Shown: positions 1 through 64,000 of the stretch, one piece after another
How the letters are laid out: every line of letters starts with the position of its first letter
How positions within the stretch are numbered: position 1 is the stretch's first letter
From: Branchiostoma floridae
Lineage: Eukaryota; Chordata; Leptocardii; Amphioxiformes; Branchiostomatidae
Length of the DNA stretch: 64,000 nt
Assembly (NCBI RefSeq): GCF_000003815.2
Contig: NC_049997.1
Location: 7,786,306-7,850,305 of the forward strand
Direction of reading: 5' to 3'
Notes under the pieces: model-generated
Database searches by the model: none
The model's input: only the letters and a program-made list of their open reading frames with translations
Told to the model about the DNA's origin: nothing
Translations under genes and position numbers: made by a program

Positions 1-380
1 CCGGAAACACCCCTCCCGGACACAAAATTCGACCTGCCGGGTCAAGTTCAAACGCGACAAGGCCCAAAGTCAATCCTAGGCAACAGGCAACAACCCCCCA
101 CCCATGCACCAAAAATCGTTGCAATCGCGCGTATCGTTCCGGACACACAGCGCCAAAAGTGCCCCCAAAACACCAAAAATGCCACCTGCAATGTCAAGTT
201 CAAACGCCAGGAGGCCCAAAATCAAACCTGAGTGTTAGGCTACCACCCCCAACCCACGTACCAAAAATCGTTGTGCTCGCACCATCCGTTCACGAGATAC
301 AGCGCCCTACATCCCCGGCTACCGAAAAGTTCCCACCAGCATCAAAACCATACCTGCATACATGCAGGTAACAAAATGAC
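1..380. repeat. Degenerate tandem repeat, period about 145 bp
   Basis: Two diverged copies of one unit are visible, each running from a segment like 'gtcaagttcaaacgc' through 'ggcccaaa' and 'accaaaaatcgttg' to 'acacagcgcc' or 'atacagcgcc'. The second copy is followed by a short palindrome (acctgcatacatgcaggt) near 352-369. The wording resembles parts of the repeat at 49.0-50.1 kb. No coding function is evident; the ORF here is a by-product of the repeat. Confidence 0.6.
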
Positions 381-905
381 TTTAAGAAACTAGCATTAAA
401 TGTACAACTTTGGAACGTAGTCAACTATATTCAAACTGCCGGCATTCTGACTAATGGCAGCTTAAACAAGAGGACCGTTAAGTAGGGCGATAGCCTTGTG
501 TCGAGGGCAACTTGATAAGGTTTAAGGACAGTCAATACGAAGAGCAATGTCACCAAAATGTTGCCGATATCTGAACCCCTTCAGCGGTCATTGACCTTTG
601 ATCTGTGGATCGGGTGTGTGCAGGTTGGGAGCATGTGCAGCAGCAGACCAATTGCCCTGAATCACTAATCCCAGCAGGGATTGGTTATCACTGTCTGACG
701 CACGCCCGGTGGACACACTGAGGATAACTTATAGCCTCCGAAGGAAGGTCTAATTTTTTCTAATACACAGTTGGTCAGATCTTTTGGATAGCTCAGGCTC
801 AACTCTCACAGTATAGGTATAAACAGATCTAGAGAAAAGCAACGCAGCAGATATTGAGTTACCTCGGGCGACACTCTTTACATAAGTGTACCACCATTAT
901 GGCAT
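381..905. other. Intergenic, nothing recognised
   Basis: No exon, RNA gene or well-formed repeat could be supported here. Base composition is ordinary and no long reading frame is present. Confidence 0.5.
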
Positions 906-1055
906 CTACTGCTTCTCCGGATGTTCTGTAAGCTCCCAGATTTCACCTAATTTCCCTCCATTAAGTGAATCGAAAGCCTTTGAAAAGTCCAAGAAGAGCA
1001 CGACCACCAATCGATTTTTAAGTCCCGACAACACGGCGCTGAAATGATGCTTTAA
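906..1055 (-). pseudogene. LINE reverse-transcriptase fragment (non-LTR retrotransposon remnant)
   Basis: On the minus strand a reading frame contains FLDFSKAFDSLN preceded by a hydrophobic VVVL run and followed by GGKLGEIWEL. This matches the conserved non-LTR reverse-transcriptase block usually written as FLDF-x-KAFD, with the first catalytic aspartate region. The frame ends at a stop at 906-908, and no other RT blocks (for example the YADD box) are seen, so it is a short dead fragment. A shorter inverted copy lies at 1503-1557. Confidence 0.7.
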
Positions 1056-1089
1056 GTGTACAAGCTAACGTTTTATACCATACTCATGC

Positions 1090-1470
1090 ATGTACACGAT
1101 TATTCGGTATCTGGGACATCCACTTGTGTACACGTTCCCCTTTCTGTGTATGTATCTACATGTTCATGATCTGTTGAAAGACGAGGAGGTGATTTTCTAA
1201 ATATTTGCTAACGATAAATATTGGAATTCTAGTTTACTAGAGAAATGTTGCAACACGCCAATTTGTGGCAATTCAAAGGAAACGCCACACAAAGATTGTC
1301 CCAAATATCCACTGACTCCCACGCTGGACTATCAGTCTTAGGAAGCAGCTATCACTTTGTTTGATGTATAGGGTGATAAATTGTTCTCGGGTGAGCAAGT
1401 TGTTTTGATCAGACAAGATTCCTTAATTTTCGCTCGCTGCATTTCTGAGACAGGGGCTTAAAAACGCTTC
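1090..1470. repeat. Segment duplicated at about 3330-3760
   Basis: This stretch and 3330-3760 share ordered matches: 'gggacatc-acttgtg', 'atcactttgtttgat', 'gagcaagttgtt' or 'aacaagttgtt', and the following 'atttctg-acag'. The two copies flank exon 1 of GPCR copy 1, one upstream and one in its intron, and look like a decayed local duplication of about 0.4 kb. Confidence 0.6.
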
Positions 1471-1502
1471 AAGAATTTCTAGTTTTGTACCTGCCGCATC
1501 TC

Positions 1503-1557
1503 TTGAAGGCTTTCGATTCACTTAATGGTGAGAAATCAGTGAGCTTACAGAATACCA
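1503..1557 (+). pseudogene. Second, inverted copy of the LINE RT fragment
   Basis: The plus strand repeats the KAFDSLN-coding stretch and the following 'gagcttacagaa' seen on the minus strand at 906-1055. About 23 bases (958-980 against 1506-1528) are exactly inverted. It is too short to code on its own. Confidence 0.6.
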
Positions 1558-2204
1558 CTAGATAATCATAAATCCATCTTCAAATGGTACCCGCGCTCAC
1601 TATTCACTATCACACGTCAGCAGACAGATGAAAACTGTAAAAATACTAGCTCGTATAGCAGAAAAAAATAACGTTGTGTGCATAGAAAACTATGCTCAAA
1701 AGACTTCTGAAATCTTGTTTTCTAAGTCTATAGCATATTTGGTTATCTATTGGCTATCTCGCTGTTTGTAAAAATAGCATCTTGACGCTACTAAGGCCAT
1801 GGCTTTGCTGACCACTCTTGTGCCTTACATGTCTCTCATGCGTTGTTTTCCACACAGCTCATGCGGATAACATGTTTTATAGTGCGCTATAAATCAAATG
1901 AGGCTAAAATTCCATTCATTTTGAATATGCACAAACCCCATGAAATGGTGACATTCGTGGTGATGAAAATTCTGTAATCCGTCCATTTTTAGGAAATGTT
2001 GACGACAGCTTTAGTTCAGTCGGTACAGCTTTGAGGCGGCAGGTACAAAACCCGAAATCCGATACCCTTAAGACCACAGCTTTAACCACTGCCCTAATGA
2101 TATTAAGAGCATGTTAGGCTTATTTGATATTCCCTCAGTGTTTTCAAAGGACTTGTAGACGTTGTAGACATAGCGTTATTCCTGTGCGTAGGATGTGGAA
2201 AGTT

Positions 2205-2217
2205 ATCACCTAGCAAC
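2205..2217 (+). promoter_or_regulatory. Candidate RFX X-box upstream of GPCR copy 1
   Basis: The sequence is ATCACC, one spacer base, then AGCAAC. It fits the RYYNCC-(N0-3)-RGNAAC X-box consensus bound by RFX factors in many ciliary gene promoters. It lies about 70 bp before the ATG. The equivalent places in copies 2 and 3 (7151-7163, 9851-9863) keep the shape but have AGCGAC, one mismatch. Confidence 0.35.
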
Positions 2218-2286
2218 AAGTTTGTGCTTCATATTTAATAGGTTATTCGAGTCGCGTTCATCGCATTCTTGGCAGTAGAAAGAGCA

Positions 2287-4984
2287 ATGGCGAACACTAG
2301 CAGGTTGGAACGGGACCTAGTTCCTGCAACCTTCAGTTTACTGACTCTGTTTGGCGTTGTCGGAAACCTCCTGGTTATCTTGGTGATTCTCCAAAGCAGG
2401 CGTCTCCGGACACGGCTGAATCTCTTCATCGTGAACATCGCTGTGAGTGACCTGATCTTCACGGCGCTGTACGGCCCGGTGTCGGCCGTGTCGGTGGCGC
2501 GGTCGGGCGGCCTCAGGGACCACGCCGTCTGCGTCGTGACGGGGATCGTCGGGCTGCTGAGCTGTTACGAGTCGGTCCTGTCCGCGGTGCTGATTGCCGT
2601 GAGCCGCTGCGTCCGCATCACCAGGAGTCACCGTTACGACGAGCTGTTCTCTCGTAAAAGGTGATTTTTTTCAATTTTAGCCAATGCTTTTTATTGCAGC
2701 ATATAGCTTTACAGTAATATCTCATTCTGAGGTAAAGAAAAATTAAGAAATAGAAGGAAGGAAGGTAAAGAATGAGAGAAAGCAAACGAAAAAGAAAGAT
2801 TCCGTACTAACCATAACGTATGATTGTTGTCCGCATCACCAAGAGTCACCGTTACGACGAGCTGTTCTCTCGTGAAAGGTGATTTTTTTCCGAATATCTT
2901 TCTATACCTTCTCATGGCAGCATACGAAAAGTGATAGAGTGGTGCCATACTTAGATTAGACAGTAGAGGCGATGAAACAAATACAGTATTCTGTACTCAA
3001 CACTTGGATGAAATCTCACCCGATATTGACAGCTGAGTTAAGCCTGGTTTGCGGCCTTTTAACAAGATTGTGTTGTATACCCTAGACGGGTATCTTGTGA
3101 TCTCCGTATGATAACTAATTACAGGGTAAAAGAAAACTGAATAGCGTATACAGTAAATGGCAACGTCGTACTAAGCTAAATTTAAAAGGAATGAGGGCAT
3201 GTGCATTACATCAGCAATTCTACCTACAGTGACTTGTGATGAATCCAAATCCCAAGCCCTGTAGATATAACGTTATCATGTATAAACAAAGTAGCATTGA
3301 ATGTTGTAACTGACATATTTCATACTAATACACCTGGCCAATTACTCATTGTTTGTTGGGGACATCAACTTGTGCTCACCTTCCCCCTTCTCTATATCAC
3401 TCTTTCTGGTGCACGTGTGTCTGCACGTACAAGTTCCTGTAATAGCAATATAAGACAGAGCAGATTGCTTTTCTATTTACACTCAGTAAACGTTAATTTT
3501 TTTGTTTCAACTTTGAGTATCATCGACCGAGGTACTTTGTGGGAAATGTATGGCGGGGGAAACGCCGCACACAGTTAGCCCCAATCATCCACTGATGTTT
3601 ACGCTTGATTAGTCTCAGTATGCAACTATCACTTTGTTTGATACATGAGTAAAGACATTGCTCTCGAGTAAACAAGTTGTTGTAATAGGAAACCGTTCAT
3701 CATTTTCATCTGGCTCTATTTCTGGAACAGGTACATAAAACGGACTCATATTCAAAGCGTAACCGGGCGCATCGTTGAATCGTTGAATTTTCTAATGTAA
3801 ATCTCGTTAAAATCTTGTTGGTTTGAAATCACCGTTACGACGGTCCGGCTGCGCAGCTTTCCGGAAGGCTAGGGAAAAGAATTATAAACTCCTATAAGAC
3901 ATCATGACATCATAAACTCCTATAAGACATCATAAGATTCATGGGCAAAATTAGTGTATATTTCTAAGTATACATTTCAATTTTCCATCTTCCACATCCC
4001 AGCAGTTTGGAAATGTGACCTCACCCAAGGCTTAGCAAGAGAGAGAAGGAGATTAAGACTAAGCTTGATAACAACCATGTTCAAATACAATTCAATCACT
4101 ACAATTGGATTAAAAAAAACGGATATTTACTTCCGAACGTTTCAAATGAGATCGATCACTCTTCTTCAGCGTCACTAGAATGACGCTGAAGAAGAGTGAT
4201 GGATGTCACTCGAAAGGTCCAGAAGAAAATGCCCTCTTTGTATCCAGTTATAGAGATTGAATTGTATTTGAATATTGCTTACCTGGATGTCTAACCTTCA
4301 TAAACGTATATAACAACCATATTTTATCTTTTTTACTTCTGAAGGTGTGCGTTGCTTGTGTCAGTTTCCTGGGTGGTGGCCTTCCTTCTTACAACGCCCC
4401 TGCTGTCTGGGTTCGGCAAGCCAGGGTTCAACCCGATACTTCTGACATGTGACTACGACATCCTTGCATCCTTCAACTACATCGTCAGCATCGTGCTCCC
4501 ACTTGCCATCATCTGCAATGTTATCATCATCGTGTCATACGCCTTGATCTACCATAAAGTCAAAGCGTCATCAACTCGCATGCGCGGAAAAAGGACGAAC
4601 TCGAAAGAGAAGAAAATCCCGCCCATCGTTTTGAGCCAGATCAAGAACATGGCAGCGATATACATCGCCTTTAACATCTGCGTTGCGCCTGAGGTTCTAA
4701 TGGGCATTGTCACGCACAAGACTGGGGACAGCATGCGACTCCTGAACCTTGTGGCAAGGATAGTTTTCACGTGTAATTCCTGTGTGAACCCGATCATTTA
4801 CACCGCTGGAAACAAGGAGTTCCGGACTGAGCTCAAGACTCTATGGGAATATGTGTTCCATGGAGGTCAGAAACGCGAACCAAACGTTGTGGAAAGGATC
4901 AGCATGAAGACACTGAGTCTAGGAGAACAGGACACTCCTCAGAGGTTTTCCTCCAATTCCATTGTACAGGAAACCCGTCTGTAA
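2287..4984 (+). CDS. Orphan class A (rhodopsin-like) GPCR, tandem copy 1
   Basis: Two exons, 2287-2660 and 4345-4984, joined in phase 2 (AG|G, Arg), give 337 residues. A seven-helix receptor is visible: TM1 with GNLLVIL, TM2 with NIAVSDL, the TM3 cysteine in HAVC, IAVSRC in place of the DRY motif, TM4 tryptophan in SVSWVV, an ECL2 cysteine in LLTCDY, TM5 with LPLAII, TM6 FNICVAPE (no Trp in the CWxP position) and TM7 NPIIY. It ends in ETRL, a class I PDZ-ligand pattern. The start was set at MANTSRLERD because all three copies share it. Overall wording resembles melatonin/GPR84/Tre1-moody type receptors; the ligand is unknown. There is no TM7 lysine of opsins. Its 1.68-kb intron is enlarged by a partial exon copy and a foldback element; copies 2 and 3 have 180-bp introns. 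Confidence 0.85.
2829..2889 (+). pseudogene. Partial copy of GPCR exon 1 (3' end plus splice donor)
   Basis: About 60 bp repeat the last coding stretch of exon 1 (coding VRIT-SHRYDELFSR) with its GTGATT donor and following T-run. It differs from 2609-2668 at only a few bases. There is no start and no upstream part of the exon, so it is a duplicated fragment within intron 1, although the donor is intact. Confidence 0.8.
3330..3760. repeat. Second copy of the 1.1-1.47 kb segment
   Basis: See 1090-1470: the same ordered matches occur here inside the first intron of GPCR copy 1. Confidence 0.6.
3887..3937 (+). repeat. Short tandem duplication
   Basis: The phrase 'ataaactcctataagacatca' style unit of about 27 bp occurs twice in direct succession. 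Confidence 0.7.
4083..4310. mobile_element. Foldback element with hammerhead-like core (intron of GPCR copy 1)
   Basis: The block is inverted around 4176-4180: 'cactcttcttcagcgtca' faces 'tgacgctgaagaagagtg', and 'caattcaatcactaca' faces the 'tagagattgaattg' end. The right half matches 35217-35310. At 4186-4215 the order is CTGAAGA, a hairpin (GAGTGA, loop TGGATG, TCACTC) and GAAA. No coding region is present. It may derive from the terminal repeats of a Penelope-like retroelement, which are known to carry hammerhead motifs; that assignment is inference. Confidence 0.55.
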
Positions 4985-5846
4985 ACATAGCCTTCAGACT
5001 CGCTATGTTATTTCTTCGTAAGTAAGGATATGTATACTACTGTTATCCCAACACGGCAACAGTTGTAATATACATATATGCCACTAAGGCACCATGCAAT
5101 AATGACAAATAAGCATTCTAAAGTTTTCTGTTGCTTTTGTAACTACAATGCGCAAGCAGGTCATTTTTGTTTTCATTTCAAAATGAAATGTAGATGAAAA
5201 GTTTAATCTATAAATGCTCTGGCCTATTTCATCTTTTACTTTAATGTACGTTGAAAGAAGGTACGTCATGCAACGATATCAAAAGATGATTTCGACTCAG
5301 TGAACCATCAGTATGAAAGACCGAAATCTATCTAATCTCATTCCACCTTCTTGGATGAATGAATTTTCTACCTCAAAGTTGCAGTGGCGCTGAGGGTGGC
5401 AGATAAGAAGGAATATGTTTGCGGCTGCAGCAATGGTTGCAAATCTTTATGAAGTGGGAACAATAACAGCTTGATCCAGGCGTTATTACGCTCAGTGCGT
5501 TTTTATGTCAAATATTTCACAGCCTCAGAACCGCAAGCGCACGCTTTTCTGTACACCACGAGAGCCTTTTGAGTATTACATAACACCGAGTGCAGTCCAC
5601 GAAAGCTATTATAATAGGATTTTAAGAAATTGGTGGGTTATTTTCCTCTCGGGGTTGGTCAAATTGGCATCCAGCATTTTGGAAGCGATTACAGCCATAG
5701 AGGAATCGTTAAAGGAGCTTAATCATGATGACTACATGTATGTATTGCCTTCGACTTGGTCAAATTGAGTCATACATGTATCAATCGACAAAATTTGTTT
5801 CTTATAAATTTGTTGAAACGTATTGACAATAGTGGGATAGGTTGCC
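4985..5846. other. 3' flank of GPCR copy 1, duplicated after copy 2
   Basis: Most of this flank recurs after copy 2 at about 8441-9262, including the tgcagtggcgctgagggtgg stretch and the 'gagagccttttgagtattac' stretch. It therefore belongs to the duplicated unit. No separate gene is supported; the short ORF at 5505-5768 is not preserved as an open frame in the second copy. Confidence 0.6.
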
Positions 5847-6545
5847 TAGAGTCCATTCCAAGACACCATGCGGATGTTTGTTGCCATTGTTTAGAATTTA
5901 TTTCAAAGTTTTGTAATTATATGTCTAGGACATTTGATACTTCAGAAATATTTTAACACTGTTTCAACTTTATAAATATTTCCCTGGTCTTGTAAAACTT
6001 TGGAAATATTCATGGTGTGGAATTGGATACTTCTAATGGTTTCTAAATAATGATAACAGCATTCTACCATTATTAACCATTTTCTACCATTTTTTGTAAA
6101 TGGTTCGGTGGGCTGGGAAGATAGCAATTCACACATCCTTGCAAAGTATGGTTGGGTGCCATGTAACAATGGCCCACCACAAAGGATCCACCAGTGCCCA
6201 GCAGCGAAATCTAAAAATATACAGATGCAACAATAGGGCTTACTTTTATGGGGGCAATGAACTAATTTTACCATTTGGCCAGGTTTACCATTTTTTTGTA
6301 AATAAGTGTAAATGTGAAATAATCACAGAGAGGTTTCACAATTATTCTAAATAAAGATATTTTTGTACAGTTACTTTCAAAATGTTTCTAAAATATTCAA
6401 AGAAATTCAAATAAATGAGTATTTTCTTAGTCAATTTTTTGAAAATAATTCAATTATTGTGGCTCACATATTCTTTTATTCAAAATAATTCAGACTAATT
6501 ATAAATATCGCCTAAAACCCTCATGGTGTCTTGGAATGGACTCTA
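5847..6545. mobile_element. 699-bp MITE-like insertion with terminal inverted repeats
   Basis: The left end TAGAGTCCATTCCAAGACAC at 5847 is exactly inverted at the right end (to 6545), extending at least 24 bp. The matching flank after GPCR copy 2 (about 9260-9275) lacks this block, giving an empty-site comparison. The interior is AT-rich and has no transposase frame. A target-site duplication is not clear. Confidence 0.75.
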
Positions 6546-7252
6546 ATAGAACGAAGTAGTTTTTTCAAGGCTCATGTATTTGATCTCTTGTTGACCATTT
6601 CTTTAGTCGCCTTGGCTTCTGTACCATATTATAACATAGTACAAGAACATGAATACTTAAAAAATACTTTATTATAATCTGTGTTACCCTGAAGTTAATC
6701 TGTGACAATCACCATCAATTCCCACTGAAGAATTTACTCTGATGTTGAGGTCTTTTTGAATAGTTACTTATGTACTCCACTTTGTGACATTTCAGTTGTC
6801 ATTTCTTGAGTGTAGCATATTTTCGTTTTAGGATAATGTTAGAAAAGCTTTTAAGAACATTCAGTCGATACAACCTTCAAACGCATAAAGGTAGCTAAGA
6901 AAGCCGGTCCTTTTTGATCAAGACCTCCGAATGACGAGAGCCTATTTTTTTAGGTCGGCATAGAAATTTAAAACATGGTGGTAGTTACGAAACGAAATAA
7001 CCATCCTCTTCAAAAAAAAAAGCAACCACGGGATGATCCAAATATAACAGAAAATGTTAACCCTATTTGTTCTGGCTTTCTCGTATTCAAAGGACAAACA
7101 TACCCGTACATATAATTGTTCCAATGCCAGGGGGTGGGATTATGGTAGCTATCTCCTAGCGACAGATTAGTACTTCCTGTCAGCTTACGTTGGTCGTGGC
7201 TACTCCATTAATATTCATGTATTAGCAAGAGAAGGCGCATTTGAGACAAGAC
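6546..7252. other. 5' flank of GPCR copy 2, duplicated before copy 3
   Basis: This flank matches about 9270-9952, including 'gtacaagaacatgaatactt', 'tgtgacatttcagttgtcat' and the proximal promoter 'ggattatggtagctatctc'. The duplication unit for copies 2 and 3 is thus about 2.7 kb. A GGATTA (Otx-type homeodomain core) is present in both proximal promoters (near 7137 and 9837). Confidence 0.55.
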
Positions 7253-8440
7253 ATGGCGAACACTAGCAGGTTGGAACGAGACTTAGTTCCAGCAACCTTC
7301 AGTTTACTGACTCTGTTTGGCGTTGTCGGAAACCTCCTGGTTATCTTGGTGATTCTCCAAAGCAGGCGTCTCCGGACACGGCCGAATCTGTTCATCGTGA
7401 ACATCGCTGTGAGTGACCTGATCTTCACGGCGCTGTACGGCCCGGTGTCGGCAGTGTCGGTGGCGCGGTCGGGCGGCCTCAGGGACCACGCCGTCTGCGT
7501 CGTGACGGGGATCGTCGGGCTGCTGAGCTGTTACGAGTCGGTCCTGTCCGCGGTGCTGATTGCTGTGAGCCGCTGCGTCCGCATCACCAGGAGTCACCGC
7601 TACGACGAGCTCTTCTCTCGTAAAAGGTGATTGTTTATAATTTTTACCCAATTATGTTATTACAAAATATAGCAATTGACAGTGGTACCACATTCTGAGC
7701 TAAAGAGAAAGAAAGTCAGAAGTAGAAAGAAAGAAGAAAAATAACGAGGGAAAGAAGCAAAAGAGAGATTCCGTACTAACTATAACGTATGTACTTGCCT
7801 TCGAAGGTGCGTGCTGTTTGTCTCACTTTCCTGGGTGGTGGCCTTCCTTTGCATAAGTCCCCTACTAGCTGGATTCGGCAAGCCAGGGTTCAACTCGATT
7901 CTCCTGACATGTGACTACGACACCGTTGAATCGTTCCCCTACATCGTCAGTTTCATGCTCCCAGTTGCCATACTTTGTAACGTAGTCATCATCGTTTCGT
8001 ACGTCTTAATCTACCGTAAAGTTAAAGCGTCGTCAACTCGCGTACGCGGAAAGAGGACGAAGCAAAACAAAATCCCGCCCATGGTTTTGAGTCAGATCAA
8101 GAACATGGCAGCAATATACATCGCCTTCAACATTTGCGTGACGCCAGAGGTTCTAGTGGATATTGTCACGTACGAGACTGGGGATAGTTTACGAGTCCTA
8201 AACCTCGTGTCAAGGATAGTTTTCACGTGTAATTCCTGTGTGAACCCGATTATTTACACCGCTGGAAACAAGGAGTTCCGGACTGAGCTCAAGACTCTAT
8301 GGGGACATGTGTTCCATGGAGGTCAGAAACACGAACGAAACGTTGTGGAAAGGATCAGCATGAAGACACTGAGTCTAGGAGAACAGGACACTCCTCAGAG
8401 GTTTTCATCCAATTGCGTTGTACAGGAAACCCGTCTGTAA
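7253..8440 (+). CDS. Orphan class A GPCR, tandem copy 2
   Basis: Exons 7253-7626 and 7807-8440 join in phase 2 and give 335 residues. The receptor landmarks are those of copy 1: SRC for DRY, NPIIY, and a C-terminal ETRL. Exon 1 differs from copy 1 almost only by silent changes and one Leu-to-Pro (RPNLF). Exon 2 is clearly diverged from copy 1 but very close to copy 3 (for example AFLCISPLLAGFG and FMLPVAILCNV). The third intracellular loop is two residues shorter than in copy 1. The ATG in 'acaagacatggcg' is shared with copy 3. Expressed status is unknown, but both exons are open with good splice sites. Confidence 0.85.
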
Positions 8441-9952
8441 ACATAGCCTTCAGACTCGCTATGTTATTTCTTTGTAAGTAAGGATATGTATACTACTGAT
8501 ATCCCAACAGTTGTAATATACATATATGCCACTAAGGCACCATGCAGTAATGACAAATAAGTATTCTAAAGTTTTCTGTTGCTTTTGTAAATGCAATGCT
8601 TAAGCAGGTCATTTTTTAGATGAAAATTTTAATCTATAAATGCTCTGACCTATTTCACCTTTTACTTTTATGTATGCTGAAAGAAGGTACGTCATGCAAC
8701 GAGATCAAGAGATGACTTCGACTCAGCGAACCATCAGTATGAAAGACCTAATTATATCTAATCTCATTCCACCCTCTTGGATGAATGAATTTTCTACCTC
8801 AAAGTTGCAGTGGCGCTGAGGGTGGCAGACACTTCGGATGATTGGTATAAGAAGGCATGTGTTTGCAGCTGCAGCAATGGTTGTAAACCTTTATGAAGTG
8901 GGAACAATAACAGCTTGATCCAGTTGTTATTACGGTCAGTGCGTATTTATGTCTAATATTTCACAGGAACAGAACCGCAAGCGCACGCGTTTCAGTTCAC
9001 CACGAGAGCCTTTTGAGTATTACATAACACCGAGTGTAGTCCTTGAAAAGCTATAGGATTGAAAGAAATTGGTGGGTTATTTTCCTCTCGAGGTTGGTCA
9101 AATTGGCATCCAGCATTTTGGAAGCGATTATAGCTATAGAGGAATCGTTAAAGGAGCTTAATCATGATGACTAAATTTATGTATTGCCTTCGACTTGGTC
9201 AAATTGAGTCATACATGTATCGATCGACAAAATGTGATTCTTATCAACTTGTTGAGACGTATAAACAGTAGTGGGGTTTTTTCAAGACTCATGTATTTGA
9301 TCTCTCGTTTACCATTTCTTTATGCGCTTGGCTTCTGTGCCATATTATAACAAGAGCATAGTACAAGAACATGAATACTTAAAAAAGACTTTATTTTAAT
9401 CTGTGTAACCCTGAAGTTAATCTGTGACAATCACCATTGTTTCCCTCTGACGCATTTACTTTGATCCTGAGGTCTTTTTGAATAGTTACGTATGTACTCC
9501 ACTTTGTGACATTTCAGTTGTCATTTCTTGAACGTAGCATATTACCGTTTTAGAATAATGTTAGAAAAGCTTCTAAGAACATTCAGTCGATACAACCGTC
9601 AAACGCATAAAGGTAGCTAAGACAGTCGATCCTTTTTTATCAAGACCTCGGAATTACGAAAGCTTTTCTTAGGTCGGCATAGATTTTAAGTGGTAGTTAC
9701 GAAACCCAAGAACCATCCTCTGAAACCACAGGATGATCCAAATAGAACTGAAAATGTTAAGCATATTTGTTAGGGCTTTCTTGTATCCAAAGGACAAACA
9801 TACCCGTACAAAACATTGTTCCAATGCCAGGCGGTTGGATTATGGTAGCTATCTCCTAGCGACAGATTAGTGCTTCCTGTCAGCTTATGTCGGTCGTGGC
9901 TACTCCATTAATATTCATGTCTTAGCACGAGAAGGCGCATTTGAGACAAGAC
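8441..9952. other. Intergenic between GPCR copies 2 and 3
   Basis: The first part repeats the 3' flank of copy 1 and the second part repeats the 5' flank of copy 2. No additional gene is seen. Confidence 0.6.
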
Positions 9953-11137
9953 ATGGCGAACACTAGCAGGTTGGAACGGGATCTAGTTCCAGCAACCTTC
10001 AGTTTACTGACTCTGTTTGGCGTTGTCGGAAACCTCCTGGTTATCCTCGTGATTCTCCAAAGCAGGCGTCTCCGGACACGGCTGAATCTCTTCATCGTGA
10101 ACATCGCTGTGAGTGACCTGATCTTCACGGCGCTGTACGGCCCGGTGTCCGCCGTGTCGGTGGCGCGGTCGGGCGGCCTCAGGGACCACGCCGTCTGCGT
10201 CGTGACGGGGATCGTCGGGCTGCTGAGCTGTTACGAGTCGGTCCTGTCCGCGGTGCTGATTGCTGTGAGCCGCTGCGTCCGCATCACCAGGAGTCACCGG
10301 TACGACGAGCTCTTCTCTCGTAAAAGGTGATTTGTTTTTCTTTTAGTCTTGCCATTTTACTGTGGATTATTGCATTACTTTGGTATCACATTATTAGCTA
10401 AAGAGAAAGAACAGAAAAATAGAAAGAATGAAGGAATTGCATGAGAGAAAAGAAGCGAAGGAGAGACATTCCGTACTAACCATAAGGTATGTACTTGCTT
10501 TCAAAGGTGCGTGCTGTTTGTCTCACTTTCCTGGTTGGTGGCCTTCCTTTGCATAAGTCCCCTACTAGCTGGATTCGGCAAGCCAGGGTTCAACTCAATG
10601 CTTCTGACATGTGATTACGACACCGTTGAATCGTTCCCCTACATCGTCAGTTTCATGCTCCCAGTTGCCATACTTTGTAACGTAGTCATCATCGTATCGT
10701 ATGTCCTGATCTACCGTAAAGTCAAAGCATCATCAACTCGCGTACACGGAAAGAAGACGAAGTCGAAGCAAAACAAAATCCCGCCCATGGTTTTGAGCCA
10801 GATCAAGAACATGGCAGCAATATACATCGCCTTCAACATTTGCGTGACGCCAGAGGTTCTAGTAGGTATTGTCACGTACGAGACTGGGGATAGTTTACGA
10901 GTCCTGAACCTCGTGTCAAGGATAGTTTTCACGTGTAATTCCTGTGTGAACCCGATCATTTACACCGCTGGAAACAAGGAGTTCCGGACTGAGCTCAAGA
11001 CTCTATGGGAATATGTGTTCCATGGAGGTCAGAAACACGAACCCGCTGCGGAAAGAATCAGCATGAAAACCCTGAGTCTTGGAGAACAGGACACTCCTCA
11101 GAGGTTTTCCTCCAATGTACAGGAAACAGCTCTGTAA
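9953..11137 (+). CDS. Orphan class A GPCR, tandem copy 3
   Basis: Exons 9953-10326 and 10507-11137 join in phase 2 and give 334 residues. Exon 1 is nearly identical to copies 1 and 2; exon 2 resembles copy 2. It has the SRC variant at the end of TM3, NPIIY in TM7 and the positively charged third loop KKTKSKQNK. The tail ends ETAL instead of ETRL, still a class I PDZ-ligand pattern (T-x-L). The tail is shortened around HEPAAERIS. All frames are open, so it appears to be a functional gene. Confidence 0.85.
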
Positions 11138-11330
11138 ACATAGCCCACAGAATCACAACAGGGTTACGTTGTAAGCTGCAAGGATATGTTAATATTATTC
11201 CTGCTGCTGTTTTGGACCGTGACACCATGCAGGATATTCGGCATATGCTCTTTGGTAAGTGACCAAGTGACCTTTTAGGTAATGTGAATTAAATGGCCAT
11301 TACTTTAGGGAATACATTATATTTGACATA

Positions 11331-11558
11331 TCACCGGTGCGGCACTGCGTGGGTCAAACAAATGCATGCTGTGGTGCAGAAGGTGATGAAAGCGTTCAAT
11401 TCTTCAAAGGCTATGACCTACTTAGAAATGATTGCTGCATGTTTGCTATATCAAAATTAGAAAACAAATCGGCAAAAATAACACAACAGTGACGCGTTGA
11501 ATGAACCCCAAAGTGCCGCACCGGTGCCCCAAGTGCAGCGAGATACCACCTTAAGCGA
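11331..11558. mobile_element. Short foldback element (family A, truncated 5' end)
   Basis: Left 'caccggtgcggcactgcg' faces right 'gtgccgcaccggtgccccaa', and the right end continues 'gcgagataccacctta'. The same ends occur twice at 19.6-20.1 kb, where the full left end is present. It is non-coding and MITE-like. Confidence 0.65.
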
Positions 11559-14500
11559 CCAGAGGAGCAAACCAGAAGGAGAATATGATGGAGACCAGAC
11601 TAATTTACAGTGAACGGAAGTAATTATCGAAGCGACAGAGATGTCGGTCTCCATAAAAGAAAAAAGACGTCAATAGCTTTTGCTACCCAGCTGAGAATGA
11701 AGCGGGATGCTTTTAACACGAAGTAAACATTTTAACGAATGAATGGTTTGGCCTATTTTATCATCACGCTTCGTGATGATAAGGGTGAAAAGATGTGCGT
11801 CACGCTTAGGGATCAGAAAAGACTCATAGAAACCATCAGATTATGACAGGCTAAATTCTACCTAAGCATTCCATGCTTTATTGTTAAGTAGATTTTTTTT
11901 ACATCAAATTGTAATGATATAGAGTGGTTGACATTTAGATACTTGAGAAATTCGTTTTCATCCGCATCAATAACGTACGTATAGAGCATTCCAAAATTGA
12001 AATTCAAACGGTTTGGTTCAGTTTCTTTTCTGTTCAGCGAACATGTATGTTGGTATGTTCATACTTGACAAGCTCGGAAAACTGACGTGTCCCTTGTTTC
12101 TATGAGTGCCTCCTTAGTATTGCGTAGCGTCGTGTAAAGTACTTCGACGACTTACGCTAGGATTGAAATAAATGTGTGGTTCGTAGGGTTAATAAGCCTC
12201 TCGGAGAATTGGCATCCAATTATAAAAGTGGGGGATTTGTGGAAGGAGCCAAGAAATGAATCTATCACGCGATGCCATGTGCTTAACCATAATAAGTTGT
12301 GATTGGATTAACAATATAGATGTCTTTGCTATTTATTTGTTGGCACGCAAGTACATGGTCCCATATTCATATGGAGCGGGACTTTGCGATACGGACTATC
12401 TTTCAAGACTAAGAAGTTTACTCAAAGCCTAGTGTATTTACTGTTTTGTGGACCATATTCTGATCGCCGTGGATTGACCAATTCAAATGTGTTTGTTAAT
12501 GTATTTGTTGCCATGCACCTAATGATCCCATATTGGTTTGGTTTGGTTTAAATCAGATCTCTATTAGTGACTGATATGACTGATATATATACAATATAGG
12601 TACAGGATGACGTTTTGGATTAAGAGGTTTATTTAAAGCCTACGTATTGGATGTTTTGTTGAGCAGATTCTTATCGCCTTACTCTGTATAGCTAAGTATG
12701 GTCTTGTACTGGGACACTGAGATTGAGACTTCATTTTACTGTTTACTTTGCTGTTAAAGCCTATTGTAGTATTAGGCATTCAACGTTCTCATAAGAAAAA
12801 TCCACTTAACCAGTATTGAATCAAAAGTCTATTTAATCAGTATCAAATCAGTATTGGAGTCTATTTAATCAGTATTGTGCGCACCTATTTTAGTGACGAT
12901 TTCTTAAACGTAGCTTATTCATGATAGCTCATTATTCCGTCAATTAATGCATTATATAGTGTATAATATTGTGTGTTATTGCTTTGGTGCTGTTTGACTT
13001 ATATTGTTTAACAAACATCCATTTTACGGCAACGGAACGTCAAATGTAACTTTAGATATTTGACAGGGGCACAAATGCTGCAGAATGTAAAGTGAAAATA
13101 TTTTTCACAATAAAAAGTCTCTATTTTGTCTAGGTAAAAAAGTGAATAAAGATGATACTGAGGTTGCACGTTTTGTTTCTGTAGTATGTTTTTTATATAC
13201 ATATTCACATATGAAATTTAGACATAAAGGTGCTCAAAAGATTAATACTAGAGCTAGAAACTTGTCACTCAACATAGAAAAAATAAAGCTTTCAACTTTC
13301 TTTTATCTCGTTCACAGAGAAATATGTAGGTCAGGTCACATAAAACAGAAATTAGACGCTTGTGTAAAAACTCCCTCACGGTTCTAATAATACTCACGAA
13401 ATTGCATTACCTGCCTATTAGTGAACTCATGAAGCTAAAATCCGCGATGAAGGTATGTCGCTTACCTCTTATTAAATTTCTTATTTAATTCGTCGTGTTT
13501 TTATTGAACTACTGTCGGCTCGAGTCAGTCTACTTACATTCCCTTCTGTGTCTAATCAGATATACTGAGGTACATACGTACCCGAGGGAGTAGGATTGAA
13601 GACCACAATATGATGTAACCAAAGACTAGATGTGTATATACTGCTTTCTCCGTTAGCATTGAGAATAATCGGGACGCGTATGTTGCCCAATGCAGCAGCG
13701 CTAGCGTATCGTCATGGCCCAAGGGCTAGATAAACGGAGATATACCAATATACCATAAATGCGTGGGAAGGTTTTTGATTAAGGTTAACTGATTAGAGTG
13801 GAGTTGACCCAGTCGCAACAATCATACAAAATTCAAAACGAGAACACGGTGGTCTAACACGTAGTCAGCGATGAAATTGTGATCTAAAATTGTCATCATC
13901 GGACTTACTTCTCTTTAGTCGTGCTTTGCATTTTTCTTGTTCAAACAGGATCGATTTCAGTGTAGGTTACGTCAGGAAAGTGGTTCAAAAAGAGATGAAG
14001 ATGGTTGAAAACTTGGTCATCTGTGTGTTTTTTTAACGTAACGATGTAGATGAGCTTTTCCATTCCATTGCAACACTAATTTCACAATCAATAGTATATA
14101 TACACATGCATTTGGTCACATATGGAACGGACATAACAAGCTCTAATTCCAGTAGCTGTAACTCGCCCTTTGAAGAAGATCTTAAAAAATCAGTTCAGAC
14201 GCTAACCCAATGCAGCATGGTTGCCAACGACATGATATCGAACACCGTAAGATATGTTTATTAAGGACTTTCAAGATAAAGTTATACCTTTCTTATAATT
14301 ATATGAACGCCATCTTTGTGCAAGGTACAGGATTAGAGCCGTCGTCGACCATAAGACGTAAATGCTCGTCCCCAAGCAACGAAGCCGTATGATTCCATTA
14401 GTCGATTAAAGACGTACATTTTGACATTATCATACAACTTCCGGGCGACCACACGCGCGGCGCACTCAGGAAGTAAGACGTAACGGTCACTTTTTGAACT

Positions 14501-16433
14501 GACATATGATAATGAGCAGCTCTGATGCGTAGGAAGATCAATGACCAGGATCGGAGGGTCGCTTACATCCGTGAACAGTTTCATCACTTCATTTCATCAT
14601 GTCGTTCAAGGCTCTAATGTATAAGACCAACGTTTTGACCGTCTGTAGCCTTTGGGTAACTTTGACTGTTTCTTCCTTCTTTTCTTTTACGTACTGCAGG
14701 TAGTCGTCGCTGCTAACAAATGTGGTGTGCACTGTAAACACCGTATTAACTACCTAGCTGTGTACATTGTGTATATACGTTACCGTTTGCGTTTGGGATC
14801 GCATCTGTTACCAGCGACACCTACCTGTAGTTCGCAAAAGAACCAGCCAGATATGCTCAGAGGAAGGCGGCAAACGGTAACCGAAACGTGGGTTTTGACA
14901 TAAAAACATAGCTGTGTAGAAAAGTTCTTGTTATTCAGGGTCAAATAGAGTTTTATCCTCAGAAATGTTACAGTCCTTAGTTCGGGAGAATAAGCCACGA
15001 TTCAATGTCCACCAAACTTTGCTTATTGGATGGAAGTCTGAATTTCTCAGTACACATTGCACTTCTTGATTCCTCTCGTCGCAAGCTTGTAAAAAAAAAG
15101 GTTTTCTTTTCAGTTAAATGCTTGTGTAAGATCTAGAGGCATTCAATTTCACTGACCAATATTAATATAAGATGCACGTTGCAATGTCATGATAAGCATT
15201 ATATGTGTAATCAGGTAAGGATAGCGAGGTCAAAGTTCACAAGTCTCGATAAACGAATCAAAGAAGGCAATAGAGGTGGCGCTGAGTATAGCCGAGTCTT
15301 AAGTTTCATTGACACTTCAGAACCCACAATAATCCCCTTCCACCAAGTATAGCGTATGAATTTCAAACGTAGCGACACGTAGTTGCATCATGTGAAACAA
15401 CCTCTACAAAAATTCCTGGTGCTCTCGAACTTACGAGGCTGTATCAAAAGGTAAGTCGGCATATTTCTTGTCCACTTGAAGTTTCAACTATGTGTAATGA
15501 CATCGGTTCTTATTCCCACCTTCACTTCACACACAAGTCATCGACCTTAAACGTAGGATACTAAAATTTGTTTCTCCAAGCACGATATAAGCTAGTTAAC
15601 AAACAGGTATATGTGTTTCGCTTCGGTATCCTAAGTTAGTTGACAAACAGGTTGGCAGACACCAACAATTTGAAAACAGCTCTCGGCAATGTGTTGATAA
15701 ACAACGCTACATTTCACACACCGACTAACTGGGTTCTGCTTCGTAAGGATAATTGTGACGGGATAACCAGGTGTCTGTTTCCAACCTAGGCCAAAACGAA
15801 GTCGACTTATAAATTATAAACTGAGAGCTCCGAGCTACATGTAAGACACCATAAAAACATCGTTACTTGTATTCTAACCCGCACACAATAACATTCCCTT
15901 GCAGAACGCCCCTGTCTATGGATGCGTTATTTTCCAAGTTGTGATTTATTCTTATACATATCGGATGACTAAGAAAATGCTTGTCAGATCATTTATTTTG
16001 ACAATCTGGAAGATTCGTCAATATGACAACATGGCGGATCCAAACATTTGGGAGGTGTGACATTTGACTACACGAAGTAACCTCGAGAACCGGTTTTTCC
16101 TCTTTCCCCTGCGTGCCAAAGTTTAACACATGAGGTGTAGCTACGCCCCCTGCTAGGTCTTGCCTGTTTTATTGACAAAAATATCGACTTGTATGTTCAT
16201 ATACAAGGTGACTTATATAAGAAATCAAACTAAAGGTTTTAGATGTAGTACCTGTATTGATCATTAGAGGTAGTTAACTGACCTAGTACCTACGGGGCAA
16301 CGCACAGCCTTCGTAGGCAAGCGTGGTGGCTGATTATATTTAAGTACCTAACACTACTGACCTGTTACAGCTCATCTTTGCACGTAATCGCATTAAAGCT
16401 ATGTAGTGAGGACACATTCCACACTAAGTGACA
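11559..16433. other. Intergenic, 4.9 kb with no recognised gene
   Basis: No exon of a known family was found on either strand, and in particular no upstream TRPM exons. Small repeats include a 17-bp motif repeated at 12820-12876 ('gtctatttaatcagtat') and a SINE-like stretch at about 13710-13775 that resembles 24370-24440. The many short ORFs look like chance. Confidence 0.5.
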
Positions 16434-16574
16434 ATGAGTTCCACTCTACGATATTTGTCGAACGAAACTTCAAGCGTAGCAGCGGCATCGTTTCTTGAAA
16501 ATCAAACTGTACCTGTGCAACATCGAGTCTATATTAGAAACAGACTACAAATAATGATACAAACATGGCCTTAG
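16434..16574 (+). other. Possible 46-codon upstream ORF before the TRPM-like gene
   Basis: An ATG at 16434 opens a 46-residue frame that ends at a TAG at 16572-16574, overlapping the first candidate channel ATG at 16565 in another frame. If the transcript begins upstream of 16434 this would act as a uORF. It has no recognised domain. Confidence 0.3.
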
Positions 16575-19500
16575 TTTTACTCACCAGTCTCACCATGGAT
16601 GAGGCTCTGTTATCAGACGACCCGGAAGCTGTTCAGAAGGAGCTGGATGGCGGACTGCAGCTGTCAGAATACCTGAACCGCGGCACGTTACAGCACCTGT
16701 ACAACAAGGTATGTGCACGTGCCAATTACATTTCATTCATTCTCATTTTATTCAGTTAACAAGGGACGACATGTCGCCTCTAGGGTGGTTTTCAAAGCGC
16801 CCTGCATACATAAATATAAAACAATGGTTCAAATTAACTTACTACATCGAACAAAAAAATATGATACAACAAACCAAAGAAATACATACTGGGGATACAA
16901 GCAAACTCATAATAATAAATAAAGTAAATAAGGTAGAAAATGTAATTTGCATATCAATAATGTATAAACAAAGCAAAATAAACTGTTAATTTGTAAGGCA
17001 TTCGTTTTGTGTTTAAAAGATTCAACACACTTTTCATTGTAATGATACAATAAAATTGGCCGAGAAACAACGGAATATGATTGACCAAATTAAGTTTGTA
17101 AACGTCATAACGTTATACGTGTATACAAAGGCAAAATGACACTAACTTAATACCTTGCGTGATTTAGGCGTTTGAAGATGCCACACCCAAGCAGAGGGAG
17201 GCGTACGTCTTCAACAACCTGGTGGACAGATGTCTGGACCAGGGGAAGTACGAGGGCCACACCGTCCTACATGTGTTAGGGGAGGTCATTTCACAGGACC
17301 TGATACAGGACTACGAGATACCCAATATATAGTAAGGATTGTCAGTGTTTTATAGCGTGTTTCTGTTCTGCAATGTTTATGTTTAATCACCCTTAACACC
17401 TCGATTTGCATTTACAGCTGTCTTAAAAAAGTAAGAGTTGAACCTGTACATACTGATGTTAATTAGTCTTTTATAGTAAGAAGATAACCGATTTACTGTA
17501 ACTATTCTTCCGCTTTATCACACTATACTTAGATTGTGATAGTGTATACATGCAATAAGGAAGAGTATTTCTTCTTAAGATTTTTATACGGTGTTGTATA
17601 AACTATTAGATTGGCTTGGTGATATCTTAGACTGACTAAGATCGCGCTCCTAGCGACATACCGTACAATTGCGACTCTTTGGGAGGGCGAGAAATTGTGT
17701 AAACACAGGCTGGGTGATATCTTAAGCGTGGGACAATGATAACATTCATTAAGTTGTTCACGAATACATTCAACAACCACATTATCACACTATTCATCTT
17801 TTCCTTCAATCACTCATTTATGTGTGACATGACTAAAGAGATATGATGTACGTTTTTCAGTGATGATGATAATGCGGACCGTCCCCTGGGTTTCCATGAC
17901 CTGCTCCTCTGGGCCATCGCCACAGGCAGGGTCCGACTCTCTAGACTCTTCTGGAACTTAGGCTCGGACCAGATCGGTGAGAATCTCAAGAGTTCACTAA
18001 TTGTAGTTGGTAGCACTTACGAGATGTTTAAGGAATCGTGACATCATTTAGCACCCCTTTCTGGTACTGCAGTGGAACTTCTGGTTTTATACCCCCTGTT
18101 TTGGACATTCGACTAAATTCACTACGGTCTAATCTAGAATTACAACACGTGAAGATTCCCAAGGTTTCTAGTACTAAAGAGCTCTCATATGAAATGGTTT
18201 CCTTTTTAATCTTCCAATGCCACATGCGGCCGGACGACTGGATACAATGTCCACGTCTTGGCCTTGCTCTGAACAAAGAGATTTCTTTTTCTAGCTTCAA
18301 AGGTGTCCACTCCATATGTGAAACAAACATGTGGCTAGCACTTGCTCTCATTCTATGTATACAAGTACATCTCATAGTTGTGCTTGTCGTCAACAAATTT
18401 AGAGTTATATTGCCTCAAAGGCCGATGGAGTATTTTTTCGAGTTGAAATAAAGGCACAAACAAACAATCAAACATGCTAGAAAATTGTTTTCACGATGTG
18501 TAACTGCAAGAACACTGTACACTCTTCACAGTTTCTGGTCTGGTTGCTAGCATGATGTTCAAGTTCGCTGCCGAGCATCTTCCGAACGACATCTACCATG
18601 CCGATCAGCGGTCCGACCTCTTCAAGCTGTCCAAGCAAGTTTCTTATACCTTACTTTACTGATGCAAAACACTGTTACAAGGCTCAATCTAGTGTTACAC
18701 TATTTCAGCAGTACAGGTGCTTTCTGGTAATCGAATAGTGAACGCAAAGGTGGAAACACTTTTTGAGCTATGGAAAATGCAATTACCCTATTCCCGAATC
18801 AATTTTTTAAAGATTACTAGCAAGTGCACACGTCACTGTTTTGCACATAAAGCTGTTTCTTCGTGCAGAAAGAACTAGTCCTGTTCTTGTCAACTAGTAT
18901 CTAAAATCTTCATTTAAAGCTTATTTTCCTGTTTCCTGACACAGAAGCCCTTGTTCTTACCCAGCGGAGTTTTAAAATCATAATCTAAAGCTTACCCATT
19001 TCTTTTTTATTAGCACAAAAGCCATCGTTATTACAAATCGATGTATAAAATCTTCATTTAAATCTTCTTTTCTTGTTTCTTTGCACAAAAGCTTGTTCTT
19101 ACTAAGCTGTGTTTTAAATCGTCATTTATTATAGGGAGTACCAAGAGCTCGCCTTCTTCGTGATCAAAGAGTGTTACCGGCTGGACAAGAAGGAGACGTC
19201 GGACGTGCTGGTGAGGCAGCGGCGGGACTGGGTCCACATCGCCCCGCTGGACGCCGTCGACATGGCCGAGGACATGGAGGTCATGAGTCACGCCGCCTGC
19301 CAGTTCACGCTGAACAACATCTGGACGGGCAGGATGGCCAGCCACACGCCAACCTGGAAGGTTTGTTTGTTTGTTTGTTTATATTTATTATACCAGGGTT
19401 ACATATCGCCAGTTTAGGCGTTTTTCAAAGTTCCCTGGGGGGCAACCCCGTACATACATGCAACATAAAAGCAATCAATGCGATATCAAATAACATAAAT

Positions 19501-22500
19501 GGTAGCGAGAAATAACAAATATTAACACAACTTAGCTTACAAATGGTAAAGTAAAAAAAAAACAATCATACAACGTAAGCATAGTATAACTGGTAAGGTG
19601 GTATCTCACTGCACTTGGGGCACCAGTGCGGCACTGTGGTGTTCGGAAGATACTCAACGAGTTTCAGAGATAAGGAACCAATTTTCTTACTTGTTGTGTA
19701 TTCTGTAGTCTTCTATGTCATACGTTTACGTATTGCGCTGTTTGCGCAATATCTAAATGATAAAAATCGGAGAAAATAACAAAACAGTGACGCAGTGAAC
19801 GAACGCAGCAATGCCACAAGCGTGCCCCACGTCCAGTGAGAGTGCACCTTAAGGTGGTATCTCACTGCACTTGGGGCACCAGTGCGGCATTGCGGGGATC
19901 GAAAGATTATTCAACGAGTTTCAAAGATAAAGAACGATTTATTTCTTACGTTTTGCGTATATTGTTTGTCTTCTTAGTCATACTTTTGCGTATTGCGCCA
20001 TACCTTAATTATATATGAAAAAACACAACAGTGCCACAGTGAACAAACCCCGTAGTACCGCACCGGTGCCCCAAGTACAGTGAGATACCACTAAGTACGA
20101 ATGAGACTTCGTTTTGACGACATGTTTACACAATAAGTCATTTGATACGTTATAGTACCGAGTTCCGACAGTTGAACATTTTTAAGTAGTAATTTTTGTA
20201 GTTACAGTAACAGATAATATTTACCTGTTAACTGTTTTGTCATTTTTTTTGTAAAAGAAAATTAACCATGAGTTTGGGAACCTTTAACTTAATGATGATT
20301 TCTCACCTTTAGTTGGTGGCTGCGACGATCTGTCCCCCGGTGCTGTTTTTCCTGGAGTACGTTGAAGAAGAGGATCCGGCACACGAACATGAACATGAAC
20401 TCAGCCTGTGGGACAAGGTCAAGTTCTACTTCACTGCGCCTGTCACCAAGTTCATGCACAGCGTGGTACGAAAACTGTCATCTGTTCATTTTTAGTTTGT
20501 GTTACATATCCGATTGAACACTTTGTGGTGTACCATACCAGAGTTGTACTTAAGAGTTACTCTCCAAGCAGAGGTTAGGCTCCGACTTTTTTAAAACGTT
20601 TTTTAGTCGTTTTTATCGGTCTTTCTATTTTTTTTATTTTATCTTGCTGTGTTTCGCTGGCGTACTTCAAGAAAAATGACAAAATAGAAAGTCCGATAAA
20701 AACGACTAAACAAAAGCCGCGGAGCCTAAACTCTGCTTGGAGAGTACTTACGAGTAATGTAGGTTAAAATTTGACTCGATCACACCGGCATAGTCCCCAT
20801 ATCTTTTCGAGGGTGGTGGGTTCTTTATGTGCTCGTGATTTGGTGTTCCACAAACACGAGGCCTCCATTTAACGTTCTATCCAAGAGACGTCTATATCCG
20901 AAACTAGATACTCATTTTACTTGAGCGAATTGAGGAAATTCATGTAAATGGCCTTTGCCAAGGGCACATCGTTGGGGAATATCAGGGAGTCAAACATTCA
21001 AATAGCCTTCAAACTGTTACGCTATGCAACACCAATCATTCATTTTCTAGCTCACTCACTCACTCACTCACTCACTCACTCACTCACTCACTCACTCACT
21101 CACTCACTCACTCACTCACTCACTCACTCACTCACTCACTCATGATAACTTCTCTTTTCGTCGGTAAAAAATCTAAGTAACGATGTGTTGAGAAAATCCC
21201 ACGCCTGCAACAAGAGAGAGTAAGGAAGTGCAGTCCCTGACCTGTATGTAGAGACTCGAGTGGGATGGTCTTAGACATGTAATCCCAATCATGGGCTGCA
21301 CCTGAGCAAAGCAAATACATATAAAAGCTAAGTAATAAGTGTGTGTGGTTTAAGCTTTAAGGCCACAGGTGGTTTGAATTGAAATGTCCTGGTTACTTAC
21401 TCACTCGCCAGCATGTTCACTCACTCTCTCTCTCTTTCTCTCTCTCTATCTCCATCATTCACTCACTCAATCACTCACTCTCACTTTCAGTCAGTCAGTC
21501 ACTCTCTCACTCACTCATTCAGTAACCTTTTCTGTCGATCAGTACAAAATCTAAGTAACCACATGCTGAGAAAATCACATGCCTGCAACAAGAGAGATGC
21601 TGTATATTAAAAAGACCCGAATGGGATGGCCTTGAAAATGTAATCCCAATCATGGAATGCACCTGAGTAAAGCAAATACATATAGACGCTAAGTAATAAG
21701 TGTGTGTGGTTTAAGCTTTAAGGCCACAGGTGGTTTGAATTGAAATGTCCTGGTTACTTACTCACTCGCCAGATCGTTCACTCACTCACTTAAGCCCCGG
21801 TCACAAGAATCGTACGATTGACTGCGATGGAGGTTTTATGCGCGGCATAAGCGCAGTACGTCGTAAGTCGGGGAAGAATCGGAAGCAATGGTTTAAATAT
21901 ATGAAGCCGTGGTCACAAGGATCGTAGTGCATCGTACGATGAGGTCATTGAGCGTATTTGCGTCAATCGCAGGTAAATCGTAGTAAATCGGGGAGCCTCC
22001 TATGACAAAAATAGGACTGAAATGGATTTTGAACATGTTCAAAATTTCGCTATCGTCGTAAGATTTTATTTGCCCCCAAAGCAGACTTCATTACGGCAAT
22101 TTTTGTCTACTGATGAGGTTTTAGATTTATGAATTTTTAGCATGTTGTGATGGTTTCAGTTTTCCCTGATATTGTCGATATTGACGAAAAGGGAAAATAT
22201 ATCAGTCGCAACTGCCACAATCGCAACCAGAGAACAGCGCGCCCCGCACAGGTGATGCAGACAATTGTTTGATCGCTTCATGCACGTGAGTTGATAATTA
22301 GATCAAATCTCAGCTCTCGTCGGTCTTGGGTCAGTTTACCATAATCGTAAACCATGGGGACAACTCAAACATAAAGGCAGGCTCTATGAGTCGGAAATAT
22401 ATATGATATAATGCTTATAATATGATTTTTGTATGATGGCATCTTTTTGTTGATAGCATATCATGATACAATATTCGAAAGAGCCTGACACGTAGAGCCG

Positions 22501-23974
22501 GCAAGCAGGCCGAGATAACCATACCAGTACTCACGCTTGATTTGAACTTTTGCTTGTAATACTCTTGTTATCATGGTCTTTTTTAATTTATTTTTACAGT
22601 TAAAGATATTATAGGAAGGTATTCAACAGCTATGTCCACATTTTGTTGGTTAAAGAAGCACAAAAACGGTCAGACGGCTATACAGAAGAGACACAGGTGA
22701 AAAATCGTACGACGCTGGAAAAATTTTGAACATCATCCGATGCTCTGCGATGGCTGATTTTGCTTACGATTTAGCTGCGATCCACTGTGATCATCGTGCG
22801 ATAGGCGTAATATGCCATCGCAAGGACGTCGTACGATTCTTGTGACCGGGGCTTTACTCTCTCTCCATCACTCACTGACTCAATCACTCACTCTCACTCA
22901 CTTTCAGTCATTCAGTCACTCACTCACTCACTCACTCATTCACTCAATAACCTTTTTTGTCGATCGGTACAAAATCTAAGTAACCACGTGCTGAGAAAAT
23001 CACACGCCTGAAACAAAAGAGAGTAAGAAAGAACCGCCCCTCACCTGTATATTATAAAGTCCCCAGTGGGATGGCCTTGAAAATGTAATCCCAATCATGG
23101 ACTGCACCTGAGTAAAGCAAATACATATAGACGCTAAGCAAAAAAGTGTGTGTGGTAAAGCTTAATCTATATAAAGGGCACATGTGGTTTGAATTGAAAT
23201 CTCCTGGTTACCACATAAACATAATAGTCTGTAAAGTAAGCTCAAGGATACATGAAGTAAGTACACAAATAGAAATGCAGGTTTACGTCTTAACCCCGAC
23301 CAGAGGTTAAAGTAGAGACCAGGACGTTATGTTGTACGAGTGACATGGAGTGCTATGTGAAATCAGTAGGTGGCGTTGTTGCACTGTGCGATGGCAAGAA
23401 GAAAGATTGATACCCATTGCTCATTGCTGTGGTTGTAAAGGACAAGGGATTGTTTCAATTTCGTATATGCACTTTGTACTTCATGAGCAGTGCAAGGTTA
23501 ACCCGGTTATACTTTTATATATAATTGTCCTCTGTCCCCAACATTGAGAGCATTATGTTTTGTTCCTATGGACAAGACAAGATAGGGACGGACTAAATGC
23601 TATGCAACTTATGTCTTCGCCGCTACTTATATAACATAGAAAATGAAACATAAATAGATCTGCAACTGAGCATCGAGATTGATAAAAAAACAAAAAGTTA
23701 AAGCATTAGTCTCCCCCCCCCCCCCACACACACCCCCAAAGGAAAAGACGGACATATAAAGCAGAAAACGTTTTGAGTGATGCATTTTTAATTGATCAAC
23801 ATCGTTTCACAATTGACATGTGAAGAGCAATGAAAGCTACCACGCAAAATTTACAGTTGTTTAGCATTGTCATTTCAAATAGGTGTAATGCCGGCCACGA
23901 GTGTCCCCGTGTATGGGAGAGCTTTAGGCGTTAGCCTCAAGCCCCAAACTACTTCAAGTAAAAGAAACCAACAC

Positions 23975-24067
<93 letters not shown>

Positions 24068-27000
24068 GAAGGGTAGGCATGGACCCTGTACTTGACTCGT
24101 GCTGTATGCTCCGCATCAGCCCAAATCTTTCTTCTTTGAAAGGCAAAGCAAGCTTTTAGATAACATTTCCTTCCATTCCTGTACTAACCCGAATCTTTCC
24201 TCTTAGACAGGGAACTCAATCTTTTAGATAACCTTTCCTTCCATTCCGGTGCAATGACCTGGTGGGTAATGCTGCTTTCTCTACTTAGCACTCAGCATTC
24301 GGGAAAGAGTATGGAAGTTGAACACACACCACTACCAGTGGGCTAGCCCCCTGCTGTAGTGATTGCGTTGTGTGGCCCAGGGCTAAGGAAACAGAGATGG
24401 GCGTCGCCCTATGCGCCATCAGGCGCGGGAAGGCTTTAACTTTTTTAAACCTAACTTCCTTCCATTCCACTCCCGTAGGTATCACATGTGCTCCTGATCC
24501 TGATCTTCAGCTATATGGTCCTGTTTGAGCTACGGCCCCTGAGTAAGCGGCCAGTGGGATGGGCGGAGGGACTGATGGTGTTCTGGATTGCTGTTCTCGG
24601 TCTGGAAGAAATACGGGAAATGGTATGTAGACCACACGCTAGACATAATCGATGGCGAGATGCATACGAGGGGTGATCAATAAGTCCTCGGCCTGACCCA
24701 GAAATGATAAGCACAACTCAGATTTTGAAGCATAGTAAAAAGTCTTATATGAATGTGTACCAAAATTCAAATTATCATTACTTTGCAGGCGAAACCCAGT
24801 AACGATAGGTATACCTGTACGATAGGTAGAAGGACAAAAAACTTGGACAATTGAGCTGCGACCTCAATCTGAGTTGTGTTTATTATTTCTGAATGAGGCC
24901 GAGGACTTATTGATCCCCCCTCGTATACCCCCAGCTTGAAATTAAAACTGAGCTCCGTACGGCATCGCCCTATTGCGCTAAAGTTCAGTGTGCAATATTA
25001 TCATGAAGCTAACTTAAGACACGTATGTAATATAACCCTAAGTGGATTATATCGCGAGCACATGGACATCGTATTCCCGTCTTTAACATAGAGTGCTGTC
25101 TTGGTAAGCACGCCTATTGCGCTAAAGTTCAGTGTGCAATATTATCATGAAGCTAACTTAAGAGGACGTATGTAATATACCCTAAAGTGGATTATATCGG
25201 AGGCACATGGACATAGTATTTCGGTCTTTAACATAGAGCGCTGTAAGCACAACCGCCCCCCCCCCCCCCATTGCACTAGACTGCGATCGCAGAACTAGAT
25301 ATGATCTCAAAATAAAAATGGGTTATCACCGCATTCGATGTATAGTGCATTGCGGGGCGACTGACAGCAAGTCGTATACATGGAGTAATGCTACGGCCAT
25401 ATTTACACCGGTGCCCGTAGAGGGTATAGGCCCGGCGAGGCTCTTAAGTCACTAAAATTGTCCCACCAGTAGATTCTTGGATTGCGGTCTAACTTTCAGT
25501 GTTTTTATGCATGGTTTGGTGTCACAAACATCGAATTTTTAGCTGGGTCCCAGGTGTATCTTAACAGCAAATATCACCAGCAAATTTGGCCGATCAGGGG
25601 TCCAGTCGTTCCAAAAATAGCCCTTAGACTCATGGTGTCACACGGGGCCCGAAAGTACCTCCAAAATACAGCCTGCAAACTACCTCGGGCCCCATTTTTT
25701 TACGTTTTACTGTAGAGTTAGTCGGCGTCTTGGAGGACAGAAATATCATGTGTTCGAAATGTTGCAGATGAACTTCTACAGATGCAAATCATTACATACG
25801 AGGTACATATCTTCGTATTTAGGCCAATACATATGTAATGCTCTAAAAAAGAGAGAATCTATTGTACAGTAACATACCGACTTGTTCAACTTGTATATTA
25901 CACTATGTCAATACGCCATTTATGTTCACATTCCTGTACTATACATGTGTGTAGTTATAGACCTTAGACGAGTCATTGTATTAATTGACTTATCACCGTT
26001 GCCTTACAATTATACCATGTACAAATGTCGTGCAATAAAGTTCATTCATTCATTCATTCATACTTCCAGGTGGATAAACGTGTTTTGATCCAAACGTGGA
26101 TCTCCAACGTGTGGAACTTTCTGGACGTGATCATCGTGGGACTGTTCCAGATCTCCTTCGTCGTGCGCCTGTGTATGGATCGGGATTTCGAGAAGCAGAA
26201 CTTCCAGATCATCCGGATCCTGTACTGCCTGACTCTGATCTTCCTGTGTGTTCGGATCATCCCCATGTTCTATCTCAGTAAGAACATGGGACCGAAGATC
26301 GTCATGATCCGGAAAATGGTATGTTTGTGTCATCTTTACTTGTGTAAGGCTATGTTGATTTGATTGATTTAAAACAAAGAAGAAGTTTATTTGCATGCAA
26401 GTTCGTGCCCGAGGGCTAATTGCAAATACATGGTATAAACATAGTAGATATACAAGCGAAAATGGACAGTTATGAACAATATTCTACTGTAATACTAGAG
26501 TTGGCTATTTCTAAACAGGTTGGGCTTGACTTCTCCAAAACAGAAGCGAGGGTGCGAATAGAAAAGTCTGGCTAAAAAAAGGTGCCTTCATTTTGAGATA
26601 TAAGTGGCCAGGAAGGTTGAAAAAGGACTGAACACACAGACTAGGGTGAACTGAATGATAGTATGAGATTCTTTGTTTTTGTTCATGATCCGGAAGATGC
26701 TATGTTCCTGTTGTCTTTACTTTTATAAGAAGTTAGCTCAACCGTTGAATTTTCGAAATATAGTTTTGCACCATCTATTGAGATGCCAAGTCCTAATTGC
26801 TCTAACATTTCGTACCAATGGCCACACGTCCACAGGCATTGTGAAGCTCGAGGGGTTCAATGAATCACCTTTTAAAACATTTGAAAAACAAGGTGAACTA
26901 GCTACAGTACATGGTGAATTTTGAACATTTACCTTGGTATTGAGAAGCTTGTACCTTTGCACCAAAATATGAATAACCTTAAATTTGTAGTGGTTTCGAA

Positions 27001-29776
27001 GTGCGGTCGTTCTGATGGCTTCTCACGTAACACATTTGTCAGTGTTTCTACTCATGGTAATTCTAACGATTGGTTGTATGTTTGCTTCATTCCAAGGTCG
27101 GAGACGTGGTATTTTTCCTGAGCGTGCTGGTGGTAGTCGCGGTGTGCTACGGTGTCACACGACTGGCTCTCACCGCGCCTAAGAACGAGTTCAGCCCTGG
27201 CATTCTTGGGAAGGTCTTCCTGATCCCCTACTGGCAACTGCACGAGCAGATGTTGGACCTGGAGGAGGGGGAAGGGCCAGACTGTAAGATTTCTTACTTC
27301 GTTGTTTGTTCAGATCATTTCTTTATAATATGTTGGATATCTTGAGGTAATCGCAAAGCATAAATTATGTTATTGTTTGTCAAGATGTTTAATCTGTGTG
27401 TAAAAAGTGGATCGGATTAATTCNNNNNNNNNNNNNNNNNNNNNNNNNNNNNNNNNNNNNNNNNNNNNNNNNNNNNNNNNNNNNNNNNNNNNNNNNNNNN
27501 NNNNNNNNNNNNNNNNNNNNNNNNNNNNNNNNNNNNNNNNNNNNNNNNNNNNNNNNNNNNNNNNNNNNNNNNNNNNNNNNNNAGTTCACGAAGATAAGAA
27601 ACGGGCTGTCATGCCAGCTGATAGTTGCTCATTTCACAACCATACATCATTGCACATCTCTAGGACTCACTTTACTACTTCCCGCATGTTAAAAGATGAC
27701 TACCCATCTTTCTATTTCCTTCATGTGATGAAGCTATTGACTAAATAACATGAAATAATGTAATGTTATAATCACTTCCAACAACAAGGATATCTACGTG
27801 TCCAACTGTCAGTCCATTGGGACTCTTCCAAAACACCCCTGCAAGAAAACATTAGCTCCTGTATTCGAATAACAGAGGCTAATCTGTATACAACCTTGTT
27901 TTTAACATGTCTTGAGTTAAAGCTTCCTACTAATCTTTTTATATCAATATATTATGTTAGGTGGATACCTGCTCATGTCAGTCACTAAAGTTTGAGTAGG
28001 TGAAGTTTTGTATTGACTGATTACATTTGTGTATATATATAATACATATTTTCCGTACAGTGCCTTGGTACGTGGACTTTCTCGAGGCTGGTTACATGCT
28101 GTTAGTAGCTGTGATGCTGGTGGAACTACAAGTCGGTTTGTTCGAGTGAGTATGCTTCTTTGTACGCTCAAACATTGACCTTTTATGTGTGATGAATTAT
28201 GTCTGTATATATATTTCTCTTCAACATTTCAACATTGAATGCCTGGTTGTATAACTTTGAATATCTGGTTGTATAACATTGAATGCATGGTTGTATAACA
28301 TTGGGTGCATGTTTGTATAACATTGAATGCCTGGCTGTGATTATAGTGGTAACACTGGTTCACCTTTAGGTAAGGTAAGGGAAAGGTATATCCGTTGTTT
28401 TTAAAACCGAGTGTTTAGGGATGTCGAGTTGATCAGGGCGGTGGTTTCAAACTGCTCCACCGTAGACTGTCGACTTGATTTTTACAACAGCAGATACCCA
28501 GTGGATTAAGGTTAACTGGCGTTATATAGAGGTCCCCCGTTCACATTGTGCTCGGGCGGGACCTATTAAGAAATTTTTGCACCTGTTATTTAGACATGAA
28601 AAATAAATAAGGGTATAAGTGACGGCATTACTATTGCTTCATCTTCACAAAACTTCCATACTACACAAGAACTGTGATACTTTTACTATATGATAACAGT
28701 TTATTGCAAACTTTAGTCTAACGGCTAACTATAAATTGTAACCTGTATATCATATCTTTGTTGTGACCTGTACTTGGCTCAGGTTAATTGTTAAGAATAC
28801 ACAACAAGGGTCTCTATCTAAAATCAACAACATTCTTCACCACTGTGTTGAAAGGTGTACCATTGAGCGTGTTCAGGAGCGAAAAACGTCTTTATTATCA
28901 TCATTAACATATCTGTCACCGCCCGGCTAGCTCAGTCGCTAGAGCTCCACGTTGGGCGCCAATGAGACAACAAGAAGGTGCGAGTAGAACGCAACTAAAC
29001 ACTATATACCAATATCCTGACCGACCTGCGAATGGAACCCGGGTCCTCGAGATCACAACATCAGCAGCCTAACCAATTGAGCCGANNNNNNNNNNNNNNN
29101 NNNNNNNNNNNNNNNNNNNNNNNNNNNNNNNNNNNNNNNNNNNNNNNNNNNNNNNNNNNNNNNNNNNNNNNNNNNNNNNNNNNNNGCTTCCTATCAAGTA
29201 AAATGCTTTGGAAACGGTCAGACGTTTCGGATAGAATCCACCATGTCACTGACGAAGGATAGTGGATTCTATCCGAAACGTCTGGCGTTTCCAAAACCAT
29301 ATCCAGTTGCTTGAGTAGCTACCTTTTGGCTTGAACAAACTATTTTGTCTCAACAGGGAGGACATTCAGTGGAAAAGTGGAAACAAAACTATGTGAGTTG
29401 GAGAGGAAAGCTGTGTCCAACGTACAAATGAAGTTAGAGAAAGGTGTCTACAAGCTTCGAGGGTCTGCCGAGCACAGGTACATGTTCTATCTACGTTTTG
29501 CCTGACGTCCATATTGTTGTGAAAATGAACTGGCAATGAATCACAAGGCTGACTCAAATGCAGCTTTCCAACTAGACATTATGGGATTTGTGGTCTTGTG
29601 ATAAATGATATAATTGAAATTCAGAATCATAAGTTTGAGTGCTTCAATACCGGGACTCACGCTTTGTGTGCATACATGATAAAGTTTCGAAGTCTCATAT
29701 CGGTGTTTGTGTGTGTGTGTGTTTCTGTGTGTGTGAATGCGTAATGTGTATATGTGTGTTTGTGTATGTATGTGTG

Positions 29777-29810
<34 letters not shown>

Positions 29811-30090
29811 CATGTATTTTTTGTGTGAATGTGTATCTGTGTGTCCTTGCACGTGCCATGGTGTGTGTGTGTGTGTGCGTGTGCGCGCGCAGTTGAGTGT
29901 GTGCTGTGTGTCTGCGTGTGCATGTTTGTGCGTGTATGAAGATGGTGAAGTATGACATCTCTGATGTATTTCCATTTCCAGCTCCCCAGAAGCAGGCGTG
30001 AAGCTGGGATCATTACGGGCCCGCATGTCCAGCATGGAAGGCGAGATGGAAGCAATCAAGTCTTTATTACAAGATTATAGCAAGAAGTAG
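16565..30090 (+). CDS. TRPM-like cation channel, short form
   Basis: Exons: 16565-16708, 17168-17331, 17861-17976, 18532-18634, 19135-19360, 20313-20465, 24479-24622, 26070-26318, 27097-27283, 28061-28145, 29361-29477, 29982-30090. All phases agree and give 598 residues. Residues 10-290 resemble the last TRPM homology region ([27 protein letters not shown]). Membrane helices: S1 about 296-320, S2 332-350 ([17 protein letters not shown]), S3 362-385 ([10 protein letters not shown]), S4 393-415 ending in [16 protein letters not shown]5 434-458, pore loop about 467-485 ([16 protein letters not shown]), S6 505-523. The tail (about 525-598) is predicted amphipathic coiled coil with no enzyme domain. 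TRPM proteins normally exceed 1000 residues, so the N-terminal LSDAT region is missing here; upstream exons may lie outside or be lost. The start is uncertain: 16595 (tcaccATGG) is a second in-frame ATG, and 'ctcaccag' at 16581-16588 could be an acceptor. A polyA signal lies at 30821. Confidence 0.8.
18635..18640 (+). other. Non-canonical GC splice donor (GC-AG intron)
   Basis: Exon 4 must end at ...TCCAA (18634) so that the next exon, which begins with a single G, completes AAG. The donor is then GCAAGT, the standard GC-type donor. The nearby GT (18639-18640) would give the wrong phase. Confidence 0.7.
18865..19134 (+). repeat. Four imperfect tandem copies ending in the exon-5 acceptor
   Basis: A unit of about 70 bp built on 'gcacaaaagcttgttctta' and 'ttttaaatcttcattta' occurs about four times. 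The last copy ends in 'tcatttattatag', which is the splice acceptor of TRPM-like exon 5. Confidence 0.65.
19597..19848. mobile_element. Foldback MITE, family A, first of an adjacent pair
   Basis: Left end 'aaggtggtatctcactgcac' followed by 'ttggggcaccagtgcggca' is inverted at the right end ('cacgtccagtgagagtgcacctt', more diverged). It lies in the intron after TRPM-like exon 5 and directly abuts a second copy. Confidence 0.65.
19852..20092. mobile_element. Foldback MITE, family A, second of an adjacent pair
   Basis: Left 'aaggtggtatctcactgcac' is inverted at the right end in 'gtgccccaagtacagtgaga' and 'taccac'. The interior resembles the first copy and 11331-11558. No coding capacity. Confidence 0.75.
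20560..20750. mobile_element. Foldback element of about 190 bp
   Basis: 'actctccaagcagaggtta' and 'ggctccg' at the left are inverted at the right as 'cggagcctaaactctgcttg' followed by 'gagagt'; inner 'gtcgtttttatcggtctttc' also has an inverted partner. It lies in a TRPM-like intron. Confidence 0.8.
21049..21142 (+). repeat. (CTCA)n microsatellite
   Basis: About 23 uninterrupted CTCA units. Confidence 0.95.
21793..22853. mobile_element. 1061-bp non-autonomous PIF/Harbinger-like element
   Basis: Terminal inverted repeats read AGCCCCGGTCACAAGAATCG at 21793 and the exact inverse at 22853. The flanks are TTA on both sides (21790-21792 and 22854-22856), the 3-bp duplication typical of PIF/Harbinger. 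Similar 'ggtcacaaggatcgta' wording recurs just inside the left end. No transposase frame is present, so it must be mobilised in trans if at all. Confidence 0.8.
23977..24064. repeat. (AT)n microsatellite
   Basis: About 44 uninterrupted AT units in a TRPM-like intron. Confidence 0.97.
24119..24250 (+). repeat. Tandem duplication, period about 68 bp
   Basis: 'cttttagataacatttcctt' followed by 'ccattcc' recurs as 'cttttagataacctttcctt' and 'ccattcc', each preceded by 'aatctttc'. Confidence 0.65.
24667..24923. mobile_element. Mariner-type MITE, 257 bp
   Basis: Left CGAGGGGTGATCAATAAGTC and right end are inverted for about 28 bp with few mismatches, bounded by TA on each side (24665-24666, 24924-24925). 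The end sequence and the TA target fit Tc1/mariner elements. The inner parts ('gcacaactcagatt') are also inverted. Non-coding. Confidence 0.8.
24966..25250 (+). repeat. Direct duplication, period about 139 bp
   Basis: 'attgcgctaaagttcagtgt' and 'gcaatattatcatgaagcta' occur at 24971 and again about 139 bp later, followed in both by 'ggattatatcg' and 'cacatggacat'. Confidence 0.8.
26377..26525 (+). repeat. Dispersed repeat, also at 42940-43085
   Basis: 'gcccgagggctaattgca', 'atggacagttatgaaca' and 'attctactgtaatactagag' occur in the same order in both places. Identity is high, suggesting a young interspersed element. Confidence 0.75.
26683..26731 (+). pseudogene. Partial copy of the TRPM-like S4 exon 3' end
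   Basis: 'catgatccggaagatgctat' followed by 'gttcctgttgtctttactt' matches the end of exon 8 and the start of its intron at 26303-26350. The donor GT has become CT, so it cannot splice as the original does. Confidence 0.65.
27424..27582. other. Assembly gap (159 N)
   Basis: Run of N in the intron between TRPM-like exons 9 and 10. Exon phases match across it, so no coding exon is required in the gap. Confidence 0.99.
28228..28340 (+). repeat. 22-23 bp minisatellite, about five copies
   Basis: Units built on 'ttgtataacattgaatgc' and 'ctgg' follow exon 10 of the TRPM-like gene. Confidence 0.85.
28921..29085. repeat. tRNA-like (SINE-type) segments in opposite orientation
   Basis: At 28922 'gcccggctagctcagtcgc' then 'tagagc' looks like the 5' end and A-box of a tRNA. 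At 29031-29085 the reverse strand reads 'ggctcaattggttaggc' (A-box) and 'gacccgggttccattcgc' (B-box). Neither is a complete tRNA gene, so tRNA-derived SINEs are more likely. The second runs into the gap at 29086. Confidence 0.5.
29086..29185. other. Assembly gap (100 N)
   Basis: Exactly 100 N, a nominal scaffold gap, in the TRPM-like intron before exon 11. Confidence 0.99.
29195..29320. mobile_element. Foldback element with hammerhead-like core
   Basis: 'cagacgtttcggatagaatc' is inverted as 'gattctatccgaaacgtctg'. At 29249-29278 the order is CTGACGA, hairpin GGATAG/CTATCC with loop TGGATT, then GAAA. The continuing 'cgtttccaaaaccatatcca' is shared with 56370-56460. Confidence 0.55.
29705..29905 (+). 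repeat. (GT)n-rich microsatellite
   Basis: Long, interrupted GT/TG tract before the last TRPM-like exon; it generates several spurious ORFs. Confidence 0.95.
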
Positions 30091-30901
30091 ATGTACACGA
30101 CAACTCGAAAATATGATTATTCAGATAGCTACATGTTTTAGTTTACATATACAGTGTTTGCTTTAGAGATTCTGCATACAATAATGCAAAATATGATATC
30201 TTCGTCTTAAGTTTTACTCTTACGTTTAATTTTAGTGATAAGGACCTTAAGCTTACTTTTAACAGTAGCTTACATAATATATAATGTTTCTGATAGTTAC
30301 CATATAGCAAATTGGTATGGTGTGATCTATAAGAAGATGTGGGAATGTTTTTTAATTATTTTTCCTACATACAACCACTCCATAGTAACGAACCAACAAA
30401 GGCTACGATCCTCTTGTATAGGGTAAGGTAGCAGTTCATGTATCTTAAAAACGGATTCATATTTGATACACTTTATTGGTATGTGAATTATTTTGAACAA
30501 AAAAACGTTATTGGTGTACAGTTTCATAACATAAATACACTTTAAGTTTGAGACTTGCTATCGTTTTACAGCATTTTAACGCAGGTCTTTGATATCAAAT
30601 ATCATAAAGAGATATATGTGAATGGTGGGTATGAAGTTAAAAGTTTGGATACAGTGTTGTTGGTCCTTATTCACAAACTTGTAAACTCCACTATGCTACC
30701 GATTATTGATTTTAGGCAATTCTTTTTGATTTTGACACATGTATATCAATTAAGAAAATGCTGTCATTTGAATCGTAGGGTGTTTTATGGTGTGTCAGAA
30801 ACGATTTTATTATCATTTTCAATAAACCCACCACAAAAGTGGTTATTAAACAAGATTCATTTTACATGTCTCTAGCTAATGAAGTATCAATACAGAAATG
30901 T

Positions 30902-30967
<66 letters not shown>

Positions 30968-31047
30968 TCATTGCTCAGCAATTGCAGTGGATATAATATA
31001 TGACAAGTTCTAGGGTAGTACATACATAAGAAATCAAGACTAATATC
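30091..31047. other. 3' flank of the TRPM-like gene
   Basis: Contains the likely 3' UTR with an AATAAA at 30821-30826 and a (TA)n tract at 30902-30965. No other gene is seen. Confidence 0.55.
30902..30965. repeat. (TA)n microsatellite
   Basis: About 32 TA units. Confidence 0.95.
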
Positions 31048-31325
31048 TTGCGTATACCGTAACCTTGAGTCAAGTCTACCGTGGATTGGCCAGGCTACCT
31101 TCGGGACAGGAGGGTCTTTCCACCGCCGGGGTAATCATTCACACCCGGTAGGAGTTTTGCACGGTGGGAGTAACTCCCACTGGGCAAAGTCCTACCGGGA
31201 AAATGCTACGGGTGTGAATGATTACACCGGCGGGTCAGAGCTGCACTGGCCCCGTAGAGAGCATACACTAACTACGGTAGGCCATGCCACAACTAGACTG
31301 GATTCCAGGTTACGTATACGGTACC
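31048..31325. mobile_element. Nested foldback element of about 280 bp
   Basis: Outer 'cgtataccgtaacct' faces 'aggttacgtatacg'; inner 'gtaatcattcacaccc' faces 'gggtgtgaatgattac'; innermost 'gtaggagttttgc' faces 'gcaaagtcctac' around a central palindrome near 31163-31173. Almost the whole element can fold on itself. Non-coding. Confidence 0.75.
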
Positions 31326-32187
31326 AAGGCTTCTCATCAGAAAACAACATCTACCTTATTCAAGACATGCCATATGATCGGTTGCCTGTGCCTACATGTG
31401 ACGCCTGTCTCACGTTGTTCGTGAGGAAGTGCGTGGTTGACTAGACTCTGGCTGAGTGTGTTGCAAACGTTTTTTTTTTTAATAGCAAGTCCATCGAAAG
31501 TTAGTATGGAATGTGACAGACACTTGAATAAGCGGGTGTTTCGCTGCACCGTGTCTGTTTCAGCCAAATTACGGCAGAAAATCGCAAACAAGTGCCAATC
31601 TTAAAAGATTTAAAATGGCACATACTGGAATATTTTTAATGATATCTTACGTATGTTGCACCAAGCATCATATGTGCACATCCTGTTATCACTACAAATG
31701 TCCTTTTGATGAATTTTCAGTCAGAGTACTTAGTTTGTATTAAAGTGGCATCAACAATAGCTTGCTCATCTGAACTTCATACTCAAATGTGTCGCATGCC
31801 AGTTTGAGAGACTGGAAGGAAATATTTGCACAAATTCGCAAAGATGGCGCAATTTCTTGGTTCGTAGATATGCCATCTTTACTGTCACGTATCACAACAT
31901 GTGTTTGTTAAGTCTGTCCAACCCCCCAGGAGACCATGTAACGCAAGTTCACCTTTATTCGCGTGTAACCTATCTCCGTTGTTTTTGAAATTTAGTGATC
32001 CACAGACTTTATACCAAGTCGATGACTCTAAACTGCAATATTGTTGGAAAAGAAAGCAAATTGAAACACCGTCCGTCGATTTGATATCCGCAAATACCCT
32101 GATTTTAAGAACAGCGAATATAGGTTACCCTCGAATAAAGGCGAACTAGCGGTGCATTCATGCAATACCCTGACTACATGCACCTGC
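31326..32187. other. Intergenic, nothing recognised
   Basis: No exon or well-formed repeat could be supported. Confidence 0.45.
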
Positions 32188-32430
32188 ATCAATGGCCGGC
32201 CCATCTAATGATAACTTCTCAGAAGTCTGTTACAAAAGCTAACATTTGTCTGGAATGTGCACGTGTCAGTCACGCAAGGCAACATGTGAAGTCTGCTGTC
32301 CACCGCTGTAGGGGACCGTGTACACTGGATTAAAGTGCGTCTGCTTTACGGGAACTCTGTAATGTGTTTACCCGCCGAAGAATGCTGGACTCAGGTTCAC
32401 ACGAAGCTTCGCGTTTGTACCAGATGAACT
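32188..32430 (+). repeat. Duplicated block upstream of prokineticin-like exon 1a
   Basis: Shares 'ataacttctcagaag', 'ggcaacatgtgaagtct', 'gctgtaggggacc', 'tctgtaatg' and 'ccgccgaagaatgc' in order with 35398-35620, which lies upstream of exon 1b. Confidence 0.75.
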
Positions 32431-33190
32431 AGGAAGTTCTTAAAACTATTAGTTAGCATTGTGGGTTTCTGGAACATCCTGTTTCCATGGAGCGTCTTAT
32501 TACTTTGTTCTAATGTCCCGGGCCCGATGTTGAGACCTTGGCCTTATAGGAAAGACAGTACAATCCAGTTTGCCGACAAGGCTCAGGTTAAGATAAGCTT
32601 CGATTAGGGCCGTCTCCTCGCATGGGACATTTGGGTGACACCAGAGGTCCTGTGTTAGCAATTGAAAATAAACGCCAAACGGACCCCATGGGGTTATCTA
32701 GGGTAATGAAATATCATGTTGTTACCCTTAACTATCATTTCCATTGCCTGATGTGTTATCATATTGCTATTATTTGTTATCATTTACTACTATCATTGTT
32801 TTCCGATGTTGAATGTGTATCTTATTGTTATTTGTTAACTTACGTGGGGAAAGAAGTAGATACTAGAACAGCAGCACGCATTCTTTTTCTTCTATCCATA
32901 CTTTGTAAATTGATTTTAACATGTGCAAACAAATGAAATTAATCAATTAATTAATTAAGATATTAATGAAATAAACGTTGCCATTTGCCTCTGATGAAGC
33001 TGAGTCCTTTTTTCAAAGTACAGTCTACTGAGAACACCATCGCAGCCAAGAACATCGGAAGCTAGGTGACGCAACAGCAACAAACACTGTGATGCCAACA
33101 TCAAACCCGGGTGGCCCCATTGCAATTACCTTGTCCAAGGATTATAAAATGTCATAAGGTCAAAGCGTCAGAAAAAACGTTTCCACCATC

Positions 33191-33198
33191 TATAAAAA
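33191..33198 (+). promoter_or_regulatory. TATA box of exon 1a
   Basis: TATAAAAA lies 47 bp before the ATG at 33238, so transcription would start only about 15-20 bases before the coding region. Confidence 0.6.
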
Positions 33199-33237
33199 GG
33201 GACATGATCGAAGCGTCTGTCAGCAAACTGTGAAACC

Positions 33238-33315
33238 ATGGTCCCATCCGGCTCTCTCATCCTGCTTCTCTGTCTGCTGGGGATGGAGTCATCACTGGCA
33301 CAACCCAGTATTCTG
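33238..33315 (+). CDS. Prokineticin-like gene, candidate alternative first exon 1a (signal peptide)
   Basis: The exon codes MVPSGSLILLLCLLGMESS and LAQPSIL, a signal peptide with likely cleavage around LAQ, and ends in phase 0 at GTAAGA. It closely resembles exon 1b at 37399-37473 in both sequence and phase. No cysteine exon follows before exon 1b, so it is either a second promoter and first exon of the same gene, splicing to 40534, or the remnant of a duplicated gene that lost its second exon. A TATA box sits at the right distance. Using it would put PSIL instead of MSML before the first conserved Glu-Cys of the mature protein. Confidence 0.65.
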
Positions 33316-34878
33316 GTAAGAAAGCTTAGATTGAGTGTGTGTACGCACATGGAGGTGTGTGTTTTCGTTCCCTTTTAATTTCTCCACAGGCATTTGATAT
33401 GTTTGACATTATTTGATTTGTTGAATGGAACTGCGTTTAGGCAAATATGATATCGATACTAATCGACATGGTTTCAAGCCATCATTAGTAATATTATCCT
33501 AGAGTTTGAAGATTCTCGGTTCGTATCAAAGAAAGGGTTCAATGTTGTGAGCTTGGGGAAAGGTCTTTAAACCAATTTCCTCACTCGACCAATGATCAGG
33601 TGGAAATGAGTACCAGGCTTCGGCTAATGACGTCCTCTCCAAAGGGCCGTAACGCTCGAGATCCCGTGTTTGAGGAGAGCCTCCCTTCGAGCCAGACTTA
33701 AATCGCACCACGCTTATCGAAAAGAGTAATATTATAACGTTGGGAGTCCTCACATGCAGGTGTCATCGGACCAATCCTATCACCGTACAAATCCGGTGTG
33801 CCAAATGTGGTTTTCCGATGCCAATGCTCAAGATATGGGAAATACGATTATTCGAATTCTTTCGTCTTTCATAACATGAAGGAATAGTGAGCAACAACAA
33901 TCCAACTGCCGTAAGCTGGCGTCTTCCTTGATCTTCAGGAAAGCAAGATGGAGAGCAACCTTTCCCTAAACATATCTTGTTTCGTTATGTTGCCTTGTTG
34001 TGTCAAGTTTAGGGATGTAGATTAACCGGCCATTCGCCTCACAGATCTAGATAAGCTCTTGGTTCAATTAATTGGTCATTTGGAGACCCAAGTTCAATCT
34101 TGGGCAGGGTAGCGGGGCTACACCCGTTTCTTTTTAGGGAGAGACGTAAAATGGGGGTTCCGTGTTCAAGGAGGTGCAAATAGAAGGATCTAGCAACCCC
34201 TGCTACAGAAACAGAAATGATCCTTGCTGCCCCATGTGCTACAGAACTATGTAAGGGTCTAAACGAGCGTACTAGACATTTGCCTTGATTTGCTTCATCG
34301 GGTTTCTATGGGACCCCGATGAGCACAAGTCATCAGTTTACATAAGTAAAGAGAGAAAACTCTGTAATTCATGTAAGGAATAAGCATATTGAATTTCAAT
34401 GTTGCTCATCCCATACTTCGCTTTGATCATAACGTATTTATCCATTTAATTGTGACCACTTGCAGTTAGGCTTTGGGCATGAATCTGTCATAAATATTGC
34501 AGTTAATGACATGAGCACGAACTTAGTCTTGCGGAACCATGGATGGTTAATTTGACTCTTCTGCATCTGTCCGTTGCTTCATTAGGTCGCAGAAATTCCT
34601 TTTTGAAAGTTTGAAAGTCCGGGCGGTTCTAGGTTTTCCCTACACTTGGAATTCAAAACCCAAAGGCTCGCATAATGTTTATTGTGATATCAGAATCAAC
34701 GTCAAACAAAACCTTCCCAAGCAGGTCCAGATCTAGATGACTACTCAATTACTTAGAATGCTCTTTTGAACTCTTTTTATACACAAGTTGACAAAAGGTG
34801 CAGATTTTAGGTAATAGGAGCCGCACGAGGAAGTCATATAACAGTAACACCTTGCCTCATACAGCAGCACACCTCTCC

Positions 34879-34921
<43 letters not shown>
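34879..34921. repeat. (AT)n microsatellite
   Basis: About 20 AT units. Confidence 0.95.
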
Positions 34922-34924
<3 letters not shown>

Positions 34925-35216
34925 TATACAATATATAACAATAATATAATGTAGACATCACCCGCTTTCCCTCGGCAATTTTGGCATTTCATTCGACAGT
35001 TCCTCTGTCACTTACATAGAAAACGTCTGGAACAAGACCACAAAGTTATACAACAAGCGCATACGTACAAAATGTGAAGTAGCCATGTAACTATGCTAAC
35101 ATGATTTACATTTGATTGACTTTTGCATATGATCCTTACTATTTAGTGGTTTAACCAGTTTTTCTAGTTAGCTGTACTTGCAATTGTATTGAATTGTTCT
35201 GTTAGTTTATTCTAGT

Positions 35217-35310
35217 GACGCTGAAGAAGAGTGATGGATGTCACTCGAAACGTCCGGAAGTAAATATCCGTTTTTATACCAGTTGTAGAGATTGAATTGT
35301 ATTTGAATAG
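35217..35310 (+). mobile_element. Repeat copy with hammerhead-like core
   Basis: CTGAAGA at 35221-35227, hairpin GAGTGA/TCACTC with loop TGGATG, then GAAAC at 35247. The following 'ggaagtaaatatccg' and 'tagagattgaattgtatttg' match the element at 4083-4283. Confidence 0.55.
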
Positions 35311-35397
35311 TTATGTAACTTACTTATTTCTTCTCAACCCTTTTTCTGTTATCATATCCAGCAAGTTTTTCTTGTTTCCGTTTTCCATTCATAAATG

Positions 35398-35620
35398 TCT
35401 GGCCCATATAACTTCTCAGAAGCTTGCGGCAAAATCTCAAATTTGTGCATAATGATCCAGACCACGTACGGCAACATGTGAAGTCTGTCCAACGCTGTAG
35501 GGGACCATATACGTGTGTTACGCTGGCTACGTGCGTCTGCAAAACTTCTGTAATGGGTTTATCCGCCGAAGAATGCAGACGTGTGTGTATCAGATGTACC
35601 TCATTTCTCGGCTCTTTTCG
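35398..35620 (+). repeat. Duplicated block upstream of prokineticin-like exon 1b
   Basis: Partner of 32188-32430; see there. Together with the similar signal exons it points to a duplicated promoter-exon segment. Confidence 0.75.
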
Positions 35621-35666
35621 TCTCGGGAGTTAGTCAACAGCTTCAGCCAGTCTCACTGTTGCTGTA

Positions 35667-35799
35667 TAGCCTCCATAGCAGTCTCTCTAGGGCCTTTTTT
35701 GGCTCATAATACACTTTTTCTGGCCATTTCTATTTGTACTGGGTCGCTGATTGCTGGCCTTTTCTGACTGCCGGCATAGAGAGGCTGCTATGGAGGCTA
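35667..35799. mobile_element. 133-bp MITE
   Basis: TAGCCTCCATAGCAGTCTCT at the left is inverted at the right with one mismatch. No coding content. Confidence 0.85.
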
Positions 35800-36551
35800 G
35801 TTGATGTAGCAGACGTATCAGGACATCAGAAATTGGTCTGATTTATTTCAATTTTGGCTGTAAAATGTTTGCTCGGTGGCAAATAAAAAAATAACATAGA
35901 TATATAAGCTTCAATCTTTTGGACTTCCTTTACGTACAGTTGTATTACTTCCTTAATTCCGGGGAAATTGGTATTTCCCACTGGTTATTATTAATTACAA
36001 AAACTTTTTTTTAGTTTACACATACGAATGACAACTACAACTGTGGTCACTCGCCCAGCCAAATGGACATGTGACAATAGGGAGTGGGAGGGAGAATAAA
36101 TGTTCTACACAATTAAACATGTCAGAATCAATACAACAACAACATCGTTAACCTAGAGCCGTTCCCTTCGGAGTTTGTATTATAATTGTGTGGGAGGATA
36201 GCCCACGTACAGTAGTTATCTAGTCCTGTGACGCAGGATTCACACCTAGACAATCGACGCCTCATCAATTCAGTCCCACTCACTTCTTTTCGAATGTTTC
36301 TTCCCCAGGATGGGTCTTCTTTCTGTTTAAGAAGATGCTCACCATCGATTCAAAGTTTGTGTGTGTACAAGACTGCTCGCTGTGAGTTCTGTGTTAGAGT
36401 ATCTTCACTTAGGTTCTACACAGAACTGTATTCCTGCTTCCTTGGTGTTGCCAACTTCGGGGAACAAATACACACCCAGGTACTGTTACATTATATAATC
36501 CTTCGATACGTAAGATGCATCTGGGAGTGTTAAGTGGTGGTGGAGATTTGG

Positions 36552-36955
36552 GGCCAGATCATTTTCATCGTACGATAGACGTACGTGCGATCGTAAATTG
36601 AGGACATTCTTGGGGTAGACGTGCATGTGTTGTGAAAAAATTCAGTTACGGAGAAGGCTGAGCTGTTGTGGCTCTTTTGTTGGAGGTTACTTCTATCTTA
36701 TTTTTTTTTCACGAAAATTTAAAATAAGAATCGTGCGACAGAGTTTGACGTCGCAGCCACATACATCGTTGGTCGTCGTACGATTTTTATGTCGTAGAAT
36801 TTTCAAGTAGGCTGCGATAGAGCAAACCATTGACAAGGATCTAAGCCGACCTCTTCGGTAACAAGACAACTAAAGTTTGTGCTACAAGTGCGGGACTGTC
36901 ACAAGATTATACTCACTTCGCGATCGCACTACGAATATCACCAGGCCCTAAATAG
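36552..36955. mobile_element. Diverged MITE of about 400 bp
   Basis: The left 'ggggccagatcattttcatc' is weakly inverted at the right ('tacgaatatcaccaggccct'), and the interior has repeated 'tcgtacgat' words like those of the Harbinger-type element at 21793. Ends are approximate. Confidence 0.4.
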
Positions 36956-37398
36956 TGCATTGTTTTTGCTTATCCCACATTTTCGTTGACAGAGGTCTGA
37001 ACAGCATAATTGTTTTGTATTGTCTTGTATTTTGCTAGCTGTTGATTTTTTATTATAAAACTGAAATTAAAACTTTTAAAAGTTTTGTGAACAAAGTAGC
37101 TGAAACTCCGTGCAAGGGCTCTGAACTTGCAATGTGATTATGAAAACACGTGTATATATGTTTACAGGCATTACGGTCCATTATGAGCTCGAATTGTATT
37201 ACCTAAAACATTAAATGTCACCACCCGAGCAAACTTGAAAGGTTACGAGTAAACCTATCTAGCGAAATATAACCTCCATCGAAACCTTTCTTGATTGTTA
37301 TTGCTATATAATGGATAGATGTTAGGTACCACAACACCTTTCTTGCAGACTAGTCTGTAACTTCTGGCCGTCCAGATATACTGATCACCGAGAACACA

Positions 37399-40300
37399 AT
37401 GGGCCCGCTGGCCGCTATCCTTATCGTCTGTGTGCTGGGCATGGACTCTTCGCTGGCTCAGATGAGCATGCTGGTAAGAGAGTATTACTTTTACTTAGTA
37501 ATATTTAACTTTGGCCGAGCTCCTGCTCGAACCAAGCTTGAAAGTGTTCTCCATCTCCGCGGCCTCTATTCTCCACCGGGGACTTGATTGCCTTCACTTC
37601 GGTTAAGTTAGTATCAGAACTCAGGTTGTCGATGAGGGTGAGCTCTCCCTCGGCTTCTTTTCCCCTTTGATGGTTCCCAGAGTACAAACTTAGAGGCTAT
37701 GTTGTCTGGATTCTTGATGCAATGGGTCGTCAATTTCATTCTTCTTGTCCTTATTTTCTCAGTAACTAATGGTAGATCTTGATGTAGTTGCTCATTAGTA
37801 CGTTTTTGCTCCCAGGTGATATTAAGAGAGTACTGTAAATGCAGAAACTTTCGCGGTAGTTTAATGCTCGCGGTTTTCGCGGCGGCCCCTTCAATGCGAA
37901 TTTAGAATCACCGCGAACATTTTTCCATGGCATTATGACACTACAGTGCATGGTGCTACCGCGAAATCAAAACCACCGCGAAAAGTCCATCTTCACTACC
38001 GCGAAATTAAATCTCCGCGAACTTAAATGCACATTCTCAAGTGTCCGTGTTCGGTTGCTGTCTCGTCGAAAATTTGCAAATATTTGCACTTATTTTCTAC
38101 TCGTGGCTTCATTGCTTAGAGGTGTCTTTTTTGCTGATGCAATGCGGGGTTGATCAGGCGAAACGTGAAGTCAGCGCCTTAGCAATGGGCAAAAGCACTG
38201 AACATATTTATGTATATGGGCTAGCAAGGAATTGAGTGGTGGTAAAGGTAAGAATAAACGAAATCCAGCAGAAACAGTGAAGAAGGTCTAACATTTTTCA
38301 TTGCCGTCTTAGAAGAAACACTGAGACAGTATTGCCGACTTTGTAGCAAGCCAAGGTGTCGATGTCTATACAAAATTTACTTCAAATGTTTTCGATTTTG
38401 CTAATCAAAGATATGTTTGTGATGCTAGTTTTTTATGTTTATACTTCAAGTTAGACTCGTATGTAGAAGCGGCAAAACGCCCTACGGTGTATATTATCTA
38501 TCTGACCATTGGCATTTTGTTCAGTGGCTCCTATATCTGGTTTCCAAAAGCTTTAGAAGTAGGGTGGTTACCGTTACAGAAAATTCAGGTCCAGGTACAG
38601 TCCACTGACGTTTTAAAACCATATCTTCATGTAAACAACACTAATTGCTTCTGTTTTATAGCAAATTTGACGGTAGAAACTCAGCAAAAATGACTTTCAA
38701 CTCTCCACTACTTCGCTCTTGTTATTTTCCTGCACATGTATTTTCTTGTACATGTATTCCGCTTGAATGTTTAATTCATATTAGCAAGGTTTACGAAAAT
38801 AATGGTCTCACGAGCACAATTGGTTCCACTTAAATGTTTTATTCATAATAGCAAGAGTTACGAAAATGATGGTCTCAAGAGCACCATTGGTCACTGGTGC
38901 TGATAGGGAGTGGGCAGAGAGGCGGTAGATGTTATTAGCAATATGAGGGATGAGAAAGATCTGCTTATACCCCTGTCACATTGCGCGAAAATCGATCGGA
39001 CGACAAGTCCAGGGCAATTGCCCGGGCCTCGCTTATAATAATAACTTTATTGCACAACAATTGTATAAGGTACAACGTATGGCTTATATGTGACAGGGAC
39101 GGTTTTCAGGTAAAAGATACACCGCAACCCTCTGTTGATCTTAAATATGGCAGAACTTCCTGCTATACGCCTGAAGATCGTGGACAATGCGACAGGGGTA
39201 TAAGGGCACGGTCACATAGGTCGTACTATTTTGATGTGGTAGGACTTTTGAGCATGCCGTAAAAGAGCCAACCACCGTCGAGGATACAAGTCAGCGCTTT
39301 GTGTAGCAAGACAGCTGTACATTGAAGGAAACATGCATGGCTGTCAAATAAACAATCGTGACCGTGTACTTAGAGCGATACATCATATGAAATCAGTTCG
39401 TTTTTTAAACTGTAGGGATTACCCTAAAAAATTAAGATAAACAAATAGATAGGGCAATGCACAAGTACATCTCTTTGCGTTTGATTCGGAGGGAGCAAGC
39501 TGGATCGACATCGGGGCAAGTGGGGAGCTTTACCTATAATACATAAGTTATAGTGTTGTTATGTATGGTATCAATATCTATTTTGTAGCCGGACAACCGC
39601 AGCGTCTCATTACCAAATGTCACTTTTCAAAATATTTATACCTGATTGCTAACTAAACTAGGCTTGTGGGGGATATAAAGGTGTCTATCCCATGGCCCAA
39701 GGAATGGCGGTAACAGTATTAATGATGTTTATTGCAGTGATTTCATATGTAACATATATTCTTCTTTCCCAGGGTTAGCCCTTGGAAATAGCCTATGGCT
39801 AGTTGGGCAGCCCTGGCTGTTTGTAGATAGTTAAAAAATAAATAGAAATAAAAAATAGTTGGTTGGCCTGTGGGTTGTATTCGGAAGGGAAACACGGAGA
39901 GTGAAATCCATAATTTTGCAGGCCTTTGAGACTGGTATGATGTATGGTCAGTGTAACGGTGTGAGATGAGCAGAGCCTGGTGGAACACTGAAACAACTCT
40001 CAATGAAGGAACTGCTGTTGAGAGTTTCTTCTGAAAAAAAGCTTACGGTTATTGCTTGAATGCTAGAAAACAATGTCTGTATCATATGAAATACATAACG
40101 TGACTTGACGTCCTTTTTTATAGTTTCACATAACCATTTTAGACTTACCACATCAGTTTTGGGACGAATGGCCGAATCTCCAGGCGAGTTGACACAAAAT
40201 CGTCACAAATTTGATTGCTGACGTTTGATTCCTAAAGCTGGGTACTCAGATTGTGGATGGAAAGATTATCATAAGGAATTATTGTAAGTAATGGTTGGGA

Positions 40301-40851
40301 TAGATTTTTTATCCTGATAAACGATTCATCATTATCATCATCATCAAGATAAAAGGTGGTAAGGGGGAGGGGTGTGGGTGGGTTCCGTCTTTGTTGCCCA
40401 CAACCTCTATGGTACGGTATTCAATCTTTTACCCTTGCGGCCTCAAAAATGCTGTTTTAACCCTTTTTGTACCTTTATTTAACGGAGCTGGGTTCCTGTA
40501 TATCAAAAATAGAATGGTTGTTTCTTTTTGCAGGAGTGTGACACTGACCAGGACTGCATCGATGCGTACGGCTTCGGGAACTACTGCTGTGCCCGTGTCA
40601 ACTCCATCACCCGCGACCTGCATCAGTGCAAGCCGATCGGGCAGGAGGGCGAGCTGTGCCACGTGGGGAGCAACTACCTGCCCTACCCGTTCCGGGGAAC
40701 CCGCCGCTTCTGGCGCTGCCAGTGCAACTTCCCGCAGTCGTTCTGGTGCGCTCCGGACCCCGACAGCCCGCTGCCGCTCGGAGGGCGCTGTGAGCGCTGG
40801 GTCCCGCCGGGCAACTCCACCACCAGCCCGGAAGGTGCCGGCTCTGGCTAG
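37399..40851 (+). CDS. Prokineticin/astakine-like secreted ligand (exons 1b and 2)
   Basis: Exons 37399-37473 and 40534-40851 join in phase 0 (L|E) and give 130 residues. Exon 1b codes a signal peptide (MGPLAAILIVCVLGMDSSLA, then Q). The mature part has ten cysteines with the prokineticin spacing: CDTDQDC, YCCARV, RDLHQCKPIGQEGELCHVGS, FWRCQC, a lone Cys in SFWCAP and a last one in GGRCERW. The GELCHVGS stretch and the Cys-Cys pair are characteristic of the prokineticin/Bv8/astakine colipase-like fold. Vertebrate prokineticins begin the mature chain with AVITGA, which is absent; the short mature N-terminus comes from exon 1. Such ligands act outside the cell, in vertebrates through prokineticin GPCRs. 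The 3.1-kb intron holds MITEs. AATAAA signals occur at 41761 and 41769. Confidence 0.85.
37828..38037. mobile_element. Foldback MITE rich in CCGCGAA words
   Basis: 'gtaaatgcagaaactttcgc' at the left is inverted in the right end 'cgcgaacttaaatgcacatt' with mismatches; several 'ccgcga' and 'tcgcgg' words pair internally. It lies in the prokineticin-like intron. Confidence 0.7.
38966..39206. mobile_element. MITE of about 240 bp
   Basis: CTTATACCCCTGTCACATTG at the left is inverted at the right with one mismatch (C/G at the CAC position). The interior includes 'aataataactttattgcaca', a phrase common to dispersed 3' tails. No coding content. Confidence 0.75.
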
Positions 40852-42225
40852 GCGGTGCAGGCCACCTGACGGCAGCGCTGGCTTGAATCCCTATTTTTCT
40901 TGATTCCTCTCTTCAAATCAGAACCAATTAGTAATGCCCTGAGAAAGTTGAGTTAACAGTTCCTGAAACGTCCGCTAGGCTGTGTACGTGCACAAAGAAT
41001 TTCGTCAATCATCCATGCAGTCATCAATAGTTGAGAAAACTGACCGAAATGTATTATTCTTGCAACTTGCAAATCAAAACTTGTGGCCGTATTGTGACTT
41101 ACCACCCTTCATGAACTACACTGAATTAGAAACTATGAGTGACTTACAACTTATCCAAATTAATGCGAGGCAATGATAAAATTAAGTCTAAATTTAACCC
41201 TTACCTTATCTTAACACTTTTTCCCGTACCCTTAAGGCAGTTTTTCCCGTGCCCTTAAGGCACATTGGGTCGTCCTTCTCCACGTACTAAGATGCTGCAA
41301 TTCCCTCATTGCTTTATACCAGGAGCTAGCGCGCTTCCAGTGACTTCAAGATCTATTTCCAAATTCAACTCTGGTCGGACCAATTTTCTCTTTCTACAAT
41401 CTTTTCAACCTAGCCTGCGTACCATCCGTTTTCTACGTAGTGAGTGTAAGGAGCCCCGGTAGAATACGGATGGTACACAGGCTATTTTCGACCGTTTCTT
41501 TTTTGATTCTCCAATCAAGGTCTAGGGATTCAATTGGTGTTGCGTCAAGACGATCACCCATTAATGACATCGATTCCCGCATCACACTACCAGGGAACAG
41601 TGTGATGATAATAGGGCGGAGCATGGCTTTCATTTAGCCTGGATCATGTAGTTAGTAGACTCCCCAGGAGTATAAATGCAGCGAAAATTTGACAACCTTG
41701 TCACAAAAAAAGGAAATAAAAACGGAGGTACATAAATTTGTCAAGTGTACAACTTGAATCAATAAATGAATAAAGTTCCCTCGTACCAAACTCATTGGCT
41801 CTGTATTTTTAATTCATAGAGAGCTATATTAAAGTTGGATGCAATGTACATCAAAAGCATGCATCACATATTTCTATGCTGTCTACAAGCAATCATACAA
41901 ACATGCAAAACTATGCAGTCACACGCAAGCGGTGCCGTAAACCTTTTGACGAAGCTAACTTGCCACTGACAACCATTGGCGAATGTACGAAGTTGGCCCG
42001 GGTTGACAACAATTTTCATCCGACGGAGGGAAAGCACAGACTATTAAGAAGAATAAAGCCTACGTGTACCAGAATAAAGACATTAAGACCCTCAGCCACC
42101 AACTACCGACGTAGACAAACTTGGACAAAGAAACAAGATCGCGACGCATGCGCAGCTTCGATAGGCGGCAGCAAAAAAAATGAAGGCCGCAGCGCGATTG
42201 ATATTCGAACGTTTCGAAGGAGTGT
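40852..42225. other. 3' flank of the prokineticin-like gene
   Basis: Includes the likely 3' UTR to about 41.8 kb. A small foldback at 41412-41486 ('agcctgcgtaccatccgt' against 'acggatggtacacaggct') is present. No other gene was recognised. Confidence 0.5.
41412..41486. mobile_element. 75-bp foldback element
   Basis: Inverted ends 'agcctgcgtaccatccgt' and 'acggatggtacacaggct' around a short spacer. Confidence 0.75.
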
Positions 42226-42375
42226 GTGGGTGAGTGTAAGTGAGTGAGTGCGTGAGTGACCGAGTCGGTGACAAATTGAGTGAGTGAGTGAGTGAGTGAG
42301 TGAGTGAGTGAGTGAGTGACAAATAAAGGCTGTGAGCAGGTGAGTGAGTAATTGAGTGAGTGAGTGAGTGAGTTG
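42226..42375. repeat. (GAGT)n tract
   Basis: Interrupted run of GAGT units, at least ten in a row in the middle. Confidence 0.9.
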
Positions 42376-44079
42376 GTCCGTACATCGCAAATAATATGTG
42401 CAAACGATGTTACCAAATCCGCACCGAGACATGGCAATCGGTTCGCGGACCGGTTTTGTAACTTCGTACGAGAAAAGGCTGTACAAACCTAAGAAATAAA
42501 TACGTACACTGACAACATCTACAAAACTACATTAAGACTAAATGCAGGTTCAGCTTCTTCTCACATAAGATACGAAGAGCGGCAAACAATTTGCCTTAAC
42601 TTATTCTGAAACGTATTCTTACTCAAATTCATAAAGCGCTTGCAAGTCAACTTGGATTTGTCAATGCGAGGGCTTTCTCGGAAATGGTCTGATGAAAAGC
42701 TAAGTGCAGACAGGAACAGATTATCTTTCTGGAGTTATGTCCGAGTCACTCTACACCACCAACCTTCTCCGTTGCCATTAAACCTGACTTTCAGGGACCA
42801 CCTAGTGGTTCATTAAACTATCATGTTTACAGGATAGAAAATATCTCGCAGATGGTGCCAGGACTGAGAGCAATTGAAATAAAAAAAATCAAGTGTTCAG
42901 GAAAAAGTTTGCTGAGTTCTTTAAACAATGGCATGATAAAAGAAGTTTATTTTCAAGTTCATGCCCGAGGGCTAATTGCAAGTACATGGTATTAACATAG
43001 CATACAAGTGACAATGGACAGTTATGAACATTATTCTACTGTAATACTAGAGTTGGATAATGGCTATTACTAAACAGGTTGTGTTTTTGGAAGTAGAGGG
43101 AGACGAAAAGCCCCACCTTTTCTAAAATTTGTGGGTTCTGCGATTTCAAGAGAAAAGTGGCCTTCTGTTCGTCTGTCAATGTGGGGAAGTTCGGATAAAT
43201 GAACAGAGAGACGAGGTCTCATCAAGATTTACCAACATAACAAATATCATCAGGACCTTCTTGAGTTATCGTGTTGGTAAACGTACACACAGAGCTATAG
43301 ACAAACACAGGAACTGCAACCAAACAAACCTTCGATAGCGGGTAACAAACGAACCTACTGCCGGACTTATTTATGTCATTGCCTCTGAGGATCTTGTCGT
43401 CTATTCTACTAGTTGTCATCGGTAATTAAGTTTATCCAGAGAGAATACAAGTAATGTCTTCTATATGATGACTGCAACACTACATTTTCTGTTACCCACT
43501 ACTAGTGCAACCCCGGGCCCATTCAATGGACACATAAATGAGATATAAATTATATATCAATACAAGTTACACCTTGGAGAAAGTGGTAAATGTCAGGAAT
43601 AAGATATAATTTATTTTGCTTATAGTGGTTAAACACGTATGGCATAATATAATTCTCGATATATTATTAACGGTATATGTATAGCTAAAGCATTTCCACC
43701 TGAGGGGGTGGGCGTCGTTTGCAGACATCTTCCATCCGTAGTCTTGCTCAAATAACGATAGACAGTCCTTGTCACTTAAAGTACAGGTACTTTTCTAGGC
43801 ATGGCCAAAAACCACAAGATGTAAATAAAACACGCGTTTCTTCTCTCAGCTTCGAGCTTCGTGCGAACACGTTTAAATTAAAAAACATGAATCACAGAGA
43901 CCATGACGTTAGCACTTCACAGATTAGCCCTTCGAATTCCTCCAAAAGGTTTGTCACTTGAGGTAGCAAATAAGAATTGTAACAAAAATCCTAGCGGTTT
44001 TATAAAAGTCTGTAACACTTCACAAATGTCAATATCTGAAATTTACCAACATACAAAAGAAAAATTGTTCAAATACAAG
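42376..44079. other. Intergenic before the Ras-like gene 3' end
   Basis: Holds the dispersed repeat at 42940-43085 (see 26377-26525). The distal part is presumably the 3' UTR or flank of the minus-strand GTPase gene. No other exon was recognised. Confidence 0.5.
42940..43085 (+). repeat. Dispersed repeat, partner of 26377-26525
   Basis: Same ordered words as in the first copy, with small changes. Confidence 0.75.
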
Positions 44080-46079
44080 TTAACAGAAATTCGTTCCAAA
44101 ACTGGGAACGTCGAGATGTTTTCCGGCTGTTGATTTTAGCAGGTTTTTGACTCTTCTAATGTGCGGACGGGGTGACAGCTTCGGGGAAGACCTAGGTGAA
44201 CCCCGCCGGATATCTTTCGTCTGCGACTGCTCTTTACACTTCGAGTAAAGTCCCTCAAATACTCTAGCCACTTCGATGTACGATTCTTTCGTGGTTATCT
44301 CTGAGAAGCTGCATCCTAAGGTGTCCGCCATTTTCTCGCCGTCAAGTCTCGCGACCATTCTATCTAATTCGAGATCTCGTTTGTTGGCCACGAGTGTCAC
44401 CGGCGTGTCAGGTCCCTTCGTGTGGTTGATCAGAAATTTGATTCTCATAACTTCGTCAAAGCTGCAGATGTCGTTGATGCTGTAAACGATGATGAAAGCG
44501 TCTCCCCATCGGATCTTCTGCTCCACAGCCAGCGAGTTTTCTTCCTGAAAGAAATGATACGAAATTTACAACTTTCTGTGGTTTTATCATTATTTTTCAG
44601 TGCATTACGAAATTTACAACATTCTGTGGTTTCGTCATTCTTTTTCAGTATATTGAACGTTTACATCGACATGTCAAAATTGAGTGTAATAACATAATAA
44701 GCTATATCCAAGAGTAGTTGTCCATTTGAAGCAACACGAGCTTCTGCTTAAAATGTAAAATAACTGGGCAACAAAGGCATTTCTTGCAGAAATGTAGCTT
44801 TGAATTTGAAAAAAAAGTAAACGGGATATTTGCATACAGTCTCCATTACGATTTATCCAATCACATTTATGTGCCACTTTGAAGATCAATGTGCTTGAGA
44901 CCTGCACTTATTGTATATAAAGAGTTCTTATTTATTTATTCAATTTATTTGTTTAATCTTTAAGACATCTGGGGGGCATTTTCGCCCCCGATTTCCCCCA
45001 AGAGGTCAGGTAGCGCAGCAACGCCCCCTACCCACGTATACATAGTAAAAGTTATATATGCAGTAGTGCATTATACTTGCGTACGTTGCATTGGAGATCA
45101 GTGCAAACTTATGTTTTTAGGCTGTTGAATAAATGTGACCTAGCGGAACCATATAAAGGTGGGGTCACACTTGCATATATAGCTAAGTCCGTATGAGGCG
45201 CGCATGGGAGTATTTGCCTCCACCAGGCCCCACAGGTCGTTGTAAAAGTAATAGAATTCGGACAAACGTAAACAGGTAACATGTCAGACGAGTGAAGCTG
45301 GGTCGCAAACCATACCTCTCGGTCAGCTAACTCATCTGGCATGTTATGTATCTATATTTGTCCAATTTGTACTATTCATTCCGCGACCTGTGGAGTCTGG
45401 TAGAGACTAAGAGCTTTAAACGCACCCAAACGGACTTGAATTTATACGTATGTGTGGCCCCACCTTAAGTAATCATGTATGTCACCCCGTACCTGCCCGG
45501 CAGTGTCCAGTACTTCAAACTGTACCAGATCGTCACCAACAAACTCCAGGTGATGATATTTGGCCTCTGTAGTACGAAGATAAGGTGAAGTATCAAACAC
45601 TGGTCGCTGGTGATTACGATGTAGAATGGTGAATAATTTGGTTAAAATGTAGAATACTATAAAGCCTCTAGAAATTTTTTGTACTGGCTCATTGTTTGGC
45701 AGTGTAAAGCAAAGCTTGGCAGGACAACATCGCTGACTGGACGGGCCTCAGCCTACAGGAGAGACTAATCCTGGCTAGGGATAGAAGAACCTGGAGGCAA
45801 ATCTCGATCTTCATGTCTACCTTGTCCCCCCAACGACCTGGAGGTCAAGGGACTAGGTAGGTAGGTAGGTAAATGATGATTGAAAGTGGGCAAATTTGAG
45901 GAAAACGATGTTAAGCTTACCGAGCGTTGGGTCATAGTCACCGATAAATCTCTTGGTCACAAACCGCACAGTCATCGCTGTAGAGCGGAAAAATACACTT
46001 TGTGTAAGTTGCAATTGCATGCAACTCACAATCTTTAATACAGACACACGTACACATGTGCCGGCATACACGAACATAA

Positions 46080-46115
<36 letters not shown>

Positions 46116-47786
46116 GTTTGTGTCTGTCTGAGTGCACACAAACACAGACATACACGCACGCACGCACATATACATGCGCACATTGCTTGGTATTGAAAGG
46201 TCATTGACCTTTCAGATCTTGGCCATTCATCTTTCTTGGGCACCCTCTGTCTTGTACTCCGGTTTAGTCAGAAATGGTAAACAACTTCACTTCGAGCAGC
46301 TTTAACGAGTCAATGCCACTGTGGGTCATTGCCCCCTTTTGATTTGTTACCTAGACGTGTACCTTTCGCTCTCTCCACCGTATGTCTGGGTAGTATTACG
46401 CCCTTTTGTATCTCCGGAACGAGAAGAAATACAAGAGAGCACACCTTGGGTCGCAGCGATCAAAGGGCAAACAAACACCTCATTATTCATTTCAAACTTG
46501 ATAACGGATATCTTATCAATTACCCGCTAGGAAAATACACGAAACAAATACTTCTGTCAGCAATGACAATTCGCAATGTTTACTTTAATACATCGGGAGC
46601 AACAAGAAAACAAATCTGTCATTTCTGAAAACATATGAGTATGACATTGAGTTTGTTATGGCTAGTCTGCGTTAAGAGAGAATAGCCAGCTGTATATTCG
46701 AAGGCACCGATTCTTCTCAAATTGTTTTTGATATATGTTGTAACTTTTTCTTAACGATTTATAAAACATGTGGCTTTCTTGATTGTGTCATTGGTGGTTT
46801 ATTTACAATGGGATATTTGTTTGCATATCTTTCATGTCTTTCTTCTCTGCCAATTGAATTGCCCTTTAATTGGTACACGCTTGAATTACGGTGGTGTGAA
46901 AATGTTACGTTACGTAACTCCAAATTACACAACGAGTAATTACATGAGATGCCACCGGTAATTGATACAATGCGGTGGTTAAAAGCAACACCATAGTACG
47001 TTTGTGAAGGTTAGACATCCATGATATGATAAATAGAAAAACATTTCACTGAGGAAGGAAGGTGGATGCCTTCTGAAACGTCTGAATAAAAATTTTGATA
47101 CTATCCAGAAGAAGAGTTTGAACCATTATCTATTCAACACCATAGTATTACGCACTTTTGTATCTCCGGAACTACGATGAATACCAACAGAACACACCTT
47201 GGGGCGCACCTTAGAAAGTTTGGTATTGTGTGGAAAAACCGTTCTGAGGTTCATGTTTTCAAATACAAGTATTTAATGCCCGATAAGACAGGCTTTGACT
47301 TGATTTATTCTTCTATATAGAGACGTACAGCCACGGCTACCCCACTAGCTGGAGGCTATCATCAAGGGCTAGGTAGGCTTTAACATGCATACTTAGCTTG
47401 TAGGTCCCGCATTAGTTACTAGCATGTTATAGCCACGTTGGTATAACTTTAGCAAAGTTTATACACTTGCTTCCACATTAGTCCACATACGCACATGTAT
47501 CTTTAACAGTTTTCGAGCTAGCGTAATAAATTTCAAGTTATGAACTAGCTTATGATGAAAAAGTTTGTTTTGTGAAGTGATCTGTTTATCCCTCATTTGT
47601 GTTCTTGTCATCTTATATACAATGAAGTCATCTTGTAGATTTGAAACAGAAATCCCAAAAATGAAAAAGTTTACTTGAAGACGAACCTGTCTTGCCGACC
47701 CCGGCCTGCCCCAGCACCACCACCTTTACTGTCCTGGTCGGGCCGCTGGTTTTCCGTCCGCACGTGGGGGACCGCCTGGCTGCCAT
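44080..47786 (-). CDS. Ras-family small GTPase, RERG/RASL-like
   Basis: Exons on the minus strand: 47786-47687, 45977-45921, 45566-45493, 44544-44080; phases agree and give 231 residues. G1 P-loop GQAGVGKT is at 26-33, an effector-like segment KRFIGDYDPTLE at about 42-53, G3 DTAGQ at 73-77, G4 NKRD at 131-134 and a G5-like SEITTK. RWGDAFIIVYSI and YDPTLE closely resemble RERG and RASL11/12 proteins. The position equivalent to Ras Gly12 is Ala, as commonly found in the RERG group, while Gln61 is kept. There is no CAAX box; the chain ends NFC after a basic, proline-serine-rich tail (about residues 185-225), so membrane attachment by CAAX prenylation is not expected. The ATG is in good context (tctccATGG) with the P-loop close behind. 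Confidence 0.88.
44561..44656 (+). repeat. Tandem duplication of about 48 bp
   Basis: 'gaaatttacaactttctgtg' and its near copy 'gaaatttacaacattctgtg' are each followed by 'gttt-tcatt-tttttcagt'. It lies just upstream of the last GTPase exon's acceptor on the minus strand. Confidence 0.8.
45157..45465. mobile_element. PIF/Harbinger-like MITE, 309 bp
   Basis: Ends AGGTGGGGTCACAC and its inverse GTGTGGCCCCACCT are flanked by TAA on both sides (45154-45156 and 45466-45468). Longer similarity continues inward. It sits in the last intron of the GTPase gene. Confidence 0.75.
45711..45860 (+). pseudogene. LINE ORF2 C-terminal fragment with (TAGG)n tail
   Basis: The frame reads KAWQDNIADWTGLSLQERLI and then LARDRRTWRQI, ending at TAG, with a 'taggtaggtaggtagg' tail directly after. 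W-x-D-N-I, W-T and RDR-x-x-WR are the usual C-terminal signature of CR1/L2-type LINEs. A related fragment is at 63771-63860. It is antisense to the GTPase gene, in its second-last intron. Confidence 0.7.
46079..46112. repeat. (CA)n microsatellite
   Basis: About 15 CA units in a GTPase intron. Confidence 0.95.
46385..46460 (+). repeat. Repeat pair with 47144-47215
   Basis: 'agtattacgc', 'cttttgtatctccggaac' and 'gaacacacctt' or 'gagcacaccttggg' occur in the same order at both places. Confidence 0.65.
47040..47110 (+). mobile_element. Repeat copy with hammerhead-like core
   Basis: CTGAGGA at 47049-47055, hairpin GGAAGG/CCTTCT with loop TGGATG, then GAAACGTCTG from 47075. Spacing between the two core blocks is the same as in the other three copies. 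Confidence 0.5.
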
Positions 47787-48985
47787 GGAGAGAACTGCAC
47801 CACACCGTAGGAGCTGTATTTACGGAGAAATATGTCTGGTAAATGCACTAGAATCATTATTCTAAACAATTAACAACCCCTTTTGACTAGAAACTGTGGT
47901 AGCGGCTGCGACCTACTAGCGAACAACGATTTGACAGATCGCGGCCAACGAATTTCAGATTAATAACAAATTTGTTCACGCTTTGTGTGCTTTGGTATCT
48001 TTTAGATCATACTTTTACATAATGCATCATCTTTTTATGATAATATCAATCCAATTTTTGTTGTTGAACGGTCTCTCGCCGGCTAAGTGGAAAGGTGGCC
48101 TTTAGCCAAAGAGACGGGAGAACCAGGAACTAAATTTGGCTAATAATGTGACAACGTAAATTTTGTACAAATTTGTTGATTGCCTAACCTGTATGAAAAC
48201 TGTACAAAATTTACTGCACATGTAAACGAGAAACATTCGTTAAGAAAGGAAGGTAAAACTTCGATTGAAAGCAGACTAGCATAGGAAAGAAACCCGTACA
48301 TTGTATCACATATACGTACAAGGGAAACGTGATAAGTTTGTTGTAGCTTATCTCTAGCAGCATACTACTTTCAACAGCGACCCAAAGATAAAAAGATAAC
48401 CCTCAAAGCCATCGGAACTCACCAGTTAAGCCACACACGTCAGTTTAAGGTGCTTTCAGAGAGACCACCGTGTCACATATGTGCCTGACAACTTGTTAAG
48501 TAGATGTGTGGTTAAGAGCCCCTTTGTCGGCATGGGCGGTAGTGGATAGGGTTACAGAACATCCGTGTTAGGTTTCATGCGAGCGACGGTCCTTTGTTTG
48601 GAAAGAACACGCACTGACTTTATTGTATGGTTTCAAAAGAGAGGGAAAATGACCATGTCAGCTTGTTACACTATTTTCTGAAAGAGGGAAATGAGCCTCC
48701 CAGAATAGTACGAATTTCAAGCGTAAAGTCAAGTCAACGTTTACTGCACAATAATTGTCGCAGGCACTATGATAGTTTGTATAGCATCTTTTGTTACAAG
48801 ACAACCTAACTCGTGATGAAGGAACAGGAACATAATTTTGTGCGTGAACCTGTATAATTCAGGGGTTTCTCACCCAGATTTGAATCATATTTTGTGAAAT
48901 ATGAAGAAACTGTTGCAGCAGTGGTTTCCTGTTACAATTTGTAGAACTTAGTACGTATTCTTTGTTGTGGCCTCGAAACACAACA
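47787..48985. other. 5' flank of the GTPase gene
   Basis: No clear promoter motif or exon was identified. A pyrimidine-poor 'ggtgtggtgcag' on the minus strand just upstream of the ATG (47796-47810) could be an acceptor for an upstream 5' UTR exon. Confidence 0.4.
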
Positions 48986-48987
48986 AC

Positions 48988-50090
48988 CTACCTCCATATG
49001 AAACTAGAGTTCGGCGACCTCATACCTCCATGAAAATTTAGAGCTTTTGTAAATTTCATGCAATTGACTAAGACATTAACATAATTTATGCATGGTGTTG
49101 TTCATCATTGACAAAACGTACACATGTCACAATTATAAAATTCCCATTATTAATCATAAAGTTGTTTTCCAATTTTTACATAAATTATGCAAATAAGTTC
49201 CTCATTATCATATTTGGTATCTGCTTATATTCCACCTATCATATTAACATGTGCTACATTTATTGAAGTCCAGTTATTGAAAACAATGGAATTATACAAT
49301 TTCCTCATTAATTATGCAAATTAACTCCTCATTTGCATAACATGCATATCATTATAAACATCTTTGCCTAAGCTACCTGCATACCTAAAATGTAGGCAAT
49401 CCGTCAATCCTTTCTGCAGTTATCCTCTTTGGAATGTCTTGACAAAAACGCCCCTGCAGTTCCACAATTGAATGTTAGGGGACTGAAACTTGCCCCACTT
49501 TGTCATGACACTGAAAGCTATCTACCACTTAAATGTCACGACCATATCACGTACGGGACAAGAGATACATTGAAAAACTGCTATGATAGAATATTCTCAT
49601 TAATTATGCAAATGTACTCCTATATTGCATAATTGCTATTTTATCTTGTACAACATTGTCTAAGGTACCTACATACCAAAAATCATGAAAATCCGTTGTT
49701 CCCTTCTTGAGTTATCCTCGTCAGAAGTTTTTGACAAAAATGCCCCTGCTATCCCAAAACTAGACGCTAGGGGGCCCAAACTTATGTCATTTTTTCCTGA
49801 GCATAAGAGCTATCTAATACTTAAAAATCTTGACCATAGCATGTTCAGAACACAGAGATAGCAAAACCGGAAGTTGCGCTGCAGTACCAAGGTCATACAC
49901 CAGGGGCCCAAAATTGACCTTGACCTTCGTCTTCCCAATCCCTACCCACATACCAAATATCATCGTAGTCCATCAAGAGGTTCTCAAGTTATGCTGACCA
50001 CAAATATGCGGACACACAGACACACAGACACACACACAGACACACAGACAGACACACTCAAAACTATACCTCCATTTTTTCATGGAGGTA
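48988..50090. mobile_element. Composite repeat of about 1.1 kb with hairpin end
   Basis: Starts with 'tacctccatatgaaa' and a second 'tacctccatgaaaa'; ends in the hairpin 'tacctccat-tttttc-atggaggta' at 50067-50090. Inside, an AT-rich unit with 'ttaattatgcaaat' recurs, and the pair 'aaaacgcccctgcagtt' / 'aaaatgcccctgctatc' marks two longer internal repeats. A (CACAGA)n-like tract precedes the right end. Non-coding. Confidence 0.6.
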
Positions 50091-50976
50091 ACAACTGCAG
50101 TCTATGTACGCAGTAGCTTAGATCTCAGTAGACGTTGCCACAACTGACGCGAATCTGTTTGCAAGAATCTGTGTAGACAAATATCAGGCGATGTTTACAA
50201 GCGTCAAAGGATGTTAGAAGAATTCCCAGAAGTTTTTTTTTCTCTGACGTACCAAACTGATATAACGGGGGTGGCGGGAAGGGTACTAGGTAGGACCACG
50301 GTAGAATCATTCAAGTATGTGTCTGAAACGCTAACCCGAGTAAAATTGTAGAAGATAGGAAATAAAGGTGACGCTATATTAAAAACATTTCATTGACATC
50401 GACAAGCTTCACAAGATAAATAAAACCACAGAACGTCATGATAGGGGCAACACTTTAGTTACTAAAGCCAAGATTGGACTTGCGACTTAAAGATTATTGA
50501 CTATTTTCCAGCAACCTGTAGAGCCTAATAGATGCTAGCTATCTGCTACCTTAAATGCCCCCTGTATGTGTGTCATCGGCAACTCTTTCCCACTAATGAT
50601 CCCCAGTGGGAGGGCACGCACAGACCTGGATTGGCACCGGTGACCTTTAACTGATATCAATATCCATTAGCTCGACAGCACCTCATTTTGCATGGTGTTT
50701 GAAATCAATAGACATGGTGGCAATTATCTACAAGCCCTCCAAGTGCAGACAACAACAGATAAAACATAATCTGTGGTGTTTCTCAAGTACTTTAAACACA
50801 TGGTCAGAAACCAACTGATCGAGACAGCAATGTTTTTGATTAACACCCTGTTTTACAGTCTTTGTAATCACCATGTGCGACGACACATTAGATTGTAACG
50901 CTAGCTATTTGTAAAGACAAAACGTGTAAATATGAATAAAATACGGTATTTATTGACAAAAACAACCAGAAATCAA
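50091..50976. other. Intergenic, nothing recognised
   Basis: No exon or repeat could be supported. Confidence 0.45.
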
Positions 50977-51166
50977 CTAATCTGGACTGTTACAAACGAT
51001 TGCTACATGTGCATATATATTTTTTGTTGTTGAACGTATCCCCTTGAATTGATGTTTGTCAAAAGTAAAACTTTCCCAGAGACACAAACTTACGTAACGT
51101 ATGCATACTAACTCAACAATAACACACGAAGTACGATTATTATACAAGTACGTACGTACCTTCCAA

Positions 51167-51426
51167 CAAGAAACGGCCAGTACTTCTGTTCGCCTCCTCC
51201 TCTCTTGTAGACCGAATGCAGCAATCGTGATTTTTGGTTGGTACAGGTCACCTACAGGCAAACTTAGCACACGCGACAAAAACACGTATGTTCTTATATT
51301 ACTTTGGAGGACACACAGCTTGCCTATGTATATGTCCAAAGGCGTTATGCCTGGGTTGTCGCAGTTGTCGGTTCTTGCCGGAGGACCATACTCAACTTGT
51401 AACACCAAACTTCTAGCTTTGTTCAA
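51167..51426 (-). other. Possible coding exon, family unknown
   Basis: The minus strand has an open stretch (about 85 codons) that includes EYGPPARTDNCDNPGITPLD and ends at a GTACGT donor just after TGGAAG (about 51160). The opposite strand is also open here, so chance is possible. No family was recognised, and the upstream boundary was not found. Confidence 0.25.
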
Positions 51427-52703
51427 GGAAGTCGGGAAACCTCCACTCTTTACCCAGTCCTTGTTTTCGTGTCGTCTTGTTTACCGTCTTAAGCCTGTCC
51501 CTTTCACTGTCTGACGTTGATTTAAAGTCTTCTATATCCTTCAAGAAAGCCGCAAAGTTGGAGGAATCTCCAAACGTCCGTTCACACGTGTGGCCTCGTG
51601 ACGTTCTACTAGATTTATGACTTTCAGTGCAGCATCTTATTTATACCTAACCGCAGTTAGAGATAGAGAAATAGATCCGACATTTGACGAAGCGACAAAG
51701 AATGCCATGTCTTGACGTAATGTACTTACATCTCAGTCGAAGTTTCCTCATTCCTAGCTTACTCTGTCACGACTTCTAGTCTAGTGTGTGCATTTCAGGC
51801 GCTGACGGGATCTTGCGTGTGTTTTACACGGAATTAAATACTTGTCAATCCTCAAAAACAAATAGCAACACAACACAATGGTGGAAAGGCTCCACATTCC
51901 TGAGTATCCCCGTTCGTCGCCAGGACTTTGTTTTCCTCAAGTTATCCTCAATTTCGCACATCGCTGAGCAACACTTCCAAGCTCGTTAAGCATTCGATAG
52001 ACCAATATTAGTTTATTTGTCAAAGGGCCCAACAAGATGACCCCACGACGTGCGAGTGATAATGAGTATACAAACGATGTGTGAGGAGTACGGTATGAAT
52101 ACGTCATCACAATTTACATAAACTTCATGTCGTTGTTGAAAGACAATTAAAAACCGGACCCTGTTTAATGCTTTGTTATTTTTCACTCTATAAAGTTCCA
52201 TGATTAAAGATCCATTGCTAGGATTATTGTTAGATGTAGATAATAATTAGCTTACGGCAAAATATGGACGTAATAAAACTGCCAATCATGTTGAACCGGA
52301 AGTGACGTATAGTGGACTGACCGGATGTCCCCACAGGCGAATATTGTGACGTAAGTATCAAATGATATAGAAATGTTCGGAATGTGAAGAATTCTTCCTC
52401 TGTCGTCATCAATATGTTCAACGTTTACAGGTCATTTTCTTCCGTCTCAAATTGCGCAATTAGGTCACTGCCCTATTAAATATTAAACTAAAGCTAAGCA
52501 AAAACCATACTAAGGATGTTTTGAAAGTTAGGCATCGTCGATGGCACTTCAAACATAGTTCATACTTGGCGAAGAAAGTGTTGAAATGATGTGCAATTTA
52601 ATTCATATGTTCCGTGATATCAATTTGATTTGAATGCCTATCATATGTTATGTCATTTTCATCATATTCATTATAAAACTAAGGCGAATTCAAGCAAACT
52701 TAG
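51427..52703. other. Intergenic, nothing recognised
   Basis: No exon or well-formed repeat could be supported. Confidence 0.45.
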
Positions 52704-54678
52704 AGAGTGTGAGTTTAGTGTTGGGGTCTCCATCAGAGTATACATACCAGGATAACACTGAAACACCCACTGGCTGAGTGACTGAGCTAATTGACATATC
52801 GTCAGTGCCTTTGTTTTCACTGACAAACTTTATAACCTTCCTCAACATTAGTTTACTTCAAGTGAAGGTAAAAAAACATGTAGGCGTGAATTAAAGATAA
52901 TCTACACCACACTTTGGAATTACTTTCTTCTTGAAGTAAATCTATCAAGTGAAATTCTAAATGGTGAAAAACAACCGTTCGTGTCACTTTGGTTTCCCTT
53001 TCATTTAGCACGTACGGATCCTTTGCCCTCCGTGGAAATTGTTTAGATACCTGTTTTGATTATGGCCATAAAACAAAACCCATGACAAGGTGGCAGATTA
53101 GCACAGAATACAAAACATCTACTTTATAATTTAGAGTTGTTTTCACAAAAATGCCAGTCAATGTGCTGAAGAGTCAAATCGTACTGTGGAAGAAAACAGA
53201 AAAGGTTAGGCAAGTAGTCAGTATAGGGGATTCAACCTTCTGGGTTACAGCACCGGGATGGAACTGGACTGCAAAAATTGTCTCAACAAATGAAGGGAAA
53301 ATCATGGGTGGACGATAATATAGTCCAAAAAGATACCTACCTTCGCGGAGGGTGCTCTAAATCGCCAAGTCCAAATCGTATGCCGCATTCGTATCCGTAC
53401 TAGGAGCTCAAGGTTAAAACCATATAGAGGGGGTGATCTGTGTATGGGGTGGGTGATCATATCTTTTAATGTACAACAACATGGAACCCTTCGATTTCAA
53501 AGTCGGGCTCTTTTGATCATGCGAAAGATCAAACAGAGACCAGAGGGAAGGAGATAGCAGAACTCTAACTCCACCGGCTCTGATCAAACCTGTATTTCGC
53601 AGTTCTAGTTTGGAGATTGTATTGTGTGCAAAGTAACCACCATGCCTCGGAGCTTTGCTCTGGCGTTCCCCTCGTCGGCACTATGTATTTAAGCCCCCAT
53701 GGGGAAAAGGGGCCCTGGTGTTGCAAGCCAAACGTATACTAGGTCATTGAGTCTCAACCTTTTTTCATTCCGGGCAAGTAGCCCGCACCAGCCACCATAG
53801 TCCTATAAACAAGGCATATAATTAAGGTGTCCATACCCGGACTCACTCGGTGGTGTACAGTAGCCAAGGTTTGCACACACGTTGCCGAAATGAACGTTGG
53901 TGTTGATATACAGTAATAGATATGATCACCCCACTCTCTATGAACTTATCCTCAAACACATAGTACGGAGTCAAAAACGGCATACGATCGAGACTTAACT
54001 CTTCAGAACTCTCCTCAACGAAGGTAAGTGTCTTAAAGGTGAACACAATTCCCCACCCTTGATTGTCCTTTCATTTGTCGAGACAACGTTTGCAGTCTAG
54101 TTCCATCCCGGTGCTGTAACCCAGAAGGTTGAATCCCCTATACTGACTACTTGCTTAACCTTTTCTGTTTTCTTTCACCGTTCGATTTCACTCTTCAGCA
54201 CATTGACTGACGTGTTTGTGAAAACAACTCTAAATTAGAAAGTAGGCATTTTGTATTCTGTGCTAATATGCCACGTTGTAATGCGTTCTTTTGTTTTATA
54301 ACCATAATCAAAACAGGTACCTAAACAATTTCCATGGAGGGCGAAAGATCTGTACGTGCTAAATTGAAGGGAAACCAAAGTGATATGAAAGTTTTTTTTA
54401 GCTTAACCATTTTTAATTTCACTTCATACACTTACTTCAAGAAGAACTTGAGTAATTCTAAAGTGTGATGGAGATTATCTTTAATTTCCATACATATACG
54501 TAGTTCCCCTTAACTGTAAGTAAACAAATGTGGAACGAGGTTATAAAGTTTCTGTCAGTAAAAACAGAGGCAGCTGACAAATATGACAATTCACTCAGTC
54601 ACTCAACTAATGGGTGTTTCAGTAGTGTCGTGGCATGGCCATAGTCTGATGGAGACCCCAACACTTGACTCGCACTCT
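52704..54678. repeat. 2-kb near-palindrome (two arms of about 0.8 kb)
   Basis: The left arm begins 'agagtgtgagtttagtgttg' and the right arm ends in its inverse. Matches can be followed inward through 'gaaacacccactgg', 'cctgttttgattatgg', 'cagtataggggattcaacct' and 'atcgtatgccg' to about 53.50 kb and 53.88 kb, leaving a centre of about 0.4 kb. Divergence between arms looks like 10-20 percent. There is no transposase. It may be an inverted duplication or a large foldback transposon. Confidence 0.85.
53151..53318 (+). CDS. Possible small ORF or exon in the left arm, 55 residues
   Basis: ATG at 53151, stop at 53316-53318. The peptide includes KTEKVRQVVSIGDSTFWVTA followed by PGWNWTAKIVSTNEG. Its composition looks protein-like, and the right-arm copy keeps part of the VSIGDSTFWVTAPGWN frame on the minus strand but then has a stop. 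No family was recognised. Confidence 0.25.
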   Translation: MPVNVLKSQIVLWKKTEKVRQVVSIGDSTFWVTAPGWNWTAKIVSTNEGKIMGGR

Positions 54679-55762
54679 TCAGGTGATATAAGTTCAAGTT
54701 AGTTTGTTTTACAATAAATATGATGAAAATTACTATAAATATGATGTTCCGACAGGTAAATAAGTTTCAAGAGTTGGTCCTTATGTCACACAAAATGTTT
54801 GCCCGCAACAATTTACAAAGGCCATGGATAATTTTGTTGTTAGCTGTAGGTGGATGGTGAGTGCAAATTGATTAAATTCGACGTACTTGGGTGGCGCTGA
54901 GGAATAGCCTTTCCAATGGCTAGTCTCCGGACGACATGAAGAAAAAGAAACAGGAGTCAGTTTTACCACACATCAAACCAATAACAATCATCAAAAGTAA
55001 CATTTCCCCAGGTACAACCTTCAAATCATTGACCTTTTATTAGAATATAGGTGCCTGAATATAGGTTTATGATATAATGAACAGTACGTTTATACACAAG
55101 CATTAATCCCCGTTGACTTTCGTCAAAATATAGAAATGGTAAATAGAACAAATGTGCATATATTTGAAGAACGCACAGCTGCTCAGTCATTGGTCTAACC
55201 AATAATTGCAATTCTCTCATTGGCTGGAGTATGTAATTGAATTGTCATGGACGGTCGAAATCGGACAATTAAGCAAATGACACGACAAAAGACCAGGTGC
55301 CCAACTTTGCCCCTCCACTTCCTGCAGTTAAAATTCTTGACGGAAGTTTGTTTCAATGCACGTTTAAACTATAATACAATATTGCGTTTTTTTGCAAGCA
55401 AACAAAGGTTTTCTAACCGTCAGTTAAGTCGACAAAATTATCCGGCAAACGGCAGGAAAATTGAGTGGATTGTAACATGCTATCCCCAACAACTAACAAC
55501 AGCCGTGGTCGATGAAATTTCATCCTTTTAGTAAAAGTTTTTTTTCCAGCTAGCCTACTTCTTACCCATTTCAAAAATACCATTTGTTATTTTCACAAAC
55601 ATTCCCCAAGTATTAACTTTCAATTATCAATGATAGGGGAAACATACAAGCCACGAAATGTGCACATCGGAAAACATTGTTTGTCAACCAAAATGGAAAG
55701 AAAACGTGAAATTCAACGCTTTTTTTGTAAAAAGCGCAAAGAACAATGTTCAAGATGCTTAC
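54679..55762. other. Intergenic, nothing firm
   Basis: If the exon at 55763-55844 is real, this stretch is its first intron. No exon was recognised. Confidence 0.4.
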
Positions 55763-55844
55763 CTTCGTCACAGTTTTGAATCCAAAGCCATCCGACCGCC
55801 GTTCCAAGCTGCACACCAAACTTTGTCCGGCCATTTCCACCCAT
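55763..55844 (-). CDS. Orphan first coding exon (partial gene)
   Basis: On the minus strand an ATG in strong context (taccATGGG) opens MGGNGRTKFGVQLGTAVGWL and then WIQNCDE, ending in phase 1 at a consensus GTAAGC donor. A promoter with CRE, E2F-type and CCAAT motifs lies about 165-230 bp upstream. Downstream exons were not identified. Joined to the first GTPase exon through the acceptor at about 47796 it would stay in frame (DE-V-L-S-M-A-A), but that acceptor is weak and one in three joins fits by chance. The family is unknown. Confidence 0.5.
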
Positions 55845-56008
55845 GGTATTCCAGAAGCCCTTCCCCTCAGTTTCTGTGAAAAAATCTTCCGCAAAAATGT
55901 GAGAAAGCTTCAATATTTCGGTTCCAAATGTTGAAACATTAGGACATGTCTTGCACGGGGCGTGCACCCCGGACCACGCTACAAGAAAAATGCAGCACCT
56001 GGTGAACC

Positions 56009-56076
56009 TGACGTCACCGTGGCGGGAAATTCGAATATCATGTGACTTGATTAGGCACGGGACCTTTTCTGATTGG
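56009..56076 (-). promoter_or_regulatory. Candidate TATA-less promoter of the orphan exon
   Basis: Within 70 bp: TGACGTCA (full CRE palindrome, 56009-56016), TTTCCCGCC on the minus strand (E2F type, 56021-56029), CATGTGA (E-box-like, 56039-56045) and an inverted CCAAT (ATTGG, 56072-56076). The order and distance to the ATG at 55844 suit a housekeeping-type promoter firing on the minus strand. Confidence 0.5.
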
Positions 56077-56364
56077 CTGACTAATATTTGATGCAAATGA
56101 AATTCATCATTTTCTTCTATAGTAATATGCTTGCTATCATTGGGCACCAACAATAAAATAGCACTAATCACAGGTATATAATGAAAACGATTTCAGTGGT
56201 TCTCCTTTGCTGTTCTTAGTCAAGCCATCACCCCTAGAATGTTACATGGTTTGTTCCAGTTGTGGTACTCTTCCGAGGTCCGCCAGCCTCCCACATGTTT
56301 ATCACAATGATCAAGATATAAGTTTACGAAGATAAGACATTCAGTTAATAAGATACGCCAAAAG

Positions 56365-56465
56365 GTATTTACTCAAGCAACTGGATATGATTTTGGAAAC
56401 GATCAGACGTTTCCAAAATCATCAGACGTTTCCAAAATCATATCCAGTCGCTTTAGAAACTGCTT
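56365..56465. mobile_element. Foldback fragment related to 29195-29320
   Basis: 'actggatatgattttggaaa' is inverted as 'tttccaaaatcatatccagt', with 'cagacgtttccaaaatcat' repeated twice in between. The hammerhead-like core is missing. Confidence 0.65.
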
Positions 56466-57442
56466 TCTGGCGATCAAGGCATACGTGGTGGGTTTTCTTA
56501 ATATGTTCTTCGCACCCTGTTTCATTTCACCTTTGATTTTGATATAATTGTAAATTAGTAACATATGGACCTTCAAGATCAGAGCTCTACCCTGTCTCTG
56601 TTAACTAGACTTTATTCACATAAGTAACGTTTACCCAGTGACGTCATCAGTATGTATGCTATGTAATACAATGATGATAAGAGGGATAATATCATGATTA
56701 TAATTCATATCATATGTTGTTAAATCTTCGAACCTCTAGTGTAAACCGTAGTCAAACACAGGACAACGACTTGAAGAAGACTGATTTTCTTTATTCTCGA
56801 TTGTGTTAACGTAACCTCTGTGACATTAAATACATTTTTGAGACTAACAACTTAAGGCCCCAAATCTTCAACTTCAACGCTGAAGGAAGTCAACACAATA
56901 GAAACAGAATGTTTTCAAGTACATTTCTGACTAAAAATGGTATGCTTAAAAACACTGGGGGAACTCCTGCCCAATGCTCAAAACTACAACCAAATGCAGT
57001 TTATAAGTGTCCAATTCTATTAACACATGTACCTCGGCTAAAAAAAAAAGATGCAAATTTAACTGACATCTCATCCCGATACACAAAGATCTATCAAACA
57101 TTACCAACAGCTGAAGAAAAAATTGTGGGAAAAAATTTTTTTCCATTAACTTGCAATGATTTGATTTCGCAGTAAAGGAGAAAATGGACAGTTCACAGTG
57201 GTTTTAAGTTCGTGATAGCACTATATATATAAATATACAGTAACATCCTTAGTAATTGAAGACTGTGGATTTAGTTCTTGTGAAAAGTTTGCAAAAACTG
57301 TGAACATAAAACCACAAAAATTCTAGAAATGACATAGTAAGTAATAGTGAAACCTAAAGTGCAGTTCTGATAAAGACAGCTTAGCTCTCTTACATACTTG
57401 ATCTCTGATAATTCTTTCCTGATTAACTTTATTCAGAACTCT
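56466..57442. other. Intergenic, 3' flank of the sialidase gene
   Basis: No exon recognised. Transcripts of the sialidase probably end close to 57428. Confidence 0.45.
57428..57433 (-). terminator. Polyadenylation signal of the sialidase gene
   Basis: AATAAA on the minus strand begins 10 bases after the sialidase stop codon (57443-57445), giving a very short 3' UTR. Confidence 0.6.
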
Positions 57443-60400
57443 CTAACCAGATGTTCCTTTCACAACATCTTCCAAACTCATCCTCTGCAGAGAGATTGTC
57501 TCATACGCATGCCCCTCCCCCTTTTCGAACAGACAGGCGACCTTGGTCACTCCCCCTTCCTCGTACGCTGCAAGGTCAGAGTACGCGCTCGGCCCCTTGT
57601 GAAGCACGAGACCCTCACTCCATGTCCGACACCCGTCTTTGCTGACCTTGATGGACATGTTCTCACGGAGGGAGAGATGGTTTGGGTTGGCGAACAGGAC
57701 CCAGGTTTCGAACTCTGACCCTTCGGGACCGGTCAGGTTAGATGGAGGTGTGGCAGCAACGACAGAACCCTGCAACATACAAAAATGATTAAATATCAAC
57801 AAATCAAAAAGACACCAAAATTCACCATTTAGTGAAAATATTGTGTTATGATAAAGCTTTAAAAATGTCATAATAAAGTTTATTATAACAGGCTTCATAT
57901 TTCTGGTTCTTGAACTACACGGCTCCACCAGCAAGCTTTATATAAATCATAAACTTTAATTGATGGACAGTCTTTTGTTTGCCATATTGGCCTCACTTTT
58001 GATCTATCATGTCCCTTAAGAACCCAAAAGCTGACCTGACATTCGCCATAGTTCTTGACAGTCGGCATGACGGGGCCGGTCTTACACGGCTCCACCAGCA
58101 AGCTTTATATAAATCATTAATTATGATGGACAGTCTTTTGTTTGCCACATTGGCCTCGGTTTTGATCTATCAAGTCTGTTATTGCATTAAGATGTAAACC
58201 CCAAGCTGACCTGACATCCCCCGTAGTTCTTGACAGTCGGCATGACGGGTCCAGTCTTACACGGCTCCACCAGAGAGTCCACCAGCTGTCCCGGGGAGAA
58301 CGTCAGCCCGCCATCCTCGCTAAAGGACTGCTGCCGGCGAGCGTGCGGCCCAAGGGTACGGATGTTCAGACACAGCGAGGAGGAGCCATCTTTTTTCAGA
58401 ATCTCTACTGCCTAAAAAAAGAGTACATGCATATAGCGTTTAAAATCCAAACTTCTGTCATTTTTATTGCACAGCAATAATGATTTTCAGGACAAAAAGA
58501 TATTATATCACTTTAAATCTACTAAAACCCCAGTGTGCGGATGTTCACACAGAACGAGGAACTCATCTTTCTTCAGAATCTCTTAACTGCCAAAAATTAA
58601 AGAGAACATATATTAAACTGTTTAAAAGAGCAACTTCTGTTTGTTTTATTACATGGCAACATTGATCTTAAGAACAAAAACATCTCTTTTACTTGTAACT
58701 GGAAACTATGTGAAACCACTGCCCGCGCACCCAAAAAAGTCTAGGTTCGGCAGGTTTTTCTAGGGTAGGTCGGGAAACAGGAAACACAACATTTTTTTTC
58801 TCCTGGCCAAGGAAGACCCCCAACTGTTCCAGTAACACCTGGTGAGCTACCTGACATTCCGAGGTGTGCAGGTTCTCTGGCCTCTCAGGGACCTTCCCAC
58901 CTAACTGCCACGTTTCACCGTGGTCGTCAGAAAACACTACAAACGAGCAGACCACACAGCCTTGCAGGAAATCTCCTGAAAGAAATGGTTTGATGATGAA
59001 TTTCCCTACATCCCTCACACCCCTTCTAGTGAGTGGTATGTCCCAGTTGAGGTAATGAACAACTTTTATCCATTTTTTGTCATTAAAAAAAACGTACTGT
59101 ACTGACATTGAAACAGATAAAAAATTGATAGTCAACAAATGTGTTTTAGTGTATGCTCCTGTCAGCAAGTTGTAAAAGTTGTAAGCCCCAGTTGAGGTAA
59201 TGAACAACTTTTATCCATTTTTTGTCATTAAAAAAAACGTACTGTACTGACATTGAAACAGATAAAAAATTGATAGTCAACAAATGTGTTTTAGTGTATG
59301 CTCCTGTCAGCAAGTTGTAAAAGTTGTAAGCCAGCAAGTTTAAAAACTGCCGTCTAGTATTGCTTACTGCATCTTCAAATGTGTTTTGTTTAGGTCTCAG
59401 GGACCATTAACATATTACTCACATGTATTACCTAAGTCTATGGGTGTTGTAAAATTGAGTTTTTCTTATTCTCGTTTATACATTTGACATCTTTTAAGAA
59501 ATCGTGAAAAAGGAAATAAAAACAGTAGAGAAAAGAAAAACAATTGAAACAATAAAAAAGAAGGAATGGAAAGATAGATGCACCTGTCTTTCTTTCATTT
59601 ATTTTTTTTCTAAAAGAAAACAAAAAAACTAATGATTTACATAGGGACATGCCACTCTCAGAACAGGGGTGGGAAGGCTGATTTTTCTCTGCACATGAAC
59701 CCACCTGGCACTCGTTTGAATGGAAGTTGTCCCCTCCCTCCGGAACCTTCCCCCCCACGTGCCAGGTGTCCCCTCCGTCATCACTATACACCACAAAGGA
59801 CCGGTTCACACAGCCTCTCAGGAAATCTCCTACAATACATACAACATAGGGGTGGGTACCAGTTCAGAAAATTCAGGTCCAGGTCCGGTTCAGGTCCAGA
59901 GGATCAGGTCCAGGTCCGGACCTGAACTGGACCTGATTCATTATGTGAAAACTTGTGAATGGACGATACTCAAAACAATGGTCCATATTGCTACAAAGAA
60001 ATCTGTTTTGTGTGCCTTAAATAAGTATTTGACTCCCACTGGCATTTTAAAAATCCTACAAGGCTATCTACCTCTCTACCATTGACTGTAAAAGTTGGTA
60101 AAGATGACTATAGAGTCTAGTGCTTTGCTCTATTTTATTATTATTATTTGCCTAGACCGGTAACCCCGAAAACGTGCGAATGCCTGGCTACATAATCAGT
60201 TCAATTTCCGATCGGTCCAACATCCGGTCCACGGAATTTTTTCAGAGCCGTTTTTTCTTGACCGGTCCAATGAGAAAAAACGGTTTTGTACCGGTACACC
60301 GTACCAGTACCCAGCCCTAATACAACAGACTGGAGATGGGTTGCCATGTTAGGCTGTTCGATCCCGCATGTTTCTTTCTCCTCTGTTGTTACATTTGGTT

Positions 60401-63400
60401 CCCACACAAACCCTGCGAGTAACAGACCATGTGCCACACTGTGAGTAACAGGCTAAAGAAACAAGAAATTACACAGGGATATCAATCTCAGAGATTTGAG
60501 GACGAATCATGAAAAGAAAAGGGGGAGTAGTGTAACAGTGGGGGGGGGGTTAAGTAGTGCCAAACAGCCAAGCATTTTGGCTGATCAGCCTTTTCTGGCA
60601 TAGTGGAAATCCAAACGACACTGTTATCTCTAATTCGTTTCTTTAAAAAGATCATTTCAGTGGAAGCTGCTTTCTAGATTTTAACCTCAACTGAGACATA
60701 CCACAAACCATGCAATGTCCATTTTGTCAAAACTATACATTCTGAAATGATTGGAATTACATGAGATTGAATGAAGTGAAAATAATCAGCCATCAAATCA
60801 TTGTTAGCCTTCAAAAGCATCTGTAAGCAGCATATAGCAGCATATAGCAATTACTTTTAAATATCGCAAAGCAACACAGCATTTAAAGTTTGAAAAAAAA
60901 CAAAACAAGAACATAGTACTGTTTTTGATGTTTAATTTTGAAGTATAATAAATCCAGATCACTGCAAAGAATGATAGATTTTGTGATGGTGATGGTGATT
61001 GTAATTTTCTGTTTGCCATGGACTCGTCCACTTTGAAAGGGGTTGACATTGAAACGTTTTCAGAAATGGAAAGAGAAAATAATCTAATGATAATGATGGC
61101 TATCTAAAATGAGAGGGAGGATGCACCCTTACAAAATTCCACAATGAGAGTCCACCCCTGCTTTTCAGAATGGATCAGCCCAACAGCATCTGCAGAGAGA
61201 ATTAGTCAGATCTTTTCTATGTTAATTTTGAGTTTGTGTTGATCATGACTACGCAGGATATTCTAAAGGGACGTACTTGAGAACAAAAACCACCAGACCA
61301 ACTCTAAAGTCCGTCTGAACCAGGAAGTGGGGTAGGACCGTGGTCTTGGAGCTATCATTGAATTGTAGTGAAAAATGGAAAAAAAGATTAAAAAGTTTTC
61401 TCGGTCATTTTCATGAGCATTAGTCACACAGCTGATAAAACTTACTTGAGCTATTTGAATGAAAGATACAAAACTGTATCAAGGTAACGACATGGAAAAA
61501 TAGAGCAGAAAAACTGTCTGATTCACATTGTCTGATCAGGAAAAACTGTGACATGGACTAAAATTGCTATTTCTTGCTGGATTTGTCTGGAAAGCCAAGC
61601 TGCTGTAGCCTGAGTGCCATGTTCTGTAGTCACTGCTGGCTTAATACTTTCACTGTTCCCTGGTTAGCCCTAGGTCACATTTTCTAAACGGGCCCTGGAC
61701 GGTGTTGCGCCCCGAACCGTGCCTTGCCACAAACCGTGCCTATGCACGGTTTGGGGCAGTCCCCGCGTGCCCCAAACCGTGCCTGGGGAAAAAGCATGGT
61801 TTGGGACACGCGAGGACTGCCCCGTGTCGTGCCCAAGACTATAGATTTAACCACAAGGCACGGTTCGGGGTAAAATACAGATTCAGTTCGTTGTGTCAGA
61901 CCTCAGTGCACAATTATCTGAGGCACAGTTTGTGCCCCGAACCATGCTTTGCCCCAAACCGTGCCTGGGCACAGTTCGGGGCAGTCCCTGTGTGTCCTAA
62001 ACCGTGCTTGATCAAAGTGCAGCTGGACGTTGTCATGTTTATATGTGGTATATTTTGTAACATAAATGGAATGCACTATAGACGTGCTAAGTTCTCGCAA
62101 GATCAAGCCTTATTTGGAAATGATGGGCGTGAATAATTAATTTTCACTACCCCGTCAGTCATAGTGATTGACAGCGCTTCTGGGCACAGACCTGGGCAGT
62201 CGGGCTGTGCCCCGTTCCGTGCCTGAATGGGCACGGAATGGGGCAGGCACGGAACGGGGCATAACAGACGGGCAGTTTTCAGGAACAAAAAGTATGATAT
62301 AAAAGACGCCGAATTACACAAGACGTAAAGAGAATACTTTAGTAGTTATGGACATTATTTGTGTATTTTTTTTTAATGTATACATTTCTATTTTTCATTT
62401 CCACAAACAGCCTGGCCGGGCCCTGGTTTGGAAATGTGACGTTAGCCTGCAGAAAGTATTGAGCCAGCAGTTACGACAGATGATGACAATCAGTCTAGGG
62501 CTGTCTTTTAAGCTTTAAACACATGACAGGACACTCAGTGTGAGGCCTGCACATTGCTGTCAAGCTTTTACATAGTAACTGAATATTTCTCACACAAGTA
62601 CCTTCCTCATGGGTGGAACTTTTCTTCACCATATGGTTGCCGGGAGCAACCAGACGGCCAGACTTCAGCTGAATCCCATGTCCTGGAGCTATGTAAAATA
62701 GGATTATGTTAAAAACAGCTTTAAGCTATATTTAAGACAAAATTACTCAAGTCAAAACAAAAAAAGAGAAAAACTATTCTAACCGCCACCCTATAAAATA
62801 ACAGAACACTTGATGGTTAAACAAATGAGATCAGTTATTGAATGGGTAAAAATCACATGATATCATTTTCGTATATTGCATGATGAATATATTTTTAATT
62901 TTTTTAACAACATTGCTTACTCCAATCATTAAAGAAAAAAATTATCGTTCTAATTGTAGCACTATTCAATTGCGATTGTTTGAGTCCTAAAAAAGAGTAT
63001 AGAAATGTTTTCATTACCCATAGCGAAGCAGGCCCACTGTGGATTCTCCTTGCCCAGAACTTTGTCTGTGAGATCCTCAGGGTCACTCCAGGTCAAACCA
63101 TTGTCTTTACTCTGCATGGAAAAATACACTTTTATCGTTAAATTTCAAACTCAATGCTAAAAGTCACAACTTATACTGTACATTGTAAATACTGTTAACT
63201 CTTGATATTTCTAAGTTTGTCGTTTTCTATGGACACATTTCTCTTTTCTACTGTGAATAGGTGTCAGAGTCAGATTTTGTACATTGTGTTCCCAATATGG
63301 TTTCAACTGTGAACTCAGTAATACCGCAAACTGTTTAATATTGTGTTTCATTTCATTTATCACAAAACCCTAATTAGCCCAACTGTGTTACATCATGCTG

Positions 63401-63580
63401 TGAAATTAAGGTGGCTATGATGATATCGAGTGTGATCAAAATACCTTGACGATACAGAGCCTTATTTGGTGCACACCATCCCGAATCATGTCGTGTTCCG
63501 TAACCTGCGGCGGGATCGTGCCAAACAGGAGATGGATCGTTCCATTGGTCCGGTCCACAATAGGGGTGGGATTCATACAT
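57443..63580 (-). CDS. Asp-box sialidase (exo-alpha-sialidase, GH33-like), 5' end outside the window
   Basis: Minus-strand exons: 63580-63445, 63111-63018, 62688-62602, then 59829-59705 (or its alternative 58975-58851), 58411-58211 and 57769-57443. The phases agree; about 322 residues lie in the window. Motifs in order: NPTPIVDRTNGTIHLLFG; Asp-box SKDNGLTW (47-54); the sialidase signature GHGIQLKSGRLVAPGN (about 80-95); Asp-box SDDGGDTW (122-129); Asp-box SEDGGLTF (179-186); LVEPC...CQGSVV; ETWVLFANPN; Asp-box SKDGCRTW (258-265); and GPSAYSDL with the likely catalytic Tyr (278). The FRIP/Arg N-terminal part should lie beyond 64000. The enzyme removes terminal sialic acid from glycans; the compartment cannot be told without the N-terminus. 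Overall wording is closest to lysosomal/bacterial-type Asp-box sialidases. Confidence 0.88.
57907..58012 (-). pseudogene. Broken sialidase exon copy (with flank), copy B
   Basis: Keeps only the LVEPC-coding stretch ('ggctccaccag' on the plus strand) with an internal deletion, then the flank 'caagctttatataaatcat' and 'gatggacagtcttttgtttg' shared with 58098-58175. Confidence 0.65.
58036..58175 (-). pseudogene. Broken sialidase exon copy, copy A
   Basis: 58098-58036 repeats the 3' third of the exon 58411-58211 (LVEPCKTGPVMPTVKNYG, then ECQ) and keeps the following GTCAGC donor. The 5' part of the exon is replaced by the AT-rich flank shared with copy B. No acceptor is apparent. Confidence 0.75.
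58531..58601 (-). pseudogene. Broken sialidase exon copy, copy C
   Basis: Repeats the 5' part of exon 58411-58211 ('ttcagaatctct' and 'gcggatgttca' on the plus strand) but with small insertions that put a stop in frame. Confidence 0.65.
58851..58975 (-). CDS. Sialidase alternative exon 4b
   Basis: A 125-nt exon with acceptor TTTCAG and donor GTAGCT, coding (G)DFLQGCVVCSFVVFSDDHGE and TWQLGGKVPERPENLHTSEC, Q. It has the same length and phases (1 in, 0 out) as exon 4a at 59829-59705, so it can replace it. If both are spliced together the second is read out of frame and meets a TAG after about 12 codons. It keeps the Asp-box (SDDHGETW). It differs from 4a at many residues, so it is not a recent copy. 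Confidence 0.8.
59044..59331 (+). repeat. Nearly perfect tandem duplication, period 145 bp
   Basis: From 'cagttgaggtaatgaacaac' to 'gttgtaagcc' the sequence occurs twice with no difference seen. It lies between sialidase exons 4a and 4b and is either very recent or an assembly duplication. Confidence 0.9.
59847..60319. mobile_element. hAT-type MITE, 473 bp
   Basis: The ends are TAGGGGTGGGTACCAG and its near inverse (gtaccagtacccagcccta). The flanks carry an exact 8-bp duplication ATACAACA at 59839-59846 and 60320-60327, as expected for hAT elements. Inside, 'caggtccaggtccgg' repeats. A related fragment is at about 38575-38615. It lies in a sialidase intron. Confidence 0.88.
61274..61352 (-). 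pseudogene. Possible decayed copy of the sialidase GRLV exon
   Basis: The minus strand has 'tagctccaagacc', 'ggttcagacggactttagag' and 'ttggtctggtggtt' in the order of the functional exon 62688-62602, with many changes. The match is weak. Confidence 0.3.
61710..61880. repeat. Palindromic element built on CCCCGAACCGTGCC words
   Basis: CCCCGAACCGTGCCTTG (61710-61726) is exactly inverted at 61864-61880. Between them are further pairs ('ccccaaaccgtgcc' / 'gcacggtttgggg'). It lies in a sialidase intron and is non-coding. Confidence 0.8.
61920..62260. repeat. Further GGCACGG palindromes
   Basis: At 61930-62015 variants such as 'gccccaaaccgtgcctgggc' and 'gcacagttcggggcagtcc' recur; at 62209-62260 'gccccgttccgtgcct' is inverted as 'aggcacggaacggggc' around a shorter palindrome. 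Confidence 0.75.
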
Positions 63581-64000
63581 CTGTAGGGAAAACAGAAACA
63601 ACAAAAAAAGAGATTTATCATAAATACAAATCCTTTGAGTGTATCTCAAACTAAAATTAGAAATAAAATGCTGTTCTTCTGGTTACCCAACACTGCCAGC
63701 AGACCGAATTAAAAACCTTCTACTTGCCATACATAGCCAGTGTTTACATAAGGGGGGCATTAACAGTTGAGTGGCCCACTGGCAAGACAACATTTCAGAA
63801 TGGACATCCCTAAGTCTGTTCGAAAGTCATAAACTATGGCGAGACAGAGACACAAGTCTGGAGCTACAATGTATCTTACACCAACCACCTCTGTCATTTA
63901 CACTTACAGTATTGATCCTGAAGAAAGTGACAGTGGTCGTTGAAAATTTGATCCTTGTGTACTTTTGTGTTGGGAAAAAGTGTAGCTTTGTACTATGATA
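63581..64000. other. Intron of the sialidase gene (apart from the LINE fragment)
   Basis: The exon at 63580 begins with one base of a split codon, so more 5' exons must lie further on the minus-strand upstream side. None was recognised before the window edge. Confidence 0.5.
63771..63860 (+). pseudogene. LINE ORF2 C-terminal fragment
   Basis: The frame reads AHWQDNISEWTSLSLFESHK and LWRDRDT, matching the fragment at 45711-45860 (WQDNI, WT-x-LSL, RDR). Flanks show no further LINE motifs. Confidence 0.6.

Follow-up and report, generated by a model that had tools for sequence, protein, structure and literature searches.

Probable mutually exclusive copies of exon 4 in a NEU5-type sialidase gene of Branchiostoma floridae

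Exon 4 of a NEU5-type sialidase gene of B. floridae has likely undergone an old tandem duplication, both copies of which, 4a and 4b, would be functional and used as alternatives, one per mRNA. The two are adjacent homologous exons of equal length and phase with splice sites at their borders, and analyses of dN/dS, of random differences and of neutral drift indicated coding constraint on both, as expected of mutually exclusive exons, which 4a and 4b probably are. No working message can include both, which is true of many, not all, such pairs. The original prediction, that the two exons are mutually exclusive and yield two forms of the enzyme, was in part borne out: the reading frame, the selection on both copies and genome searches that found no third copy or retrocopy support the exclusivity, and its structural part was refined as described below. 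Mutually exclusive exons are a well-known kind of feature; what makes this pair notable is that the duplicated exon encodes the catalytic Glu of a sialidase.

Results

Gene layout

The greater part of a sialidase gene lies on the minus strand at the end of the window (the whole stretch of 64,000 nucleotides that was analysed) and includes the following exons:

63445-63580, minus strand: exon E1, the first exon of the gene within the window; AG/GT borders, open frame, tblastn and NEU2 alignment
63018-63111, minus strand: exon E2, carrying the Asp-box-like SKDNGLTW
62602-62688, minus strand: exon E3, phase 1 at its end; region of NEU2 Y179/Y181 by alignment
59705-59829, minus strand: exon 4a, 125 nt, GDFLRGCVNRSFVVYSDDGGDTWHVGGKVPEGGDNFHSNECQ; fits Y196 and S219 of B. 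floridae NEU5
58851-58975, minus strand: exon 4b, 125 nt, GDFLQGCVVCSFVVFSDDHGETWQLGGKVPERPENLHTSECQ
58211-58411, minus strand: exon E5, entered in phase 0; counterpart of NEU2 R237
57443-57769, minus strand: exon E6, the last, with the stop codon; counterparts of NEU2 R304 and Y334

A further upstream exon, which encodes FRIPALVHHEGVFLAFCEARKDTYKD (FRIPA...CEARKD) and joins E1 in phase, was located outside the window (locus L007). Immediately past the window end, a run of N of about 2.5 kb (positions 307-2784 of L007) lies inside the gene, and the upstream exon is on its far side. Intron 3 contains repeated GC-rich units that are partly palindromic (61705-62226), including a 47-nt unit present three times with spacings of 225 and 215 nt. 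Elsewhere in the window, on the plus strand, a gene named by eye as GPCR-like is present in three tandem copies (2242-4984, 7226-8440 and 9926-11137), of which the first ORF is almost identical and the second more divergent.

Identity of the sialidase

Both forms of the predicted protein matched Pfam BNR_2 (4a form, 95.9 bits, E 3.5e-27; 4b form, 95.7 bits, E 4e-27), and for both the best-scoring solved structures were NEU2 chains, with chain 1snt giving 125 bits (E 3.5e-35) for the 4a form and 134.9 bits (E 3.3e-38) for the 4b form; 1vcu, a member of the PDB group of 1snt, is called human NEU2 (PMC3431349). A bacterial chain, 7lbu, slightly favoured the 4a form (61 against 59.1 bits). The Asp-box within exon 4 scored 25 in 4a and 29.7 in 4b against the Pfam BNR model, so that 4a falls below the cut-off of 27. 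By alignment to NEU2, for which residue numbers are chain positions minus 2, the catalytic set comprises the Glu in exon 4, an Arg in E5, and an Arg and a Tyr in E6, and the first Arg (FRIP) and the acid/base Asp were read by eye in the upstream exon. The gene is a NEU2/3/4-like sialidase.

NEU5 has been defined in early deuterostomes, B. floridae among them, and predicted phosphorylation sites of B. floridae NEU5 are printed as T136, Y196, S219, S254, Y353 and S388 (PMC3431349, Table 4). When the numbering is shifted by an offset of 76, all six printed positions are fitted by the 4a form and four of the six by the 4b form, which has Phe and Thr at the two positions that fall within exon 4. 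All other offsets from 60 to 94 gave fewer than three matches, and a fit of all six was found in 0 of 20,000 shuffles. On the basis of these six positions, the gene is very likely NEU5, from B. floridae or a species close to it, and the NEU5 model in the literature appears to carry 4a, since it is the 4a form that fits every printed position. Like the gene described here, B. floridae NEU5 is NEU2/3/4-like and has many exons; unlike the locus here, a second exon 4 and the word stem 'splic' are absent from the main-text passages of that source (PMC3431349).

A genome profile search with PF13088 returned one place above the cut-off, on another contig (G000:C8:14363485-14363733, L009; 32.5 bits). 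This search overlooked the exons of the gene itself, which indicates that short exons escape it and that it is a poor guide to the number of sialidase genes. A search for close bacterial relatives as an outgroup yielded 22 stretches that fit a pattern, none of which was confirmed as a relative.

Reading frame and similarity of exons 4a and 4b

As originally described, exons 4a and 4b are each 125 nt long, are flanked by an AG acceptor and a GT donor, are entered in phase 1 and left in phase 0, and retain the SDD-x-G-x-TW Asp-box and a final Cys-Gln; the junction points proposed for them, 62602 at the end of E3 and 58411 at the start of E5, also fit. In each exon one of the three frames is open. 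When 4a is joined to 4b, the reading frame continues for 12 codons and then meets a TAG stop, as had been noted, and skipping 4a and 4b together leads to an early stop too, so that exactly one of the two exons is required. A message with 4a only or 4b only encodes 322 residues within the window up to the natural stop. Thus, only single-exon messages encode the full enzyme, because the lengths and phases of the exons place a premature stop in the other forms.

The two exons are identical at 85 of 125 nucleotides and at 27 of 41 complete residues, so that 14 residues differ, and 4b has no indel relative to 4a. The similarity ends at the exon borders: the exon alignment score was 64, and the 300-nt upstream and downstream flanks scored 23 and 22, with a 95th percentile of 24 for the background (200 shuffles of the upstream flanks). 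When the 4a peptide was searched against the whole genome (513,431,437 bases in 431 contigs) with E values up to 1, the matches were 4a and 4b alone (two candidates at the first filter), and this search therefore gave no third copy of the exon. No retrocopy recording a splice form was found either, as all five genome matches of the protein encoded by 4b-E5-E6 belong to this gene. Donor scores, computed with a scoring matrix, were 5.66 for 4a and 2.4 for 4b, and 1.52, -0.1, 1.35 and 2.56 for the other four donors; the 4b donor is below that of 4a, yet not below three of the four others scored.

Selection on both exons

Comparison of 4a with 4b by NG86 gave dN 0.27, dS 1.77 and a dN/dS of about 0.15, a ratio that is rough because dS is saturated; maximum likelihood returned dN 0.24 and a saturated dS of 26.2, and YN00 returned no value. 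The differences between the two exons fall at first, second and third codon positions in 11, 7 and 22 cases, respectively. When 40 random differences were introduced into either exon, at least 27 identical residues were retained in 0 of 20,000 runs for each.

One-sided drift was simulated by letting one exon evolve neutrally while the other took 10, 20 or 30 synonymous changes, with either exon as the starting point. The simulation was simple, with a fixed transition bias, without indels and with the constrained exon limited to synonymous changes. The joint outcome of no stop, eight key sites kept and at most 14 residue changes was obtained in 0 of 1500 runs for five of the six settings and in 0.33% of runs for the sixth; single criteria were looser, and the drifting exon was still open in 29-39% of runs. 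These results indicate that selection has preserved both 4a and 4b as coding sequence, a signal that speaks to the past coding use of both exons and not to their present use.

Tandem copies of exon 5 as an internal control

Small tandem duplications of exon 5 and its flanks are found at 57916-58683 of the window, which suggests that the exon 5 region is a duplication-prone stretch. They include the following copies:

58528-58590, with an intron part up to 58683, minus strand: decayed tandem copy of the exon 5 start, disrupted by two length changes of 2 nt each and by a stop
58021-58098, minus strand: partial tandem copy of the exon 5 end, about 90% alike, with an acceptor not obvious by eye

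The copy of the exon 5 start is probably younger than the 4a/4b duplication, because its intron part still aligns. It serves as a control from the same gene, in which the frame is already broken despite the probable younger age.

Predicted effect of the exon swap on the enzyme

Close to its end, exon 4 encodes a Glu that is the same in both forms, aligns to E218 of NEU2 and is the catalytic one; E218 is one of six catalytic residues and L217 one of five non-catalytic contacts of DANA (PMC3431349). At the position directly before the catalytic Glu, where NEU2 has L217, 4a has Asn and 4b has Ser, and the segment ahead of the Glu is longer here than in NEU2. L217 is not specifically conserved beyond NEU2 (PMC3431349), and a literature search returned no article linking Leu217 to sialidase and NEU2. 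At the other end of the exon, the first residues fall in Loop 4 of the active site by alignment to NEU2 (numbering of PMC3431349), and a residue inside Loop 4 is Arg in 4a and Gln in 4b, directly followed by Asn-Arg and Val-Cys, respectively. Each exon retains residues that occur in relatives and are absent from the other exon. At three of the differing sites 4b agrees with NEU2 (Gln, His and Thr). A single Asp is common to 4a and NEU2 and absent in 4b, depending on gap placement, and 4a retains a Tyr where the alignment column has S/T/Y in 100% of NEU3 and in 90.91% of NEU4 sequences (PMC3431349).

It had been proposed that the segments that differ before and after the Asp-box lie close to substrate-contacting loops. 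By alignment, this applies to the first residues of the exon, in Loop 4, and to its last, at the catalytic Glu and the L217 position, whereas the segment that follows the Asp-box does not clearly belong to a loop of the active site. The turns formed by Asp-boxes are on the other side of the protein from the active site.

Non-catalytic residues contact sialic acid at C4, at C5 and at the glycerol portion, which carry most of its natural modifications (PMC3431349). Since the non-catalytic contacts meet the parts that are commonly modified, it is a fair guess that the 4a and 4b enzymes would differ in their handling of modified sialic acids.

A predicted stem in the intron between 4a and 4b

The 729-nt intron between 4a and 4b contains two predicted stem arms and, in the loop between them, a tandem repeat:

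59644-59680, minus strand: predicted 5' arm of the stem, beginning 24 nt past the 4a donor
59009-59044, minus strand: predicted 3' arm of the stem, 33 nt ahead of exon 4b
59032-59321, minus strand: 145-nt unit present twice, head-to-tail, 98% alike

The stem was read from a single sequence. The duplex of the arms was computed at -50.6 kcal/mol, against -32.9 (sd 5.0) for 1000 shuffles, none of which was as strong. The stem is present in both the MFE and the centroid structure of the intron, whose fold was better than those of all 20 shuffled versions, and also, with 31 pairs, in the MFE structure of a 1461-nt stretch. Among pairs drawn with the same spacing from the window (4000 draws, less 13 near the stem and 8 that failed, leaving 3979; mean -21.9, sd 6.8), six were as strong, at four places, and such a stem is therefore rare, not unheard of, in the window. 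The best partner of each arm is the other arm (40-nt windows, 62601 to about 57800), and weaker partners of the 5' arm lie inside exon 4a (-40.5) and in intron 3 (-37.1). With up to three mismatches allowed, a 25-base piece of the 5' arm has a single occurrence in the genome, which speaks against a repeated element. A search of the genome with the whole intron, in which very common words were skipped, matched the intron itself alone.

A candidate branch point was read by eye about 20 nt ahead of 4b. The steric limit between a donor and a branch point is 50 nt (PMC5740500, PMC7969005), and with the stem formed, the path from the 4a donor to the candidate 4b branch point would be shorter than 50 nt. 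One scan for a docking-selector arrangement showed nothing that matched the strength of the stem. Control of the Dscam type would have one docking site pairing with competing selectors at each exon; the arms here pair best with each other, and the 5' arm has the weaker alternatives at -40.5 and -37.1.

Discussion

Readings in which the gene makes a single enzyme, or in which one copy of the exon is artefactual, were judged weaker than that of mutually exclusive functional exons. 4b might be a dead or dying duplicate, with the 4a enzyme as the only product of the gene. The printed B. floridae NEU5 positions (PMC3431349) fit 4a only, the 4b donor is weaker than that of 4a, and decay of duplicates has precedent in the same gene, where the copy of the exon 5 start is broken and that of the exon 5 end looks unusable by eye; however, 4b has neither indel nor stop, keeps its AG and GT, outscores 4a both on 1snt (134.9 against 125) and on the Asp-box model (29.7 against 25), and one-sided neutral drift failed in nearly all simulation runs, which leaves this reading improbable. 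It is less probable still that both exons are functional with one of them acting as a regulated poison or dose switch, in which double inclusion leads to decay, and not as the source of a second enzyme. Double inclusion does produce an early stop, as does double skipping, but with a poison role alone, selection at the protein level would not have maintained the frame, the Asp-box and the catalytic Glu in the two copies.

Polymorphism is very high in lancelet genomes, and together with the near-identical 145-nt tandem units (98%) between the exons this would fit an assembly artefact in which two haplotypes were placed in tandem. We consider such an artefact very improbable, because the 32% divergence of the exons and their unalignable flanks go far beyond what is generally regarded as ordinary allelic difference, and the genome search returned only these two exon matches. 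An alternative that is compatible with mutually exclusive exons concerns the stem, which may be idle in splicing, either as a chance pairing or as the remnant of a rare inverted repeat; we lean towards this view of it. Four other places in the window have equally strong pairs of the same spacing (six of 3979), and arms of about 36 nt around some 600 nt look like terminal inverted repeats, but none of 1000 shuffles was as strong, the arms lie 24 and 33 nt from the splice sites, and the 5' arm is single in the genome at up to three mismatches.

For the preferred reading of mutually exclusive functional exons, the following mechanism is proposed. The stem, whose arms closely follow 4a and closely precede 4b, would fold the 729-nt intron and bring the 4a donor too near the branch region of 4b for direct splicing of 4a to 4b, and nonsense-mediated decay would probably clear the remaining messages with double inclusion or double skipping. 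Two enzymes would result, sharing the catalytic residues and differing next to the catalytic Glu and within a loop of the active site, and they may differ in activity or in the sialic acid variants that they prefer. As a whole, the proposal that swapping the exon with the catalytic Glu gives two enzymes reading different sialic acid variants, with exclusivity enforced by a hairpin (path below 50 nt), is a tentative and rather unlikely one.

The arrangement resembles that of exons 4a and 4b of OGDH, which likewise encodes an enzyme, gives two forms through an exon duplicated long ago, and owes the exclusivity to a steric constraint within the intervening intron (PMC7969005). The exclusivity in OGDH comes from distant branch points located close to the 5' splice site (PMC7969005), whereas here the path would be shortened by the proposed stem. 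The long AG-free zone of the OGDH type is absent before 4b, as there is an AG about 30 nt upstream of 4b. Among human mutually exclusive exons, 377 clusters (60%) have, as here, lengths not divisible by three; the human clusters were validated by junction reads (PMC5740500), whereas the 4a/4b pair was read from genomic sequence. A search of the literature on sialidases or amphioxus with mutually exclusive or duplicated exons, judged mostly by title, found no earlier report.

The diversity of animal sialidases is usually given as that of the separate genes NEU1-5. If the reading of 4a and 4b as mutually exclusive exons is true, sialidase diversity would also arise within one gene, through a position beside the catalytic Glu and a loop of the active site. 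The intron between 4a and 4b would be a testable case of a hairpin that renders two exons incompatible, and since the two forms are 14 residues apart, comparing their activities would directly reveal how these positions set substrate preference.
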